A DNA stretch of 64,000 nucleotides, taken from Isoptericola cucumis. Lineage in GTDB: Bacteria; Actinomycetota; Actinomycetes; Actinomycetales; Cellulomonadaceae. The DNA lies in the NCBI RefSeq assembly GCF_014635665.1, contig NZ_BMDG01000001.1, positions 372,001-436,000 on the forward strand, in the 5' to 3' direction. The notes below the pieces were generated by a model. It was not told where the DNA came from and made no database searches. It was given only the letters and a program-made list of their open reading frames with translations. This document shows, one piece after another, positions 1 through 64,000 of this stretch. Made by a program: the position numbers and the translations under genes. Numbering within the stretch: the stretch's first letter is position 1; the number at the start of each line of letters is the position of its first letter.

Positions 1-1487
1 TGGTCGACGCGCGCCTGGTCGCGCCGCCGCTGACGGTGGACCAGGCGCGCCTCGACGCCGCGCTGGCGCGGCTGTTCCCCGGCGCGAGCGACGTGCGCCA
101 GCGGCTCGCCGCCGAGCACGCCGCCGGGCGCCGGCTCACCGTACTCACGGGCGGGCCCGGCACCGGCAAGACGACGACGGTGGCGCGGCTCCTCGCCGTC
201 CTGCAGGACGGCGACGGCCCGCCGCTGCGCGTCGCGCTCGCGGCTCCGACGGGCAAGGCGGCGGCGCGCCTGCAGGAGGCGGTGCGCGACGTCGTCACCG
301 ACCTCGACCCGCAGGACCGGGACCGCACGGGCAGCCCCGAGGCCACGACCGTGCACCGGCTGCTCGGCTACCGCAGCGCGACCCGCTTCCGGCACCACGC
401 GGGCCACCACCTGCCCCACGACGTCGTCGTGGTCGACGAGACCTCCATGGTGCCGCTGTCCCTCATGGCCCGGCTGCTGGAGTCGCTGCGTCCCGACGCC
501 CGGCTGGTGCTCGTCGGCGACCCGGACCAGCTCGCCTCCGTCGAGGCCGGCGCCGTCCTCGGCGATCTGGTCGCGCGCCCGCCCGTGGCGGCGCCCGTCG
601 AGACGCGGACCGACCGGTCCGACCGACCCGCCGACGACCTCGACGGCCTCGACGACGAGGCGCGCGCGGGCGTGGGCAACGGCGTCGTGCGGCTCGTGAC
701 GGTGCACCGCCAGGGCTCCGACTCCGCGATCCTGCCGCTCGCGGCGGCGATCCGCGACGGCGACGCCGACACCGTGCTGGACGTCCTGCGCGCCGGGACC
801 GGCGGCGTCGAGCTGGTGGAGGCCGACACCGAGCGCCTCGACGAGCACGCCGTCGCGGGGCTCCGGGACGACGCGATCGACGCCGGGCGCCGGCTCGTGT
901 CCGCCGCGCGCGCCGGCGACGCCGCCGGGGCGCTCGACGCGCTGGCGGCGCACCGGGTGATGGTCGCCCACCGCCGCGGTCCGGTGGGCGTCGCCCGCTG
1001 GGCGGCGCAGGTCGAGGCGTGGGTCGAGGAGGCCACGGCCGGCGTCGCCGCGCCCGCGCACGCCTCGACCCCGTGGGTCGTCGGCCGCCCGCTGCTGGTG
1101 ACCAGCAACGACGCCGAGGTCGGCCTGTACAACGGCGACACCGGCGTGCTCGTCGCCGAGGGCGAGGCGGCGCCGGCGGGCGACGCGGGCGCGGTGGTGG
1201 CGGTGTTCGGCGACCCGCGCGCGCCGCTGCGGGTGCGCACGCACCGGCTGCCGCCGGTGGAGACGGTGCACGCGATGACGGTGCACCGTGCGCAGGGCAG
1301 CCAGTTCCGCCGCGTGTCGCTCATCCTGCCGCCCGCCACGTCGCCGCTGCTGACCCGCGAGCTGCTGTACACGGCGGTGACCCGCGCCCAGGAGCTCGTG
1401 CGCGTGGTGGCGACCGCCGACGCCGTGCGGGCCGCCGTCGGGCACCCGGTACGGCGCGCGAGCGGCCTGCGCGACCCCCTCCCCTGA
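1..1487 (+). CDS. recD: RecD-like exodeoxyribonuclease V alpha subunit / superfamily 1 helicase, 5' end outside window
   Basis: The reading frame stays open to the first base, so the gene begins upstream; the GTG at 36 is probably internal. The frame encodes an SF1 helicase core: Walker A GGPGTGKTTT (about nt 150-180), Walker B VVVVDETSM (about 424-450), motif III LVGDPDQL near 512, and the C-terminal motifs TVHAMTVHRAQGSQF (near 1265) and LLYTAVTRA typical of RecD. RecD is the 5'-3' helicase subunit of RecBCD, which processes double-strand breaks. The recB and recC genes would be expected just upstream, out of view. RecD2, a stand-alone relative, cannot be excluded because the N-terminus is missing. 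Confidence 0.9.
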   Translation, partial: VDARLVAPPLTVDQARLDAALARLFPGASDVRQRLAAEHAAGRRLTVLTGGPGTGKTTTVARLLAVLQDGDGPPLRVALAAPTGKAAARLQEAVRDVVTDLDPQDRDRTGSPEATTVHRLLGYRSATRFRHHAGHHLPHDVVVVDETSMVPLSLMARLLESLRPDARLVLVGDPDQLASVEAGAVLGDLVARPPVAAPVETRTDRSDRPADDLDGLDDEARAGVGNGVVRLVTVHRQGSDSAILPLAAAIRDGDADTVLDVLRAGTGGVELVEADTERLDEHAVAGLRDDAIDAGRRLVSAARAGDAAGALDALAAHRVMVAHRRGPVGVARWAAQVEAWVEEATAGVAAPAHASTPWVVGRPLLVTSNDAEVGLYNGDTGVLVAEGEAAPAGDAGAVVAVFGDPRAPLRVRTHRLPPVETVHAMTVHRAQGSQFRRVSLILPPATSPLLTRELLYTAVTRAQELVRVVATADAVRAAVGHPVRRASGLRDPLP

Positions 1488-1560
1488 CCCACCCGTGATG
1501 CTGTCGGTCGCGCCGATGGTGACTGGTCGCGACGCCGGCCGATGGCTAAGGTCTTCGGCG

Positions 1561-1947
1561 ATGGACGAGGACCTGGTCGCGAGGATCGTGCTGTCCGTCG
1601 TCATGCTCGGCTCGGGCGTGCTGCTGGTGTGGATGGCCCGTGCCGCAGCGTCAGGGAAGCTGAAGCGCAACCAGGTCGCGGGCATCCGCATCCCGAGCAC
1701 CATGTCGAGCGATGAAGCCTGGCTGGCGGCTCACGTCCGTGCAAAGCGACCGACGATGTTCGCGGGACTCGCGTCGATGGCGAGCGCGGTGTTCGCTCTC
1801 CTCCCAGTGTCCGTGCCACTCGTGGTCACCGGGGTGTCCGTGGGGTGCGTGGTGATGCTCGGTCTCGTGCTCTACGGCGCCCGGGTCGGCAGTCGAGCAG
1901 CGCAGCAGGTGACGGCGACCCGCGACGCAGCCGCGGAGCAGCTGTGA
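1561..1947 (+). CDS. SdpI-like small membrane protein
   Basis: This is a protein of about 128 residues starting at ATG 1561. A longer frame from 1495 exists, but its first 22 residues look non-coding. It has three hydrophobic segments (about residues 5-25, 60-80 and 83-103). Between the first and second lies the stretch KRNQVAGIRIPSTMSSDEAW, which resembles the conserved loop of the SdpI/YhfL family (G-I-R-T-P-x-T...S-x-x-A-W). SdpI in Bacillus is an immunity and signalling membrane protein, but most actinobacterial members have no assigned role. No toxin gene is visible beside it. Family assignment is fairly good; function is unknown. Confidence 0.7.
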   Translation: MDEDLVARIVLSVVMLGSGVLLVWMARAAASGKLKRNQVAGIRIPSTMSSDEAWLAAHVRAKRPTMFAGLASMASAVFALLPVSVPLVVTGVSVGCVVMLGLVLYGARVGSRAAQQVTATRDAAAEQL

Positions 1948-1993
1948 CGACGTCGGCGGAATGTCGCCCGCCGGCTCCCGGTTGACCTGGGCG

Positions 1994-3076
1994 ATGAACA
2001 CCGCCGGCCCCGCCTCCCCGCACCCCGCCCCCACGACCCCGCGCCTGAGCGTCCTGGACCTCGTCCCGGTCCGCACCGGGCAGACCAGCGCCCAGGCGCT
2101 CGCGTCGTCGCTCGCGCTGGTGCGCCGCGCCGACGAGCTCGGCTTCGAGCGGTACTGGTTCGCCGAGCACCACAACATGGCCGCGGTGGCGGCGTCGACC
2201 CCGCCGGTGATGATCGCCGCGGCCGCGGGCGTCACCGAGCGCATCCGGGTGGGCTCCGGGGGCGTGATGCTGCCCAACCATGCGCCGCTCGTCGTCGCCG
2301 AGCAGTTCGCCGCGCTTGAGGCGCTCGCGCCGGGGCGGGTCGACCTCGGCCTCGGCCGCGCGCCCGGCTCGGACCCGGTGGTCACCGCGCTGCTGCGCCA
2401 GTCCGGGCCGACGTCGGACGTCGAGCGCTTCCCGCAGCACGTGCGCGACATCCTGGCGCTCATGAGCCCCGAGGGTGCCGCGCTGCGCCTCGGCGACGGC
2501 AACATCTACGACGTGCACGCCACCCCCGCGGCGGACGGCGCCCCCACCGTGTGGCTGCTGGGCTCGAGCGACTACTCGGCCCGCCTGGCCGCCGAGCTGG
2601 GGCTGCCGTACGTCTTCGCCAACCACTTCTCCGGCGCCGGCATCGAGCAGGTGCTGGCCCTGTACCGCGACGGCTACCGCCCCAGCGCCGCCCACCCCGA
2701 GCCGGAGACCTTCCTCACCGTCAACGCCGTCGTGGCGCCCACCGCCGACGAGGCGCACCAGCGCGCGCTGCCCCAGCTGCGCTCCATGGCGCGGCTGCGC
2801 ACGGGCAAGCCGATGGGGCGCGCCGAGACGGTCGAGGAGGCGCTCGCCGCCCCGCTGGACGGCATGGGCGAGCAGGTGATCGCCGACATGCGCTCCCGCT
2901 GGATCATCGGCGAGCCGCACCAGGCCGCGGCGCAGGTGCGCGACCTCGCCACCCGGCACGGCGCCGACGAGGTGATGGTCGTGCCCGTGGCCGGCACCTA
3001 CGAGGCCGAGCCCCTCGACGCCACTCCGGGCCGCGGGCAGACACTGGAGCTGCTGGCCGGCGCCCTCGCGTCCTGA
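1994..3076 (+). CDS. LLM-class flavin-dependent oxidoreductase (luciferase-like group 1, MsnO8 type)
   Basis: This is a TIM-barrel bacterial-luciferase-like monooxygenase of about 360 residues. It has family signatures ERYWFAEHHNM near residue 48, RIRVGSGGVMLPNHAPLVVAEQF near 80-100 and RVDLGLGRAPG near 115, all typical of group 1 (MsnO8-like) proteins. These use reduced flavin and O2; the substrate here is unknown. I chose ATG 1994 because the alternative start at 1961 adds residues with no family resemblance. The gene stands alone, followed by an MBL hydrolase 102 bp downstream on the same strand. Confidence 0.85.
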   Translation: MNTAGPASPHPAPTTPRLSVLDLVPVRTGQTSAQALASSLALVRRADELGFERYWFAEHHNMAAVAASTPPVMIAAAAGVTERIRVGSGGVMLPNHAPLVVAEQFAALEALAPGRVDLGLGRAPGSDPVVTALLRQSGPTSDVERFPQHVRDILALMSPEGAALRLGDGNIYDVHATPAADGAPTVWLLGSSDYSARLAAELGLPYVFANHFSGAGIEQVLALYRDGYRPSAAHPEPETFLTVNAVVAPTADEAHQRALPQLRSMARLRTGKPMGRAETVEEALAAPLDGMGEQVIADMRSRWIIGEPHQAAAQVRDLATRHGADEVMVVPVAGTYEAEPLDATPGRGQTLELLAGALAS

Positions 3077-3178
3077 CGGGGGCGCACCCGGGTCGGCAGT
3101 CCGCACGCGGATCGGCGATCATGGGTGCCGGTCCGAGCGCGTCGTGCCGGACCGACCGTCGCACGAGAGCGAGTCCCC

Positions 3179-4033
3179 ATGCACCACGTGACCGTCGTCC
3201 GCGCCGACAACCCCGGCCCGATGACGCTGGACGGCACGCGCTCGTACGTGCTGCGCGCGCCGGGATCGTCGTCGTGCGTGGTCGTGGACCCGGGTCCGGA
3301 CGACGAGGGCCACCTCGAGTCGCTCGCCGCCGCGGGGCCGGTGGAGCTGGTGCTGATCACCCACCGGCACGCCGACCACACCGCCGGGTCGGCGCGGCTG
3401 CACGCGCTGACGGGCGCGCCCGTGCGCGCCGTCGACCCGGAGCACTGCCACGGCGGCGAGCCGCTGCGCCGCGGCGAGCGGGTCGCCGCGGGCGGGGTGC
3501 GGGTCGACGTCATCGCGACGCCGGGCCACACCGCGGACTCGGTGTGCTTCCTCGTCGCGGCGCCCGGCGAGCCCCACGTCGTGCTCACCGGCGACACCGT
3601 GCTCGGCCGCGGCACCACGGTGATCGCCGAGCCCGACGGGTCGTTGGGCGACTACCTCGCGTCGCTGGACCGGCTGGAGCACATGGCCGTCGCCCTCGCG
3701 CCCGCCCCCGGCTCCCCCGTGCCGGGGCTGCCGGCGCACGGCCCGGCCGTGGACGACCTGGCCGACCGGGTGCGCGCGTACCGGGCGCACCGGCACGAGC
3801 GGCTCGCCCAGGTCCGCGCGGCGCTCGACGCGCTCGGGGTGCCGGCGGGCGCCGACGACGGCGCCTCGGTCGACCGGGCAGACCGGGCAGCCCTGGTCGA
3901 CCGCGTCACCGCTCTCGTGTACGCGGACGTCGACCCGTCGGTGCTGGGGGCCGCCCGGCAGAGCGTGGCCGCGCAGCTCACCTACCTCGCCCTCGCGGCC
4001 GAGCGCGACCGCGGGCACCCGAGCGCCAGCTGA
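3179..4033 (+). CDS. MBL-fold metallo-hydrolase (LACTB2-like)
   Basis: This is a metallo-beta-lactamase-fold protein of about 284 residues. The zinc-binding motif THRHADHTAG (HxHxDH) is near residue 62, followed by ATPGHTADS near 116 and the metal-bridging Asp in LTGDTVLGRG near 138. The C-terminal third is helical and ends in a winged-helix-like region, as in LACTB2/RNase Z-like hydrolases that act on nucleic acids or thioesters. ATG 3179 is preferred: it follows GAGAGCGAG and begins the conserved N-terminus MHHVTVVRADNPGPM. An upstream start at 3125 would add unconserved residues. The substrate is not predictable from sequence. Confidence 0.88.
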   Translation: MHHVTVVRADNPGPMTLDGTRSYVLRAPGSSSCVVVDPGPDDEGHLESLAAAGPVELVLITHRHADHTAGSARLHALTGAPVRAVDPEHCHGGEPLRRGERVAAGGVRVDVIATPGHTADSVCFLVAAPGEPHVVLTGDTVLGRGTTVIAEPDGSLGDYLASLDRLEHMAVALAPAPGSPVPGLPAHGPAVDDLADRVRAYRAHRHERLAQVRAALDALGVPAGADDGASVDRADRAALVDRVTALVYADVDPSVLGAARQSVAAQLTYLALAAERDRGHPSAS

Positions 4034-4085
4034 GGCCGACCACGCGCGCGCTGCCGCTGTCGGTGCCGCCGTGCACGATGGGGGC

Positions 4086-4994
4086 ATGACGGTCACCGCT
4101 GCCCCTCGTGCCGACGAGCCCCCTGTCCGCCTCGGTGTGGCGTTCGTCCCCACCCAGCCGCCGGAGACCCTCCGTACCCTCGCCACGACCGCGGAGGCGG
4201 CCGGTCTCGACGAGCTGTGGGTCTGGGAGGACTGCTTCAAGCAGAGCGGGGTGGCCTCGGCGAGCGCCGCGCTGGCGTGGACGGAACGGATCCGGGTGGG
4301 GATCGGCCTGCTGCCCGCCCCGCTGCGCAGCACGGCGATCACGGCGATGGAGCTCGCGACGCTCGCGCGGCTGTTCCCCGGCCGCTTCGTCCCCGCCGTC
4401 GGCCACGGGGTCCAGGAGTGGATGGCCCAGGCCGGCGTGCGGGCGGACTCGCCGCTCACCCTGCTGCGGGAGCACACCGAGGCGCTGCACAGCCTCCTCG
4501 CCGGCGAGGAGGTGACGACGTCGGGCCGCTACGTCCGGCTCGACGGCGTCCGCCTGGAGTGGCCGGCGCCCGACGTGCCGATCGTGATGGGCGGCGTGGG
4601 GCCGCGCTCCCTCGCTCTGGCGGGCGAGCTCGGCGACGCCCTGATCCTCGCGAACGCGCTCACGCCCGACGACGTCCGCGCGGCCGCCGAGACGGCCGCC
4701 GCGGGGGCGCAGCGGTCCGGCTGGCCCGCTCCGCCCGTGTACGCCACGCTCATCGCCGCGACCGGGCCGGACGCGCAGGCACGCCTGGACGCGGAGCTCC
4801 CGCAGTGGGGCGCCGCCCCCGGGCAGGGCGTCGGCGCGGCCGGCGACGCGAGGGCGATCGCCGACGGCGTGCTGCGGCTCGCCGCCGCGGGCGCGACCTC
4901 CGTCACGATCCAGCCGCTCGCCGACGAGCCCGACCTCGAGGGCTTCGTCCACATGCTCGGCCGCGAGGTGCGGCCGTTGCTCGCCGACGGCTGA
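4086..4994 (+). CDS. LLM-class oxidoreductase, probably F420-dependent
   Basis: This is a 302-residue TIM-barrel protein of the luciferase-like family. Visible features are GLDELWVWEDCF near residue 40, TERIRVGIGLLPAPLRS near 65, FPGRFVPAVGHGVQEWM near 95 and VPIVMGGVGPRSL near 160. The WVWED motif and the overall plan resemble F420-dependent reductases such as those related to methylenetetrahydromethanopterin reductase, so F420 is the likely cofactor by family knowledge. The substrate is unknown. Start ATG 4086 is chosen over 4071 by fit to the family. A second probable F420 enzyme (53333-53824) supports the idea that the host makes F420. Confidence 0.82.
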   Translation: MTVTAAPRADEPPVRLGVAFVPTQPPETLRTLATTAEAAGLDELWVWEDCFKQSGVASASAALAWTERIRVGIGLLPAPLRSTAITAMELATLARLFPGRFVPAVGHGVQEWMAQAGVRADSPLTLLREHTEALHSLLAGEEVTTSGRYVRLDGVRLEWPAPDVPIVMGGVGPRSLALAGELGDALILANALTPDDVRAAAETAAAGAQRSGWPAPPVYATLIAATGPDAQARLDAELPQWGAAPGQGVGAAGDARAIADGVLRLAAAGATSVTIQPLADEPDLEGFVHMLGREVRPLLADG

Positions 4995-5061
4995 CACCGT
5001 CCCCCGGGCCGCCGCACCCGCGACGGCCGGAACGACCGACCGACCGACCGAGGAGTGCACC

Positions 5062-5448
5062 ATGGACTGGAAGATCGAGCTGATCCACGTGCCCGTGAGC
5101 GACGTGGACCGGGCCAAGGAGTTCTACGAGCGCGTGGGCTTCCACGCCGACCACGACCACCGGGTCGACGACGAGGTGCGGTTCGTGCAGATGACGCCCC
5201 CGGGCTCGGCGTGCTCCATCGCCTTCGGCACCGGCATCGGCGGCAAGCTCGCCCCGGGCGCCCAGGACACCATCCAGGTGGTCGTGGCCGACGCGGACGA
5301 GGCGCTGGCCCAGCTGCGTGGCGCCGGCGTCGAGGCTCGGGGCGTGGACGACCAGCCGTGGGGCCGGTTCGTCACCTTCGACGACCCCGACGGCAACTCG
5401 TGGACCCTGCAGCAGCTTCCGGCATGGTCCGCGGGCGCCTCCGGCTGA
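5062..5448 (+). CDS. VOC-family (glyoxalase/bleomycin-resistance-like) protein
   Basis: This is a 128-residue single-domain vicinal-oxygen-chelate protein. It begins with LIHVPVSDVDRAKEFYERVGF, the usual first beta-alpha-beta unit, and ends with GRFVTFDDPDGNSWTLQQ, where the D-P-D-G-N and final metal-position residues of the fold are seen. A clear ribosome binding site, GAGG, sits 9 bases before the ATG. Such proteins can be dioxygenases, isomerases or drug-binding proteins; nothing here fixes the substrate. It converges on the GNAT gene downstream. Confidence 0.85.
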   Translation: MDWKIELIHVPVSDVDRAKEFYERVGFHADHDHRVDDEVRFVQMTPPGSACSIAFGTGIGGKLAPGAQDTIQVVVADADEALAQLRGAGVEARGVDDQPWGRFVTFDDPDGNSWTLQQLPAWSAGASG

Positions 5449-5550
5449 GGCGGAGACGCAGCGCAGGGTGGGGCCGAGGAACGAGGCACCCGCCCGCAGC
5501 GGAGTCGCAGACTCGGCCGGTGAAGGCCCGGCTGAGCCCCCGTCCCGTCG

Positions 5551-6084
5551 TCAGAGACGCTTGCCGTAGGAGCGCTGCTCGGGCTCCCCGGCGAACTTGC
5601 CGTACGGCTCGATCGGCTCGAACCCGAGGGCGGTGTAGAGGCCGATCGCCTCGGGCTGCGCCGTCCCGGTCTCGAGCACGAGCCGCCGGAAGCCGACGCG
5701 ACGCACGGACCGCTCCAGCTCGGCCATGAGCTGTCGCGCGAGCCCGCGGCCGCGGAACGCCGGGTCGACGTAGACGCGCTTGACCTCGCCGGTGGCGGCA
5801 GGGTGCAGGGTGCCGCGGCCGCGCAGGTCGTCGGTGCCCGACACGTCGCGCACGCTGCCGCAGCCGGCCGGGGCGCCGTCCACCCGGACCAGCAGGGTGA
5901 CGACGACGCTCGCGGGGTCGATGACCTCCTTGGCGTCCTCGTCCCCGCCGTATCGGCGGCCGAGGTCGGCGACCGCCTCCGCCCGCAGCGCGACGGCCAC
6001 GGGGTCGTCCCAGGCGACGGCGTCGATCGTGACGACCGGGCCGTCACCGGTGGTGCCCTGCGGCACGTGCGTGAGCGTGCTCAT
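5551..6084 (-). CDS. GNAT-family N-acetyltransferase
   Basis: This is a 177-residue GNAT protein. It shows motif A, VKRVYVDPAFRGRGLARQLM (R-G-x-G-x-A, acetyl-CoA binding), and motif B, GLYTALGFEPIEPYG near the C-terminus. Start ATG 6084 lies 10 bases after the purQ stop, so it is likely co-transcribed as the third gene of purS-purQ-GNAT. A start six codons upstream would overlap purQ. The acceptor is unknown; the operon link to purine synthesis is positional only. Confidence 0.87.
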   Translation of the reverse strand: MSTLTHVPQGTTGDGPVVTIDAVAWDDPVAVALRAEAVADLGRRYGGDEDAKEVIDPASVVVTLLVRVDGAPAGCGSVRDVSGTDDLRGRGTLHPAATGEVKRVYVDPAFRGRGLARQLMAELERSVRRVGFRRLVLETGTAQPEAIGLYTALGFEPIEPYGKFAGEPEQRSYGKRL

Positions 6085-6094
6085 CGGCGGCGCC

Positions 6095-6814
6095 TCACGC
6101 ACGCACGAGGGAGGCCAGCACGGACGTGAAGAACGTCAGCCCGTCCGTCCCCGCGCGGGGTCCGGTCTCGCCCGCGGGCCCGAAGCCCTGCTCGACGGCG
6201 TGCTCGGGGTGCGGCATGAGGCCCACCACGTTGCCGCGCTCGTTCGTGATGCCGGCGATGTCGCGGCGCGAGCCGTTCGGGTTCCAGCCGGTGTAGCGGA
6301 ACACGACACGCCCGTCGCCCTCGAGCTCGTCGAGGGTGCGCTCGTCGGCCACGAACTGCCCGTCCTGGTTCTTCAGCGGGATGGTGATCTGCTGGCCGGG
6401 CGCGTACTGGTTGGTCCACGCGGTCGACGTGTTCTCCACCGTGAGCACCTGCTCGCGGCAGACGAAGCGCAGGTGGTCGTTCTTCACCATCGACCCGGGC
6501 AGCAGGTGGGCCTCCGTGAGGACCTGGAAGCCGTTGCAGATGCCGAGCACCGGCATGCCGCCCTTGGCGGCGTCGACGACGGAGTCCATCGCCGGGGCGA
6601 ACCGCGAGATCGCGCCGGCGCGCAGGTAGTCGCCGTAGGAGAAGCCGCCGGGCAGCACCACCGCGTCCACGCCGCGCAGGTCGGCGTCCGCGTGCCACAG
6701 CGACACCGGCTCACCGCCGGCGAGGCGCACGGCCCGTGCGGCGTCGCGGTCGTCGAGCGTGCCGGGGAAGGTGACGACGCCGATCCGGGCCGAGGCGAGG
6801 GTCTCGCCGGTCAT
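6095..6814 (-). CDS. purQ: Phosphoribosylformylglycinamidine synthase, glutaminase subunit PurQ
   Basis: This is the class I glutamine amidotransferase subunit of FGAM synthase (step 4 of purine synthesis), feeding ammonia to PurL with PurS as bridge. Evidence: N-terminus [19 protein letters not shown], nucleophile elbow GICNGFQVL with the catalytic Cys, and [11 protein letters not shown] with the His and Glu of the triad. Its length of 239 residues suits the small PurQ type. The ATG at 6814 shares one base with the purS stop (TGATG), a sign of translational coupling. purL is not in the window. Confidence 0.96.
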
Positions 6815-7101
6815 CAGGCGACGCCCTCGGCGGTGATCGTCCCGGCGGCGTCGGTGGCCGCGTCCGCGACGCGCACGACGTCCTCGATGATCGGGTTCGA
6901 CAGCAGCGTCTCGGCGGCCTGCTGCGCCGCGGCGAGCACCTCCGGCGTCACCTCGCCGTCGACCTCCAGCTCGAACCGCTTGCCCTGACGCGCCCCCGTG
7001 AACTGGGTGAAGCCGAGGCGGGGCAGGGCCCCGACGACGGCCTTGCCCTGGGGGTCCAGGATCTCGGGCTTGGGCATGACCTCGACGACGACGCGTCCCA
7101 C
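6814..7101 (-). CDS. purS: Phosphoribosylformylglycinamidine synthase subunit PurS
   Basis: This is a 95-residue subunit that docks PurQ on the small-type PurL. The sequence begins [21 protein letters not shown] and contains the usual G-x-x-x-F-x-x-x-R-x-G-K-x-F-E region as [19 protein letters not shown], and IEDVVRV near the end. The start is a GTG at 7101, preceded by GAGGAG seven bases upstream; the conserved N-terminus starts right there, so longer upstream frames are rejected. It leads a purS-purQ-GNAT operon. The 234-bp gap to the divergent lipoprotein gene holds its promoter, but I recognise no purine riboswitch there. Confidence 0.95.
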
Positions 7102-7335
7102 AGGTGCTCCTCGAATCGTTGACCGGGCGGTCGGGGCGGCCGCCGCTCCGGGATCCCGGCACACGGCGCCTGACGGGACGAGGCGCGCGTGACGAGCGGG
7201 AGCACGGCGGCGGGATTCCGCGTCGAGTCTACCCGGCGCCCCGGGTCCGCCCGACCGAGCCGCCTCGTCGTCCCTGAGGCGCGGGTCCGGGCGTCCGGGT
7301 GGCGCACCCACGCTCCGGCACGGCAGGCTCGAGCC

Positions 7336-8910
7336 ATGACCCTGCACCGCTCCCGCGGCCCGCGCTCACCGCGACGGCGCCGGGCCGCGGCTGCGGCGGC
7401 CGCCGGGGCCCTCCTGCTCCCGCTCGCGGCCTGCGCCGAGGACGCGACCGAGCAGGACGCGCCGGAGCCGGCCCCCCGGGTGTTCCGCACCGTCGACATG
7501 ACGGCGCCGCCGCTGCCCGTCACCGATGGTCCTGCTGCCACGGCCGACGACTCGGACCACCTCTACGTCCTCGCGCCCAAGAAGGAGGCCGAGCCCCACC
7601 TGGGCGGCCTGATCGTGGACGCCACGGGCGAGCCGGTGTGGATCGACCCGGCCGAGCGGCCGACGTACGACTTCCGCGTGCAGGAGTACCGGGGCGAGCC
7701 GGTCCTGACCTACTACGCCGGCGACTCCGACTTCGTGGGGCACGGGACGGGCGACATCCACCTCCTCGACACCGCGTACGAGGAGATCGCGACCGTCACG
7801 ACGGGCGGGGACCTCGAGCCGCACCGGGCCGACCTGCACGACTCCACGATCACGCCCGAGGGCACGATGCTGCTCCTGTCCTACCCGGTCGTGCAGCACG
7901 ACCTGACAGCCGTCGGCGGCGACGCGGACGGTTATGTGTTCGACGGCGTCGTGCAGGAGGTCGACATCGCCACGGGCAGGGTGGTGCACACCTGGTCAGC
8001 CCTGGACCACGTCGACCTCGCCGACACGTACGGCACTCTCGAGCCCGCGGACGGGGAGGGCGGCGGCGAGGGCAGCGCGGAGAGCGGCGACGGCCAGGAC
8101 GAGGCCCCGGCGGGGACGAGGGAGAACCCGTTCGACTTCTTCCACGTGAACTCCGCGACCCTCACCCCCGACGGCGACCTGCTGATCTCGAGCCGGCAGC
8201 ACCACGCGCTGTACGTCGTCGACCGCTCCAGCGGCGAGGTCCGCTGGACGCTCGGCGGGAAGGCCTCGGACTTCGCGATGGAGGGCTCGGGGGACGACGA
8301 CGAGCCCGGGGCCGGAGCCCAGTTCGCCTGGCAGCACGACGCGCAGTGGCACGACGACGGCACCGTCACGGTGTTCGACAACCAGGGCAACCCCCCGGTC
8401 GGCACGCACTCGCGCGGCCTGCGCCTGGACGTCGACACGGAGGCCATGACCGCGTCGGTGGTCCAGGAGTGGCTGCCCAGCGACCCTGACCGGCTCGCCG
8501 GGAGCCAGGGGAACCTGCAGGTGCTCGACAACGGGAACGTCGTCGTCGGCTGGGGCGACGCCCGGTGGACCAGCGAGTACACCGGCGACGGCGAGCTCGT
8601 CCGCGAGTTCCCGCTGCTGGGCGGCGAGACCTACCGGGCCTACCGGTTCGACTGGCACGCGGCGCCGTCCGACCCGCCGGCCGTCGTGGTCGACGGCGAC
8701 ACGGCGTACGTGAGCTGGAACGGCGCGACCGACGTCGCGAGCTGGCGGTTGGTCGCCGGCACCGACGCGGGCTCGGCGAAGGAGGTCGCGACCGTCCCCC
8801 GGTCCGGGTTCGAGACGGCCGTGTCCCCGGTGCCCGAGGACGCGGGGTACGTCGCCCTCGAGGCGCTCGACGCCGACGGCGCGGTGCTGGGCACCGGCAC
8901 CCCGGAGTAG
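7336..8910 (+). CDS. Arylsulfotransferase (ASST)-like secreted lipoprotein
   Basis: This is a 524-residue protein. It starts with an arginine-rich n-region and a hydrophobic core ending in a lipobox (LAAC), so it should be exported and lipidated at that Cys (about residue 34). The rest is a beta-propeller-like repeat domain with VNSATLTPDGDLLISSRQHHALYVVD, EVRWTLGGK and FAWQHDAQWHDDGTVTVFDN. This fits the Arylsulfotran_2 family seen in actinobacterial lipoproteins. It carries an acidic, glycine-rich insert (EGGGEGSAESGDGQDEAP, about residues 240-258). Enzyme activity is not established for this subgroup. It is transcribed away from purS. Confidence 0.8.
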   Translation: MTLHRSRGPRSPRRRRAAAAAAAGALLLPLAACAEDATEQDAPEPAPRVFRTVDMTAPPLPVTDGPAATADDSDHLYVLAPKKEAEPHLGGLIVDATGEPVWIDPAERPTYDFRVQEYRGEPVLTYYAGDSDFVGHGTGDIHLLDTAYEEIATVTTGGDLEPHRADLHDSTITPEGTMLLLSYPVVQHDLTAVGGDADGYVFDGVVQEVDIATGRVVHTWSALDHVDLADTYGTLEPADGEGGGEGSAESGDGQDEAPAGTRENPFDFFHVNSATLTPDGDLLISSRQHHALYVVDRSSGEVRWTLGGKASDFAMEGSGDDDEPGAGAQFAWQHDAQWHDDGTVTVFDNQGNPPVGTHSRGLRLDVDTEAMTASVVQEWLPSDPDRLAGSQGNLQVLDNGNVVVGWGDARWTSEYTGDGELVREFPLLGGETYRAYRFDWHAAPSDPPAVVVDGDTAYVSWNGATDVASWRLVAGTDAGSAKEVATVPRSGFETAVSPVPEDAGYVALEALDADGAVLGTGTPE

Positions 8911-8924
8911 GCGCGGCGGGCCCA

Positions 8925-8967
8925 GGTCAGAGCGGGTTCAGGTCAGAGCGGGATCAGGTCAGGGCGG
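8925..8967. repeat. 16-bp tandem repeat over the purC stop codon
   Basis: Two full units and one partial unit in plus-strand form: GGTCAGAGCGGGTTCA (8925-8940), GGTCAGAGCGGGATCA (8941-8956) and GGTCAGGGCGG (8957-8967). The purC stop (TCA on the plus strand, 8954-8956) falls in the second unit, so the repeat copies the stop codon and its context into the 3' flank. A different 16-bp repeat with the same arrangement lies at 25903-25944. Confidence 0.85.
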
Positions 8968-9922
8968 TACCGGTGAGGCGCTCGTACGCCTCGAGGTAGC
9001 GGTCCTGGGTGCGGCGCACGACGTCGTCGGGCAGCGCCGGCGGGGGCGTGTCCGACGACCGGTCCCACCCGGAGCCCGGGGACGTCAGCCAGTCGCGCAC
9101 GTCCTGCTTGTCGAAGCTCGGCTGCGAGCGGCCCGGCTCCCACCGGTCGGCCGGCCAGAAGCGCGACGAGTCGGGGGTGAGCACCTCGTCGCCGAGCACC
9201 GTGGCGCCCGTCGCCGGGTCCACCCCGAACTCCAGCTTCGTGTCCGCGAGGATCACGCCGCGCTCGCGGGCGATCTCCTCCGCGCGGGCGTAGACGGCGA
9301 GGGTCAGGTCGCGCAGGCGGGCGGCGGCCTCGCCCCCGACCTGGCGCGCGACCTCGGCGAACGTCACGTTCTCGTCGTGCTCGCCCACCTCGGCCTTGGT
9401 GGCGGGGGTGAAGATCGGCTCGGGCAGCCGGGACCCGTCCACCAGGCCCGCGGGCAGCGGGATGCCCGTGACCTGCCCGTTCGTGCGGTACTCCGCCAGG
9501 CCGGAGCCCGTGAGGTACCCGCGTGCCACGCACTCGACGGGGAACATCTCCAGCCGGCGGCAGATCATCGCGCGCCCGGCGACGACGTCGGGCACCAGGC
9601 CGTCGCCCGGCTCCGCGCTCGCCTCGGTCGACACCACGTGGTTGTCCACGACGTCGGCGAGCTGGTCGAACCACCACAGGCTGAGCTGGGTGAGCACCAC
9701 GCCCTTGTCGGGGATCCCCGGGTCCAGGACGTGGTCGAACGCGGAGATGCGGTCGGACGCCACCACGAGCACGACGTCCCCCAGCGGGTGCGCCCCGCCG
9801 AGGACCGGCAGGTCGGGCTCGTACAGGTCGCGGACCTTGCCGGAGTAGACGTGGCGCCAGCCCGGCAGGTCGAGCGGGCCGCCCGCGAAGGCGTCGGACT
9901 GGGGTTCTCGCGTCTCCGTCAC
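8954..9922 (-). CDS. purC: Phosphoribosylaminoimidazole-succinocarboxamide synthase (SAICAR synthetase)
   Basis: This enzyme joins CAIR and aspartate using ATP (purine step 7). Key sequences: HVYSGKVRDLYE near residue 25, VVASDRISAFDHVL near 55, and the family signatures LPEPIFTPATKAEVGEHDENVTF and LADTKLEFGVD. The length of 322 residues suits the longer SAICAR synthetase form. The start is GTG 9922 (VTETREPQ), only 13 bases after the stop of the DUF4143 gene, so any promoter or ribosome site for purC must lie within that gene's 3' end. Confidence 0.95.
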   Translation of the reverse strand: MTETREPQSDAFAGGPLDLPGWRHVYSGKVRDLYEPDLPVLGGAHPLGDVVLVVASDRISAFDHVLDPGIPDKGVVLTQLSLWWFDQLADVVDNHVVSTEASAEPGDGLVPDVVAGRAMICRRLEMFPVECVARGYLTGSGLAEYRTNGQVTGIPLPAGLVDGSRLPEPIFTPATKAEVGEHDENVTFAEVARQVGGEAAARLRDLTLAVYARAEEIARERGVILADTKLEFGVDPATGATVLGDEVLTPDSSRFWPADRWEPGRSQPSFDKQDVRDWLTSPGSGWDRSSDTPPPALPDDVVRRTQDRYLEAYERLTGTALT

Positions 9923-9935
9923 GGCGCCCAGTCTC

Positions 9936-11174
9936 TCACCGCCAGATCGAGGCGATCGGCATCGCCCAGATCCGGTCGCCGAGCGGGTAGACGAGCCTTC
10001 CCGTATGGAACACGATCCCCCGTCGGAACGCATCGCCGAGCTCGTCGCGCAACCAGGCCAGATGGCGGGCATCGCGCGCGCTCGGCCCGCCGCCGGCCTT
10101 GATCTCGATCCCCACGACGTCACCACGCCGGGACTCCAACAGCAGGTCGACCTCGTGCCGCCCCGAGCTGTCGCGAAGGTGGTGCGCCACCGTCCGAGTC
10201 CTGCTCAGCCGGAACAACGGGCGCAGCTGAGCCGCCACGAACGAATCGAGGACACGCCCCAGGAGGTCAGCGCTGCGGACGACGCCCTCTCCGTCGATCC
10301 CTGACAGCCACATGGCGAGTCCGGTGTCGACGACGTGATATTTGGGGCCCTTGACCAGCCTGCTGAGACGGTTCGAGTGCCACGCGGGCAGTCGCTCGAC
10401 GATCCCTAGGTCCTCAAGCAGATCGAGGTGCACCCGAACGGTCTTTGCGTCGGCGCCGGCTGCGGACGTCAGCGTCTGCAATGTCGGCAGACCTGCGGTG
10501 TTCAAGGCGATGGCACGCAAGAGGTCGATCATGCGGCGCGGTGCCCGGACCTCGGCCAGGCTGAGGACGTCCCGCCCGACGAGCTGTTCGATGTATCCGT
10601 CGAACCATTCCTCGCGAGCACGGGGTGATCGTCGGACTGCTTCCGGAAATCCCCCCTCCGCGGCCCAGGCTGCGTAGTCGAAGATCGTCGGAGCACCGGG
10701 CATCTCCCCCGCTTCTTCGGTCTCCGAGGAGAAGATCCGGTCGATGAACGAGAGCGCGCTGTCGGAGCGCTCCTTCTCGCCCATCGCGAGCCCGTACAGA
10801 GTGATCGGCGTCACCCGGCCCGTACCCGGCCACGACTCTCCGGACCGACGCGCACGGACGCTGCCCGTGATGAGGAAACGCCCGTCCCCTTTTCCTGCGT
10901 CGACCGAGCGCTTGACGGCCGCCATCGACTCCGGGACCTCCTGCCACTCGTCCAGGAGGATCGGTTCCGGCAGCCGTTCGAGGAACGCGTCCGGCTGCCC
11001 GGCGAAGGCCGCAGCCTGCTCCGGTTCGTCGAGGCGGACGACTGAATTTGCGCGCCGGAGCGCGCTCGTCGACTTTCCGCAGCCACGGGGTCCGGTGAGC
11101 ATCACCGCCGGGAGCTCGTCGAAGACCTCGTCCAGGTAGGCATCGATATAGCGCTCCAGGTACGCACCGGGCAT
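9936..11174 (-). CDS. AAA-fold ATP-binding protein with DUF4143 domain
   Basis: This is a 412-residue protein. The N-terminal AAA_14-type ATPase has Walker A LTGPRGCGKSTSA near residue 25 and Walker B PEPILLDEWQEVP near 68, then GRFLITGS (sensor-like). The C-terminal DUF4143 region includes GGFPEAVRRS, a helix-turn-helix-like stretch LTSAAGADAKTVRVHLDLLEDLGIV, and HEVDLLLESRRGDVVGIEIKAG, which resembles a PD-(D/E)XK nuclease-like fold (D...E-x-K). This family is widespread and scattered in prokaryotes, with no settled role. GC content is clearly lower than in the neighbouring pur genes. It sits between purD and purC behind a palindromic repeat array, which suggests acquisition by transfer. 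Confidence 0.88.
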   Translation of the reverse strand: MPGAYLERYIDAYLDEVFDELPAVMLTGPRGCGKSTSALRRANSVVRLDEPEQAAAFAGQPDAFLERLPEPILLDEWQEVPESMAAVKRSVDAGKGDGRFLITGSVRARRSGESWPGTGRVTPITLYGLAMGEKERSDSALSFIDRIFSSETEEAGEMPGAPTIFDYAAWAAEGGFPEAVRRSPRAREEWFDGYIEQLVGRDVLSLAEVRAPRRMIDLLRAIALNTAGLPTLQTLTSAAGADAKTVRVHLDLLEDLGIVERLPAWHSNRLSRLVKGPKYHVVDTGLAMWLSGIDGEGVVRSADLLGRVLDSFVAAQLRPLFRLSRTRTVAHHLRDSSGRHEVDLLLESRRGDVVGIEIKAGGGPSARDARHLAWLRDELGDAFRRGIVFHTGRLVYPLGDRIWAMPIASIWR

Positions 11175-11222
11175 CGTCGTCCCTCTCCGTTGGCGACTGC
11201 CACCGGACACTGAGCCTAATCC

Positions 11223-11306
11223 CGATTCTGCACAGGTGCTAGTCCCTGTTCTGCACAGGTGCTAGTCCCTGTTCTGAACAGGCGCGCAAGTCCCTCTTTG
11301 CTACAG
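11223..11306. repeat. Array of four 13-bp palindromic boxes with 23-25 bp period
   Basis: Boxes in plus-strand form: CGATTCTGCACAG (11223-11235), CTGTTCTGCACAG (11246-11258), CTGTTCTGAACAG (11269-11281) and a degenerate CTCTTTGCTACAG (11294-11306). The third is a perfect odd palindrome (CTGTTC-T-GAACAG). Each box is followed by a shared tail, GTGCTAGTCC or a variant, so the whole unit is directly repeated at 23, 23 and 25 bp. The array fills the 147-bp gap between purD and the DUF4143 start. It could be an operator, a protein-binding iteron set, or the footprint of an insertion. Confidence 0.85.
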
Positions 11307-11321
11307 GCGTTGCCGAAGTCC

Positions 11322-12605
11322 TCAGGGGACGGTGACCTCGCCGCGCTCGGCCTTGAGCGCGATGTCGCTGCGGTGGTGCGACCCGGCAAGCGCGATCTTC
11401 GCGACGCCGGCGTACGACGCCGCGCGGGCCGCCGCGAGGTCCGCCCCCCGCCCGACGACGGACAGCACGCGCCCGCCGGCGGACACCAGCGTGCCGTCGT
11501 CTCCCGCCGCCGTGCCCGCGTGCAGCACGTGCACGCCGTCGGTGGCCTCGGCGTCGGCGATCCCCGCGATCACGTCGCCCTTGCGCGGCGACTCGGGGTA
11601 GCCCTGCGAGGCGACGACGACGTTCACCACGGACTCGTCCGACCAGTGCAGCGGCTCGATCCCGTCGAGCCGGCCCGTGGCGGCCGCGAGCAGCACGCCG
11701 GACAGCGGCGTGCGCAGCCGCGCCAGGACAGCCTGGATCTCCGGGTCGCCGAAGCGGGCGTTGAACTCCACCACCCGCGTGCCGCGGCTGGTGAGCGCCA
11801 GCCCGACGTACAGCACCCCGGAGAACGGCGTGCCGCGGCGGGCCATCTCGGCGACCGTGGGCTGCGCGATGCGGTCGACGACCTCCGTCACCAGCCCCGA
11901 CGGCGCCCAGTCCAGCGGCGTGTAGGCGCCCATGCCTCCGGTGTTCGGGCCGGCGTCGTCGTCGCCGACGCGCTTGAAGTCCTGCGCCGGCACCATCGGC
12001 ACCACCGTGGCGCCGTCGCTCAGGCAGAACAGCGACACCTCCGGGCCGTCGAGGTACTCCTCCACGACCACGCGGCCGTCGTCGCCGCGCAACTCGAGCG
12101 CGCCCCGGGCGTGCTCGAGCGCGGCCTCGCGGTCCGGCGTCACGACGACGCCCTTGCCCGCGGCGAGGCCGTCGTCCTTGACGACGTACGGCGGGCCGAA
12201 GGCGTCGAGCGCGTCGGCCACCTGGTCGACCGTCGTGCACACGTGCGCCATCGCGGTCGGCACCGTGGCGGCGGCCATCACGTCCTTGGCGAACGCCTTG
12301 GACCCCTCGAGCCGCGCGGCCTCGGCCGACGGTCCGAAGCACGGGACGCCGGCCTCGCGCACGGCGTCCGCGACGCCGGCGACGAGCGGCGCCTCCGGCC
12401 CCACGACGACGAGGTCCACGCCGAGCCGCCGGGCGAGCGCGGCCACGGCGCGGCCGTCCTCCGCGTCGACGGGGTGCAGCGTCGCCTGGACCGCCATGCC
12501 GGGGTTCCCGGGCGCGGCGTGCAGCTCGGGCGCCGGCTCCTCGGACGCGAGGGCGTGGACGATGGCGTGCTCACGGGCACCGGTCCCGACGACGAGGATC
12601 TTCAC
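11322..12605 (-). CDS. purD: Phosphoribosylamine-glycine ligase (GAR synthetase)
   Basis: This is an ATP-grasp enzyme that makes glycinamide ribonucleotide, purine step 2. Evidence: MKILVVGTGAREHAI at the N-terminus, LVVVGPEAPLVAGVAD near residue 65, CFGPSAEAARLEGSKAF, KDDGLAAGKGVVV (ATP-grasp), GPNTGGMGAYTP and RVVEFNARFGDPEIQ (metal ligands E and N). Length of 427 residues is normal. It starts at ATG 12605, 45 bases after the preceding gene of the same strand. A palindromic array follows its stop, which separates it from purC by the DUF4143 gene. Confidence 0.97.
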   Translation of the reverse strand: MKILVVGTGAREHAIVHALASEEPAPELHAAPGNPGMAVQATLHPVDAEDGRAVAALARRLGVDLVVVGPEAPLVAGVADAVREAGVPCFGPSAEAARLEGSKAFAKDVMAAATVPTAMAHVCTTVDQVADALDAFGPPYVVKDDGLAAGKGVVVTPDREAALEHARGALELRGDDGRVVVEEYLDGPEVSLFCLSDGATVVPMVPAQDFKRVGDDDAGPNTGGMGAYTPLDWAPSGLVTEVVDRIAQPTVAEMARRGTPFSGVLYVGLALTSRGTRVVEFNARFGDPEIQAVLARLRTPLSGVLLAAATGRLDGIEPLHWSDESVVNVVVASQGYPESPRKGDVIAGIADAEATDGVHVLHAGTAAGDDGTLVSAGGRVLSVVGRGADLAAARAASYAGVAKIALAGSHHRSDIALKAERGEVTVP

Positions 12606-12650
12606 GGGCAGCCATGCTAACCGCCGAGGACGCGGGCCGGCGGCGGCCGG

Positions 12651-13376
12651 TCAGCGCGACGAGGGGACGGTGGCGTCCTGGCCCGAGCGTGCCAGCGCGG
12701 CGGCCACGAACCCGTCGGCCTTGAGCTCCTCGACGACGGCCGCCAGCCAGGCGACGGCGGCCGGGTCGCGGTCGCGGCCGGTCGCGACCGCCTGCCGGAT
12801 CTCCGTGAACCGCGGTTCCAGCACGCGCACGTCGCCGCGCCCGGCGGCCCACCGGGCCACGGGCTGCCGGATGCCCGCGGCGACCTCGAGGCCCTCGGAC
12901 TCGAAGACCGTCGTGCCGTCGGCGCCACGGACCACCTCGGCGCGGGTCAGCGTGCGGGTGAGGAACAGGTCGTAGGCCGACCCCTCCTTGACGCCGACGC
13001 GCACGCCCGCGCGGTCGACGTCGTCCGCGCGCCGCAGCGGCGAGCCGGCCGGCACGGCGAACACGCCCTCGATGAGCGCGTACGGCTCCGTGAACGCGAC
13101 CTGCGTCGCGCGCGCCGGCTCGACGGCCAGGAACCCGAGGTCGACGCTCCCGTCGGCGACCGCCGCGAACGAGTGCCGGGCCGCGTCGACGCAGGTCAGC
13201 CCGACGTCGACCCCCAGCCGCCCCGCGAGCTCGCGCGCCAGGTCCACGGTGACGCCCGAGGGCGCGTCAGGGGTGCCCTGCGCGAGCACCGGGTTGCCCA
13301 GGTTGACGACGGCGCGCAGCACACCCGTGGGCGCCAGCGCGCGGGCGACCTCCGCCGCCCGGCGCCCGGCGCTCAC
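12651..13376 (-). CDS. Amino-acid-type periplasmic binding protein fold (SBP_bac_3) without signal peptide
   Basis: This is a 241-residue protein with the SBP_bac_3 layout: [16 protein letters not shown], then [37 protein letters not shown] and [19 protein letters not shown], ending in a helical C-terminal segment. These are the hallmarks of polar amino acid binding proteins. No signal peptide or lipobox is present: the GTG start at 13376 overlaps the purA stop (GTGA), and the fold begins within 20 residues. No ABC permease or ATPase is nearby. It may be a cytoplasmic ligand-binding protein or a dehydratase-like enzyme of this fold. Function is unknown. Confidence 0.78.
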
Positions 13377-14668
13377 GCGCGGCCGTGGATGAGGTCGTGC
13401 ACCGGGATGATCTCGTCGCGGCGCGGGCCCACGCCCACGGCGGAGATCCGGCACCCGGACAGCTCCTCCAGCCGCGCGAGGTAGGCCTGCGCGTTCTTCG
13501 GCAGGTCCTCGATCGTGCGGGCCCCGGAGATGTCCTCCCACCAGCCGGGCAGCTCCTCGTAGATGGGCTTGGCGTGGTGGAACGCGGTCTGGTCGTCCGG
13601 CATCTCGTCGTAGCGGGTGCCGTCCACGTCGTAGGCGACGCACACCGGCACCTTCTCCATGCCCGTGAGCACGTCGAGCTTGGTCACGACCATGTCCGTG
13701 AGGCCGTTGATGCGCGCCGCGTAGCGGGCGATGACGGAGTCGTACCAGCCGCAACGGCGCGCCCGCCCGGTCGTGACGCCGTACTCGCCGCCGGACTTGA
13801 GCAGGTACTCGCCCCACTCGTCGAACAGCTCGGTGGGGAACGGGCCCTCGCCGACGCGGGTCGTGTAGGCCTTGATGACCCCGATGACGGAGTCGATGCG
13901 CGTGGGCCCGATGCCGGAGCCCGTGACGGCCCCGCCGGCGGTCGCGCTCGACGACGTCACGAACGGGTACGTGCCGTGGTCGACGTCGAGCATGGTCGCC
14001 TGGCCGGCCTCGAAGAGGACCGTCTTGCCGGCGTCGAGGGCCTGGTCGAGCACCAGCGGGGTGTTCGCGACCATGGGCTTGAGGCGCTCGGCGTGCGCGA
14101 GCAGCTCGTCGACCGTCTCGGCGACGTCGACGGCGCGGCGGTTGTAGACCTTCACCAGCAGGTGGTTCTTCTGGTCGAGGGAGCCCTCGACCTTCTCCGC
14201 CAGGATCTTCGGGTCGAACAGGTCCGCGACCCGCAGGCCGACGCGGTTGATCTTGTCGGCGTAGGCGGGGCCGATGCCGCGCCCGGTCGTGCCGATGCGC
14301 CGCTTGCCGAGGAACCGCTCCGTGACCTTGTCGAGCGTGCGGTGGTAGCCGGCGATGACGTGCGCCTGCGAGGAGACGAGCAGCCGGGACGTGTCGACGC
14401 CCCGGGAGTTCAGCGCGTCGAGCTCCTCGAAGAGGACGTCGATGTCGACGACGACGCCGTTGCCGATGACGGGCACGACGCCCGGCGACAGGATGCCCGA
14501 CGGCAGCAGGTGCAGCGCGTACTTCTCGTCGCCGATCACGACGGTGTGCCCCGCGTTGTTGCCGCCGTTGAACTTCACGACGTAGTCGACGCGAGACCCG
14601 AGGAGGTCGGTCGCCTTCCCCTTGCCCTCATCGCCCCACTGGGCACCGACGAGCACCACCGCTGGCAT
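13373..14668 (-). CDS. purA: Adenylosuccinate synthetase
   Basis: This enzyme converts IMP and aspartate to adenylosuccinate with GTP, the first committed step to AMP. The N-terminus [16 protein letters not shown] carries the GTP-binding loop; [44 protein letters not shown] and the C-terminal TGRARRCGW and TKLDVL regions are all intact. Length of 431 residues is normal. It starts at ATG 14668, followed without a gap by the substrate-binding-like gene (GTGA overlap), so the two are probably translated together. Confidence 0.97.
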
Positions 14669-14796
14669 GGGATCCCCACTCTCCTTGGTCGACGAGGCCC
14701 GCCGCGCGCGAAGCGGCCCCCGATCGGGCCGGCGGCCGGGCCGCGCCCGAGTTTACCTGCCCGTGACCTGCTGGCGGCGCGGGCCGCGCGGGGACG

Positions 14797-15168
14797 TCAG
14801 ACCGGGCGCTGCGGCAACGGGCTGGACGTCGTGCCCGTGGGCGGTGCCGCCGACTCGCAGCGGTGGTCGCGGTCGATGCGGAACAGGTCGAGCGCCCCGC
14901 AGACCTCCAGCACGAACAGGTCGCGTTCGTCGGCCCCTCGCAGCACGGTCGCGCCGCCCCGCCGTTTCCCGGAGTCCGCGAGCGAGATGAGGAACGCCGC
15001 GCCTGTCGAGTCCATGAAGGTGACCCGGCACATGTCGATGACGAGCAGCTGCCGTCGCAGGCCCACCACGCGCGCGGCGATCTCCGGGAACTGGTCCCGC
15101 TCGGCGAGGTCGAGGTCACCGGCGATCACGAGCGTCGTCGTCGTCGATGACGTCGCGATCTCGATCAT
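14797..15168 (-). CDS. STAS-domain anti-sigma factor antagonist
   Basis: This is a 123-residue STAS protein of the SpoIIAA/RsbV type. It has TTLVIAGDLDLAERDQFPE at the N-terminus and VIDMCRVTFMDSTGAAFLISL, where Ser54 in the D-S-T-G motif is the expected phosphorylation site. In this system, the unphosphorylated antagonist binds an anti-sigma kinase and frees a sigma factor. The C-terminus ends in an unconserved Pro/Thr/Ser-rich tail. A SpoIIE-type phosphatase with a kinase-like domain and a second STAS protein lie within 3 kb. The 128-bp gap to purA contains GC-rich dyads but no clear site. Confidence 0.88.
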   Translation of the reverse strand: MIEIATSSTTTTLVIAGDLDLAERDQFPEIAARVVGLRRQLLVIDMCRVTFMDSTGAAFLISLADSGKRRGGATVLRGADERDLFVLEVCGALDLFRIDRDHRCESAAPPTGTTSSPLPQRPV

Positions 15169-15231
15169 GTGCCGAGCGTACCCGCGCCCGGCCGCGAGCG
15201 GCGGCCGAAGCCCCCGGGCCACAATGGGGCC

Positions 15232-15693
15232 ATGAGCCCTCAGCCGATCGACGACCTGCTCGCCGGACCGCCGCCCACCCGACTGCCCGACGACCACCCG
15301 CAGGTCCGCGAGGGCCTGGACACCGGCGAGGACCCCGCGCGGCTCGCCGCCGACCACCCGGCGTCGACGCTCGCCTGGGCGGTGCTCGCGGAGCAGACGC
15401 TCGCCGGCCCGGACGGCAGCGGCGACGACCCCGGCACGGCCCGCGCCGTCACCGCGTACGCGTACGCCCGGACCGGGTACCACCGCGGGCTCGACGCGCT
15501 GCGGCGCGCCGGCTGGCGCGGCAAGGGCCCGATCCCCGCGGACCACGGACCCAACCAGGGCTTCCTGCGCGCGCTGCTCGCGCTGTCCCTCGCCGCCGGC
15601 CTCGTCGGCGAGGACGACGAGGCGGAGCGCTGCGCACAGTTCCTGCGCGACTCGGGGACGTCGCCCGACGAGGTCGCCCGCCTCGTCGAATGA
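15232..15693 (+). CDS. DUF3151 family protein
   Basis: This is a 153-residue protein typical of Actinobacteria. Recognisable stretches are TRLPDDHP near residue 17, HPASTLAWAVLAEQTL near 42, AYAYARTGYHRGLDALRRAGWRGKGPIP and NQGFLRALLALS. It has no known catalytic motif, signal peptide or membrane segment, and the helical pattern suggests a tetratricopeptide-like fold. The function is not known. The gene ends at an 18-bp inverted repeat shared with the convergent SpoIIE-type gene. Confidence 0.85.
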   Translation: MSPQPIDDLLAGPPPTRLPDDHPQVREGLDTGEDPARLAADHPASTLAWAVLAEQTLAGPDGSGDDPGTARAVTAYAYARTGYHRGLDALRRAGWRGKGPIPADHGPNQGFLRALLALSLAAGLVGEDDEAERCAQFLRDSGTSPDEVARLVE

Positions 15694-15761
15694 CCCCTTC
15701 GAGAACGTCCTGACGGACGAAACGACGCCGGGAGACGTCCACGAGGACGTTCTCGAAGGGG
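15694..15761. terminator. Long perfect inverted repeat between convergent genes
   Basis: The arms CCCCTTCGAGAACGTCCT (15694-15711) and AGGACGTTCTCGAAGGGG (15744-15761) pair perfectly over 18 bp. The 32-base loop itself can pair GGACG with CGTCC. It begins one base after the DUF3151 stop and ends 17 bases before the stop of the convergent phosphatase gene, so it can serve as a bidirectional terminator. There is no T-tract, as is common in high-GC actinobacteria. The long arm is unusual for a plain terminator. Confidence 0.75.
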
Positions 15762-15777
15762 TGCAGCGCCGGGCAGG

Positions 15778-17973
15778 TCAGTCCGTCGGGCGCAGCTTGG
15801 CCCACACGAGCTTGCCCGACCCGGCGGGCCGCCAGCCCCAGTCCGCCAGGCGCTCGACGATCTGCATGCCGAACCCGCCGAGCCGGTTCGGGTGCCCGTC
15901 GGTCGTGACGGGCGGTGCCGGGTTGGAGTCCTCGACCTCGATGCGCAGCCCGTCACCGGTGTCGAACAGCCGCAGCGCGATGTTGCCCCACCCGTGCAGG
16001 ACGCCGTTGGCGACCAGCTCCGACACGACGAGCTCGGCCGCCGCGGACTCCGGCAGGCCCCACGCCTGGCAGGTGCGCAGCACCGCGTGCCGGGCCCGCC
16101 CGATGGACGGCGGCTCGCTGGGCAGCAGCCAGCGGCGCGAGCGCGGGCTGAGGGGCTGCACCTCGCCGTCCGCGACGGGGTCGGGCATCCGCACCACGAC
16201 CAGCGCCACGTCGTCCTCCGGCGCGTCGGCGAGGCGCGACAGCAGCTCCTCCCCCACCCCCGCCGCGTCGCGCGCGGTGATCCGGCCGGACGTCTCGACG
16301 AGGGCGTCGAGCCCCACCTTCAGCGATCGGTCCCGCCGTTCGATGAGCCCGTCGGTGTAGAAGAGCAGGACGTCGCCGCGGCGCAGCTCGGCCCGCGCGG
16401 TCTCGCGCGGGCGGGAGCCGAAGCCGATGAGCGACCCGCCGGCACCGGCGAGCTGCGTGACCTGGCCGCCGCGCAGGAGCAGCGGCGGCAGGTGGCCCGC
16501 CCGGGTGTACCGGATGTCCCAGGACTCGCCGTCGGGCCCCTGCTGCAGCGTGGCGTACACCATCGAGGCCGAGCGCGGGATGCGCATCCCGGTGACGAGC
16601 TGGTCCACCCGGTCGACGACGACGCCCGGCGTGGCCAGCTCGAACGCGTAGGAGCGCACCACCGAGCGCAGCTGCCCCATCGCCGCCGCGGCCTCGACGT
16701 CGTGCCCGACCACGTCCCCGACGACCAGGCCGACCGTGCCGTCGGAGATCTGCAGCACGTCGTACCAGTCGCCGCCGACCTGGGCGTGCTCGGCGTTGGG
16801 CGCGTAGTAGGTCCACACGTCGAGCCCGGGGACCTCGGCCTGCTCGGGCAGCATCGCCCGCTGCAGCGCCTCGGCGAGCCGGTGCTCGCGGGCGTAGAGC
16901 CGGGCGTTGTCGATCGCGGTCCCGGCGCGGCGCGCCACCACCTCGACCACGGTGAACACGTGCTGCGGCTCGCTGGGCGTCGCGCCCGCGCCGCTGGCCG
17001 GGGTGCCGTCGAGGTGGAGGCCCGCCCCGTGCCAGCTCACCAGCAGGCCGAGCACGCGGCGACGCCCGGCCACCGCGTGCACCACCACGGAGCGCGGCAC
17101 CGCCCCGGTCTCCTCGACGACGCGGCGCACCAGGTCACGACGCAGCCAGCCGGACGCGGAGTGCGCCGGGTAGTGACCGTCCAGCTCGAGCAGCACCGGC
17201 CCGTCGGTCACCCCGTCCAGCAGGTCCTGCACCTGGTCGACCGACGGCGCGGGGTTCTGGCCGTGGACGTCGGGCTCGACGGGCGGCGGCCCGCCGACGC
17301 GCGCGAGCACCGGCGTCTCCGGCACGTACCGGGCGTGCCGGCGCCCGCGGCCGCTCGGCGGCGACGCGACGTCGACGCCGTCCGCGAACACGAGGCCGTC
17401 GTCGTTGAGGTAGAAGCCGGCCCAGGGCACGAGGGCGCGCAGCAGGTCGGCGATGTCGCGCAGGGCGTACGGGTACTCGAGGTCGCCGAGCAGCTCGGTG
17501 GTCTGCGCGACGAGGTCGAGGTCGGCGCGCTCGCGCCGCTCCACCTCGAGCGAGGCGAGCTGCGCCGCGTGCCGCTCGACGTAGGACGACACGTCGGTCG
17601 CCGCGCCGAGCCAGTGCCGCACGACCCCGTCGTCCTCCGGGATCGGCGACATGGTCACGTGCCACCAGCCGATGGCGCCGTCCGGCCGGAGCCCCTGGAT
17701 CATCCGCTCGGTGGGACGCCCCTCACGGAGGGCCGTCTGGCCGGGCTCGCGGTCGGGGTCGGCGCCGACGAGGGAGAGCAGCGGGTGGGTCCCGCGCGCC
17801 TTCAGCTCGTCCACGTGGATGCCCGTGGTCCGGGTGAACTCCGCGTTGACCCACAGCACCGGCATGCCCTCGTCCCACGTTCCGGTGACGAACACGGGCA
17901 AGATGGCGTCGGAGAGCGCCGCGCCGAGCATATGGTCGGAGACAGGGGGCACAGGACCGGGAATTTCGGTCAT
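15778..17973 (-). CDS. PAS-GAF-SpoIIE phosphatase with C-terminal HATPase (anti-sigma kinase-like) domain
   Basis: This is a 731-residue multidomain regulator. Domains in order: PAS (about 16-135, PVLWVNAEFTRTTG...DGAIGWWHVTMSPI), GAF-like (about 160-360), PPM/SpoIIE phosphatase (about 385-590) and HATPase_c of the RsbW type (about 615-731). Phosphatase motifs are GGDWYDV at 400, GDVVGHDVEAA, FYTDGLIERRD and EDDVALVVVRM. The ATPase part has the N-box SELVANGVLHG and GGFGMQIVERL. One protein therefore combines the two opposing activities of a partner-switching system. It is flanked by two STAS proteins, its likely substrates. Confidence 0.93.
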   Translation of the reverse strand: MTEIPGPVPPVSDHMLGAALSDAILPVFVTGTWDEGMPVLWVNAEFTRTTGIHVDELKARGTHPLLSLVGADPDREPGQTALREGRPTERMIQGLRPDGAIGWWHVTMSPIPEDDGVVRHWLGAATDVSSYVERHAAQLASLEVERRERADLDLVAQTTELLGDLEYPYALRDIADLLRALVPWAGFYLNDDGLVFADGVDVASPPSGRGRRHARYVPETPVLARVGGPPPVEPDVHGQNPAPSVDQVQDLLDGVTDGPVLLELDGHYPAHSASGWLRRDLVRRVVEETGAVPRSVVVHAVAGRRRVLGLLVSWHGAGLHLDGTPASGAGATPSEPQHVFTVVEVVARRAGTAIDNARLYAREHRLAEALQRAMLPEQAEVPGLDVWTYYAPNAEHAQVGGDWYDVLQISDGTVGLVVGDVVGHDVEAAAAMGQLRSVVRSYAFELATPGVVVDRVDQLVTGMRIPRSASMVYATLQQGPDGESWDIRYTRAGHLPPLLLRGGQVTQLAGAGGSLIGFGSRPRETARAELRRGDVLLFYTDGLIERRDRSLKVGLDALVETSGRITARDAAGVGEELLSRLADAPEDDVALVVVRMPDPVADGEVQPLSPRSRRWLLPSEPPSIGRARHAVLRTCQAWGLPESAAAELVVSELVANGVLHGWGNIALRLFDTGDGLRIEVEDSNPAPPVTTDGHPNRLGGFGMQIVERLADWGWRPAGSGKLVWAKLRPTD

Positions 17974-18088
17974 ATTGCCTCCGCCGTCGTAGTTTCCCGT
18001 CCTGGTTGGTGTTCTTGCTGGTCATTCAACCGTAGATTGGTGTCCGCCGAGACTTGAGCAAGCGCCACCCGCGCGTGGAAGGAGCACC

Positions 18089-18532
18089 GTGCACGACGGA
18101 TCGAACACGACACCGCGCGATCTGCTGCCCACGGACGCGCCGGACGATCCCGCACCCGAGCTCGGCGACCCGGCGAGCGTCCACGTCCTCGTCGGCGCCT
18201 CCCGCTCGCGGGTGGTCCTGTCCGGGGAGATCGACGCGGACATCGGTGGGGAGCTGAGCGAGGCCATCGCCGACGCGGAGGACTCCGGGCTCCCGGTCGA
18301 GATCGACGCGCACCACGTGACGTTCATGGACTCGTCGGGCGTGGCGTTCCTCGCCCGGCTCGCGTCACGCAGCCCGCACCGTGTCCGGGTGCTCCGCGCA
18401 CCGCCCACGGTGCGGTTCCTGCTGGAGGTCACCCGCATCGGCGAGCTCCTCGACATCGTCGACGAGGACCCGGGCTTCGACCTGGACGCCGAGGGCTCGT
18501 CGGTCCCCGGGCGCCCCACCACGCCCCGATAG
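18089..18532 (+). CDS. STAS-domain anti-sigma factor antagonist
   Basis: This is a 147-residue STAS protein with GTG start at 18089 after GGAAGGAGC. An acidic N-terminal tail of about 30 residues precedes VHVLVGASRSRVVLSGEIDAD and HHVTFMDSSGVAFLARL, with Ser82 as the likely phosphorylation site. It is divergent from the SpoIIE-type gene, sharing a 115-bp control region with it. Together with the STAS protein at 14797-15168 this gives two possible antagonists for one phosphatase/kinase. No sigma factor gene is in view. Confidence 0.88.
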   Translation: MHDGSNTTPRDLLPTDAPDDPAPELGDPASVHVLVGASRSRVVLSGEIDADIGGELSEAIADAEDSGLPVEIDAHHVTFMDSSGVAFLARLASRSPHRVRVLRAPPTVRFLLEVTRIGELLDIVDEDPGFDLDAEGSSVPGRPTTPR

Positions 18533-18563
18533 ACGAGCTCACCGAGACGGTGAGCGAGACGCA

Positions 18564-18600
18564 CGAGGGGCGGGCCGCATCGACTGCGGCCCGCCCCTCG
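18564..18600. terminator. Strong bidirectional terminator hairpin
   Basis: A 16-bp perfect stem, CGAGGGGCGGGCCGCA with TGCGGCCCGCCCCTCG, has a 5-base loop. It sits 31 bases after the STAS gene and 41 bases before the fba stop, so it can end transcription from both sides. Confidence 0.85.
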
Positions 18601-18641
18601 CGTCCTGCACCGGCGAGGTAGGAGCTACCCCGGCGGCGGTG

Positions 18642-19661
<1,020 letters not shown>

Positions 19662-19772
19662 CTGCGGTACTCCAAAGGAAGGGGCGTACGAGGATGCAGC
19701 GGGATGCTTCGTCGCGACGGGCGCCGTGCGACCCGCATGCATCCGGATTTTCTCACGTACGGGTCATGGACG

Positions 19773-20462
19773 TCACATGCCGTCGGTACGGTGAGACGGA
19801 ACGAGCCACGACGAGGCCCAGGAGTGCATGGCGATCGCCGCGGCCGCGCCCGCGTTGAGGGAGCGCGTCGAGCCGTGCTGGGCGATGTGCACGACGTCGG
19901 CGCACACGGCCTGCGCCTCGGCCGTCAGCCCGGCGGACTCCTGCCCGAAGAGCAGGACGCAGCGCGCGGGCAGCGCGTAGCCCTCGAGCGGGACCGAGCC
20001 GGGGACGTTGTCGACGCCCACGACCGGCAGGCCCTCGGCCGCCGCCCACGCCACCAGCGCGGAAGCGTCGGGGTGGTGGTGGGTGTGCAGGTACCGGTCG
20101 GTGACCATGGCTCCGCGCCGGTTCCAGCGGCGCCGGCCGACGACGTGCACGCCGGCGGCGTTGAACGCGTTCGCGGTGCGCACGACCGACCCGATGTTGA
20201 GGTCGTGCGCCCAGTTCTCGATGGCGACGTGCAGCCGCCGGTCGGCGGGACGCCGTGCGTCGAGGTCGGCGACGACCGCCGCCACCGTCCAGTAGCGGTA
20301 CCGGTCGACGACGTTGCGCCGGTCGCCGTGCTCCAGGAGCTCGGGGTCGTACCGGGGGTCGACGTCGCCGCCGGGCGTGCGCGGCCAGGCGTCGGGACCG
20401 CCCGGCCACGGCCCGACGCCCACCTCTCGGGCGGGCTCCTGGGCCACCTCCTGCGGGCTCAC
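19773..20462 (-). CDS. TrmH/SpoU-family RNA methyltransferase
   Basis: This is a 229-residue SPOUT methyltransferase. Motif 1 is HVAIENWAHDLNIGSVVRTANAF (the N...R region) near residue 80, motif 2 is CVLLFGQESAGLTAEA near 168, and motif 3 is VVHIAQHGSTRSLNAGAAAAIAMH near 192. These build the knotted SAM site and point to 2'-O-ribose methylation of tRNA or rRNA. The target cannot be set from sequence. The GTG start at 20462 is the likeliest; it is divergent from the HAD phosphatase gene with a 77-bp gap. Confidence 0.9.
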   Translation of the reverse strand: MSPQEVAQEPAREVGVGPWPGGPDAWPRTPGGDVDPRYDPELLEHGDRRNVVDRYRYWTVAAVVADLDARRPADRRLHVAIENWAHDLNIGSVVRTANAFNAAGVHVVGRRRWNRRGAMVTDRYLHTHHHPDASALVAWAAAEGLPVVGVDNVPGSVPLEGYALPARCVLLFGQESAGLTAEAQAVCADVVHIAQHGSTRSLNAGAAAAIAMHSWASSWLVPSHRTDGM

Positions 20463-20539
20463 CGCGCCGCCACGACCGTCGACCTCATCCGCCCATCCTC
20501 ACCCACGCGCGGCGCCGTTCGGCACACTAGGGTGGCCGC

Positions 20540-21316
20540 GTGACCGAACGACGGATCGATTCCTGGCTGACCGACATGGACGGCGTGCTGGTGCACGAGG
20601 GGCAGGCCATCCCCGGGGCGCCGGAGTTCGTGCGCGCGCTGCGCGAGGCGGACCGCCCCTTCCTCGTCCTCACCAACAACTCGATCTTCACGCCGCGCGA
20701 CCTGCGCGCCCGGCTCGCGACGTCGGGCATCGAGGTGCCGGAGTCGGCCATCTGGACGTCGGCGCTCGCCACGGCGCAGTTCCTCACCGACCAGATCCCC
20801 AACGGCTCCGCGTACGCGATCGGCGAGGCCGGGCTGACCACCGCCCTCTACGAGGCGGGGTACACCCTCACCGAGTCCGACCCGGACTACGTGGTGCTCG
20901 GCGAGACCCGCACCTACTCCTTCGAGGCCATCACCAAGGCGGTGCGCCTGGTGCGCGGCGGGGCGCGGTTCATCGCCACCAACCCCGACACCACCGGGCC
21001 GTCCGCCGAGGGCCCGCTGCCGGCCACGGGCGCCGTCGCGGCGATGATCCAGGCGGCGACCGGCCGCTCGCCCTACTACGTGGGCAAGCCGAACCCGATG
21101 ATGTTCCGGTCCGCGCTCAACCGGATCGAGGCCCACTCCGAGACCACCGCCATGATCGGCGACCGGATGGACACCGACGTCGTGGCGGGCATCGAGGCGG
21201 GCCTGGAGACGTTCCTCGTGATGACCGGCTCGACGTCGGCCCACGAGGTCGACACGTATCCGTTCCGCCCGACGCACGTCGTCGACTCCGTCGCCGACCT
21301 CATCGACCGTGTCTGA
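20540..21316 (+). CDS. HAD-IIA (NagD-like) family hydrolase
   Basis: This is a 258-residue phosphatase. The motifs are motif I WLTDMDGVLVHEG near residue 10, motif II FLVLTNNS near 42, motif III lysine in YYVGKPNPMMFRSAL near 180 and motif IV MIGDRMDTDVVAG near 205. The C2a cap insertion between motifs II and III identifies the HAD-IIA class (NagD, p-nitrophenyl phosphatases). The physiological substrate is unknown; family members act on nucleotides or sugar phosphates. Start is GTG 20540. Confidence 0.92.
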   Translation: MTERRIDSWLTDMDGVLVHEGQAIPGAPEFVRALREADRPFLVLTNNSIFTPRDLRARLATSGIEVPESAIWTSALATAQFLTDQIPNGSAYAIGEAGLTTALYEAGYTLTESDPDYVVLGETRTYSFEAITKAVRLVRGGARFIATNPDTTGPSAEGPLPATGAVAAMIQAATGRSPYYVGKPNPMMFRSALNRIEAHSETTAMIGDRMDTDVVAGIEAGLETFLVMTGSTSAHEVDTYPFRPTHVVDSVADLIDRV

Positions 21317-21388
21317 CGATCAGCGGCCGCAGGCCACCGCGCCCGCACCGGGCCGCCGGCGCGGCTGACGACAGGCCCCGGCTGCGGG

Positions 21389-22189
21389 TCAGCGCGGCAG
21401 GAAGGCGCCGGCGCGGGCGACGAGGCGGGCGACGTCGTCCAGGAGATCGAGGTCCTGGTGGCCCTTGCGCCACCAGATCAGCGTGCTGCCGTCGAGCCGC
21501 AGGCGGCCGCCGTGCAGGGCGTCGGCGCCCTGCCGGGCGAGGTCGGCGCCGCCCCCGTCGGCGAGCCACTCCTTCGCGGTGCGCTCGCTCTGGGTGCGCA
21601 CGGTGAACGCCCTGTCGAACTCGGGGACCCCGACCTCGACGTCGGACCGCACGGCGTCGCCCACCCCGGACGCCTTGACCTCGACCCGGCCGAGGTCCCC
21701 GTCGAGGTGCGTGAGGACCAGGTGGTACGGCTCCGCGGGGGTGGTCGGGCCTGACACCTGGGCGCCCGTCTCGGAGTACGTGCCGCCGGAGCGGTACTGC
21801 ACCCCCAGCTCGAGCGTCCAGACCTCGCGCCCGTCGACCCGCGTGCGCAGCACGGGCCCGCCGAACGTGTGGCCGACCGTGCTCGCCAGCGGCTCCCCCT
21901 TCGGGAACGACAGCACGCCGCCCGGCACGTCGGGCTCGCCCTGGCCCCCGAACGACGTCCACCGGCCCGTGGCGACGAGCCGTTCCACGTCCTCGGCGCG
22001 CTGCTGGTGGAAGCGGCGCAGCCCCCGCACGTACCCCAGCCCCGCGACGACGGCGGCCACGGGCACCAGCGCCAGGGCCACCCACACGTCGACGACGCCG
22101 AGCCCGGCGAGCAGCGCCACGACGACGACCACCGCCGTCGGGACCGCCAGGATCCCGAGGCCGGGCCGCCTCGCGGCCTGGCGGCTCAC
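21389..22189 (-). CDS. Conserved membrane protein, unknown function
   Basis: This is a 266-residue protein whose first 60 residues hold two transmembrane segments (LGILAVPTAVVVVVALLAGL and VWVALALVPVAAVVAGLGYV). A soluble domain of about 200 residues follows, with WTLELGVQYRSGGTYSE and FDRAFTVRTQSERTAKEWL. I do not recognise a catalytic motif; the soluble part may be a beta-rich domain similar to DUF3137-like proteins. The GTG start at 22189 overlaps the pyrE stop (GTGA), so it is coupled to pyrE. Confidence 0.72.
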   Translation of the reverse strand: MSRQAARRPGLGILAVPTAVVVVVALLAGLGVVDVWVALALVPVAAVVAGLGYVRGLRRFHQQRAEDVERLVATGRWTSFGGQGEPDVPGGVLSFPKGEPLASTVGHTFGGPVLRTRVDGREVWTLELGVQYRSGGTYSETGAQVSGPTTPAEPYHLVLTHLDGDLGRVEVKASGVGDAVRSDVEVGVPEFDRAFTVRTQSERTAKEWLADGGGADLARQGADALHGGRLRLDGSTLIWWRKGHQDLDLLDDVARLVARAGAFLPR

Positions 22190-22770
22190 GCGAGGCCCAG
22201 GTCCGCCAGGTCGTACAGGTAGTGGTACGGCACGCCGAGCGCCTCGATCTTCGCGCCGGCGCCGGTGGCACGGTCGACGATGGTGGCGCAGCCGAGCACC
22301 TCGGCGCCCGCGTCCCGCAGGGCCTCGATGGCCGTGATCGGGGAGCCGCCGGTGGTCGTGGTGTCCTCGAGGACGACGACCTTGCGGCCCGCGACGTCCG
22401 GGCCCTCGATCTGGCGCTGCATGCCGTGCATCTTCGCGGCCTTGCGGACGACGAACGCGTCGAGGTCCTGCCCGCGCGACGCCGCGGCGTGCAGCAAGGC
22501 GTCCGCGATGGGGTCCGCCCCGAGCGTGAGGCCGCCCACGGCGTCGACCTCCGCGGTGCCGAGGCCGACCTCCTCGAGGTGGTCGAGCAGCACGTGGCCG
22601 ACGAGCGGCGCGGCGCGGTGGTGCAGCGTGATGCGGCGCAGGTCGACGTAGTAGTCGGCCTCCTTGCCGGAGGAGAGCGTCACCTTGCCGTGCACGACGG
22701 CGAGCTCGGTGATGAGGTCCCGCAGCTGCTCGCGGGGCGTGGGGCCGAAGGCGGGGTCGGTGGTCGTCAC
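22186..22770 (-). CDS. pyrE: Orotate phosphoribosyltransferase
   Basis: This enzyme makes OMP from orotate and PRPP in pyrimidine synthesis. Evidence: GKVTLSSGKEADYYVDLRRI near the N-terminus, GGLTLGADPIADALLHAA, and the PRPP loop KVVVLEDTTTTGGSPITAIEAL. Length of 194 residues is slightly short but typical in Actinobacteria. I take GTG 22770 (VTTTDPAFGP) as start, since further upstream starts run into the divergent exporter's operators. It is followed by the overlapping membrane protein gene. Confidence 0.93.
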   Translation of the reverse strand: MTTTDPAFGPTPREQLRDLITELAVVHGKVTLSSGKEADYYVDLRRITLHHRAAPLVGHVLLDHLEEVGLGTAEVDAVGGLTLGADPIADALLHAAASRGQDLDAFVVRKAAKMHGMQRQIEGPDVAGRKVVVLEDTTTTGGSPITAIEALRDAGAEVLGCATIVDRATGAGAKIEALGVPYHYLYDLADLGLA

Positions 22771-22853
22771 GGGCACCAGGGTACGCAAACACCGCACCAC
22801 GGCGGCGCTGCCCGGAGAGCCACGGCGCACCGTCCGCGTACGCCGCACGTCAT

Positions 22854-22903
22854 GTGTATAGCCAACACGCGGTGTATGCCATACACTCGTGTACGCCATA
22901 CAC
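22854..22903. promoter_or_regulatory. Three 15-bp dyad operators before the ABC exporter
   Basis: Boxes are GTGTATAGCCAACAC (22854-22868), GTGTATGCCATACAC (22872-22886, a perfect odd palindrome with 7-base arms) and GTGTACGCCATACAC (22889-22903). Their start-to-start spacing is 18 and 17 bp. They end 24 bp before the ATPase start and also lie in the pyrE intergenic region. The form suits a TetR-family dimer, and a TetR gene follows the exporter at 24862. The link between that TetR and these boxes is inferred from position. Confidence 0.85.
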
Positions 22904-22927
22904 ACTCCACCGTCGAGGGGACCGGCC

Positions 22928-23944
22928 ATGAACGACCCGATGATCGCCGTGCAAGGGCTGCGCAAGTCCTACGGGCGCACCGCCGTGCTGCGCGGCGTCG
23001 ACCTCACCGTCCGCCGCGGCGAGATCTTCGCGCTGCTCGGCCCGAACGGCGCCGGCAAGACCACCACCGTCAACATCCTGACCACGCTGATCCACCCGGA
23101 CGGGGGCACCGCCACCATCGCCGGGGCCGACGTCGTCCGGCAGCCCGCGGCCGTCCGGCGCAGCATCGCGCTCACCGGCCAGTACGCCTCGGTCGACGAG
23201 TTCCAGACCGGCGAGGAGAACCTCGTCATGATGGCCGACCTCGCGCACCTGCCGAAGCGCACCGTGCGGCGCCGCGCGCACGAGCTGCTCGAGCGCTTCG
23301 ACCTCACGGGCGCCGCCCGCCGCCGCGTCGGTACCTACTCCGGCGGGATGCGGCGGCGGCTCGACCTCGCCATCAGCCTCGTCGCCGACCCGCAGGTGCT
23401 CATGCTCGACGAGCCGACCACCGGCCTCGACCCGGCGTCGCGCTCCCAGCTGTGGGACGTGGTGCGCTCGCTGGCGGCCGACGGCACCACGATCCTCCTC
23501 ACCACCCAGTACCTCGAGGAGGCCGACCGCCTCGCCGACACGATCGCCGTGCTCGCCGACGGGCAGATCGCCGCCCGCGGCACCGCGGCCGAGCTCAAGT
23601 CGCTCGTCGCCGGCGACCACGTCCGGGTCTCCTTCGACGACGCGGCCAGCGTCGCGGCCGCGCGCGGACTCGGCGTCGCCGGGATCGAGGACGCAGAGCT
23701 GGACGAGAAGGCGCTCGCCCTGACGTTCCCCAGCGCCGCACCCGTGCGCGCGATCCGCGACGTGCTCGACCGGGCGGAGTCCCGCGGCCTCGCCGTCGCG
23801 GGCGTGAGTGTCGTCAAGCCGACGCTCGACGACGTCTTCCTCGCGCTCACCGGCGGACGTCCCGCGCCGTCCACCACGAGCACCGACACCACGACCGCCG
23901 ACACCACGACCGCCGACCGTTCCGCCGAGGAGGCCCTGCGATGA
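22928..23944 (+). CDS. DrrA-type ABC transporter ATP-binding protein
   Basis: This is a 338-residue ATPase of the daunorubicin-resistance (DrrA) class. It has Walker A LLGPNGAGKTTTV near residue 40, the signature TYSGGMRRRLDLA near 138, Walker B VLMLDEPTTGLDP near 160 and the switch TTQYLEEADRLAD near 195. The C-terminal DUF4162-like region extends to VKPTLDDVFLALTG, followed by a Thr/Asp-rich tail built on imperfect TTTAD repeats. It pairs with the permease that overlaps its stop (ATGA). The pair likely exports a hydrophobic drug-like compound or lipid. Start ATG 22928 lies just after the operators. Confidence 0.93.
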   Translation: MNDPMIAVQGLRKSYGRTAVLRGVDLTVRRGEIFALLGPNGAGKTTTVNILTTLIHPDGGTATIAGADVVRQPAAVRRSIALTGQYASVDEFQTGEENLVMMADLAHLPKRTVRRRAHELLERFDLTGAARRRVGTYSGGMRRRLDLAISLVADPQVLMLDEPTTGLDPASRSQLWDVVRSLAADGTTILLTTQYLEEADRLADTIAVLADGQIAARGTAAELKSLVAGDHVRVSFDDAASVAAARGLGVAGIEDAELDEKALALTFPSAAPVRAIRDVLDRAESRGLAVAGVSVVKPTLDDVFLALTGGRPAPSTTSTDTTTADTTTADRSAEEALR

Positions 23945-24762
23945 CCACCACCCTCGCCCCGGGAGCCCGCACCGCTCCCGCCACCACCCGCACGCGGGCC
24001 GTGCGCGCCCCGCTGCGCGACGTGGCCACCATGACCCGCCGCGAGGCACGCCGCTCCCTGCGCTCGGTCGACGGCCTCATCACCGCGTTCGCGCTTCCCG
24101 TGCTCATCATGTCGGCGTTCGTCGTCGTCTTCGGCGGCGCCATCTCCGGCGGCACCGGGGGCGAGTACATCGACTACGTCGTGCCCGGGGTCCTCATCAT
24201 GTGCCTGGGCATGAACTCGGCGACGGCCGCTATCGGGGTCGCGCAGGACATGACCACCGGCACGATCGACCGGTTCAAGACGTTGCCGATCTTCTCCCTG
24301 TCGGCCCTGTGGGGTCACGTCATCGCGAGCGTCGTGCGCAACCTCGCGTCTGCGGCCGTGGTGGTCCTCGTAGCGCTCGCGTACGGGTTCCGGCCCGGCG
24401 CCGACCTCGGCGACTGGCTGGGCTTCGCCGGCTTCGCGGTGCTCGCCGTGGTGACCTTCACCTGGATCTGCGTGGTGTTCGGCCTCGTCCTCAGCGTCGA
24501 GGCCTCGATGTCGGTGAGCATGATCTTCCTCTTCGTGCCCTACCTGAGCTCCGGCTTCGTGCCCGTGGACACCATGCCCGAGTGGCTGCACGGCTTCGCC
24601 CAGCACCAGCCCTTCACCCCGATCATCGAGTCCGTGCGCGGGCTGCTGATGGGCGCGCCGGACGCCTCGACGATCGTCACCGCGTGCGCGTGGCTCGTCG
24701 GCTTCCTGGTGGTGAGCGTCGTCGTCGGCGGCATCCTCTACCGCCGGCGGACCGCACGCTGA
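23941..24762 (+). CDS. ABC-2 type permease (DrrB-like)
   Basis: This is a 273-residue membrane protein with six predicted segments, including LITAFALPVLIMSAFVVVFG, YVVPGVLIMCLGMNSATAAI, VVRNLASAAVVVLVALAYGF and FLVVSVVVGGILYR. GVAQDMTTGTIDRFKTLPI matches the conserved cytoplasmic loop of ABC-2 exporters (E/M-x-x-x-G-T-I-x-x-L). Its ATG overlaps the ATPase stop, so both subunits should be made together. A strong hairpin follows 13 bases after its stop. Confidence 0.93.
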   Translation: MTTTLAPGARTAPATTRTRAVRAPLRDVATMTRREARRSLRSVDGLITAFALPVLIMSAFVVVFGGAISGGTGGEYIDYVVPGVLIMCLGMNSATAAIGVAQDMTTGTIDRFKTLPIFSLSALWGHVIASVVRNLASAAVVVLVALAYGFRPGADLGDWLGFAGFAVLAVVTFTWICVVFGLVLSVEASMSVSMIFLFVPYLSSGFVPVDTMPEWLHGFAQHQPFTPIIESVRGLLMGAPDASTIVTACAWLVGFLVVSVVVGGILYRRRTAR

Positions 24763-24775
24763 GCCCGCTGCCGCC

Positions 24776-24820
24776 GGTCGAGCCGGTCGGGACCGCAGCC
24801 GGGTCCCGACCGGCTCGACC
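24776..24820 (+). terminator. Terminator hairpin after the exporter operon
   Basis: A 19-bp perfect stem, GGTCGAGCCGGTCGGGACC with GGTCCCGACCGGCTCGACC, has a 7-base loop. It lies between the permease stop and the TetR start, so the regulator probably has its own promoter in the 41 bp that follow or depends on read-through. Confidence 0.82.
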
Positions 24821-24861
24821 CGTCGGGCGGGTTCGCGCGCGGTTTCGGGGATGATGAGCCC

Positions 24862-25893
24862 ATGACGGACACCCCGGAGACGGACCTGCCGGAGCTCCCG
24901 CCCCAGCTCGCGCTCGCCTGGGGCGTCGCCGAACGCCCCGAGCGCGTCCCCCGGCGCGAGCTCAGCATCGAGCGGATCGTCGAGGCCGCGGTCGAGATCG
25001 CCGACGCCGAGGGCCTCGCCGGGGTGTCGATGGCCCGGGTCGCGAAGAGTCTCGGCTTCACGACCATGTCGCTCTACCGGTACGTCACGAGCAAGGACGA
25101 CCTGCTGCTGCTCATGCAGGAGCTCGCGCTCGACGTCGAGTTCCCGCCGGCCCACGAACCTGCCGACTGGCGCGCCGAGCTGCGGGAGTGGGCGCTCTTC
25201 ACCCTCGCGATCTACCGGCAGCACTCGTGGATCATCGACGTCCCGGTGACCGGTGCACCGATGACGCCCAGCAACCTGCTGGCGCTGGACAAGGGCCTGC
25301 GCGCGCTGCGCTCCACGCCCCTGGCCGACGACGAGAAGATCGCCACGATCCTCCTCACCAGCGGGTACTCACGGAACGCCGCCCACCTCGGCCGCGACCT
25401 GGACAAGGCGGTCGCCGACGCGGGGGGCGACGACGGCGTCCTCGGACCGGAGTTCGGCGACACGCTGCGCCACCTCGTGGACGAGGTGCGGTTCCCGTAC
25501 CTGCGCCCGCTGGTGGAACGGGGCTCCTACGTGCCGACCGACGAGGGCCTCAACCAGATCGACGACGTCGAGTGGGGCCTGGAGCGGCTGCTCGACGGCG
25601 TCGCGGCGTACGTCGAGCAGAAGCCCGCCGTCGCCGCGGGCGAGGCCCCGGCCGGCACCGGCGGCACGGCGCACGCCACGGACCCGGACGTCGCCGACGC
25701 GACGTCCCTCGTGGGCCTCTACGCCTCGGACGCGAGGGTGAAGAAGGCCGCCGCGAAGCGCAAGGAGGCCGACAAGCGCGTCCGCGAGGCGCAGAAGAAG
25801 GTGCGCGAGCTGGAGAAGGCGGCCCGCGACGCGCGCAAGGCGGAGGCCGAGGTGGCGAAGGCCGCCGCCGAGCGGGCCCGCGACACCGACTGA
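24862..25893 (+). CDS. TetR/AcrR-family regulator with long coiled-coil tail
   Basis: This is a 343-residue protein, far longer than the usual 190-240. The helix-turn-helix is at about residues 33-80 (IVEAAVEIADAEG...ARVAKSLGFTTMSLYRYV). A ligand/dimer domain follows, with helices up to about residue 255. The last 55 residues or so are almost wholly Lys, Glu, Ala, Arg and Asp (VKKAAAKRKEADKRVREAQK and on), a strong coiled-coil candidate. Position after the DrrAB-like pair suggests it controls that exporter through the three GTGTAYGCCATACAC-type boxes. Confidence 0.88.
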   Translation: MTDTPETDLPELPPQLALAWGVAERPERVPRRELSIERIVEAAVEIADAEGLAGVSMARVAKSLGFTTMSLYRYVTSKDDLLLLMQELALDVEFPPAHEPADWRAELREWALFTLAIYRQHSWIIDVPVTGAPMTPSNLLALDKGLRALRSTPLADDEKIATILLTSGYSRNAAHLGRDLDKAVADAGGDDGVLGPEFGDTLRHLVDEVRFPYLRPLVERGSYVPTDEGLNQIDDVEWGLERLLDGVAAYVEQKPAVAAGEAPAGTGGTAHATDPDVADATSLVGLYASDARVKKAAAKRKEADKRVREAQKKVRELEKAARDARKAEAEVAKAAAERARDTD

Positions 25894-25902
25894 CGAGCGG
25901 CC

Positions 25903-25944
25903 GGCTCAGCGGGTCAGAGGCTCAGCAGGTCAGAGGCTCAGCGG
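25903..25944. repeat. 16-bp tandem repeat over the SDR stop codon
   Basis: Units in plus-strand form: GGCTCAGCGGGTCAGA (25903-25918), GGCTCAGCAGGTCAGA (25919-25934) and GGCTCAGCGG (25935-25944). The stop of the minus-strand SDR gene (25938-25940) lies in the last unit. The period and placement match the repeat at the purC stop although the unit differs. Confidence 0.85.
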
Positions 25945-26711
25945 TACTTGCCGACCGCGCGGACGACGCCGCGCGGGGCGACGCGCAGCAGCGCCGAGGC
26001 CGCCTTGTACCGCACGGACGGCGTCGAGATGACGACGCCGCGGCGCACGTCCGCGAGCGCCTCCGACACCACGGCGGGGGCCTGCAGCCAGCCGATCTCG
26101 GGGACCGCGCTCATGTCGACGTCCGCCCGGTCGTGGAACTCGGTGCGGGTGAACCCCGGGCAGACGACCGTCGCCGTGACGCCGGTGCCCTTCAGCTCGA
26201 CGGCGAGCCCCTCGGTGAAGGACCGCACGTAGGACTTCGCGGCCGCGTACGTGCCGCCGGCGGTGAGTGCCGCCACCGAGGCCACATTGAGGATCGCGCC
26301 CCGGCCGCGGGCGGTCATCTGGCCGGCCGCCGCGTGGGAGAGGACGACGACGGCCCGCACCATGACGTCGAGCGCGGCCAGCTCCGTCTCGAGGTCGCCC
26401 CCGACGAAGCGCTGCGCCGTCGCGAAGCCGGCGTTGTTGACCAGCAGCCCGACCGGACGGCGGTCGTCGCCGTCCTCGTCGCCCGTGACCGCGAGCCGCT
26501 CGGCGACCCGGGCCGTGTCCTCCGGGCGCGACAGGTCGGCGGCCAGCACCTCGACGCGCACGCCCGCGGCGGCACGCACCTGGTTCGCGACCCGCTCCAG
26601 CCGGTCGGCGTCGCGGGCCACCAGCACCACGTCGTGGCGCGCGGTGGCGAGCTGCCAGGTGAACTCCAGTCCGAGTCCGGCGGTGGCGCCGGTGACGAGC
26701 GCGGTTCCCAT
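25938..26711 (-). CDS. Short-chain dehydrogenase/reductase
   Basis: This is a 257-residue classical SDR. It has the cofactor motif ALVTGATAGLGLEF (TGxxxGxG) at residue 4, LLVNNAGFA near 90, the catalytic Ser in ILNVASVAALTAG near 140 and YAAAKSYVRSF (YxxxK) near 155. The Asp/Arg pattern after beta-2 (VLVARDADRLE) suggests NADPH preference. The substrate is unknown. It converges on the TetR gene. Start ATG 26711. Confidence 0.92.
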   Translation of the reverse strand: MGTALVTGATAGLGLEFTWQLATARHDVVLVARDADRLERVANQVRAAAGVRVEVLAADLSRPEDTARVAERLAVTGDEDGDDRRPVGLLVNNAGFATAQRFVGGDLETELAALDVMVRAVVVLSHAAAGQMTARGRGAILNVASVAALTAGGTYAAAKSYVRSFTEGLAVELKGTGVTATVVCPGFTRTEFHDRADVDMSAVPEIGWLQAPAVVSEALADVRRGVVISTPSVRYKAASALLRVAPRGVVRAVGKYR

Positions 26712-26793
26712 GGGGGCAGCCTAGAGCGTCCGGCGCGCGGCCAGGACCGCGACCCTCCCGGCGGCCCCGGTGCCCGCCCGGTCGCCGCGGGAC

Positions 26794-26824
26794 TTGACCC
26801 TCACGCGACGTCAGGCTCCAGGCT
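26794..26824 (+). promoter_or_regulatory. MerR-type promoter with 19-bp spacer and operator dyad
   Basis: The -35 is TTGACC (26794-26799) and the -10-like CAGGCT is at 26819-26824, 19 bp apart. This overlong spacer is the hallmark of MerR-activated promoters. A dyad, CCTCACG (26799-26805) and CGTCAGG (26809-26815), lies within the spacer. The predicted start of transcription is at or next to the ATG at 26831, so the mRNA may be leaderless. The MerR/TipAS gene is the second gene downstream. Confidence 0.78.
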
Positions 26825-26830
26825 GGCCGC

Positions 26831-27337
26831 ATGACCGACACCTTCCCCGCCTTCTCCGTCAGCCCCGTCCCCCTGCCCGGACCCGGCGTGCAGCCGCCCG
26901 AGCTGTTCCGCGGCATCTACGGCATGCCGATGTTCGTCAACGTCCCGACCCACGACCTCGAGGCGTCCACCGACTTCTGGGTGAACGGCCTCGGCTTCTT
27001 CGAGTTCTTCGCCGCGCCGGGGACCGTCGTGCACCTGCGCCGGTGGGCGTTCCAGGACGTGCTGCTCGTGCCCGCCGCTCCGGCAACCGAGGCCGGCCCG
27101 CTGAGCGTGAGCTTCTCCTGCGTGCAGGGTGAGATCGACGAGATCGCGGCCGCGTGCGAGCGCGTCGCGCCCGGCTCCACCACGGGACCGCGGGTGCAGC
27201 CGTGGGGCACCCTGGACCTGGAGGTCGTGACCCCCGAGCGGACGCGGGTCGTCATGACCGCGGCACGGCCGTGGGACCCGAGCAGCCCGGAGGCCCAGCA
27301 CGTGCGCGACGAGCTGGGCTTCGGCGCCGAGGGATGA
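26831..27337 (+). CDS. VOC-family protein in TipAS-regulated operon
   Basis: This is a 168-residue VOC protein with an N-terminal extension of about 30 residues rich in Pro. The core begins PMFVNVPTHDLEASTDFWVNGLGF and ends GTLDLEVVTPERTRVVMTAARP. Other VOC proteins bind drugs or act on thiol adducts. It is the first gene behind a MerR-type promoter and is followed 55 bp later by a TipAS-domain MerR regulator. This suggests a drug-inducible sequestering or detoxifying role, by inference. Confidence 0.83.
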   Translation: MTDTFPAFSVSPVPLPGPGVQPPELFRGIYGMPMFVNVPTHDLEASTDFWVNGLGFFEFFAAPGTVVHLRRWAFQDVLLVPAAPATEAGPLSVSFSCVQGEIDEIAAACERVAPGSTTGPRVQPWGTLDLEVVTPERTRVVMTAARPWDPSSPEAQHVRDELGFGAEG

Positions 27338-27392
27338 CCCCGCGGTCCCCGCAGGGCGCGCGCCGGTCGTCACGGCGGGCAGACTGGGCGCC

Positions 27393-28199
27393 ATGACGTC
27401 CCGAGCCGCGCCCGGCGCCGACGGCCTGACCGTCGGCGCCGCGGCGCGGGCCGCGGGCGTCACCGTGCGCACGCTGCACCACTGGGACGCCGTCGGCCTG
27501 GTGCGGCCGTCCGCGCGCACGGCCGCCGGGTACCGCCTGTACACGGCGTCGGACCTGGCGCGCGTGCACCGCGTGGTGCTGTACCGGGAGCTCGACGTGC
27601 CCCTCGAGGAGATCGGCGCGCTGCTCGACGCCCCGGAGGGGGCGGACGCGTCGCTGCGCCGCCAGCGCGACCTGGTCCGCGAGCGCCTGCGCCGCCTGGA
27701 GCGCTCGGCCGGCGCGCTGGACCGGCTGATCGAGGCGCGCGAGCGCGGGGTCCTGCTGTCCCCCGAGGAGCAGGTCGCCGTGTTCGGCGAGAGCTGGCAG
27801 CCGTCGTGGGCCGCCGGGGCCCGCGAGCGGTGGGGCGACACCGACCAGTGGGCCCAGTTCGCCGAGCGCGCGGCCGAGCGCTCGGCCGAGGACTGGGCGG
27901 CGGTCGCGGCCGAGGCCGAGGCCGTCCTCGCCGCGCTCGCCGACGCCATGGGCCGCGGCGTGCGGCCCGGCAGCGCGGAGGCGGACGCCCTCGCCGAGCG
28001 GCACCGCGCGTCGCTCGGCGCGTACTTCGACGTCACGCACGCCCGGCACGCCCTCATCGCGCGCCTGTACGCGACGGACGCCGACTTCACCGCGAACCAC
28101 GACGCGGTCCGGCCCGGCCTGACGGCCTGGCTGCTCGACGTGATCGACGAGAACGCCCGCGCGCACGGCGTCGACCCGGACACCGCGACGTGGGAGTGA
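27393..28199 (+). CDS. MerR-family regulator with TipAS drug-binding domain
   Basis: This is a 268-residue protein. The MerR helix-turn-helix is at about residues 10-80 (LTVGAAARAAGVTVRTLHHW, then the wing with GYRLY). A dimerisation helix runs from about 85-120 (LRRQRDLVRERLRRLERSAG). The C-terminal TipAS domain (about 145-265) contains WGDTDQWAQFAERAAERSAEDW and HRASLGAYFDVTHARHALIARLYATD. TipAS domains bind thiopeptides and other drugs covalently or tightly and trigger autoactivation. Its own upstream operon promoter at 26794-26824 has the expected MerR geometry. Confidence 0.93.
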   Translation: MTSRAAPGADGLTVGAAARAAGVTVRTLHHWDAVGLVRPSARTAAGYRLYTASDLARVHRVVLYRELDVPLEEIGALLDAPEGADASLRRQRDLVRERLRRLERSAGALDRLIEARERGVLLSPEEQVAVFGESWQPSWAAGARERWGDTDQWAQFAERAAERSAEDWAAVAAEAEAVLAALADAMGRGVRPGSAEADALAERHRASLGAYFDVTHARHALIARLYATDADFTANHDAVRPGLTAWLLDVIDENARAHGVDPDTATWE

Positions 28200-28253
28200 C
28201 ATGGGTGGGCGCCGGTGGGAGTGACGTGTCTGTGCGCCGGTAGCCTGGCGACC

Positions 28254-29129
28254 GTGCGCCTCGCCACCTGGAACGTGAACTCCGTCCGTGCCCGCGTCGA
28301 CCGCGTGGTCGCCTTCCTGGAGCGGTCGCAGACCGACGTCCTGGCGATCCAGGAGACCAAGTGCCGCGACGAGCAGTTCCCGGTCGCGGCGTTCGAGGCC
28401 GCCGGGTACGAGGTGGCGCACGTGGGCCACTCCGCGTGGAACGGCGTCGCGATCGCCTCGCGGGTGGGCATCGCCGACGTGGCGACGTCGTTCCCCGGCC
28501 AGCCCGGCTTCGCGAAGCCCACCGCCCCGGCCGCCACCGACGACGCCCCCGCCGAGGCCCCCGAGCCGGAGCCGGCCGCCCTGCTCGACGTGCCCCCGCC
28601 CGTCGAGGCCCGGGCGCTGGGCGCCACCTGCGGCGGGGTGCGCGTGTGGTCGCTGTACGTGCCGCACGGCCGCGCGATCGGCGACCCGCACTACGCCTAC
28701 AAGCTCGCGTGGCTCGGTGCGCTGCGCGACGCCGCCGCGGGCTGGCTCGACGCCGACCCCGCGGCGCAGGTCGCGCTGATGGGCGACTGGAACGTCATCC
28801 CGCTCGACACCGACGTCTACGACCCGGCCGCCTTCGCCGGGCACACGCACGTCACGCCCGCCGAGCGGGAGGCCTTCGCCGCGTTCGCGGACGCCGGCTA
28901 CACGGAGGTGACCCGGCAGCACCTGCCCGCCGAGCACACCTACACCTACTGGGACTACCAGCAGCTCGCCTTCCCCCGGAACAAGGGCCTGCGCATCGAC
29001 TTCGCCTACGCCTCGCCGCGCCTCGCCGACCGGGTGACCGGGGTGGTCATCGACCGCGACGAGCGCAAGGGCAAGGGCGCGAGCGACCATGTCCCGGTCG
29101 TCCTCGACGTCGCCGCCCCCGCGACCTGA
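28254..29129 (+). CDS. xthA: Exodeoxyribonuclease III
   Basis: This is an EEP-family AP endonuclease and 3'-5' exonuclease of base-excision repair, 291 residues from GTG 28254. It has RLATWNVNSVRARVDRVV at the start, AIQETKCRDEQFP (catalytic Glu), LYVPHGRAIGD, LMGDWNVIPLDTDVYD (catalytic Asp and Asn), RIDFAYASP and SDHVPVV (catalytic Asp-His). An Ala/Pro/Glu-rich insert of about 30 residues (PTAPAATDDAPAEAPEPEPA...) lies near residue 85, in a surface loop before the GVRVWSLYV strand; it is not part of the usual fold. A second start at 28215 would add unconserved residues. Confidence 0.94.
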   Translation: MRLATWNVNSVRARVDRVVAFLERSQTDVLAIQETKCRDEQFPVAAFEAAGYEVAHVGHSAWNGVAIASRVGIADVATSFPGQPGFAKPTAPAATDDAPAEAPEPEPAALLDVPPPVEARALGATCGGVRVWSLYVPHGRAIGDPHYAYKLAWLGALRDAAAGWLDADPAAQVALMGDWNVIPLDTDVYDPAAFAGHTHVTPAEREAFAAFADAGYTEVTRQHLPAEHTYTYWDYQQLAFPRNKGLRIDFAYASPRLADRVTGVVIDRDERKGKGASDHVPVVLDVAAPAT

Positions 29130-29140
29130 CGGGAGGGCGC

Positions 29141-29872
29141 ATGAGCAGCGACGACCACCCCACGTCCCCGCAGGACCGCGACCGCCCCGACGCCCCCGAC
29201 CGTGCCGCCGAGCCCGCCGAGCCCGCCGAGCCGACCTTCGCCTCGCCCACCCCGGCGGGCGTGCTGCCCGCCGGCGGGCTGGACGACGTCCGCCTGCCGG
29301 CCACCGGCGACGGCCCTCCCGGGCGGCCCGGCCACGGGCCGGCGGCGTCCGCGCCCGCCACGTCCGGCGGGCCCGCGCCGGGAGACGTCGGGCGACGACG
29401 TGTCCTGCTCGCGACCGGCGCCGTCGTCGCGCTCGCCCTCGTCGCCGCCGGCGTCGCCCTGGGCGTCGACGCCGCCCGGAGCCGCGCGTGGGAGCCGGTG
29501 AGCGCCGACGTCCCCGAGGCCCTCGAGGTGAACTCGGTGCAGCTGGTCCTCGGCTCGTGCGTCGCCGAGCTGCCCGCCGACGGGGCGGTGGAGCGGGTCA
29601 CCGTGGTGCCGTGCGACGACCCGCACGAGGCCCAGGTCGTGGGACGGACGGACGCGTCGCCGGACGCCGTCTGGCCGGGCGACCAGGACGCCGGCGCGAG
29701 GGCGCGGGCGTCCTGCGGGCCGCCGCTGCTCGGGGCGCAGGGCCGCCGGGAGGCGGACGGGCTGCGGTTCGTCGTCTGGGCACCGAGCGAGGCGTCGTGG
29801 GAGGCCGGCGACCGCACCAGCCTGTGCCTCGCGTCGTCGGACCCGGCCGAGACCGGGTCGCTGCTGCGCTGA
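29141..29872 (+). CDS. Septum-formation-like (Septum_form) membrane protein
   Basis: This is a 243-residue protein. A disordered Pro/Ala/Asp-rich cytoplasmic tail of about 85 residues leads to one transmembrane segment (VLLATGAVVALALVAAGVALGV). The extracytoplasmic domain contains LVLGSCVAELP and VTVVPCDDPHEAQVVGR, and two further Cys (SCGPPLL, SLCLASS), the pattern of the actinobacterial Septum_form/DUF4190-associated family. The paired Cys probably form disulfides outside the cell. It starts 11 bases after xthA with GGGAGG as ribosome site. Its molecular function is unknown. Confidence 0.75.
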   Translation: MSSDDHPTSPQDRDRPDAPDRAAEPAEPAEPTFASPTPAGVLPAGGLDDVRLPATGDGPPGRPGHGPAASAPATSGGPAPGDVGRRRVLLATGAVVALALVAAGVALGVDAARSRAWEPVSADVPEALEVNSVQLVLGSCVAELPADGAVERVTVVPCDDPHEAQVVGRTDASPDAVWPGDQDAGARARASCGPPLLGAQGRREADGLRFVVWAPSEASWEAGDRTSLCLASSDPAETGSLLR

Positions 29873-29892
29873 GCGGTCCGGCCGGAGCCCGG

Positions 29893-29908
29893 AGTGACCT
29901 TCGTCACA
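29893..29908. promoter_or_regulatory. CRP/GlxR-like site upstream of NlpC/P60 gene
   Basis: The sequence AGTGACCTTCGTCACA matches TGTGA-N6-TCACA at nine of ten defined bases. It lies about 400 bp before the NlpC/P60 start and ahead of the riboswitch. CRP/GlxR controls rpf and cell-wall genes in related Actinobacteria (family knowledge). The rest of 29873-30069 holds no reading frame that I trust. Confidence 0.65.
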
Positions 29909-30069
29909 CGACATGCCGAACCGCGGTGCCGGGTAGGTCCGTGAATGCCCCGAGTCGTCCTGGGCCGACGCCGCACCCCTCGCCGTCGCGGCGACGCGCC
30001 GGGCGTTATCCGAACGTGACCCGCGAGGGTCGCCGGGGTTAGCGTCCTTCGACCGCTCGCGACGCTCGC

Positions 30070-30296
30070 GAACGGCAGACGGGGCGCAGCCGAGTGCTGC
30101 CGGCGCTCCGATCACCGACGAACCTCACGGCAGCAACGGGAGAACCACCTTTCGGCCGGGCCCGGCGACACGTCGCCGGACACGGTCTCGGGGTTAAGCG
30201 GTCTCGTCCGCACGTCCGACTGGGTCGGACAGGCGGCAGACGGCGGGCCAACGATCTCGGCCTCACCCGACAGCTCATCTCGTAGGCTCGAGAGGT
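30070..30296 (+). ncRNA. c-di-AMP riboswitch (ydaO-yuaA type)
   Basis: Three conserved blocks of the ydaO-yuaA motif are visible in order: ACGGGAGAACCA (30136-30147), GGGGTTAAG (30190-30198) and CCCGACAGCTCATCTCGTAG (30266-30285), the last being the 3' pseudo-symmetric core, followed by GCTCGAGAGG. Variable GC-rich stems fill the intervals. It directly precedes an NlpC/P60 cell-wall hydrolase, the usual target in Actinobacteria. In this class c-di-AMP normally turns expression off. The 5' boundary is approximate. Confidence 0.87.
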
Positions 30297-30302
30297 CACC
30301 AC

Positions 30303-31109
30303 ATGTCCACCTCCCTCGATCAGCCGCGCCCTGCGGCTGTCGCCGCCTCGCGCCCGCGACGCGCCGTCGTCGCTCTCGGCCTCGTCGCCGCCCTCACCGG
30401 CGGCGGCCTCGTCGCCACCGCAGGCCAGGCCTCCGCCGCCCCGGCCCCCACCGCCGTGCAGGCCGCGGCCAAGGCCACCCCGAAGACCAGCCTCTCCGTG
30501 TCGAAGCACCGGATCACCGCCGGCACGGGCACGCGCCCCGTGTTCAAGGTCAAGGTCTCGCACGCCGGCAAGGCCGCCGCCGGCAAGGTGCGGCTCCGCA
30601 TCAGCGGCAAGAGCGTCCAGGTCAAGACGCTCCACCGCGGCAAGGCCACCTTCTCGCCCTCCTCCGCGCACTACCGCCACGGCAAGAACAAGGCGCGCGT
30701 GGTCGTGAACCCCTCGAAGAGCTCGCTGCGGAGCACCTCGACCCGCACGGTCGGCATCCGGGCGAACAAGCTGAGCCGCGGCGCCAAGATCGTCCGCGTC
30801 GCGAAGGCGCAGGTCGGCGACCGCTACCGGTACGGCGCCAACGGCCCGAGCGCCTTCGACTGCTCCGGCCTGACGAAGTACGTGTACAAGAAGGCCGTCG
30901 GCAAGACGCTGCCCCGCTCCTCGTCCGCGCAGCGCAGCGCCGGCAAGGCCGTGTCCCGCAAGAACGCCAGGCCCGGCGACCTCATCTACACGCCGGGTCA
31001 CGTGGCCGTCTACATCGGCAAGGGCAAGCAGGTCGAGGCCGCCCGCCCGGGCGTCGGCGTCGTCAAGCGCCACATCTGGCAGGACAACCCGCGGTTCATC
31101 CGCATGTGA
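30303..31109 (+). CDS. Secreted NlpC/P60-family peptidoglycan endopeptidase
   Basis: This is a 268-residue exported protein. An Arg-containing n-region and hydrophobic core (ALGLVAALTGGGLVATAG) end at the signal-peptidase site ASA-AP near residue 46. A beta-rich linker domain of about 95 residues follows. The C-terminal NlpC/P60 domain runs from VRVAKAQVGDRYRYGANGP, with catalytic Cys187 in FDCSGL and His233 in GHVAVYIG. It should cut stem-peptide bonds in peptidoglycan. It is under an upstream c-di-AMP riboswitch and possibly a CRP-like site, linking wall hydrolysis to turgor and growth state. The start is ATG 30303, right after the aptamer. Confidence 0.93.
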   Translation: MSTSLDQPRPAAVAASRPRRAVVALGLVAALTGGGLVATAGQASAAPAPTAVQAAAKATPKTSLSVSKHRITAGTGTRPVFKVKVSHAGKAAAGKVRLRISGKSVQVKTLHRGKATFSPSSAHYRHGKNKARVVVNPSKSSLRSTSTRTVGIRANKLSRGAKIVRVAKAQVGDRYRYGANGPSAFDCSGLTKYVYKKAVGKTLPRSSSAQRSAGKAVSRKNARPGDLIYTPGHVAVYIGKGKQVEAARPGVGVVKRHIWQDNPRFIRM

Positions 31110-31121
31110 CCCTCCCCGCAC

Positions 31122-31165
31122 GCACGGACGGCCCTCCCCGGGATCTCGGGGAGGGCCGTCCGTGC
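31122..31165. terminator. Strong terminator hairpin
   Basis: A 19-bp perfect stem, GCACGGACGGCCCTCCCCG with CGGGGAGGGCCGTCCGTGC, has a 6-base loop. It follows the NlpC/P60 gene by 12 bases and precedes the stop of the convergent GMC oxidoreductase by 43 bases, so it probably serves both. Confidence 0.87.
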
Positions 31166-31208
31166 GTCGAGGGCCGTGCGGCTCGGCCGTCGCCGGTCCG
31201 TCATCCGG

Positions 31209-33365
31209 TCAGGGGACGTGTCGGCCGACGCCGCGCCGTGTCAGGGCCGAGCCCACGAAGAAGGACGCGAAGCGCAGCAGCGCCCGGGCGCGCCGCGGCC
31301 CGGTGAACCCCGTGCCGCGCAGGGCCAGCACCAGGCGGGCGACGGAGGCGGGGCCGATGACGAGCACGACCCGGCGGGTCTCCTGACCCGCGGTGAGCTC
31401 GAGCCGCAGGGTGGTCAGGCCCACCAGGAGGCCGACCGGGTCGCGGTACCGCACGTGCTTGGTGCCGCGGGCCCGCCAGCGCCGGCCCTGGTCGTCGGCG
31501 AACTCGAGGTCGTACGCCATGGCCTCCGACCCGTCGTCCGGGAACAGGTGCAGGACGCCGGAGACCGGGGCGGCGCGGGCGAGGCCCGGCGCCTCGATCT
31601 CGCCCTCCACCCGGACCGGGTGCCCGGGGTCGCGCAGGAACGGCTCCATGCCGGGCACGGTCGCCCGCAGCGTCAGGACGACGCGCCGCCCCGGCCGGTC
31701 GCGCGAGACCATCCGTTCGTCGAACCGGACGCCGTCGCCGGCGGTCTCGGCCCGGCGGCGCGCCATGGCGGTGGTGGCGGCGTCCTCGGGGACGTCCCGC
31801 GGGCGCACGTCGTCCCACTCCGGCGCGCGCCATCCCGGGCGGGAGGCGCGGACGACGCCCTCGACGGCGCGCTCGGTGACGGCGAGGATCGTCGCCGACG
31901 GGTTGACCCCCGTGGAGGACGGCAGCACCGACCCGTCCATCACGAACAGGCCCGGCGCGCCGTGCACCTCGCCGAGGTCGTCCACGACCCCCGCGTCACG
32001 ATCGACCCCCGCCGGGACGCCGCCGAGCGGGTGCACCGTGGTGGTCCGGCGCAGCAGCGACCAGGTCACCGGGGTCCGCACCGCCGACCCGAGGCTGCGT
32101 GCCACGAGCGGCCCCACCCTCCCCTGGGCGCGGTAGAGCCGCGCGGTCGTGGACCTGCTCCGGTGGCGCCAGTCCAGGACGGCCCGCCCGTGCCGGTCGA
32201 GCCGCAGCCGGCCGTCGCCGGCGTCGTGCCCCATCGACAGCAGCGCGAAGGCCTGGCGCGGGTCGAGGCCGCGGAGCCGGCGCCACCGGGAGCGCAGGCC
32301 CCGGGCTGGCAGCGTCTCGTCGAGCAGGCGCCGCAGCGCGAGCGGGTAGGCGCCGTCCTGCACCTGGAACCAGGCGGACCCGCGCCCCTCGGGCACGTCG
32401 AGCACGGTGGTGGTCGTGATGGTGGGCCCGGTCGTCAGGTCGCCGTCGGAACGCCGGCCCCGGGCGAGCGCGAGGAAGTCACCGTTGCCGGAGAACCCCT
32501 CCCCCAGACGCGGCGAGAGGTCGGGCAGGGTGCCGTCCACGTCACGCGCCCGGAGCAGCAGCTCGGTGGTGGCCACCGCGCCCGCCGCGAGGACGACCCG
32601 CGGCGCCCGGAAGACGCGCGGCGGCGCGTCCGGGTCCGACGGCGTCCGCACGGTCACCGCGTACCCGTCGCCGTCGCGCGCGATGCCGGTGACCTCGGCG
32701 TCCGTGACGCCGGTGGCGCCGGCCCGCTCGGCGACGGCGAGGTACGTGTGGTCGAGCGAGTTCTTGGCGCCGTGGTTGCAGCCCAGCACGCACTCCCCGA
32801 CGAAGGCGCAGCCGCGGCGAGGGACGCCGTGCGCGTTGGGGCGCCACGTGTCGACGTCGCCGAACGTCACGGCGAGGTTCGGCGTGAACGACCCCTCGGC
32901 GACGTCCATCGGGGAGACGAGGCGCTCCACCATCGCCTGCCGGTCCGGGGGCCGCCCCGTCCTCGGGTCGGCGGTGACCGGCCGCACCTGCAGCATGTGC
33001 GCCGCGAGGTCGTAGTACGGGTCGAGCTCGCCGCGGCGCAGGTGCGCCGGCCAGCGAGCCTCCAGCGTGGCGTCCGCCGGGCGAGCGAACACGTTGGCGT
33101 AGACGAGGGAGCCGCCGCCCCAGCCCGCCCCCTGCACGGCGCCCATCCCGTCGAGCCAGCGGATGTCGTACAGGCCGTGGCCGGCCTCCCACAACCATCC
33201 GTCCTCGACGCGGGGGCCGCGCGGGAACTCCCCCTGCGCCCAGCGGCGGCCGCGCTCGAGGACGAGCACGCCGAACCCCGCCTGCGCGAACCGGGCCGCC
33301 GCGACGGCGCCGCCGAACCCGCTGCCGACGACGATCACGTCGGGGCTCGGCTGCGTGCTCGTCAT
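31209..33365 (-). CDS. GMC-family FAD-dependent oxidoreductase (cholesterol-oxidase-like)
   Basis: This is a 718-residue flavoprotein. The FAD-binding motif VIVVGSGFGGAVAAARFA is at residue 10, followed by GAGWGGGSLVYANVF, the GMC middle region with CAFVGECVLGCNHGAKNSLD, and the C-terminal HPLGGVPAGV...GLFVMDGSVLPSSTGVNPSATI block with the active-site His. A further domain of about 170 residues (from about 545) with WRARGTKHVRYRD is typical of the larger ChoD-type sterol oxidase-like proteins. The substrate may be a sterol or alcohol but is not proven. A CRP-like dyad lies 48 bp upstream of its start. Confidence 0.88.
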   Translation of the reverse strand: MTSTQPSPDVIVVGSGFGGAVAAARFAQAGFGVLVLERGRRWAQGEFPRGPRVEDGWLWEAGHGLYDIRWLDGMGAVQGAGWGGGSLVYANVFARPADATLEARWPAHLRRGELDPYYDLAAHMLQVRPVTADPRTGRPPDRQAMVERLVSPMDVAEGSFTPNLAVTFGDVDTWRPNAHGVPRRGCAFVGECVLGCNHGAKNSLDHTYLAVAERAGATGVTDAEVTGIARDGDGYAVTVRTPSDPDAPPRVFRAPRVVLAAGAVATTELLLRARDVDGTLPDLSPRLGEGFSGNGDFLALARGRRSDGDLTTGPTITTTTVLDVPEGRGSAWFQVQDGAYPLALRRLLDETLPARGLRSRWRRLRGLDPRQAFALLSMGHDAGDGRLRLDRHGRAVLDWRHRSRSTTARLYRAQGRVGPLVARSLGSAVRTPVTWSLLRRTTTVHPLGGVPAGVDRDAGVVDDLGEVHGAPGLFVMDGSVLPSSTGVNPSATILAVTERAVEGVVRASRPGWRAPEWDDVRPRDVPEDAATTAMARRRAETAGDGVRFDERMVSRDRPGRRVVLTLRATVPGMEPFLRDPGHPVRVEGEIEAPGLARAAPVSGVLHLFPDDGSEAMAYDLEFADDQGRRWRARGTKHVRYRDPVGLLVGLTTLRLELTAGQETRRVVLVIGPASVARLVLALRGTGFTGPRRARALLRFASFFVGSALTRRGVGRHVP

Positions 33366-33412
33366 GGGCCCTCTCGGGTGGCGGCGCGGGGGCGGCGCCC
33401 GTCAGGACGCCG

Positions 33413-33428
33413 CGTGACCCTGGTCACG
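33413..33428. promoter_or_regulatory. CRP/GlxR-like palindrome upstream of the GMC gene
   Basis: The 16-bp perfect palindrome CGTGACCCTGGTCACG contains the core GTGA-N6-TCAC. It is 48 bp before the ATG of the GMC oxidoreductase, within promoter distance. It resembles the site at 29893-29908. Binding by a CRP/GlxR regulator is inferred. Confidence 0.65.
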
Positions 33429-33480
33429 GGCCGGACTCATCGTAGGTTCCGCCCTCCGCGCCTGTCACCCGGCCGCGCGG

Positions 33481-36105
33481 TCACACGACCGCGGGCGCCG
33501 CGACCACCAGCCCCGCGGCGTCGGGCGCGCGGTCCACGACGACGGTGTCACCGTCGGCGACCTCCCCCGCCAGCAGGAGCTTCGCGAGCCGGTCGCCGAT
33601 CTCGCGCTGCACCAGGCGGCGCAGCGGGCGGGCGCCGTACGCCGGGTCGAAGCCCTCGAGCGCCAGCCACTCGCGCGCGGCGGACGTGACCTCCACCGTG
33701 ATGCGCCGGTCTGCGAGCCGGCGGGCGAACGCCTCGACCTGCAGGTCGACGATCCGGCCCAGCTCGTCCACGCTCAGCGCGTCGAAGACGACCACGTCGT
33801 CGAGCCGGTTGAGGAACTCCGGCTTGAACGACGCCCGCACGGCCTGCATCACGGCCTCGTGCTTCGCCTCGTCGGCCAGCGTCGGGTCGACGAGGAACTG
33901 CGAACCGAGGTTCGACGTCAGCACGAGGATCGTGGAGCGGAAGTCCACCGTGCGGCCCTGGCCGTCGGTGAGCCGGCCGTCGTCGAGCACCTGCAGCAGG
34001 ATGTCGAAGACCTCCGGGTGCGCCTTCTCCACCTCGTCCAGCAGGACGACGGAGTACGGGCGCCGGCGCACCGCCTCGGTGAGCTGGCCGCCCTCCTCGT
34101 AGCCGACGTAGCCGGGGGGCGCCCCGACCAGCCGTGCCACGGAGTGCTTCTCCGCGTACTCCGACATGTCGATGCGCACCATGGCGCGCTCGTCGTCGAA
34201 CAAGAAGTCCGCGAGCGACTTGGCGAGCTCCGTCTTGCCGACACCCGTGGGCCCGAGGAACAGGAACGAGCCCGTCGGCCGGTCGGGGTCGGCGACCCCG
34301 GACCGCGAGCGCCGCACCGCGTCGGACACGGCGCGCACCGCGTCGCGCTGGCCGATGAGCCGCTCACCGATGACGTCCTCCATGTGCAGGAGCTTCTCGG
34401 ACTCGCCCTGCAGCATGCGCCCCGCGGGGATGCCCGTCCAGGCGGAGACGACCTCGGCGATCTCGTCGGCGCCGACCTTGTCGGCGATCATCGGTGCCTC
34501 CTGGGCGACGTCGCCGGCCTCCGCGGACGCGTCCGTCGACGCCTCGGCGCGCTCGGCGTCCACCAGCTCGCGCTCCACGGCGGGGATCTCGCCGTACTGG
34601 ACGCGCGCGGCGCCCTCGAGGTCGCCCTCGCGCAGCTTGCGCTCGGCGTCGCTGCGCAGCGCGTCGAGGCGGGCGCGCAGGTCGCCGACGCGGTTGTGCC
34701 CGGCCTTCTCGGACTCCCAGCGCGCGGTGAGCCCGGCGAGCTCCTCGCGCTTGTCCGCCAGGTCGGCCCGCAGCCGCTCGAGCCGGTCGACGCTCGCCGC
34801 GTCGGTGGACTCGCTGAGCACGACCTCCTCCATCTCGAGGCGCGTCACGGCGCGCTGCAGCTCGTCGATCTCGATGGGCGAGGAGTCGAGCTCCATGCGC
34901 AGGCGGCTGGCGGCCTCGTCGACCAGGTCGATGGCCTTGTCGGGAAGCTGGCGGCCCGTGATGAAGCGGTCGGACAGGGACGCCGCGGCCACGAGCGCGG
35001 AGTCGGCGATCGTCACCTTGTGGTGCGCCTCGTACCGCTCCTTGAGCCCGCGCAGGATGGCGACGGTGTCCTCGACGGACGGCTCGCCGACGAAGACCTG
35101 CTGGAAGCGTCGCTCCAGGGCCGGGTCCTTCTCGATGTGCTCGCGGTACTCGTCGAGCGTCGTGGCGCCGACCATCCGCAGCTCGCCGCGGGCGAGCATG
35201 GGCTTGAGCATGTTGCCCGCGTCCATGGCGCCCTCGCCGCCGGCGCCCGCGCCGACGACGGTGTGCAGCTCGTCGATGAACGTCACGACCTCGCCGTCGG
35301 AGGCGGTGATCTCCTCCAGGACGGCCTTGAGCCGCTCCTCGAACTCGCCGCGGTACTTGGCGCCCGCGACCATCCCCGCGAGGTCGAGCGCGACGAGGCG
35401 CTTGCCCTGCAGGGAGTCGGGGACGTCGCCGGCGACGATCCGCTGGGCGAGGCCCTCGACGACGGCGGTCTTGCCGACGCCGGGCTCGCCGATGAGCACG
35501 GGGTTGTTCTTGGTGCGGCGGCTGAGCACCTGCACGACGCGGCGGATCTCCGAGTCACGCCCGATGACGGGGTCGAGCTTCCCGTCGCGCGCGGCCTGCG
35601 TGAGGTCCGAGCCGTACTGCTCGAGCGCCTTGTAGGTGCCCTCGGGGTTGGGGGTGGTCACACGGCCGGAGCCGCGGACGGCGGGCAGCGCGGCGCGCAG
35701 GGCGTCGGCGGTGGCGCCGGCGCCGGTGAGCGCCTGGGCGGCGGACGACTGCCCGGCCGCGATCGCGATGAGCAGGTGCTCGGTCGAGACGTACTCGTCG
35801 CCGAGCGCCTCGGCCTCCTTGCCCGCGAGCTCGAGCACGGTGGTCGTGGCACGCGACGCCCGCGGCTCGGCGACGGCGGAGCCGCTGGCGGCGGGCAGCG
35901 CGACGAGGGCCGCACGGGTGCGCTGACCGATCTGCTGGGGGTCGGCGCCGACGGCCTCGAGCAGGCCGACGGCGACGCCGCCGCTCTGCTGGAGCAGGGC
36001 GGCGAGCACGTGCACGGGCTCGAGCTGCGGGTTGCCGGCCGCCGACGCCGTCTGGACGGCGTCGCCGAGCGCCTGCTGCGACATGGTCGTGAGCTTGATG
36101 TCCAT
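33481..36105 (-). CDS. clpB: ATP-dependent chaperone ClpB
   Basis: This is an 874-residue Hsp100 disaggregase. It has the N-terminal Clp_N repeat region (about 1-150), first AAA+ with Walker A GEPGVGKT at 206 and [10 protein letters not shown]-type Walker B region ([12 protein letters not shown]), the coiled-coil middle domain (about 410-535) that marks ClpB, and second AAA+ with GPTGVGKT at 618 and [16 protein letters not shown]. It lacks a ClpP-docking loop by class. ATG 36105 follows GGAGGT; a much longer upstream frame is rejected because it runs into the divergent lipoprotein gene. A HAIR operator 61 bp upstream indicates HspR control. Confidence 0.97.
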
Positions 36106-36165
36106 GGGACCTCCGGTCTGGCTGGGGAAACGCAGGAAACGTCTGCCAGGAGCAACCTCGGCGAG

Positions 36166-36186
36166 GTTGAGTCTATTCCACTCAAC
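36166..36186. promoter_or_regulatory. HAIR element (HspR operator) upstream of clpB
   Basis: The sequence GTTGAGT-N7-ACTCAAC is a perfect inverted repeat matching the HAIR consensus CTTGAGT-N7-ACTCAAG except at the outermost base pair. It lies 61 bp upstream of the clpB start and 65 bp before the divergent lipoprotein gene. HspR represses dnaK and clpB operons in Actinobacteria until heat shock. No hspR gene is in the window. Confidence 0.92.
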
Positions 36187-36250
36187 TTTGCTCGCAAGCG
36201 CTGGTCCCGCACGGGTGGCCGGGGTCCCGCGCCTGCGAGATGCTGACCCG

Positions 36251-37447
36251 GTGAACACTCCGACCCGAGGCGTGCGCCGCCTCCGCACCGCGCTCGCGGC
36301 CCTGCTCGCCGCCGTCGGCCTCGTCGCCCTCGCGGGCTGCATGAAGGTCGACATGGACATGACCCTGTCGGAGGACGACACCGTCTCCGGGTCGATGGTC
36401 ATGGCGATCTCCAACCAGCTCGCCGAGACCATGGGCATGGAGCCCGGCCAGCTCTGGGACCAGGCGGGCGGGGAGCTCCAGCAGGACCTGCCCGAGGGTG
36501 CCACGCAGGAGCCGTACTCCGACGACGAGTACACGGGCTCGGAGTTCACGTTCACGGACGCCCCGATCGAGAACTTCTCGGGCGGCGGCGCCGAGGACCT
36601 CTCCATCACGCGCGAGGGCGACGAGTACGTCGTCACCGGGACCATGGACCTGTCCGAGGGTGCCGACCAGCTCGGTTCCATGCCGGACGGCGTCAAGGAC
36701 TCCTTCGACGTCCGGATCGCGGTGACGTTCCCCGGGCCCGTCGGCGAGACCAACGGCACGGTCGACGGCAACACCGTGGTGTGGACGCCGCAGCTCGGCG
36801 AGACCACCGAGATCCAGGCGCGGGGTGCGGCCGAGGCGGGCAGCAGCTTCCCGTGGTGGCTCGTCGGGCTCGTCGTCGGGGTGCTCGTCCTCGCGCTCGT
36901 CGTGGTCCTCGTCGTGCGCTCGCGGCGCTCCGGCGCCGCCGCCACCGCGCCGCAGGCGGGGCCGGGCGCCGGGCCCGGCGCCGCGTTCGGCGCGGCACCG
37001 ATGGCCGACCCGGGCACCACCCCCGGCAGCGGCACCGGGCCGACGGCGGAGGAGCAGGTCTTCGGCACGCGCCCGGCCTCCGCGCCGGAGCCGACGGCGC
37101 CGCCCGCCGCGGCACCGGCCCCCACGACCGGCCCCGTCCCCGAGCCGCTCGAGCCCGGCCCCGCCCCGGAGCCCACGGAGCCGGGCCCTGGCCAGGACGG
37201 CGGCACCGGCCCGGTCCCGGAGCCCCTGGAGCCCGCCGAGCCCCGACCCGCCACCGAGCCCACCGCCCCGGTGCCGCCGTCGGAGCCCGCTGAGCCGGTG
37301 CAGCCCACGGAGCCCCCGACACGACCGGTCGAGCCCCACGACCCGACCCGGCCGGTCGACCCGACGACGCCGGAGACGCCATCGCCGGAGACGCCGTCGC
37401 CGGAGACCCCCGAGCGCCGGCCGACCGATCCTCCGCAGGGTGCCTGA
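36251..37447 (+). CDS. LppM-domain lipoprotein with Pro/Glu-rich C-terminal tail
   Basis: This is a 398-residue protein from GTG 36251. A signal sequence ends in the lipobox ALAGC (about residue 30). The extracytoplasmic LppM/DUF3153-like domain (about 30-195) begins [17 protein letters not shown] and includes [12 protein letters not shown]. One transmembrane segment ([21 protein letters not shown]) follows. The cytoplasmic tail of about 180 residues is mostly Pro, Glu, Ala and Thr with repeats such as EPLEP and [13 protein letters not shown]. LppM affects phagosome traits in mycobacteria; its role here is unknown. It overlaps the downstream hydrolase start by 8 bases. Confidence 0.82.
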
Positions 37448-38426
37448 CCGGCCGGAGCCGGCGCGCGGGGCGTGGCGCCCCGACGTCCTCGGCCCCGACT
37501 TCGAGGCGCGCACCCTGCCGCTGCCGGGCGGCGCGGAGGCCACGCTGGTGCGCCACGTCCCGTCCACGCCCGACGGCCCGGGCGACGACCCCGCGCGCGT
37601 CGCGGTGCTGTACGTGCACGGTTTCGTCGACTACTTCTTCCACCCCCACGTGGCACGCGCCGTCGCCGACCGGGGCCACGCCTTCTACGCCGTCGACCTG
37701 CGCGGCCACGGGCGGTCCCTGGCGGCGCACACGGCCGCCGGCCACGACCCGAACCTGGTGACCGACCTCGCGCTGTACGCCCAGGACCTCGACGCGGCGG
37801 CCGCCGTCGTCCGCGGTGCCGGGCACGAGCGGCTCGTCGTCCTGGGCCACTCGACGGGTGGGCTGATTGCCCCGCTGTGGGCGAACGGCCGCCCGGGCCG
37901 TGCCGACGCGCTCGTGCTCAACAGCCCCTGGTTGGAGCTCAACGAGGGCTGGTTCGAGCGCGTCCCGGCGACCTGGGCGATCGACGTGGGCGGGCGCGTC
38001 GCGCCGCGGCTCGTGGTCGGCAGGCTCGGCGAGCACTACGGCGGGGCCCTGCACCGCACGACGGGCGGCGCGTGGGACTACGACCTGGCGTGGAAGCCGC
38101 GCGAAGGCTTCCCGGTCCGCTCCGCATGGCTGCGCACGGTGCGGCGCGCGCACCGCCGCGTCGCCCGCGGCCTCGACCTGACGATCCCGGTGCTCGTCCT
38201 CACCTCGGCCCGGTCCGGCCCGGCGCGCCGGTGGCACCCCGAGCTGGTCACGACCGACTCGGTGCTGGACGTCGCGCAGATTGCGGACCGCGCGCCGCGG
38301 CTCGGCACCGACGTCACCCTCGTCCCCGTCCCGGGCGGCGCGCACGACCTCGCCCTCTCCCCCGAGCCGGCGCGGAGCGCCTACCTGTCCGCCGTCCTGG
38401 ACTGGGTCGACACGCACGTCCCGTGA
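37440..38426 (+). CDS. Alpha/beta hydrolase (serine hydrolase, lysophospholipase-like)
   Basis: This is a 328-residue alpha/beta-hydrolase. It shows [19 protein letters not shown] (oxyanion-hole region), [15 protein letters not shown], the nucleophile elbow [16 protein letters not shown], and the catalytic His in [15 protein letters not shown] near the end. The overall plan resembles monoacylglycerol or lysophospholipases. The GTG start at 37440 overlaps the preceding gene by 8 bases, and the ribosome site (GCAGG) is poor, so coupling is likely. No signal peptide is seen. Confidence 0.87.
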
Positions 38427-38487
38427 CCGCCACGGTCGTGTCCGAATCCCGCTAGCCACCGCCCGGTGCGCGGGTGAGGATGGCGGC

Positions 38488-40119
38488 ATGGCAGTTCTCG
38501 ACGACCCGCAGCCGGCGCCCGCGTTCGCCCAGCGGTACCGCGCCATCGCCGCGCGCGACCCCCGCTTCGACGGCCAGTTCTACACGGCCGTGCGCACCAC
38601 CGGGATCTACTGCCGCCCGTCGTGCCCGGCCCGTACCCCCAAGCCGGAGAACGTCACGTTCTACCTGACGTCGGCCGCCGCGCACGACGCCGGGTACCGC
38701 GCGTGCAAGCGGTGCCTGCCCGAGGCGGCCCCCGGCACGCCGGAGTGGGACCTGCGGCACGACGTCGCCGCCCGCGCGATGCGGCTCATCACGGACGGCG
38801 TCGTGGACCGCGACGGCGTGGAAGGCCTCGCCGCCCGCCTGGGCTACAGCGCGCGGCAGGTGCACCGGCTGCTCACCGCCGAGCTCGGCGCCGGCCCGAT
38901 CGCCCTCGCCCGCGCCCAGCGTGCGCAGACGGCGCGGGCGTTGGTCGTCGGCACGGACCTCCCGCTGGCCGACGTCGCGTTCGCGGCGGGCTTCGGCTCG
39001 ATCCGGCAGTTCAACGACACCGTGGCGGAGGTCTTCGACGTCACCCCCAGCGCGCTGCGCGCCCGCGCCCGCCGCGGTCGCGGGCCCCGGAACCGCCCGG
39101 CCCTGGTCTCCCCGCACGGGGCCCCTGCCGTCCCGGGGCCCGACAGCGGCACGGCTCCCGTGCCGGGAGGCGCGGCCTGCGTCGCCCGCGTGCGGCTCGC
39201 GCTGGAGCTGCCGGTGCGCGAGCCGTTCGACGCCCGCGGCGTCGTCGGCTTCCTCGCCGCCCGCGCCGTCGACGGCGTCGAGACCGCCACCCTGGCCGGC
39301 CCGGACGTGCGGTACGCGCGCACCCTCACGCTGCCCCACGGGCCCGGCGCGGCGGAGGTCTCCGCCGGGCCGGGCGTCGGCCCCGGGCGCGTCGCGGTGC
39401 GCCTCGAGCTCGCCACGGCCGCGGACGTCCCGGTGGCGGTCGCCCGGCTGCGGCGGCTCCTCGACCTGGACGCCGACCCGGTCGCCGTCGACACCGCGCT
39501 CGGCGACGACCCGGCGCTCGCCCCGCTCGTCGCGGCGATGCCCGGCATCCGCGTCCCCGGCGCCGTCGACCCGCACGAGCTCGTCGTGCGGGCGATCGTC
39601 GGCCAACAGATCAGCGTCGCCGCCGCCCGCACCCACCTCGGGCGCCTGGCCGCCGCCGTCGGCACGGCCTACGACTCCGGCATCGACGGGCTGACCCGCC
39701 TGTTCCCGACGGCGGCCCAGGTCGCGGGCGGCGCCGAGCAGCTGCGCCTGCCTGCCCGCTCCCGCGCCGCGGTGGCCGGCACCGCACGGGCGCTGGCCGA
39801 CGGCGACCTGGTGGTCGACGTCGGCGCGGACGCCGGCGCCCTGCGCGATGCCCTGGTCGCCCGGCCGGGCATCGGGCCCTGGACCGCGGCGTACGTCGCG
39901 ATGCGGGTGCTCGGCGACCCCGACGCCTGGCTCGACGGCGACGTCGCCCTGCTCGCCGGCGCGCAGGCCGCCGGCATCACCCTCCCCGACGCCGGGCGTG
40001 CGGCCCGGTCGTCCGCCCTGCGCTCCCGTGCCGCGCGCTGGGCGCCGTGGCGCTCGTACGCCGCGGTGCACCTGTGGCGTCACGCCCTGCCGACCGACCG
40101 ACCGAAGGAGACCCGATGA
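38488..40119 (+). CDS. alkA: Ada/AlkA-type fusion: Ada Zn-binding, AraC HTH and 3-methyladenine DNA glycosylase
   Basis: This is a 543-residue fusion. The Ada metal-binding domain (about 15-90) carries four Cys in [11 protein letters not shown] and ACKRCLPE. An AraC-type helix-turn-helix follows (about 100-200, [16 protein letters not shown] and [20 protein letters not shown]). Then come AlkA_N and the HhH-GPD glycosylase ([35 protein letters not shown] and [10 protein letters not shown] with the catalytic Asp). Cys methylation of the Ada domain should activate transcription of repair genes. The methyltransferase domain of classic Ada is missing and is supplied by the next gene, ogt, which overlaps its stop. 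Confidence 0.94.
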
Positions 40120-40673
40120 GCACCGTGACCGACCCCACGACCGCCACCAGCACCAGGACCGCCACCAGCACGACGACCGACACCCCCGACGGGCCGTTCA
40201 CGGTCGTCGTCGCGGCGGACGGCGCCGTGCTCGCCTCGGGCTGGACGGACGACGTCGCGTCGCTGGTCGCGCTCACCCACCCCGACGTCCGGCCGGCGGA
40301 GGTCGTCGCGACGGGCGCCGACGACCCGGTCGTCGCACCGGCCGTGGCGGCGGTGCACGCCTACTACGCCGGCGACGTGCACGCGATCGACGCGGTCCCC
40401 GTGCGCCAGTCGTCCGGCCCGTACCGGTCGCACGCGTGGGACGTGCTGCGCACGGTCGAGGCCGGCGACCCGGTGACGTACACCCGCTACGCGGAGCTGT
40501 CGGGCCGGCCGGCGGCGGTGCGCGCCGCCGCTGGCGCGTGCGCGATGAACGCGGCCGCGCTGTTCGTGCCGTGCCACCGTGTGCTGCGCACCGACGGTGG
40601 CCTCGGCGGTTTCCGGTACGGCGTCGAGGTGAAGCGACGCCTGCTGGACCACGAGGCAAGGCACGCCGGCTGA
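40116..40673 (+). CDS. ogt: Methylated-DNA--protein-cysteine methyltransferase
   Basis: This is a 185-residue O6-alkylguanine repair protein. The active-site Cys153 is in [20 protein letters not shown], with [20 protein letters not shown] before it (helix-turn-helix and arginine finger). The N-terminal 25 residues are almost pure Thr/Ser/Ala/Arg/Asp repeats and look unstructured. ATG 40116 overlaps the alkA stop (ATGA), giving a two-gene adaptive-response operon. Confidence 0.95.
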
Positions 40674-40703
40674 CCCCCGCCGAGGGCAGGAGATCGGCGC
40701 GGG

Positions 40704-41717
40704 TCAGCCTGCGGCGGGCCGCAGCGACGGCTCCTCGGGCACGGAGACGGTGAACACCGCGCCGGCGACGGCGGGCGAGCGGACCGCCGCGCGCTCCAGC
40801 TCGTCGAGCCGCCGGGCCACCGACTCCTCCCGCTCGTTGCCCCGCAGGTCCACGCTGGCCACCAGGTAGAGCGACCGCGGCCCCACGTACTCCAGCCGCA
40901 GGTACGTCACGCGCTCCACCTGCGGCATCTCCAGCAGGTGCGCGAGGACGGCGTCGCGCGTGCCGGGCAGCGCCGCCTCGCCCACGAGGAACCGCCGGTT
41001 GCGGTCCACCAGCACCAGCGACACCACGGCCAGCACGACGCCCACCACGATCGAGCCGACCGCGTCGGGCACGGGCGACCCGGTGAGCTGGTGGGCCAGC
41101 ACCCCGCCGAACGCGACCACGAGGCCGACGAGCGCCGCGGCGTCCTCGGCGAACACGGCGCGCAGCGTCGGGTCGGAGGTAACGAGCACGTGGTGCAGTA
41201 CCTCCCGCTCCACCTTCTTCGCCTCCGCGCGGGCCTGCCGGGTCGCCTGCAGGAACGAGATCCCCTCGAGCACGAAGGCCGCGCCCAGCACCGCGTACGC
41301 GATCCCGAAGTCGCTGGCCGGCTCGGGGTGCACGAGCTCCTGGATGCCGTGCGTGATCGACACGCCCGCGCCGACCGCGAACAGCCCGATCGCCGCGAAC
41401 ATCGACCACACGTAGGCCTCGCGCCCGAAGCCCAGCGGGTGCTCCGCGTCCGCGGCACGGCGCGACCGCCGGTCGGCGATCAGCAGGAACACCTCGTTGC
41501 CCGTGTCCGCCCACGAGTGCACCGCCTCGGCGAGCATGGAGGCCGAGCCGGTGAGGACGGCGGCCGCCGACTTCGCCACCGCCACGAGCGCGTTCGCGAC
41601 GAAGGCGATGACGACGGTCAGCGTGCTCTCGCCCGTGGCCCCGGTCTGCGCGACCCGCGGGCTGGCGGACTCCGCGACACCTCGTGACGGGTCGAGGTCG
41701 CTGTCGTCGCCGGTCAT
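40704..41717 (-). CDS. Cation diffusion facilitator (CDF) family transporter
   Basis: This is a 337-residue membrane protein with six transmembrane segments and a C-terminal cytoplasmic domain. The metal-site region of TM2 reads AEAVHSWADTGNEVFLL (HxxxD). In TM5, AEDAAALVGLVVAF has the ED form seen in a subgroup of CDF proteins. Such proteins export Zn, Co, Fe or Mn in exchange for protons. The metal is not fixed by sequence. It starts 83 bp after mrpG on the same strand and might be read through from the Mrp operon. Confidence 0.9.
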   Translation of the reverse strand: MTGDDSDLDPSRGVAESASPRVAQTGATGESTLTVVIAFVANALVAVAKSAAAVLTGSASMLAEAVHSWADTGNEVFLLIADRRSRRAADAEHPLGFGREAYVWSMFAAIGLFAVGAGVSITHGIQELVHPEPASDFGIAYAVLGAAFVLEGISFLQATRQARAEAKKVEREVLHHVLVTSDPTLRAVFAEDAAALVGLVVAFGGVLAHQLTGSPVPDAVGSIVVGVVLAVVSLVLVDRNRRFLVGEAALPGTRDAVLAHLLEMPQVERVTYLRLEYVGPRSLYLVASVDLRGNEREESVARRLDELERAAVRSPAVAGAVFTVSVPEEPSLRPAAG

Positions 41718-41800
41718 GGTGCCGGTCTACCAGCCGCCCGCCCGCGGCGCGCGGCGGCGCCAGCCTCCCGGGCCCGGGCCTGTCGAGCCGGCGGACGGGG

Positions 41801-42172
41801 TCAGTGCGGGTCGTCGGTGCTGCTCGGGTCCATCTCGTTGGGCTGCAGCTCCGTCTCGTCGACCTTGCCGGTACGGAAGCCCGCCCGGCTGACGAGGTGT
41901 GCCCCGACCGGCGCCGTCGCGAGCTGGAAGATGACGACCAGCACGAGCATCGCGACCGCCGACCAGTTCCGCACGCGCAGGGCGAGCGCCGTGAGGCCGA
42001 GGATGAGCCCGAGCACCTGCGGCTTCGTCACCGCGTGCATCCGCGCCAGGAGCGAGGGGAAGCGCAGCGTGCCGACACCCGCCGCGAACGTGAGGAACGC
42101 CCCCGCGAGCAGGCACACCGCCGCGACGGTGTCGGCCACCGTCGTCCAGAACCCGGCGTCGACGTCGGTCAT
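41801..42172 (-). CDS. mrpG: Mrp-type Na+/H+ antiporter subunit G
   Basis: This is a 123-residue subunit with three hydrophobic segments. Family motif LTFAAGVGTLRFPSLLARMHAVTKPQVLGL near residue 28 carries the conserved RFP..L.R.H..TK block. The C-terminus is a hydrophilic tail ending in DETELQPNEMD. It ends the mrpA-C-D-E-F-G operon and its ATG overlaps the mrpF stop. Confidence 0.93.
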   Translation of the reverse strand: MTDVDAGFWTTVADTVAAVCLLAGAFLTFAAGVGTLRFPSLLARMHAVTKPQVLGLILGLTALALRVRNWSAVAMLVLVVIFQLATAPVGAHLVSRAGFRTGKVDETELQPNEMDPSSTDDPH

Positions 42173-42573
42173 GACCTGTTCCTCCGCTCGCGCCGGTCGC
42201 CGTCGGCCTCGTCCGACTCACCGGGGTGGTCGCCGCCGAACTGCTCCCCCCGGGGCACGTCGGCGGCGCGCGCCTGGGCTGCGACCTCCTCCGGCGAGCG
42301 CACCTCGCCGTCGCCGTCGGGCTCGCGCGCGACGAAGCGAGAGATGACGACCGACCCGACGAAGCCCACCAGGGACAGGGCGACGAGGATGGGGATGGTC
42401 TCCGTGCGCCGCGACCAGGCCGCCTCGATCGCGATCGCGCCGACCAGGCTCGCCGTCAGCAGGTCGAGCCCCAGGGCGCGGTCCAGCATGGACGGCCCTT
42501 TCTCGATGCGCCGGAGCGCGAGCAGCGCCGCCGACACGACGAGCACCGCGGCGACCACGACCACGACCGCCAT
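42169..42573 (-). CDS. mrpF: Mrp-type Na+/H+ antiporter subunit F
   Basis: This is a 134-residue subunit with three transmembrane segments and the family motif KGPSMLDRALGLDLLTASLVG (G-P-S..DR..A.D). The last 50 residues are a charged, Arg/Glu-rich tail (EQFGGDHPGESDEADGDRRE) longer than in most MrpF. Its start codon shares the last base of the mrpE stop. Confidence 0.93.
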   Translation of the reverse strand: MAVVVVVAAVLVVSAALLALRRIEKGPSMLDRALGLDLLTASLVGAIAIEAAWSRRTETIPILVALSLVGFVGSVVISRFVAREPDGDGEVRSPEEVAAQARAADVPRGEQFGGDHPGESDEADGDRRERRNRS

Positions 42574-43181
42574 CAGCCCTCCCCCTCCGTCGTCCGGACC
42601 GTGTCCACGACCGACCGGCCGTCGGGCATGCCGCAGCGGGCGAGCACCTCGTCCGAGGCGAGGGCGCGCAGCACACGCGCCTCGAGCGCGAGGATGTCAC
42701 GACGCACCCCGTCCAGGCCGCCGGACGCCTCGATGTCGAGCACGTGCAGGAACAGGATCCCGGCGTCCCGCCGCGTCTCGATCACCAGCGAGCCCGGCAC
42801 CAGCGTGGACAGGACCGCCGTCAGCGTGAGGTAGACGTCCTGTGCGTTGCGCAGCCGCACCTGCACGACCGCCCCGTGGGGCGCCGGGCCGGGGCGCAGC
42901 GCCACCCACGCGACCTTGAACGACGCGACCACGAGGTCGGACAGGAACCTCCCCGCCAGGTTCAGGAACGGGACCAGGCGGAACCGGCCGTCGGACACGA
43001 TCGGCGGCAGCGGGAAGACGACGACGAGGAACACGGCCAGCGCCAGCCCGGCGAGGACGTTCGCCCACGACAGGTCGCCCCACAGCAGCACCCAGATGAC
43101 GGTGAGGACGACGAGGGCGGGCCACTGCGCGCTCAGCAGGCGCACGCGGCGCGCTGCCCGTCGGCGGGGGTGCAGGCTCAC
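42573..43181 (-). CDS. mrpE: Mrp-type Na+/H+ antiporter subunit E
   Basis: This is a 202-residue subunit. A basic N-terminus is followed by transmembrane segments VVLTVIWVLLWGDLSWANVL and AGLALAVFLVVVFPLPP. The conserved C-terminal domain shows VYLTLTAVLSTLVPGSLVIE and LFLHVLDIE. It needs the other subunits to form the complex. The mrpD stop overlaps its ATG. Confidence 0.94.
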   Translation of the reverse strand: MSLHPRRRAARRVRLLSAQWPALVVLTVIWVLLWGDLSWANVLAGLALAVFLVVVFPLPPIVSDGRFRLVPFLNLAGRFLSDLVVASFKVAWVALRPGPAPHGAVVQVRLRNAQDVYLTLTAVLSTLVPGSLVIETRRDAGILFLHVLDIEASGGLDGVRRDILALEARVLRALASDEVLARCGMPDGRSVVDTVRTTEGEG

Positions 43182-44815
43182 GGCGCCTCACCTCCGGGCT
43201 CGCCGGCCGACTTCCCGCCGGACTCCCCCACGATCTCGGCCGACTCGCCGGTGCCGCGTTCCGACCCGCCCGGGAAGACGGCGTCGACGTACGAGTGCCC
43301 GTCCATCGACGCGCTCGCGGCCCGCTCGGCGTACCCGTACAGCGGCCCGGCCGCGACGGTGAGCAGGAGCCCGAACGCGACGAGGGCGCCGGTGGGCCAG
43401 ACCATGCCGCGCGGGAGCGGCACGTGCGGCTCGATCTCGGGCGGCGCGGTCTGCCAGAACGCCTTGTTCCACGCCTTGACGACCGCGTAGAGGGTGAGGA
43501 GCGACGTCACGACCGAGCCGACGACGAGCGCCCACGCGAGGCCGGACCCGTTGGTCACGCCCTCGGTGAGCAGCCCCACCTTGCCGAGGAACCCGGACAT
43601 CGGCGGGATGCCGGCGAGGTTGAGCGCCGGCACGAAGAACAGCAGGGCCAGGCCCGGGGCCAGCTTGGCGAGGCCGCCGAGCTTGTCGAGCGACGTCGAC
43701 CCGCCCCTCCACTCGACGAGCCCCACGACGAGGAACAGCGCCGTCTGGACGGAGATGTGGTGCACGACGTAGTAGATCGCGGCCGCGGTGCCCGCCTCGG
43801 AGGCGAGCGCGACGCCGAAGATCATGAAGCCGATGTGGCTCACCAGGGTGAACGACAGCAGACGTTTGACGTCGTTCTGGGCCACGGCGCCGAGGATCCC
43901 GATGACCATCGTCAGCAGCGCGAGCACGAGGAGCACCTGGTCGACCGTCTCGTCGACCGGGAACAGGAGGGTCTGCACGCGCAGGATCGCGTAGACGCCC
44001 ACCTTGGTGAGCAGCCCGGCGAACACGGCGGTGACCGGTGCGGGCGCCGTCGGGTACGAGTCCGGCAGCCAGGCCGACAGCGGGAAGATCGCCGCCTTGA
44101 TGCCGAACGCCAGGAGCAGCAGCAGCTGCAGCGCGAGGCGCACGGTCGGGTCGATCTCGGGCAGCCGCATCGCGAGCTGCGCCATGTTCACCGTGCCGGT
44201 GGCCGCATAGACCAGGCCGATCGCCGACAGGATGAGCAGCGACGACATCAGGGCGACGATCACGTACACCGACCCGGCGCGGATCCGTTCCGCGGTGCCG
44301 CCGAGGGTCAGGAGCACGGAGGACGCGGCGAGCAGGATCTCGAAGCCCACGTAGAGGTTGAACAGGTCGCCCGACAGGAACGCGTTGGCGACGCCGGCCG
44401 ACAGGACGAGGAACGTGGGGTGGAAGATCGCGACGGGGATGGCGTCGCCCACGCGGCCCGGCTTCTCGTCCCCGGTGTCCCCCTCGGGCACGCCCTGGCC
44501 CAGGGAGTACAGGAGCACGCACAGCAGCATCACGCCGCTGACGGTGAGCATGAGCGCCGAGAGCCGGTCGGCCACCAGGTCGATGCCGACCGGGGCCGCC
44601 CACCCGCCGACGTCGACCACGATCGGGCCCGAGTCCGCCGCCACGACCAGCGCCGCCGACGCGGCCGTGGTCGCGGCCAGCGCCGTGACGCTGATGACGC
44701 GCTGGGCGGTGGCGAAGCGGTGCAGCGCCAGCGTCAGGCCCGCCGCGAACAGGGGCAGCAGGACGGGCAGCGGGACGAGCGTCGCGACGCTCCACAGGGG
44801 CTCGGCACCGGTCAT
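43178..44815 (-). CDS. mrpD: Mrp-type Na+/H+ antiporter subunit D
   Basis: This is a 545-residue polytopic subunit homologous to NuoL/M/N of complex I. It has about 14 transmembrane segments with FNLYVGFEILLAASSVLLTLGG (key Glu), FGIKAAIFPLSAWLPDSYPTAP (key Lys and proton channel), KRLLSFTLVSHIG and NLAGIPPMSGFLGK. The C-terminus has an acidic/Ser/Gly tail. ATG 44815 overlaps the mrpC stop. Confidence 0.95.
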   Translation of the reverse strand: MTGAEPLWSVATLVPLPVLLPLFAAGLTLALHRFATAQRVISVTALAATTAASAALVVAADSGPIVVDVGGWAAPVGIDLVADRLSALMLTVSGVMLLCVLLYSLGQGVPEGDTGDEKPGRVGDAIPVAIFHPTFLVLSAGVANAFLSGDLFNLYVGFEILLAASSVLLTLGGTAERIRAGSVYVIVALMSSLLILSAIGLVYAATGTVNMAQLAMRLPEIDPTVRLALQLLLLLAFGIKAAIFPLSAWLPDSYPTAPAPVTAVFAGLLTKVGVYAILRVQTLLFPVDETVDQVLLVLALLTMVIGILGAVAQNDVKRLLSFTLVSHIGFMIFGVALASEAGTAAAIYYVVHHISVQTALFLVVGLVEWRGGSTSLDKLGGLAKLAPGLALLFFVPALNLAGIPPMSGFLGKVGLLTEGVTNGSGLAWALVVGSVVTSLLTLYAVVKAWNKAFWQTAPPEIEPHVPLPRGMVWPTGALVAFGLLLTVAAGPLYGYAERAASASMDGHSYVDAVFPGGSERGTGESAEIVGESGGKSAGEPGGEAP

Positions 44816-45357
44816 CGCGGCCCCTCCTTCGTGTCCTTCGTGGGCCGCGGGGCCCGCTCGTCCTTCGGGGGCCTCTCGTCGTCCTCGTCGCCTGCGACCT
44901 CGTCGAAGACCTCGGCGGCCTCCTCGTCGAGGGTCTCGCCGGTCTCGACGTCGTCGGCGTCCTCGAACGCCGGGGCGTTGATCGCCGCGTGCCGCGCGAC
45001 GCGGCGGTCCTCGACGTCGTCGGCGACCTCGTCGTGGCCGTTCAGCTGCCACGACCGGTAGGCCATCGCGAGGACGAACGAGGTCAGCGCGAGGGTGATG
45101 ACGATCGAGGTGAGCACCATGGCCTGCGCGAGCGGGTCGCTCATCCGCACCGAGGGCGGGGCGTTGCCCACGATCGGCGACGCGCCCGCCCGCCCGCCGG
45201 CGACCAGCAGCATGAGGTTGATGCCGTTGCCGACGAGGACGAAGCCGAGCAGCACCCGGGTGAGGGGACGCTCGAGCATCAGGTAGATGCCGCTGGCCCA
45301 CAGGACGCCGACGGCCAGCACCAGCACCGCGGAGGGCGTGTTCTCCAGGACGGTCAT
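44812..45357 (-). CDS. mrpC: Mrp-type Na+/H+ antiporter subunit C
   Basis: This NuoK-like subunit is 181 residues. It has three transmembrane segments with GIYLMLERPLTRVLLGFVLVGNGINLMLLVAGG and DPLAQAMVLTSIVITLALTSFVLAM. The C-terminal 75 residues are an unusually long acidic tail (DDVETGETLDEEAAEVFDEV) ending in basic residues, compared with about 110 residues for a normal MrpC. ATG 45357 overlaps the mrpA stop. Confidence 0.94.
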   Translation of the reverse strand: MTVLENTPSAVLVLAVGVLWASGIYLMLERPLTRVLLGFVLVGNGINLMLLVAGGRAGASPIVGNAPPSVRMSDPLAQAMVLTSIVITLALTSFVLAMAYRSWQLNGHDEVADDVEDRRVARHAAINAPAFEDADDVETGETLDEEAAEVFDEVAGDEDDERPPKDERAPRPTKDTKEGPR

Positions 45358-48305
45358 CGCACGCCCTCCCGGACCTCGAGGGTGGGGGCCGGCGTCGCGT
45401 CGCCCTGCCGGTCGATCTCGGCGCCGAAGGTGCGCAGCACGTCCAGCACGAGGCCGACCACGACGAGCATCACGCCGATGTCGAAGAAGAGGGACGTCAC
45501 CAGGTGCACGTGGCCGATCACCGGGAGGGAGAAGTCCACGATGAAGCTCTCCAGGACCTCCTGCCCGGACAGCAGCGCGGCCAGCCCGACGCCGGCCGAC
45601 AGGAACAGCCCGGTGCCGAGCAGGATGCCCGGCGCCACGGGCAGCGCTTCGCCGAGCTCGTAGCGCCCGCCGGCGAGGTACCGCACGGCCAGCGCAATCC
45701 CGACGACGAGCCCGGCGGCGAACCCGCCGCCCGGCGCGTTGTGGCCGCTGAACAGGAGGTACAGGGCGAACAGGACCATCGCGTGGAAGATCACCCGCGT
45801 GACGACCTCGAACATCACCGAGCGGCGCTCCGGGGCGAGCGTGCCACCGGCGGCGAGCCAGACGCTGCGGCGGTGGGTGTCCGGGACCTCGACGTCGGCG
45901 GCGCGGGACAGCCGCAGCACCTCGCCGCTGCGGTGGCGCAGGAACACCAGCGACGCGACGCCGGTCGCGGCGACGAGCAGCACCGAGATCTCGCCGACCG
46001 TGTCCCAGGCGCGGATGTCGACCAGGGTCACGTTGACGATGTTCTTGCCCCCGCCGTAGGTCACGGCCTCGTCGGGGAAGCTCCCGCTGATCGGCGTGGC
46101 GACCCGCGCGAGCGGGGCGGCGACCGTCAGGGCCATCATCACCAGGCCGCTCGCGACGGCGAGGGCGAGCCGGCCCCAGCGGCTCGCCCTCAGCGGGCGG
46201 TCCGTGAAGTACGGGGGCAGGCGGCGCAGCACCAGGACGAGCACGACCAGCGTCACCGTCTCGCACAGCACCTGGGTGAGCGCGAGGTCGGGGGCCCCGT
46301 GCAGGAGGAAGAGCGCGGCGTTGGCGTAGCCCGCGACGCCGACGAGCACCACGGCCTTGAGGCGCCGGCGCGCGCGGGCGGCGAGGACCGAGGCGATCAC
46401 GACGATGGCGACGATGGCGGCCTGCGCGGGCTCGTCCCACGGCACGACCTCGACGGGGACGGTGGTGCCGCGCAGCACCCCGCTGGCGATCACCGTGCCG
46501 GGGGCCACGGCCAGGACGACGAGGATGATGCTGAGGTACACGGGCAGCGAGCCGCGCTGCGTCGCGGCGGTCACGTCGGCCGCGACCTCGTCGAGGCGGC
46601 GCATCGTGCGGCGGTAGGCGAGGTCGGCGCCCTCGGGCGACCACAGGGCGTCCTGCCACCGCTCGACCCGCGCACGCTGGACGAACATCAGCGCGCCGAC
46701 CGCCAGCACCACGAGGGTGATGGCGAGCACCGGCGTGAACCCGCCCCACAGGACCAGGTGCCCGGGCTCGCCCGAGGGGTACGTGTCCGCGTGCGGGGCG
46801 AGCAGCCGGTCGCCGGTGGCCGGGGCGAGGGCCACCAGCAGCCCGAGCACCGCGAGGACGAGCGGCGGCGCGACGAGGAGCCACGGCTGGCGCCGCACGG
46901 CGGTCGGCTCGGCGATCCGGTCGGCGTCCGGGGCGGTCGCCGCCGCGCCCTTCGCCGCCGCGCCCGTCGACCCCGTGCCCGCCGACTCCGTGGCCGGGCG
47001 CCGCTTGGTGCCGAAGGCGCCCCAGACGAACCGCAGGCCGTAGGCGACCGTCAGCGCGGAGCCGACCGCGACGGCGACGAGCGCCACCGTCTCCAGGCCC
47101 CCGCCGTGCGTGGCGTCGTGCCAGAGCCCCTCGAGGGCCGCCTCTTTGGCCACGTACCCCGCGAACGGCGGGAAGCCGATCATCGACGCGGTCGCGAGGA
47201 CGCCTGCGACCGTCGTCACCGGCATGGTGCGCCACAGCCCCGACAGCCGCCTCAGGTCGCGGGTGCCGGTGGCGACGTCGATCCCGCCGACCACGAGGAA
47301 CAGCGCCGCCTTGAACATCGCGTGCGCCCCCAGCAGCGCCAGTCCCGCGAGGGCGAGCGCCCGCGAGCCGAGGCCGAGCAGCAGGACGATCAGGCCCAGC
47401 TGGGAGACCGTGCCGAACGCGAGGACGAGCTTGAGGTCGTGCTGGCGCAGCGCCCGGTAGCCGCCGAGCAGCAGCGTGCCGGCGCCCAGCACCAGCACCA
47501 GCCAGCGCCAGACGGGCAGGTCCGCGAGGGCCGGGGCGAACCGGGCGACCAGGTACACCCCCGCTTTGACCATCGCCGCGGCGTGCAGGTACGCGGAGAC
47601 CGGGGTGGGGGCGGCCATGGCCGCCGGCAGCCAGAAGTGGAACGGGATGAGGGCGGACTTGGTCGCCGCGCCCGCGAGGAGACAGACCGCCGCGACGACG
47701 GCCGGGGTGCCCGTCGGCGGGTCGGCGACCACCTCGGACACGAACCAGGTGCCGCTCGACACCCCGAGCACGATCAGCCCGACCAGCATGACGAGGCCGC
47801 CGGCCGTCGTCACCACGATCGCCTGCATCGCGGCACGGCGGGACGCCTTGCGGTCCGCGTAGTGGCCGATCAGCAGGTAGGAGAAGACCGTGGTCAGCTC
47901 CCAGAAGACGAACAGCATCAGGAGGTCGTCGGCGGTGACGAGACCGACCATCGCCCCGGCGAACGCCGTGAGGACCGCCGCGAACCGGCCCGTGCCCAGG
48001 GCGTCACGGGCGAAGTACGCGGAGCAGTACAGCAGCACGAGGGCCCCGACGCCGCCCACGACCAGCAGCATGAGCCACGACAGCGTGTCGAGCCGGAAGT
48101 CGATGGACAGCTCGAGGCCCGGCACCCAGGAGGTGCGTGAGACGGGGTAGTCGCCCGCCTGGACACGGGACGTCTGGGCGAGGGCGTAGCCCGCTGCCGC
48201 TGCCGGGCCGAGCGCGAGGACCCAGAAGGCCCTCCTGCCCAGCCACGCCACCAGAGCCGGCGCCGCGAGGGCCAGCAGGAAGGTGAGCAGCAGCACTGAG
48301 AGCAC
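45354..48305 (-). CDS. mrpA: Mrp-type Na+/H+ antiporter, fused subunits A and B
   Basis: This is a 983-residue protein. The N-terminal part is the NuoL-like proton channel (MLFVFWELTTVFSYLLIG, TKSALIPFHFWLPAAMAAPTPVSAYLHAAAMVKAG). It continues through the MrpA C-terminal domain (LAL..VLCETVTLVVLVLVLRRLP) and ends in the MnhB domain (about 815-965, VTRVIFHAMVLFALYLLFSGHNAPGGGFAAGL). No separate mrpB exists in the operon, in line with the fusion. GTG 48305 is preferred, after GGAG, since the first TM starts there; a start at 48368 is possible. The upstream 146 bp contain a TAGAGT-like -10 near 48340 and a weak CRP-like half site near 48394. Confidence 0.93.
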   Translation of the reverse strand: MLSVLLLTFLLALAAPALVAWLGRRAFWVLALGPAAAAGYALAQTSRVQAGDYPVSRTSWVPGLELSIDFRLDTLSWLMLLVVGGVGALVLLYCSAYFARDALGTGRFAAVLTAFAGAMVGLVTADDLLMLFVFWELTTVFSYLLIGHYADRKASRRAAMQAIVVTTAGGLVMLVGLIVLGVSSGTWFVSEVVADPPTGTPAVVAAVCLLAGAATKSALIPFHFWLPAAMAAPTPVSAYLHAAAMVKAGVYLVARFAPALADLPVWRWLVLVLGAGTLLLGGYRALRQHDLKLVLAFGTVSQLGLIVLLLGLGSRALALAGLALLGAHAMFKAALFLVVGGIDVATGTRDLRRLSGLWRTMPVTTVAGVLATASMIGFPPFAGYVAKEAALEGLWHDATHGGGLETVALVAVAVGSALTVAYGLRFVWGAFGTKRRPATESAGTGSTGAAAKGAAATAPDADRIAEPTAVRRQPWLLVAPPLVLAVLGLLVALAPATGDRLLAPHADTYPSGEPGHLVLWGGFTPVLAITLVVLAVGALMFVQRARVERWQDALWSPEGADLAYRRTMRRLDEVAADVTAATQRGSLPVYLSIILVVLAVAPGTVIASGVLRGTTVPVEVVPWDEPAQAAIVAIVVIASVLAARARRRLKAVVLVGVAGYANAALFLLHGAPDLALTQVLCETVTLVVLVLVLRRLPPYFTDRPLRASRWGRLALAVASGLVMMALTVAAPLARVATPISGSFPDEAVTYGGGKNIVNVTLVDIRAWDTVGEISVLLVAATGVASLVFLRHRSGEVLRLSRAADVEVPDTHRRSVWLAAGGTLAPERRSVMFEVVTRVIFHAMVLFALYLLFSGHNAPGGGFAAGLVVGIALAVRYLAGGRYELGEALPVAPGILLGTGLFLSAGVGLAALLSGQEVLESFIVDFSLPVIGHVHLVTSLFFDIGVMLVVVGLVLDVLRTFGAEIDRQGDATPAPTLEVREGVR

Positions 48306-48451
48306 AGCACTCCGTCCGGTCGAGGGGCGGGGCGAGGGCTTTACTCTATCGTCACGTCGGGGTGGCAATGCCGCGACGGACGTGACGAGTGCCTGTGAAC
48401 TGCGTCATCGGGCGGGCCGGCGGGCGCCGCGCGCGCCGCCGACGGGCCCGG

Positions 48452-49570
48452 CTACAGGTCTTCGGGGTCGAGCAGGAAGTCCGCCTCGTCGGCGATCTCG
48501 CCACCCGTGGCGGCGTGGATCGCGACCGCCATCTTCCCGACCAGGTCGGCCGCCCGCTTGCGCGCGACGACGTGCGCCGCCTGCGGGAACTCGCGCTGCG
48601 ACTCGACCAGGTCCGGCGCGTCCCAGCGCACGTGGTAGCAGACGGCGCCCGACGCGGCCCACGGCAGGTCGCGCACGAGCAGCGGCATCCGCTCCTCCCC
48701 CAGCACCTCGACGGTGATCGACCCGTCCATCCCGAGGTCGGTCACGAGGCCGTACCCGTCCAGCACCAGCGGGGCCCGCAGCGCCTCGATGTCGAAGTCG
48801 TCGGCGCGGGCGTGCAGCTCGCGGCGCACGTCGTCGTCGAGCGGCTCGCCCGGGTAGAGCGGCCGGTCCGCGATCCCTTTCGGCGGCCCCTGGTACGGCT
48901 TGCCCTCCATCGCCAGGACGACGCGCGGGTGCACCGCCTGCAGCACGCGGTGCGCCGCCTGGGGGTCGAGCCACACGTCCGAGTAGACCGTCAGGTCGAC
49001 GGCGACCCCCGGGTCGGGGGTGAGGGTCGTGCCGGTGCCGGGCGCCCGCCGCCCGCCGTCCGCGTCGTCCCACCGGCCCGCGACGTCGAGCCGGACCGTG
49101 CCGCCGAGCCGCCTGGCCGCCTGGACCAGCCAGGTGACGACCCGCTCCTCCTCGCGGTTCGGCATGCCGGCCGGGAACGACCGGGCGAGGCCGTCCCGGT
49201 CGCCGCCGTACCGGGGCGCGTCGTCCCAGCGCTCGCGCGGGCACACGACGTCGAAGACCATCGTCGTGCCGGCCGGCATCCCGGTGTCGACCTTCTTGCC
49301 CTGCGGCGCGTAGGGGCCCGCCAGGGTGCTGTGGCGCGACAGGCGCAGCACGCCCGGCTCGCCGGGGTTCGCCATCCGCCCGACGGGGACCTCCACCCCG
49401 GGCAGGTCCGCCGGGACCACGTCCCAGCGGGTGCCGACGAAGCGGGACATCGCCAGCACCTCGATCTCGTCCACGACGACGTCCGCCGGCACCCCCAGCA
49501 GGTGGCGCGCCTGGTGCCCTTGCGCCGCTGCGGGCGGCACCGGGGGGAGGTCGGTGGCGGTGGTGGCCAT
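48452..49570 (-). CDS. Conserved actinobacterial protein, unrecognised family (paralog of 55722-56708)
   Basis: I do not recognise this 372-residue protein. It is soluble, with no signal or membrane segment. Notable stretches are RMANPGEPGVLRLSRHSTLAG near residue 65, MPNREEERVVTWLVQAARRL near 135, VDLTVYSDVWLDPQAAHRVL near 190, GAVCYHVRWDAPDLVESQR near 310 and AHVVARKRAADLVGKMAVAI near 335. The same blocks, in the same order, recur in the gene at 55722-56708. ATG 49570 follows AAGGAG. Context (dcd upstream on the same strand) does not reveal a function. Confidence 0.8.
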   Translation of the reverse strand: MATTATDLPPVPPAAAQGHQARHLLGVPADVVVDEIEVLAMSRFVGTRWDVVPADLPGVEVPVGRMANPGEPGVLRLSRHSTLAGPYAPQGKKVDTGMPAGTTMVFDVVCPRERWDDAPRYGGDRDGLARSFPAGMPNREEERVVTWLVQAARRLGGTVRLDVAGRWDDADGGRRAPGTGTTLTPDPGVAVDLTVYSDVWLDPQAAHRVLQAVHPRVVLAMEGKPYQGPPKGIADRPLYPGEPLDDDVRRELHARADDFDIEALRAPLVLDGYGLVTDLGMDGSITVEVLGEERMPLLVRDLPWAASGAVCYHVRWDAPDLVESQREFPQAAHVVARKRAADLVGKMAVAIHAATGGEIADEADFLLDPEDL

Positions 49571-49694
49571 GTGGCGGAGCTCCTTCCGGGACAGGGGCGG
49601 ACGCCCCCGGCCGCTGGCGCGGCGGGACCGAGCGTAGCGACGTCGGCCCCCGTCCCGGAACGCCCCGCGAGAAGCGTCCGGCCCCGGCGGCATC

Positions 49695-50270
49695 TCAGAG
49701 CCCGGTCTGGTGGAAGGACTGCCAGGAACGGCTGGCCGTCGGACCGCGCTGCCCCTGGTAGCGCGACCCGTAGGCCTGCGAGCCGTACGGGTGCTCGGCC
49801 GGCGAGGAGAGCCGGAAGAAGCACAGCTGCCCGATCTTCATCCCGGGCCACAGCGTGATCGGCAGCGTCGCGACGTTGCTCAGCTCGAGCGTCACGTGGC
49901 CCGAGAAGCCGGGGTCGATGAAGCCGGCCGTGCTGTGCGTGAGCAGCCCCAGCCGCCCGAGCGACGACTTGCCCTCCAGGCGCGCGGCGACGTCGTCGGG
50001 CAGCGTCACGCCCTCGAACGTGGACCCCAGCACGAACTCGCCCGGGTGCAGGACGAACGGCTCGTCCGGCGCGACCTCGACGAGCCGCGTCAGGTCGGGC
50101 TGCTCCTGGGCGGGGTCGATGAACGGGTACTTGTGGTTGTCGAACAGCCGGAAGTACCGGTCGAGGCGGACGTCGATGCTGGAGGGCTGGAGCATCGACG
50201 GGTCCAGCGGGTCGAGGACGACCCGCCCGGCGTCGAGCTCGGCCCGGATGTCACGGTCGGAGAGCAGCAC
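49695..50270 (-). CDS. dcd: dCTP deaminase (probably bifunctional DCD-DUT, dUMP-forming)
   Basis: This is a 191-residue trimeric enzyme of the dUTPase fold. It has [64 protein letters not shown] and the C-terminal [15 protein letters not shown] loop. The [14 protein letters not shown] form with the following [12 protein letters not shown] is close to the mycobacterial enzyme, which turns dCTP straight to dUMP. Bifunctionality is inferred from that likeness. It is divergent from the universal stress protein gene. Confidence 0.94.
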
Positions 50271-50376
50271 GGAGCAACGGTAACGGGCGTGCCGCGCCGA
50301 CGGTGCCCGACGGGGCCTGGCAGGGCCCGGCGGGGCCTGGCGGGAGGACGGGACGGAAGCGTCCTACGCTCGAGCC

Positions 50377-50895
50377 ATGGGAGACGACGGCGGGTCGGGC
50401 CGGCAGCCGGTCGTCCTCGGCGTCGCCCCGGGGCAGCCCGACCACGTCCTGAGTGACGCGGCACGCTTCGCGAGGCAGTTCGGCGCCGAGCTGGTCTGCG
50501 CGTACGTGGACGCGGACCGGTTCGTGGTGTCGGAGGACGCGGACGGGCGGACGACCACGTCCCCGATCGACCCGGACCTCGACGACCCCGGCCAGGAGGA
50601 GCTCGAGCCGGCGCTCGCGGAGCACCTCGCCTCGGTGCTCGGCCCGAGCGGCGTGCGGTGGAGCACCCGGCTGCTGGCGGGCGACACCGCCCAGGCCCTC
50701 GGCCACCTCGCGGAGACGGTCGACGCGGCGATGATCGTCGTCGGCGTCCACGGGCGCGGGTTCGCCGCCGGTGTCCAGGAGCTCTTCAACCGGTCGGTCG
50801 CGGTGCGCCTCGCGCACCACCAGGACCGTCCCGTGGTGGTGATCCCGGCCCGGTCCTCCGGCGCCGAGCCCCGTCCGCCCTGGACGTCGGCCTGA
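50377..50895 (+). CDS. Universal stress protein family (UspA-like)
   Basis: This is a 172-residue single Usp domain with VVLGVAPGQPDHVLSDAARFARQFGAELVCAYVD at the start and the nucleotide-loop region MIVVGVHGRGFAAGVQELFNRSVAVRLAHH, in which the usual G-x2-G-x9-G-S is changed (FNRSV replaces the final GSV). ATP binding may be weakened. Its stop overlaps the first crcB start (TGATG), tying it to the fluoride channel pair. No fluoride riboswitch is seen in the 106 bp upstream. Confidence 0.87.
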   Translation: MGDDGGSGRQPVVLGVAPGQPDHVLSDAARFARQFGAELVCAYVDADRFVVSEDADGRTTTSPIDPDLDDPGQEELEPALAEHLASVLGPSGVRWSTRLLAGDTAQALGHLAETVDAAMIVVGVHGRGFAAGVQELFNRSVAVRLAHHQDRPVVVIPARSSGAEPRPPWTSA

Positions 50896-51404
50896 TGGCC
50901 GCCGAGACCAGGCCCCGCCACCGGCGCTGGGCCTCGATCGGTGTCGTCGTGGCCGGCGGCGTGCTCGGGACCGCCGGCCGCGAGGGCGTGAACCTCGCGG
51001 TGCCGGACGTCGGCGAGCTCCCCGTCGCAGCCCCGGTCGTCAACGTCGTCGGGGCGTTCCTGCTGGGCTACCTCTACGAGGCCGTGACCCGCCGCCTGCC
51101 GGGCGACCCGCTCGGGCCCCGCCTCAGGCTGCTCCTCGGGACGGGATTCTGCGGCGGCTTCACGACGTACAGCACGCTGGCGGTCGACACCGCGCTGCTG
51201 CTCGACGGCGCACGCGTCGACCTCGCGCTGGCCTACGCCCTGGCGACGGTGGTGATCGGTGCGGTCGCGACCTTCTCCGGCATCGTCGTGGCTACCAGGG
51301 TCCACGCGCGCAAGCAGAGCGCCGACCGGAGCGTCGACCGTGCCGCCGAACGTGCCGCCGAACGTGCCGCCGAACGTGCCGCCGAACGGGGGACGGAGCG
51401 ATGA
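50895..51404 (+). CDS. crcB: Fluoride channel subunit CrcB (Fluc), copy 1
   Basis: This is a 169-residue, four-segment membrane protein. Key blocks: GGVLGTAGREGVNLAVP, VNVVGAFLLGYLYEAV (pore Asn) and GTGFCGGFTTYSTLAVDTALL (the conserved FTTFS region with pore Ser/Thr). Fluc channels are dual-topology dimers that expel F-. The C-terminal 35 residues are a charged tail made of four RAAE repeats encoded by a 12-bp DNA repeat. The gene pair encodes heterodimer-type subunits. Confidence 0.93.
   Translation: MAAETRPRHRRWASIGVVVAGGVLGTAGREGVNLAVPDVGELPVAAPVVNVVGAFLLGYLYEAVTRRLPGDPLGPRLRLLLGTGFCGGFTTYSTLAVDTALLLDGARVDLALAYALATVVIGAVATFSGIVVATRVHARKQSADRSVDRAAERAAERAAERAAERGTER
51339..51386. repeat. 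Four perfect 12-bp tandem repeats inside crcB copy 1
   Basis: The unit CGTGCCGCCGAA occurs four times without change, encoding Arg-Ala-Ala-Glu each time in the C-terminal tail of the first CrcB. Perfect identity suggests recent slippage, so copy number may differ between strains. It precedes the second crcB start by 15 bases. Confidence 0.9.
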
Positions 51405-51778
51405 CCCTCGGCGTCTTCCTCCTCCTCGCGGCCGCGGGCGGGGTGGGAGCGGGCGCGCGCTTCCTGGTCGACGGGCTGATCCACGCCAAGATCAGGACCG
51501 CGTTCCCGTGGCCTACCGCGATCATCAACATGACCGGGTCGCTGGTGCTGGGCGTCCTCACCGGCCTGGTCGTCAGCAGGCTCGCCTCGACCGACGTCGC
51601 CGCGATCGTCGGGACCGGCTTCCTGGGCGGGTACACCACGTTCAGCACCGCGAGCTACGAGGCCGTCCAGCTCGTCAAGCAGAAGCGCTACGGCACGGCG
51701 CTCGCCTACTCGGTCGGCATCCTCGTGATGTGCGTCGCGCTGGCCTCCCTCGGCTACCGCTGGGGCGCCGCCCTCTGA
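51401..51778 (+). CDS. crcB: Fluoride channel subunit CrcB (Fluc), copy 2
   Basis: This is a 125-residue CrcB with four transmembrane segments. It has LAAAGGVGAGARFLVDGLI, PWPTAIINMTGSLVLGVLTGL (pore Asn) and GTGFLGGYTTFSTASYEAVQL. ATG 51401 overlaps the stop of copy 1 (ATGA). Paired genes of this type usually make heterodimeric channels with opposite topology. Lys/Arg placement differs between the copies, as expected for fixed opposite orientation. Confidence 0.94.
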   Translation: MTLGVFLLLAAAGGVGAGARFLVDGLIHAKIRTAFPWPTAIINMTGSLVLGVLTGLVVSRLASTDVAAIVGTGFLGGYTTFSTASYEAVQLVKQKRYGTALAYSVGILVMCVALASLGYRWGAAL

Positions 51779-51785
51779 CACGCGG

Positions 51786-51815
51786 TTCGAAGCATCCGGC
51801 CGTGTTGGGTATGAT
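51786..51815 (+). promoter_or_regulatory. Promoter for tRNA-Gly
   Basis: TTCGAA (51786-51791) and TATGAT (51810-51815) are 18 bp apart, with the -10 ending 32 bp before the tRNA. The -10 is a near-consensus vegetative hexamer; the -35 is weaker. Confidence 0.6.
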
Positions 51816-51847
51816 CGGGGCGCGCACATCGTCTACGGTGCTGCTGC

Positions 51848-51921
51848 GCGGGTGTAGTTCAATGGTAGAACTTCAGCTTCCCAAGCTGATAGCGCGGGTT
51901 CGATTCCCGTCACCCGCTCCA
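51848..51921 (+). tRNA. tRNA-Gly (anticodon CCC)
   Basis: The acceptor arms GCGGGTG and CACCCGC pair perfectly. The D-loop is TAGTTCAATGGTAGAA, the anticodon stem TCAGC/GCTGA holds the loop TTCCCAA with anticodon CCC, and the T-arm GCGGGTTCGATTCCCGT is standard. The discriminator is T and CCA is encoded at 51919-51921. It reads GGG glycine codons. Confidence 0.96.
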
Positions 51922-51928
51922 CGGCCAG

Positions 51929-51961
51929 AGCCCAGGTCGGACACCACGTCCGGCCTGGGCT
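51929..51961 (+). terminator. Terminator hairpin after tRNA-Gly
   Basis: The stem AGCCCAGGTCGGAC with GTCCGGCCTGGGCT has one T-G wobble and a 5-base loop. It starts 8 bases after the tRNA and is followed by a weak T-rich run (TTCGTCGTT). Confidence 0.82.
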
Positions 51962-52063
51962 TCGTCGTTCCCTGACACCGATGTGTACGGACGTACCACC
52001 GCTCGGTACCCTCGTCCGTGCACCGCCGAGGTGCGCCTCCCCCGTACACCCTGAAAGGCCTTC

Positions 52064-53323
52064 GTGTACTCGCTCCTCCTGGCGATCATCTACGTCGCCT
52101 TCGTCAGCCTCGGGCTCCCGGACTCCCTCGTCGGTGCGGGTTGGCCGGTCATGCACGAGGACCTCGGCGTCCCCGTCGCCTTCGCCGGCCTCCTGACGAT
52201 GATCATCGCCGGCGGCACGATCCTCTCCAGCCTCGCGTCCGAACGCCTCACGCGCCGCTTCGGTGCCGGCGTCGTCACCGCGGTCAGCGTCGGGCTGACC
52301 GCGGCCGCCCTCGTGGGGTTCTCCGTCTCCGGCTCGTTCTGGCTGCTGTGCCTGTGGGCCGTCCCGTACGGGCTGGGCGCGGGTGCGGTCGACGCGGCCC
52401 TCAACAACTACGTGGCCCTGCACTACGCCGCGCGCCACATGAACTGGCTGCACAGCTTCTGGGGCGTCGGCGCCTCGATCAGCCCGTTCATCATGAGCTA
52501 CGCCATCACCTCCGGCCTGGGCTGGTCCAGCGCGTACCAGATCGTCGGGATCACCCAGGCCGTGCTCACGGTCGCGCTGGTCGTCAGCCTGCCGCTGTGG
52601 GGGAAGGTCCATCCGGTCCGCCCCGCCTACGCCGGTGGGGCAGGCGGGGCCGGTGGGCCCGATAGGGCCCGTGAGGCGCACGAGGCCGAGCACGAACCCT
52701 CGGCGGCCGGCGCCCACGTCCCGCTCGCCCAGGCCCTGCGGATCCCCGGCGTGACGCTGGTCCTGGCGGCCTTCTTCGCCTACTGCGCGCTCGAGAGCAC
52801 CTCGATCCTGTGGGCGTCGACGTACCTGGTCACCGACCGCGGCGTCACCCCCGCCACGGCTGCCGCGTTCGGGTCGCTCTTCCTGCTGGGCATCACGGGC
52901 GGACGGTTCCTGGCCGGCTTCTTCGCCGACCGCGTCGGGGACAAGCATCTGATCCGCGGCGGCTTCGTGACGGTCGGCGTCGGCGTCCTGATGATCGCGG
53001 TCCCCGTGGGGACCGACGTGCTCGCGCTGGCCGGGCTCGTCGTCGCCGGGCTCGGGTCCGCGCCCGTCTACCCCGCGATCATCCACTCCACCCCGGTCAA
53101 CTTCGGCCGCCGGAGCTCGCAGGCGATCATCGGGATCCAGATGGCCGCGGCCTACACCGGCTCCACCCTCGCGCCGCCGCTGTTCGGCGCGCTCTCGACG
53201 TGGGCAGGGACCTGGGTCTTCCCGCTGTTCCTCGCCGTGCTGGTGGTGCTGGGACTGGTCATGTCCGAGCGGCTCAACCGGCTCGTCGCGCGCCGCGCCG
53301 CCGCCCCGGTGCAGCGCCGGTAG
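52064..53323 (+). CDS. Major facilitator superfamily transporter
   Basis: This is a 419-residue, 12-segment MFS protein from GTG 52064, preceded by GAAAGG. The N-half has LGLPDSLVGAGWPVMHEDLGV and SSLASERLTRRFGAG (loop 2-3 motif). A Gly/Ala/Glu/His-rich central loop of about 30 residues follows. The C-half has GGRFLAGFFADRVGDKHLI and PVYPAIIHSTPVNFG. It resembles the fucose/glucose permease branch (FucP/GlcP-like), so a sugar substrate is possible but unproven. Confidence 0.88.
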   Translation: MYSLLLAIIYVAFVSLGLPDSLVGAGWPVMHEDLGVPVAFAGLLTMIIAGGTILSSLASERLTRRFGAGVVTAVSVGLTAAALVGFSVSGSFWLLCLWAVPYGLGAGAVDAALNNYVALHYAARHMNWLHSFWGVGASISPFIMSYAITSGLGWSSAYQIVGITQAVLTVALVVSLPLWGKVHPVRPAYAGGAGGAGGPDRAREAHEAEHEPSAAGAHVPLAQALRIPGVTLVLAAFFAYCALESTSILWASTYLVTDRGVTPATAAAFGSLFLLGITGGRFLAGFFADRVGDKHLIRGGFVTVGVGVLMIAVPVGTDVLALAGLVVAGLGSAPVYPAIIHSTPVNFGRRSSQAIIGIQMAAAYTGSTLAPPLFGALSTWAGTWVFPLFLAVLVVLGLVMSERLNRLVARRAAAPVQRR

Positions 53324-53332
53324 CGTCGGCCC

Positions 53333-53824
53333 ATGGACCTGGTCTCCCGCGCGCTGCACACCCGCTGGTTCGTCCGCTCGCCGATCTGGCTGTACCGGCA
53401 CGGCCTGGGCGCGCTCCTCGGCGACCGGCTGCTCATGCTGACCCACCGCGGGCGCTCCAGCGGCGAGCCCCGGTACGTGGTGCTCGAGGTGTCCGGCCGG
53501 CCGGCCCCGGACCGGATCGTCGTGGTCGCCGGGCTCGGGCCGCGCTCCCAGTGGTTCCGGAACGTCCAGGCCGACCCCCGCGTGCTCGTCTCGATCGGCC
53601 GGCTGCGCGACGTCCGGGCGCGGGCCACGACCATGTCGCCCGACGACGGGGCCGCCGAGCTGCGGGCCTACACGTCCCAGCACCCCGCGGCGTGGGACCG
53701 GCTGCGGGGCGTGCTCACGGCCTGGGCGGAGCCGCTCGCCCGCGAACGGGGGGAGGACGACTGGCTGCGGGTCGTGCCCGTCGTCGAGCTGCAGCTCCTC
53801 CCCGGCGAGGCGGCGGCCGGCTGA
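53333..53824 (+). CDS. Deazaflavin (F420)-dependent nitroreductase-family protein
   Basis: This is a 163-residue protein of the DUF385/Ddn family. It shows LLMLTHRGRSSGEPRYVVLEV (family signature), RIVVVAGLGPRSQWFRNVQADPRV and WLRVVPVVELQL. These small split-barrel proteins bind F420 and reduce quinones or nitro compounds; catalytic roles vary. It starts 9 bases after the MFS stop on the same strand, so the two may be co-expressed. Together with the LLM protein at 4086 it suggests F420 in the host. Confidence 0.87.
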   Translation: MDLVSRALHTRWFVRSPIWLYRHGLGALLGDRLLMLTHRGRSSGEPRYVVLEVSGRPAPDRIVVVAGLGPRSQWFRNVQADPRVLVSIGRLRDVRARATTMSPDDGAAELRAYTSQHPAAWDRLRGVLTAWAEPLARERGEDDWLRVVPVVELQLLPGEAAAG

Positions 53825-53831
53825 GGAGCCG

Positions 53832-54866
53832 TCAGGCCGGTCGCGAGCGGGGCCGCAGGCGCACGTCGGGCAGGGCGGGCGCGCGCAGCGGACCGTCGTC
53901 GTACCCGTGCACCTGGCCGAAGCGCCGGTCGGCGGCACCGGCCGCGTAGGCCGTGCGGTCGCCGCCGCCGCCGTCGGCCACCTGGGCCATCCAGTCGGCA
54001 CGGGCCGCCACGATCTCCTCGTGGGTGCGGCCGACGAAGTTCCACCACATGACGACGTCCTCGTCGAACGGCTCGCCGCCGATGAGGACGGCGCGCGCGG
54101 GCGCGTCGCCCGCCGTCACGACCAGGCGGTCCGGTCCGGGCGCGACGTAACCGAGGGCCGCCGGCGGGACGACGTCGCCGGCGAGGGTGACGTCGCCCGT
54201 GTCGACCAGGAGCGCGTGCTCGAACCCGGGGTCCACGCCGAGCTCGACTCGCCCGCCCGGGGGCAGGTCGACCTGGGCCCCGACGAGCGGGCTGTACGTC
54301 GTGGCCGGGGACGTGAGCGTCGCGCCTGCCACGTCGAGCGACCCCATGAACACCTGCACCCGCGCCCCGTCGACCTCGGCGACGGGCAGGTCCCCGTGGT
54401 GCTCGAAGTGCGGTGCCACGTCCTTGTGCGCAGCCGGCAGCACGGTCCACAGCTGGACGCCGTGCAGGGTGGGCGTGCGGTCGCGGGCGGGCGACTCCTC
54501 GGAGTGCGAGATCCCGACGCCCGCCGTCATGAGGTTGAGCTCCCCCGGCCGGACGGTGACGAGGGAACCCACCGAGTCGCGGTGCACGATGTCGCCCTCG
54601 AAGAGCCAGGAGACCGTCTGGAGCCCGATGTGCGGGTGCGGCGGCACCTGCATGCCCGCCGAGCGGGAGACGTCGTCGGGCCCGTAGTGGTCGCAGAAGC
54701 ACCAGGCGCCGACGAGGGACCGCTGCCGCTGCGGGATGGTGCGGCGCACGTTCATCGCGCGCGGTCCCCCGAGCGGCACGTCGCGCGCGGTGAGGAGCTC
54801 GACGCCTGCGGGCCGCTCACCGGCGGTGCAGGTGCGCTCGACCGGGCGGGTCTCGAGGTTGCTCAT
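53832..54866 (-). CDS. Pirin-family cupin protein
   Basis: This is a 344-residue bicupin. The N-terminal cupin (about 75-160) has HPHIGLQTVSWLFEGDIVHRDSVG, with His metal ligands, and LMTAGVGISHSEESPA. The C-terminal cupin has LLVDTGDVTLAGDVVPP and ends with LIGGEPFDEDVVMWWNFVGR, the family's typical closing block. Pirins include quercetinases and transcriptional cofactors; the role here is not known. Start ATG 54866. It is convergent with the preceding F420-type gene, with 7 bases between stops. Confidence 0.92.
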   Translation of the reverse strand: MSNLETRPVERTCTAGERPAGVELLTARDVPLGGPRAMNVRRTIPQRQRSLVGAWCFCDHYGPDDVSRSAGMQVPPHPHIGLQTVSWLFEGDIVHRDSVGSLVTVRPGELNLMTAGVGISHSEESPARDRTPTLHGVQLWTVLPAAHKDVAPHFEHHGDLPVAEVDGARVQVFMGSLDVAGATLTSPATTYSPLVGAQVDLPPGGRVELGVDPGFEHALLVDTGDVTLAGDVVPPAALGYVAPGPDRLVVTAGDAPARAVLIGGEPFDEDVVMWWNFVGRTHEEIVAARADWMAQVADGGGGDRTAYAAGAADRRFGQVHGYDDGPLRAPALPDVRLRPRSRPA

Positions 54867-54942
54867 GGGGGCGAGCGTCTCATGTCGGGCCCTGCCCCGT
54901 GGGCCGACGACGGTGTCGGCCCCGGGGCGGGGCGATCGGGTG

Positions 54943-54975
54943 CCGAGGCCCCCCGGGGCGGCCGGGGGGCCTCGG
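54943..54975. terminator. GC-rich hairpin upstream of the pirin gene
   Basis: A 14-bp perfect stem, CCGAGGCCCCCCGG with CCGGGGGGCCTCGG, has a 5-base loop. A second dyad, CCTCTGATC (54989-54997) and GATCAGAGG (55010-55018), lies just beyond. The first has terminator form for a minus-strand transcript coming from the non-coding region; the second could be an operator. Confidence 0.65.
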
Positions 54976-55018
54976 AGATGACCGCGTACCTCTGATCGAC
55001 GATCCCGGGGATCAGAGG

Positions 55019-55721
55019 CGCCGTGGTCGACGTCACGGCCCCGGCGGTTCGTCGTCCCCGGTGCGGCTCCTGCGCGACACTGTGGCGCGCCATCGCCCCA
55101 CCGGGATCCGTTCTCCACGAACCGCCGGACGCGGGTGGTCTTCCGGCCCCGTACAGGCTCCTGTGTCGTCACCCACAACCCGCACCGCGGTACGGGACGG
55201 CCCGTCGTTCTCCGGTCGACCGGCGTCTCGTGGAGGAGGCCGCGACCGTGCGTCGCAGGGGATCGGCGGCCCGATCTCCACGAGACCGGTACGCACGTTT
55301 CTAGACCTGGTCGCAGCGCTGTGCAAGGGGTCTGGAGCAACTTTTCGGCCCGGTCTCGTCGGCCACAGGCTCGTCCACAGGAGCAGCCCCGGAATCCCCA
55401 CACCGCCCACAGGCCTGTGGAAACAATCTGTGGACGAACACTCCGCACGCACGGCACCGGCAGCGTCCGCGATGCGGACCATGACCCGGTCGACACGGAC
55501 CACCTTCCCCGCCCCCTCCCGCGCAATCCGCAGGATTCCGCGGCTCCCACCCCTCGGGCGGACGTCGCACCCTGGGACGACGGCCGGTCGCGCGCCGTCC
55601 GCGACCGCGGGACGACGGATCGCCGCAGGTGAGCGGCGTCACAGCCGGGCCGGCGGCCGCGGTGGACACAGCCTGTGGATAACTCGGGCTGTCTCCACAG
55701 GCACGCCGTCGGACCGTGCCG
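55019..55721. other. Roughly 700-bp non-coding region with DnaA-box-like sites
   Basis: No frame here has convincing protein-like composition. The region holds a perfect consensus DnaA box, TTATCCACA (minus strand, 55674-55682). TCGTCCACA occurs at 55371-55379 and again on the minus strand at 55429-55437. Weaker variants are at 55394-55402, 55416-55424 and 55691-55699. Short AT-richer patches (around 55300 and 55420) stand out from the GC-rich surroundings. dnaA, dnaN, rpmH and parAB are absent, so it is not a standard oriC neighbourhood. It may be a DnaA-binding or titration locus. Confidence 0.6.
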
Positions 55722-56708
55722 TCAGACCCAGGCCCGGGCCCCGGGCACCTCCGCGAGCCGGGCGTCCAGCGCCTGGGGCGTCACCACGAACCCGTCGTCG
55801 TCGACGACCGTGCCGCCCACCCGGCGGCACAGCTCCTGCGCCAGCCGCGCGTGCAGCACCCGCGTCCGCGCACGGGCGATGAGGTGCACCCCCGACGGAC
55901 GCTCCACCAGGAGCTCCTCCGCGTCCTGCGGCTCCCACCGGACCCGGTACGCGACCGCCCTCCCCTGCTCGCCCACCACCGGCCGCGGCCAGCCCTCGGC
56001 ACGGACGACGTCGACCACCGTCGCCCCGTCGTACGGGGTGGCGGCGACCACGCGATAGTCCGCGCCCACGCTCCCGTCCTGTGCCGGTCGCGCCGTCGCG
56101 ACGAGCGTCCGGACGGCCGCGAGGAGGTCGGCGGGCGTCAGCACGCGCGACGTCCACAGCGTGAGGTCGACGCCGGACGACGGGTCGGGGCGCAGCGCCT
56201 CGCGCCCGTCCGCGAGCAGCACGCCGCCGGCCCGGCGGGCCGCGGCGACCGCCCAGCGCACCACCTCCAGCTCGCCCCGCTCGGGCAGACCGGCCGCGAA
56301 GGCGCGGGCGATGCCGTCCGGGTCGTCGTACGTCGCGGGCTGCGGGCCGCGCGCGTCGTGCCCTCCGTCGAGGCGGTCCAGCGCCCACGCGGCCGCCGGG
56401 TCGACGACCCCGAGCGCGCGGGCGCGGGCCGGGGCCACCTCGAACGGGCCGGTGGCGCGGTGCTCGTCGCCCAGTCGCAGCACCGCGGGCCCGGGCGGGG
56501 GCTCGGGCGCGCGCCGCAGGCCGCGGAAGCGGGCACCGAGCGACGGTGGCGGCGGGGCGCCGGGGGCGGGCGGCGGCGTCAGCCAGACGGTGTCGTCGAA
56601 CCACGCGGCGGCCAGGCCGGCGACCTCCGCGGGGCCCGTCGCGGCCGGCACGACCAGCACGTGGCCGGCCGAGTGCTGGTCGGGGACGAGGGACTGGTCG
56701 GAGGCCAT
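55722..56708 (-). CDS. Conserved actinobacterial protein, unrecognised family (paralog of 48452-49570)
   Basis: This is a soluble protein of 328 residues that I do not recognise. Blocks match the gene at 48452-49570 in order: GELEVVRWAVAAARRAGGVLL, VDLTLWTSRVLTPADLLAAV, RAVAYRVRWEPQDAEELLVE and VHLIARARTRVLHARLAQEL. The N-terminal third is more divergent and holds a Pro-rich loop. No catalytic motif is evident. It sits next to the DnaA-box-like region and is co-oriented with the DinB-like gene upstream. Confidence 0.75.
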   Translation of the reverse strand: MASDQSLVPDQHSAGHVLVVPAATGPAEVAGLAAAWFDDTVWLTPPPAPGAPPPPSLGARFRGLRRAPEPPPGPAVLRLGDEHRATGPFEVAPARARALGVVDPAAAWALDRLDGGHDARGPQPATYDDPDGIARAFAAGLPERGELEVVRWAVAAARRAGGVLLADGREALRPDPSSGVDLTLWTSRVLTPADLLAAVRTLVATARPAQDGSVGADYRVVAATPYDGATVVDVVRAEGWPRPVVGEQGRAVAYRVRWEPQDAEELLVERPSGVHLIARARTRVLHARLAQELCRRVGGTVVDDDGFVVTPQALDARLAEVPGARAWV

Positions 56709-56815
56709 GGAAGCGGAACGTACCGGGCAGATCGCCCGGAGGGGTCACGCACGAGACACGAACGGGTCACGACTGCGTCACGGGCGCCCCGTGACGCCTG
56801 CGCCGCGCCGGCCCC

Positions 56816-57379
56816 TCAGGCGCGGACGTCGTGCAGGTGGTGGACGAAGTCGTGCACGAAGTACTGCCCGAGCGTCCGCACGGTGAACTCCGACCCGTCG
56901 GACCGGCGGCCGGCGCGCTCCTCGTCGGCCGGCGCGACGGCGTCGAACCGGTCGGCGACGACGCGGCCCGCCTGCTCGAGCTCGTCCGCGAGCACGGCGG
57001 GGTCCTGCCCGGCGTAGTCGCCCTCGAGGGCGGCGACGTCCTGGTCCCAGTTCGCGAACTGCGGGTCGCGGACGGTCAGGATCTGCACGAGCCGCTCGTC
57101 GAAGATCCGGAACACGTCCCGCACGTGGGCGGCGTACTCGAGCGGCGACCAGACGCCCGGCTGGGGCCGCTCCCCCACCTCCGGGCGGGCGAGCACGGCA
57201 CGCCAGCGGGGCAGGCTGTCGCGCACCACCGTGCCGACGTCCGCCACCGGGACCCCGGCGGCCGTGAAGCCGCACTCGGGGCACGTCCGGGACAGCACCC
57301 AGGTCCAGTCCTTGGTGTCGGGCACGATGCCGTCCGGCTGGGCGGCGGGCACGTCGGGGGAGCCGGTGGAGTCGGTCAC
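56816..57379 (-). CDS. DinB-family protein
   Basis: This is a 187-residue four-helix-bundle protein of the DinB/YfiT superfamily. Likely metal ligands are His in WSPLEYAAHVRDVF and the pair in FVHDFVHHLHDVRA near the C-terminus. An N-terminal Cys pair (RTCPECGFTAAG) looks like half a zinc knuckle. DinB-like proteins include thiol-dependent transferases, and most have no known role. GTG 57379 is used as start. It is divergent from a TetR gene across a 62-bp interval with an inverted repeat. Confidence 0.85.
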   Translation of the reverse strand: MTDSTGSPDVPAAQPDGIVPDTKDWTWVLSRTCPECGFTAAGVPVADVGTVVRDSLPRWRAVLARPEVGERPQPGVWSPLEYAAHVRDVFRIFDERLVQILTVRDPQFANWDQDVAALEGDYAGQDPAVLADELEQAGRVVADRFDAVAPADEERAGRRSDGSEFTVRTLGQYFVHDFVHHLHDVRA

Positions 57380-57412
57380 AACGGCACCATAGCGCCGCCC
57401 CCTGGTCCCAGG

Positions 57413-57442
57413 TGCTGACAACGGCTGCCTATGATGTCAGCA
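57413..57442. promoter_or_regulatory. Inverted repeat at the TetR start, probable autoregulatory operator
   Basis: TGCTGACA (57413-57420) and TGTCAGCA (57435-57442) form a perfect 8-bp dyad with a 14-bp spacer. The right arm reaches the TetR start codon, so binding should block transcription of both the TetR gene and the divergent DinB-like gene. Confidence 0.75.
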
Positions 57443-58044
57443 TGCCCAAGATCATCGGCAAGAGCCTCCACGAGCACCGCCAGATGACCCGGCACAAGCT
57501 GTTCACCGCCTTGTCGACGCTGATGTCGGAACGCGGCTTCGACTCCATCACGCTCGCCGACATCGCGACGGCAGCCGGGGTCGGTCGCACCGCCGTCTAC
57601 AACCACTTCCCTGACAAGGAGGCGCTGCTGCTGGGGTTCATCACGCACGAGACCGAGCAGTACGCGCAGACGCTGGAGCGCGCGCTCGCCGAGGTCGACG
57701 ACCCCGTCGCACAGCTGCGCACCTACATCCGCCAGCAGGCGCAGCTCGCCCGCGTCTTCCACCTGGCGCCCGGTCCCGACCTGCGGACCGTGCTCTCCCG
57801 CAGCACGCAGGCGCGCCTGCGCGAGCACGCCGAGATCGTGGAGTCGATCCTCAAGCGGATCCTGCGGGCCGGCATCGCCAACGGCGAGTTCCCCCGCCAG
57901 GACATCGAGCCCACCGTGCAGCTCGTCAACGCCTGCCTGTCCGGGCGGCTGATCCCCGAGGACCCCGCGGCGCGCGAGCGGGCGATCCGCGCGGCCGAGG
58001 TGTTCGTGCTGCGGGCGGTCGGCGCGCAGGAGGCGGCGGCCTGA
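57442..58044 (+). CDS. TetR/AcrR-family transcriptional regulator
   Basis: This is a 200-residue regulator. The helix-turn-helix is at about residues 15-60 (LFTALSTLMSERGFDSITLADIATAAGVGRTAVYNHF). The ligand-binding domain includes QLARVFHLAPGPDLRTVL and a TetR C-terminal motif. The start codon lies in the right arm of an inverted repeat, consistent with self-control and control of the divergent DinB-like gene. The ligand is unknown. Confidence 0.92.
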   Translation: MPKIIGKSLHEHRQMTRHKLFTALSTLMSERGFDSITLADIATAAGVGRTAVYNHFPDKEALLLGFITHETEQYAQTLERALAEVDDPVAQLRTYIRQQAQLARVFHLAPGPDLRTVLSRSTQARLREHAEIVESILKRILRAGIANGEFPRQDIEPTVQLVNACLSGRLIPEDPAARERAIRAAEVFVLRAVGAQEAAA

Positions 58045-58075
58045 CCCACCCGGTCGTCCGGGTCGGCGGCCCGGG

Positions 58076-58942
58076 TCAGCTGCCGGGCGTCCAGGCGTCC
58101 GCGGGCCGGTGCCGGTGCTCCGGCGGCGGCGGCGAGTACTTCTGCGGCACCGGCGCCAGGTGCGCGCGGGCGAACAGCAACGACGCCTCGAGGTCGGCGT
58201 GCCGCTCGTGGGCGGTGCGCGCCTTGCGGGTCGAGATCTCGACGACGACGTCGCCGCCGAACCCGCGCCGCTCGAGGTCCTCGAGGACGGCGGCGCAGCC
58301 CATGTCGCCCCGCCCCGGCACGAGGTGCTCGTCACGGGCCGACGCCGTCCCGTCGGCGAGGTGCACGTGCCGCAGCCGGTCGCCGAACCCGGCGACGAGC
58401 GCGAGGCCGTCCTGCTGCGCGACGGCCGCGTGCGACAGGTCGAGGGTCACCGCGTCGTAGTCGTGGTCGGCGGGGTCCCACCCCGGCAGGTACGCCTTCA
58501 GCTCCCGCTCGCCCTTCGAGCGCGGCCGCCACGGGTACATGTTCTCGACCGCGACCGTCACCTCGCCGGACTCGTTGAGCTCGTGCACGAGGTCCTGGAA
58601 CTGGCGCGCGTACTTGTACTGCCAGCGGAACGGCGGGTGCACGACGACGGTCGACGCGCCCAGCTCCCCCGCCATGTCGACGGCGCGGCGCAGCTTCGAC
58701 GCGGGCGCCCGGCCCCACACGCGCTGGCTCACCAGCAGGGTAGGGGCGTGGATCGAGCGCACCGGCACGCCGTGCTCGTCGGCGAGGCGGGTCAGGGCGG
58801 CCGGGTCCTGCGTCGCGTCGTCCGACCACACCATGACCTCGACGCCGTCGTACCCGAGCTCCGCCGCCACCTCGAAGGCGAACCCCGCGCGCCGCGGGTA
58901 CACCGAGGCGGTCGAGAGCGTGACGGGGATCGATGCGGCCAT
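58076..58942 (-). CDS. Sugar phosphate isomerase/epimerase (AP endonuclease 2 fold)
   Basis: This is a 288-residue TIM-barrel protein of the xylose-isomerase-like AP2 family. It shows FAFEVAAELGYDGVEVMVW near residue 22, STVVVHPPFRWQYKYARQF near 96, TVAVENMYPWRP (metal Glu), VTLDLSHAAVAQ (metal Asp, His), RHVHLADGT and VVVEISTRK (metal Glu). Substrates in this family include sugars and inositols. The C-terminus has a Pro/His-rich tail. Start ATG 58942 is used; much longer upstream frames overlap the divergent HAD gene. Confidence 0.9.
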   Translation of the reverse strand: MAASIPVTLSTASVYPRRAGFAFEVAAELGYDGVEVMVWSDDATQDPAALTRLADEHGVPVRSIHAPTLLVSQRVWGRAPASKLRRAVDMAGELGASTVVVHPPFRWQYKYARQFQDLVHELNESGEVTVAVENMYPWRPRSKGERELKAYLPGWDPADHDYDAVTLDLSHAAVAQQDGLALVAGFGDRLRHVHLADGTASARDEHLVPGRGDMGCAAVLEDLERRGFGGDVVVEISTRKARTAHERHADLEASLLFARAHLAPVPQKYSPPPPEHRHRPADAWTPGS

Positions 58943-59017
58943 GGGTCGCACGATAGCCGCCACGTCTGAACGGCGGCTGACAACCGGCTGTCCGCCCGCC
59001 CCGGATAAGGTCGCGCC

Positions 59018-59665
59018 ATGGTGCGCGCGGTGGTGTTCGACGTCGGAGAGACCCTGATCGACGAGACCCGGATCTGGACCCGCTGGGCGGAGCGGCTGGG
59101 CGTCCCCGCCCTGACGTTCATGGGCGTGCTCGGCGGCTGCGCCGCGCTCGACCTCTCGCACCGCCGGGCGTTCGAGCTGGTCCGGCCCGACGTCGACGTG
59201 CCCGCCGAGCTCGCGCGCTGGGCCGCCGACGACCCCGACGGCCTGCGGGAGAACTTCGACGCCGACGACCTCTACCCGGACGTGCGGCCGGCGCTCGCGG
59301 CGCTGCGCGCCGCCGGGCTCGCCGTCGTCGTCGCCGGGAACCAGCCGCCGCAGGCGCGCGCGGCCCTGGAGGCCATGGACCTGCCCGTCGACGCGATCCG
59401 CACCTCCGACGAGTGGGGCGTGCAGAAGCCCGAGCCGGCGTTCTTCGCCAGGGTCGCCGAGCTCGCGGGGCTCCCGCCCGCCGACATCGCCTACGTCGGC
59501 GACCGCCTCGACAACGACGTGCTGCCCGCCGCCGACGCCGGGATGCGGCCGGTCCTGCTGCGCCGCGGCCCCTGGGGCTACCTGCACGCCGAGCGCCCCG
59601 AGGCGGCCCGCGCCACCGTCGTCGACTCGTTGCACGACCTGGTCCCGCTGCTCGCCGGCCCCTGA
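59018..59665 (+). CDS. HAD-family hydrolase
   Basis: This is a 215-residue HAD hydrolase with cap of the C1 type. Motif I is VVFDVGETLID at residue 5, with FDVGET replacing the usual DxDxT second Asp by Gly-Glu, a variant common in haloacid dehalogenase-like subgroups. Motif II is VVVAGNQPP, motif III is WGVQKPEPAFF and motif IV is IAYVGDRLDNDVLPA. The second Asp being absent may lessen phosphatase activity or shift it to other bonds. It precedes a phosphotransferase gene by 24 bases. Confidence 0.87.
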   Translation: MVRAVVFDVGETLIDETRIWTRWAERLGVPALTFMGVLGGCAALDLSHRRAFELVRPDVDVPAELARWAADDPDGLRENFDADDLYPDVRPALAALRAAGLAVVVAGNQPPQARAALEAMDLPVDAIRTSDEWGVQKPEPAFFARVAELAGLPPADIAYVGDRLDNDVLPAADAGMRPVLLRRGPWGYLHAERPEAARATVVDSLHDLVPLLAGP

Positions 59666-59689
59666 CGGCGCTCGGCTACGCTCACGCGC

Positions 59690-60682
59690 ATGCTCACCAA
59701 GACCGCGGTCAGCGCCGACCAGGTCGCCGCGCTCGTCGCCCCGCTGGGCGTCGTCGCGCGGGTCGAACCCCTGACCGGCGGGCTGTTCGCGAGCGTCCAG
59801 CGCGTCGACCTCGCCGACGGGCGCCGCGTCGTGGTCAAGGTGACCGGGGCCGACACGTCCCGCCTGCTGCGCTACGAGCGCGGCCTGCTGGGCACCGAGG
59901 CGAGCGTCGACCGGCTCGCCCACGACGCCGGGATCCCCGTCCCGCGGGTGCTGCACGTGGACGCGACGCGCGCCCACGTGGACGGCGACGCGCTCGTCAC
60001 GACCTTCCTCGACGGCGCCCTGTGGAGCACGCTCGACCTCGACGAGCACGCGACCGCCCGCGCCCGCCGGTCCCTCGGCGGCGTCATGGCGTCGCTGCAC
60101 CGGATCACCGGAGACCGGTTCGGCTACCCGGCGCCCGAGGCCCGCCTCGGCGCGGCCACCTGGCCGGAGGCCTTCGCCGCGATGGCGCACGCCGTCCTCG
60201 ACGACGCCGGCCGGTGGGGCGTGCCGCTGCCCGCCGACCGGCTGCGGGCCGCCGTCGAGCGCCACCGAGGCCTGCTCGCCCGCGTCACCACCCCCCGCCT
60301 GGTGCACGCCGACCTGTGGCCGGGCAACCTGCTGCTCGACCCGCGCGCCGGCACCGTCGTCGGCGTGCTCGACGCCGAGCGCGCGCTGTGGGGCGACCCG
60401 CTGTTCGAGCTCGTCGGGTGCGACCAGCTCGGGGTCGGGGCGGTCGACGCCGGCCTGCTGGCCGGCTACCGGTCGGCCGGCGGGCACCTGGGGCTGGGCG
60501 ACGGCACGCCCGGCGCCGGCGACCCCGACGCCTGGACCCGGCTGCGGCTGTACCGCGCGTACTTCGCGTGCCTGCTGGTCGTGGAGGTCGTGCCGCGCGG
60601 GTACACCGGGCCGTGGGTCGCCGAGCACGAGGCGGCGGCGCGCGCCAACCTCGAGCGCATGCTCACCGAGCTCGGCGCCTGA
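59690..60682 (+). CDS. Aminoglycoside/fructosamine-kinase-like phosphotransferase
   Basis: This is a 330-residue APH-fold kinase. It has the N-lobe lysine region RRVVVKVTGADT near residue 47, the catalytic loop RLVHADLWPGNLLLD (HxDxxxxN) near 204, and the metal-binding Asp in VVGVLDAERALWGDPLFEL near 222. The D-W-P-G-N form is nearest to fructosamine kinases and choline kinase-like proteins. It follows a HAD phosphatase closely on the same strand. The substrate is not predicted. Confidence 0.87.
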   Translation: MLTKTAVSADQVAALVAPLGVVARVEPLTGGLFASVQRVDLADGRRVVVKVTGADTSRLLRYERGLLGTEASVDRLAHDAGIPVPRVLHVDATRAHVDGDALVTTFLDGALWSTLDLDEHATARARRSLGGVMASLHRITGDRFGYPAPEARLGAATWPEAFAAMAHAVLDDAGRWGVPLPADRLRAAVERHRGLLARVTTPRLVHADLWPGNLLLDPRAGTVVGVLDAERALWGDPLFELVGCDQLGVGAVDAGLLAGYRSAGGHLGLGDGTPGAGDPDAWTRLRLYRAYFACLLVVEVVPRGYTGPWVAEHEAAARANLERMLTELGA

Positions 60683-60686
60683 CCCG

Positions 60687-61514
60687 TCAGCCGGTCCAGC
60701 CGAGGCCGCCCATGGCGTTCAGCGCCAGCAGCACGCCGAGGATGCCGAGCACCCAGCCGGTCATCTCGGCGGCGTTCTTGGACAGCCACGCCTCGAGCCG
60801 GCGCAGCAGCGGGTCGACCCGGCGTGCGGCGACCAGCCGGGCCGCCGTGAGCAGCAGCGCCGGCAGCACCATGACGACGCAGTACGCGGCCAGGACCCCG
60901 CCGGCGACCGGCGTCGTCAGGTCGGACGCCGTGAGCAGGCCGATCGCCGCGAGGTACGGCAGCATCGTGCCCACCTCCAGCGCGACGGCGCCCAGCGCCA
61001 GCCCCATGAGCGGCGCGACCGAGGCCCGGCTGCGCACGACCGTCGTGGTCGTGCCGACGGCGCCGGGTGCCGCGTCCGCGCCCGGCACGGCCGCGTCGAG
61101 GCCCATCGCACGCTCCCGCCAGCGCACCAGCCGTCCGGGGCGCGCGCCCTCCCGCTCGGCCCGCGCACGGGCCTTCTTGCCGTCGAAACGGAAGCTCAGC
61201 GCGACCAGCCCGATGCCCAGCAGCAGCTGCGCGATCATCACCGGCCGCGAGTCGAGGGCGTCGCCGAACCGGTCGAGGAAGGCCCCCGCCCCGAGCAGGA
61301 CGACCACCCCCACGGCGAGGTAGAACACCGCGACGGTGCCGAGGTAGGCGAGCAGGCGGCCCGGCCGGAGCCGGCCGGGTGCCATGAGCAGCCACACGGG
61401 GATGAGCAGGGTGCCGAAGCTCGTCGAGTCGACCAGCGCGAGCACGACGAGCACGCCGGCCATGGCGCCGAGCCCGGCACCCTCCAGCCCACCGAGGTCC
61501 AGGGGAAGATCCAT
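60687..61514 (-). CDS. GAP-family (Sap/LysE-like) membrane protein
   Basis: This is a 275-residue protein with six transmembrane segments. Segments include LGAMAGVLVVLALVDSTSFGTLLIPVWLL (with the D-S-x-S-x-G-T signature), VAVFYLAVGVVVLLGAG, and YLAAIGLLTASDL. The central loop of about 50 residues is charged. In mycobacteria, Gap and Sap proteins help move glycolipids to the surface. Here no lipid synthesis genes are adjacent. ATG 61514 is chosen, at the conserved start MDLPLDLGGL. Confidence 0.85.
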   Translation of the reverse strand: MDLPLDLGGLEGAGLGAMAGVLVVLALVDSTSFGTLLIPVWLLMAPGRLRPGRLLAYLGTVAVFYLAVGVVVLLGAGAFLDRFGDALDSRPVMIAQLLLGIGLVALSFRFDGKKARARAEREGARPGRLVRWRERAMGLDAAVPGADAAPGAVGTTTTVVRSRASVAPLMGLALGAVALEVGTMLPYLAAIGLLTASDLTTPVAGGVLAAYCVVMVLPALLLTAARLVAARRVDPLLRRLEAWLSKNAAEMTGWVLGILGVLLALNAMGGLGWTG

Positions 61515-61641
61515 GCCCCGATCCTCGCGGGCCGGCACGGGCGCGGTCGTCGCCCGATCGGGTGATCCTGCCGCGGGCCCGCGGCCCGCCGTACGCCGTT
61601 CGGACGACTCGCGCCGCGGCGCGCTGTGCTGGGATGGAGCC

Positions 61642-63039
61642 GTGAGCGTCGAACCTGCCGGGCCGGGCCCCTCCGGGCCGTGGTGGCGCACGCTCGCCCG
61701 CGCGCTGCGCACGCTCGCGACCGCCGACGACCGGCGGGGCGACGCCGTCACCGCCGTCCTCACGTTCCTCCTGGGGTGGCTCCTCATCGAGGTCGGCCTC
61801 GTCGACATCGTCCGCTGGGGCGGTCGCCTCGACGACCTCGACCCCGAGCCGTGGTGGCGCGTGGCGCTGCTCGCCGTCGGCTGCATGCTCATCCTCGTCA
61901 AGCGGGCGAACCCGATGCTCGCGCTGGCGGGCGGGCTCGTCGTGACGCTCGTGGACCTCGCGTGGGGCGGCACCCTCGCCGTCGTCCTCGTCCTGTGGGA
62001 CCTGCTGTACGGGGCGGCGCTGTGGTCGGGGCCGCGGGCCCGGGCCTGGCTGTGGGGCACGGCCCTGACCGTGAGCGTCGTCGGGGCGGTGGCCGCGGGC
62101 GAGGCCGCCCGCGACGTGCGCTACTTCGTCTACACCGGCCTGCAGCTCGGCGCCGTGCTGCTGGTGCCCATGTGGTGGGCCGACAACGTGCGGCAGAAGA
62201 CGGAGCTCGCCGAGCTCGAGCGGGCCCGCGCCGACGAGGCCGCCCGGGCCGCCGAGCTGGAGCGCGAGCGCGCGGCGGACCTCGCCACCATCGCCGAGCT
62301 CGACCGCCACGAGGCGGTGCAGGCCGAGCGCGCCGCGATGGCGCGCGACCTGCACGACGTCATCGCCTCGCACCTGTCCACCATCGCGATCCACTCCGGC
62401 GCCGCGCTCGCGGTGCCGCCCGACGACGCGGCCGGCGCGCGTCGGGACCGGGCCGCGCTCGAGCAGGTCCGCGCGAGCTCCGTCGCCTCGCTCGCGGAGA
62501 TGCGCGCCATGATCGAGCTGTTGCGCGCCGACGCCCCCCGCGACCCGCTGGCGGCCCCCGGCCGCCTCGACCGGCTCGGTGCCCTCGTCGACGACGCCCG
62601 GGCGGCGGGCGCCGACGTGACGGTCGAGGACCCCGACCGGGTCACGACGACCCCGCTGCCCGCCGCGACGGGCCAGGCCCTGCACCGCATCGCCCAGGAG
62701 GCCCTCACGAACGCCCGCAAGCACGCGCCGGGGGCGGCGGTCGTGGTGCGCCTCGCGCGCCACGACCTCCCGGAGCCCCGCCGGTCGGAGGTGGTGCTGG
62801 AGGTCCGCAGCGGCGCCCGCGGCGGCGCCCTGCCCGACGGCGCCCTGCCCGACGGCGCCCTTCCCGCGGGCGCCCTCAGCGCGGGTACCGGGATGCTCAC
62901 GATGCGCGAGCGGGCCGAGGGGGTGGGCGGCACGTTCGGCGGCGGCCCGGCGCCCGGCGGCGGCTGGCTGGTGCGCGCCGTCGTGCCCACGGACGCCGTC
63001 GCCGCCCTCGAGCCCGACCACACCGAGGAGGCCGTGTGA
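61642..63039 (+). CDS. NarL-type sensor histidine kinase
   Basis: This is a 465-residue kinase from GTG 61642. Five or six hydrophobic segments span about residues 35-180, followed by a coiled coil rich in Ala/Glu/Arg (about 185-235). The HisKA_3 block is MARDLHDVIASHLSTIAIHS (phospho-His near 242), and the N-box is ALTNARKHAP. The usual G1 block D-x-G-x-G is altered to VRSGARGG, and the ATP lid contains GALPDG repeats. The G2 block GTGMLTMRERAEGVGGTF is intact. It overlaps its response regulator (GTGA). The signal is unknown. Confidence 0.92.
   Translation: MSVEPAGPGPSGPWWRTLARALRTLATADDRRGDAVTAVLTFLLGWLLIEVGLVDIVRWGGRLDDLDPEPWWRVALLAVGCMLILVKRANPMLALAGGLVVTLVDLAWGGTLAVVLVLWDLLYGAALWSGPRARAWLWGTALTVSVVGAVAAGEAARDVRYFVYTGLQLGAVLLVPMWWADNVRQKTELAELERARADEAARAAELERERAADLATIAELDRHEAVQAERAAMARDLHDVIASHLSTIAIHSGAALAVPPDDAAGARRDRAALEQVRASSVASLAEMRAMIELLRADAPRDPLAAPGRLDRLGALVDDARAAGADVTVEDPDRVTTTPLPAATGQALHRIAQEALTNARKHAPGAAVVVRLARHDLPEPRRSEVVLEVRSGARGGALPDGALPDGALPAGALSAGTGMLTMRERAEGVGGTFGGGPAPGGGWLVRAVVPTDAVAALEPDHTEEAV
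62824..62883. repeat. 15-bp tandem repeats in the ATP lid of the histidine kinase
   Basis: Units: GGCGCCCTGCCCGAC twice (62824-62853), then GGCGCCCTTCCCGCG (62854-62868) and GGCGCCCTCAGCGCG (62869-62883). They encode Gly-Ala-Leu-Pro-Asp and variants. The repeat is in frame and lies between the G1 and G2 boxes, a region that closes over ATP. Confidence 0.85.
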
Positions 63040-63734
63040 GCACCCCGTCCCGCCCCGACGCGTCCGTGCGCGTCCTGCTGGCCGACGACCACGCCGCGAT
63101 CCGCGCCGGGCTGCGTCTGCTGCTCGACGCCGCGCCGGACGTGGAGGTCGTGGGCGAGGCCGCCGACGGCACCGCGGCCGTGACCAACGCGCGGGCGCTG
63201 CGCCCCGACGTCGTGCTCATGGACCTGCGCATGCCCGGCGTGGACGGCATCTCCGCCACCCGCACCATCACGGGCGAGGGGCTGGCCGCGGTGCTGGTGC
63301 TCACGACGTTCGACCTGGACGAGTACGTGGACGGCGCGCTGCGTGCCGGGGCCGCCGGGTTCCTGCTCAAGACGGCGGAGCCCGCCGCGCTGCTGGACGC
63401 GGTGCGGCGCGTCGCGGCCGGCGACGGCGTCCTCGCGCCCGAGGTCACCCGCCGCGTGCTCGCCCAGCTGACGGGCACCGCCGCCGCGCCGTCCGCCGCC
63501 GCCGCGCCGCCGAACCCGGCCGCCCCGGCGGATCCCCGGCTCGCGGGCCTCACGCCGCGCGAGGTCGACGTGCTGGGCGCGCTCGGCCGCGGGCTGTCCA
63601 ACCAGGGCATCGCGGACGAGCTCGTGATCACCGAGGCCACCGCCAAGACCCACGTGTCGCGCGTGCTCGCGAAGCTCGGCGTCGTGTCGCGGATGCAGGC
63701 GGCGATCGTCGCGCGGGACACGGGTCTGGCGTGA
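63036..63734 (+). CDS. NarL/LuxR-family response regulator
   Basis: This is a 232-residue two-domain regulator. The receiver domain has VRVLLADDHAAIRAG (acidic pocket), the phospho-acceptor Asp in DVVLMDLRMPGVDG near residue 64, and conserved Thr and Lys (LVLTTFDLDEY, GFLLKTAEP). An Ala/Pro-rich linker of about 25 residues follows. The C-terminal LuxR helix-turn-helix has LTPREVDVLGALGRGLSNQGIADEL and KTHVSRVLAKLGV. The GTG start overlaps the kinase stop. Targets are unknown. Confidence 0.95.
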   Translation: MSTPSRPDASVRVLLADDHAAIRAGLRLLLDAAPDVEVVGEAADGTAAVTNARALRPDVVLMDLRMPGVDGISATRTITGEGLAAVLVLTTFDLDEYVDGALRAGAAGFLLKTAEPAALLDAVRRVAAGDGVLAPEVTRRVLAQLTGTAAAPSAAAAPPNPAAPADPRLAGLTPREVDVLGALGRGLSNQGIADELVITEATAKTHVSRVLAKLGVVSRMQAAIVARDTGLA

Positions 63735-63819
63735 CGCGACGTGACCCGACCGCGGGGAGGATCGACGCCCTGCGGCGTGTCGCGCGGCGTCCGGGACGTG
63801 GAACCCCGCAGGAGCGGCG

Positions 63820-64000
63820 TCAGCCGACGGGAGCCAGGCCCGGGCTGCGCACCACCCGCGCGGCGTGCGCGGTGCCCGCCGCGAGCGCCCCGGCGAGGTC
63901 CGCCCCGCGCAGGTGCGCGTCGAGGAAGCCGGCGAAGAACCCGTCGCCCGCGCCGTTGGTGTCGACGACGTCGTCCACCCGCTCCGCGGGCACGTCGAGG
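63820..64000 (-). CDS. PfkB-family carbohydrate kinase, C-terminal end (rest outside window)
   Basis: The visible 60 codons end in a TGA at 63820-63822. They encode the PfkB signature 2, DTNGAGDGFFAGFLDAHL, which holds the catalytic base Asp in GAGD and the anion hole. A short helical C-terminus (GALAAGTAHAARVVRSPGLA) follows. Ribokinase, fructokinase or adenosine kinase-like enzymes all fit. The gene is convergent with the response regulator across 85 bp. Confidence 0.88.
   Translation of the reverse strand, partial: LDVPAERVDDVVDTNGAGDGFFAGFLDAHLRGADLAGALAAGTAHAARVVRSPGLAPVG

Follow-up and report, generated by a model that had tools for sequence, protein, structure and literature searches.

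Iterons are direct repeats of 17-23 bp that lie beside the gene of a winged-helix initiator, and the initiator reads them and controls its own promoter. MalT oligomerises on its boxes and recruits RNA polymerase; it serves a regulon of targets and contains no nuclease domain. In systems with C proteins or BrxR/CapW, a separate DNA-binding repressor keeps the defence system low.

The PDC-S01 proteins, in which an ATPase is fused to a domain of the PD-(D/E)XK superfamily, were ranked as the fourth most common defence across prokaryotes in the passages of PMC12988326 cited here, with 29,494 counted in Bacteria and 9,986 in Archaea, and most PDCs of the core set were described there as still awaiting validation. 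We treat the anti-phage role of the PDC-S01 protein as a candidate one. Almost no literature on DUF4143/PDC-S01 was present in the open library searched. In a passage of PMC4406477, the RNA of the Thermus thermophilus DUF4143 gene TT_P0211 was up 6.6-fold with a plasmid in the Argonaute strain, so at least one DUF4143 gene responds to conditions.

The window analysed here is a stretch of 64,000 nucleotides from Isoptericola cucumis, in which a gene of this family lies between purD and purC behind an array of direct repeats. The features of the locus were as follows.

11322-12605, minus strand: purD, the upstream neighbour, with Pfam GARS domains
11215-11238, 11238-11261, 11261-11284 and 11286-11309, minus strand: the direct-repeat array, four copies with a unit of about CTGTGCAGAACAGGGACTAGCAC
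11213-11218, minus strand: predicted -10 hexamer TAGGCT, overlapping the gene-proximal copy, proposed from the sequence and by analogy with 116 of 229 relatives
11180-11188, minus strand: likely ribosome-binding site GGAGAGGGA, before the ATG at 11174, read from the sequence
9936-11174, minus strand: gene of the AAA_14-DUF4143 ATPase with a winged helix and a PD-(D/E)XK-like domain, 412 aa (PADLOC PDC-S01)
10416-10451, minus strand: predicted recognition helix, residues 242-253 (DAKTVRVHLDLL), from 12-residue column scans
10299-10538, minus strand: winged helix-turn-helix (wHTH) region, residues 213-292, from weak Pfam HTH matches
8954-9878, minus strand: purC, the downstream neighbour, name and start (about 9878) read by eye, with no profile match

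The array consisted of four 24-nt direct-repeat copies starting at 11215, 11238, 11261 and 11286 (spacing 23, 23 and 25 bp), which were 75, 92, 100 and 75% identical to the reference copy. TRF reported a period of 23 at 11226-11282 with 97% matches, and the 21-base unit pattern with up to three mismatches gave three matches in the window and none in 100 whole-window shuffles. None of 2000 dinucleotide shuffles of the 160-bp region attained the period-23 self-alignment score of 36.0. The four boxes and the spacing reported in the initial annotation were thus real, and their extent was revised from 11223-11308 to about 11215-11309. The gene downstream was, as had been proposed, a DUF4143 ATPase (AAA_14 and DUF4143) with a GC below that of the window (0.677 versus 0.749; 0.568 in the array). 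The boxes had also been called palindromic, but the third copy (11268-11282) alone came close to a palindrome. For the family the palindrome was rejected as the key feature, since the palindromicity over 130 loci was 10.18 against a null of 10.16 (14.67 in the window). The idea that all boxes could be bound on one DNA face did not hold either: by arithmetic, a 23-bp step at 10.5 bp/turn rotates each box by about 69 degrees, so the four boxes spiral around the helix. The window contained another tandem repeat at 51335-51388, with 4.5 copies of a 12-mer (97% matches), and a repeat with a 17-bp period at 22854-22903, whose palindrome-like unit was GTGTATGCCATACACGCG.

Analysis of the encoded protein revealed two Pfam matches over the cut-off, DUF4143 (5.8e-35) and AAA_14 (1.1e-14), and a match to the PADLOC profile PDLC04790 (PDC-S01; 2e-113) across residues 11-424 of the 424-aa ORF, which is nearly the whole protein. 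Among 64 aligned members, G28, G33, K34, D75 and D343 were invariant (64/64), and E341, E357 and K359 were kept in at least 90%. The roles of these residues, which we take from their motifs, are those of the Walker and PD-(D/E)XK sites, and their presence agrees with membership in PDC-S01 / AAA_14-DUF4143. Between the two regions, HTH_20, HTH_5, GntR and HTH_36 matched within residues 217-262, all below their cut-offs. The layout of an ATPase-wHTH-PD-(D/E)XK protein is one predicted from sequence profiles. No match to solved structures extended beyond the P-loop region. The genome of I. cucumis contained a single DUF4143 gene.

The array unit was private to this gene. The core was found 21 times with up to three mismatches in the 4.46-Mb genome: two exact matches and two with three mismatches lay inside the array, and the other 17 were scattered singles with three mismatches each (11 for the reversed control). 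The unit was intact only upstream of the sole DUF4143 gene, so the array was not scattered through the genome or found near unrelated genes, an outcome that the initial annotation had named as evidence against a link to DUF4143. This privacy, together with the rarity of such a period in neighbouring promoters (10/164), bears out the proposal of a dedicated cis-element. The 13-bp core itself, for which a search near other DUF4143 genes had been suggested, was not enriched: with up to two mismatches it occurred within 160 bp upstream in 3 of 228 relatives (all except the window's own gene) versus 1 of 229 shuffled, and an exact contig search with 18 specified bases of the unit gave no match. A conserved family-wide core was rejected on these grounds. 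Each clade has its own unit, so a search with this core would miss the pattern.

The units differed between loci, close relatives excepted. In the same-genus genome G258, from which seven relatives were fetched, the upstream repeats differed by eye and some shared a GTAG box, while the best period was 23 in all seven (3/7 at 0/50 shuffles). One G258 array unit gave three matches at its own site and three scattered singles with 2-3 mismatches (12 for the reversed control). No second array of the same unit was found in the two genomes searched, each with one array pattern, and single sites with 2-3 mismatches occurred there at about chance level. Two arrays from the same genome resembled each other about as much as any two arrays did (mean 9.83 versus 9.69; 58 pairs, highest 13.97), and the 453 array pairs with wHTH regions more than 60% identical had a mean similarity of 11.79.

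What the relatives shared was the period. In a first set, made up of the window and 77 of the 80 relatives from the contig search, 53 of 78 loci had a period at no more than 1/100 shuffles, 45 at 23 bp, 8 at 22 bp and none at any other. For the main set, which also took in loci from whole genomes, 246 gene matches were reduced to 235 loci with an N-terminal match and, after removal of proteins identical over residues 60-300, to 229. These relatives, drawn by similarity to the window protein or its family and taken by hand from lists, were mostly actinobacterial and form no census. The best upstream period was 22 or 23 bp in 191 of the 229 (23 in 153 and 22 in 38). All 100 shuffles were beaten in 148 loci, 116 at 23 bp and 26 at 22 bp (142 in all), with the remaining significant periods at 32 (two), 33 (two), 24 (one) and 38 bp (one); the other 81 loci failed to beat all shuffles. 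In control windows of 160 bp inside the same genes, 8 of 229 had a best period of 22/23 and two were significant, neither at 22/23. Of 164 promoters that belonged to neighbouring long ORFs, 10 had this period and one was significant there. The counts with one protein kept per cluster were as follows: at 60% identity, 103 of 132 had a best period of 22/23 and 78 were significant; at 50%, 51 and 39 of 73; and at 40%, only 17 of 31, with 13 significant at that period. The period followed the protein phylogeny and is a clade trait, with 11 changes on the protein tree of 168 labelled loci versus a minimum of 29 in 200 shuffled runs.

The upstream period also crossed phyla. It was present at an archaeal MAG locus (L087), and seven plasmid loci retrieved among the nine best hits (of 237 records) to the L087 protein all had a period of 23 at 0/100 shuffles. 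These came from two Bacteroides, two Collinsella, Prosthecochloris, Lentilactobacillus and Actinomyces, that is, from Bacteroidota, Coriobacteriia, Chlorobiota, Lactobacillales and Actinomycetales. Distant DUF4143 clades were often without a clear array: among 51 mostly more distant loci, 14 were at 22/23 and five at 32/33 with 0/50 shuffles. Of ten proteobacterial, Thermus and mycobacterial plasmid loci, eight had a best period of 22 or 23 and one reached 1/100 shuffles; two of 17 viral loci reached 1/100 or better, making 3/27 for viral and plasmid loci together. A separate DUF4143 clade (L121, L126, L127, L128, L130, L133) had upstream repeats of 32/33 bp, with L126 scored at 38; a step of 32/33 bp is about one helical turn more than 22/23. 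The distant relatives L085, L095, L114 and L302-L304 had palindromic CCA..TGG-type boxes, about 22 bp apart in several of them, and no asymmetric direct repeats. The sister family DUF234 (PF03008; L311-L340), for which 28 of 30 loci were used, was rejected as sharing the 23-bp period (1/28). Its best upstream period was 15 bp in 11 of 28 loci, 4 of 28 were at no more than 1/100 shuffles, and some had palindromic TTACT..AGTAA-like boxes. The 15-bp repeats are perhaps another array grammar.

The array overlapped the promoter in many relatives. In 116 of the 229 loci (86 + 30), a TAnnnT hexamer preceded the start codon by 6 or 7 nt, where about 4 were expected per position; with one protein kept per 50% cluster, 28 of 73 had it. 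Smaller TAnnnT peaks lay 29-30 and 52-53 nt before the start, 23 and 46 bp further upstream. The -10 box was located in the last array copy, in register with the repeat, in many 23-bp loci; the most frequent array end in the 22-bp class was about 10 bp before the -10 (7 of 17 at 10 or 11 bp). Such overlap would be expected of an autoregulated operator. A spacing of 6-7 nt between -10 and start codon would fit leaderless mRNAs. In the window, transcription would start a few bases downstream of TAGGCT, by analogy with the relatives, and since this hexamer at 11213-11218 is followed by the ribosome-binding site and the ATG at 11174, the mRNA would have a short leader. The array lay upstream of the inferred transcription start in many relatives, which disfavours an RNA element, and the one Rfam match was sub-threshold (mir-2450, 24.1 bits versus a cut-off of 59). 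A phage origin or target was also rejected, with seven phage-collection records matching short pieces at E about 5.

To see which part of the protein tracked the array, array similarity was compared with the identity of each domain by partial rank correlation over locus pairs. The 23-bp class comprised 130 loci with an array at no more than 2/100 shuffles, and the 22-bp class 29 loci at no more than 5/100. In the 23-bp class, pairs with a mean AAA and nuclease identity above 0.42 gave 0.194 for the wHTH (0/300 permutations), 0.046 for the AAA domain (27/300) and 0.061 for the nuclease (15/300), and pairs at 42-60% identity gave 0.190 (0/500), 0.004 (223/500) and 0.029 (105/500), respectively. 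In the 22-bp class, the wHTH reached 0.214 (0/500), the nuclease 0.155 (12/500) and the AAA domain 0.104 (27/500). With one locus per 70% cluster, the values were 0.106 for the wHTH (5/500), 0.084 for the nuclease (3/500) and 0.065 for the AAA domain (20/500), and when distant pairs were added (threshold 0.3), the AAA domain led with 0.131 versus 0.056. The coupling of array and wHTH was weak in size (r 0.1-0.2) and shrank with one locus per 70% cluster.

Windows of 12 residues were then scanned over the alignable columns, with correction for overall identity. In the first scans, the best window was 242-253 at a threshold of 0.40 and the overlapping 246-257 at 0.46, with 242-253 second. In the scans of phased arrays, the best windows were 264-275 at 0.35, 242-253 at 0.40 and 275-286 at 0.46, where 242-253 was third; at 0.35 the window 242-253 was absent from the six listed, and at 0.40 the best window exceeded all 200 permutations. 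The predicted recognition helix 242-253 was the top window in two of five scans, and each of the five had its best window either in this helix or in the wing region. A nuclease-domain window, 367-378, was nearly as high in the phased scans at 0.35 and 0.40. These comparisons of sequences point, with moderate strength, to the protein's own winged helix as the reader of the array. The nuclease-like fold, which the initial annotation had offered as a possible reader, is less likely than the winged helix in that role, although the nuclease domain was the second-best predictor of the array in several tests. Neighbouring genes were rejected as partners: no flanking family recurred in more than 4 of 77 loci, so the ATPase was the only constant partner seen.

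The gene and its array appear to have entered between purD and purC. A purD locus was fetched from 15 other genomes of the genus: purC lay within about 200 bp of purD in nine (L141, L142, L144, L148, L149, L152-L155), was 750-830 bp away in two and was not within reach in four. By-eye comparison with eight of the nine junctions placed the insert in the window from close behind the purD stop to the ATPase stop, and with these bounds the gene and array seem to form the whole inserted unit. No terminal repeats were noticed at the insert ends in this comparison. At the L144 junction lay a pair of array-like boxes with a spacing of about 23 bp, together with the final codons of a DUF4143 gene. They are the relic of a lost DUF4143 copy, in the position that the insert occupies in the window. 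The stretch behind purD carried other DNA in the same-genus genomes L143, L145-L147, L150 and L151, and is a possible small insertion hotspot.

We consider it likely that the ATPase-nuclease reads its own array over its own promoter, acting most likely as a repressor. The array would be the private operator of a solo ATPase-wHTH-PD-(D/E)XK gene, lying over its promoter and read by the encoded winged helix. Protomers would bind the directly repeated sites successively, probably as an oligomer, and the step of the oligomer would set the period of 22/23 bp (32/33 bp in one clade). With the last copy on or next to the -10 and the copy before it at the -35 position, binding would most likely shut off the gene's own transcription. 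Such self-repression would keep a hazardous ATPase-nuclease low, and its nucleotide state or another signal, perhaps invading DNA, would change the protein's grip. The array diverges together with the protein, so cross-regulation between paralogs of the same cell need not occur. The self-control suggested in the initial annotation is thereby the best-supported reading, through the array-wHTH coupling and the column scans. What was observed is the array, its privacy in its own genome, the family-wide period, the overlap with the promoter and the coupling to the wHTH; direct binding, the oligomer, repression rather than activation, the triggering signal and defence are inferences.

The best surviving alternative, which we regard as unlikely, is self-activation, in which the ATP-bound protein would oligomerise on the array and recruit RNA polymerase to a promoter lacking a -35 box. 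A -35 and a -10 separated by a 17-bp spacer are likewise 23 bp apart, and a -35 TTG at spacer 17 was found in only 6 of the 116 loci (1.3 expected by chance); the place was often taken by the TAG of the preceding copy (T 54%, A 46% and G 45% per column). Additionally, 30 of the 64 members had weak nSTAND3 matches at E up to 1 (best 0.0011). An overlap with the -10 agrees with repression, and the scarcity of the -35 TTG would also fit activation. However, the last copy covers the -10 in many 23-bp loci, which favours blocking, and poor -35 boxes are common anyway in leaderless actinobacterial promoters.

It is rather improbable, in our judgement, that the locus is a one-protein, self-addressed immune or selfish unit, in which a spiral oligomer of the ATP-driven ATPase-nuclease on the array would silence the gene and hold the nuclease safe until invasion or loss of the array released it. 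If this were true, the array would be both a self mark and a safety catch, with very many distinct address codes.

The chance is small that the main role of the array is as a docking or assembly site, which would keep the nuclease safe or poised at an address of its own and affect the promoter incidentally. The near-invariance of E341, D343, E357 and K359 would fit such a site, as would the rank of the nuclease domain as second-best predictor and the number of copies, three in 73 and four in 41 of the 142 significant arrays, which is more than a simple operator needs. But the register of the -10 with the repeat in many loci is needless for pure docking, and the two genomes searched had no further arrays.

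Binding by another host regulator is very improbable: that the ATPase binds is our reading of the sequences, but paralog units in one genome differ with the period kept, no neighbour gene recurs, and the array tracks the wHTH of the ATPase protein. Neutral tandem duplication or a GC-rich promoter artefact has close to no chance, for although the window had many short tandem repeats (153 rows at a low threshold) and 13 of 164 neighbouring promoters had some significant period, 22/23 bp dominated in the relatives while the control periods were scattered, and the Bacteroides and Lentilactobacillus plasmids and the archaeal MAG shared the period.

Returning to a self-read operator, the open literature searched, with subscription journals and preprints lying outside it, showed no earlier account of an array of this kind. 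DUF4143/PDC-S01 genes are among the most abundant candidate defence genes in the cited passages of PMC12988326, and a cognate DNA array would offer a way into the binding, switching and paralog coexistence of their proteins. The relatives would supply a natural library in which wHTH sequences are paired with candidate target sites, from which specificity could be decoded. For annotators, the array gives a signature of start site and promoter.

By its profile, the window protein is a member of PDC-S01 (PDLC04790, 2e-113), and the cited passages of PMC12988326 mention no cis-array or regulation for that family. By analogy, the array would work like iterons or MalT boxes. Like iterons, it consists of direct repeats of roughly 22 bp next to a gene whose product has a winged helix and would here be the reader, controlling its own promoter. 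It differs from them in that no replication (Rep) domain was found among the Pfam families listed, where AAA_14 and DUF4143 alone were over the cut-off, and in that the protein combines an ATPase with a nuclease motif; a replication initiator of the iteron-Rep type is thus not what was found. The gene is also a solo one, which occurs on plasmids too but lies here between purD and purC. MalT and other STAND proteins are similar as ATPases on tandem asymmetric promoter boxes, where the protein studied here may oligomerise; the nSTAND3 matches in its family are weak. In contrast to MalT with its regulon, no second array was present in the two genomes searched. RptR, CapK/CapS and a WYL-domain family are reported to be further self-regulated defence operons. 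Unlike in these defence systems, the regulator, the ATPase and the nuclease would here be one polypeptide.
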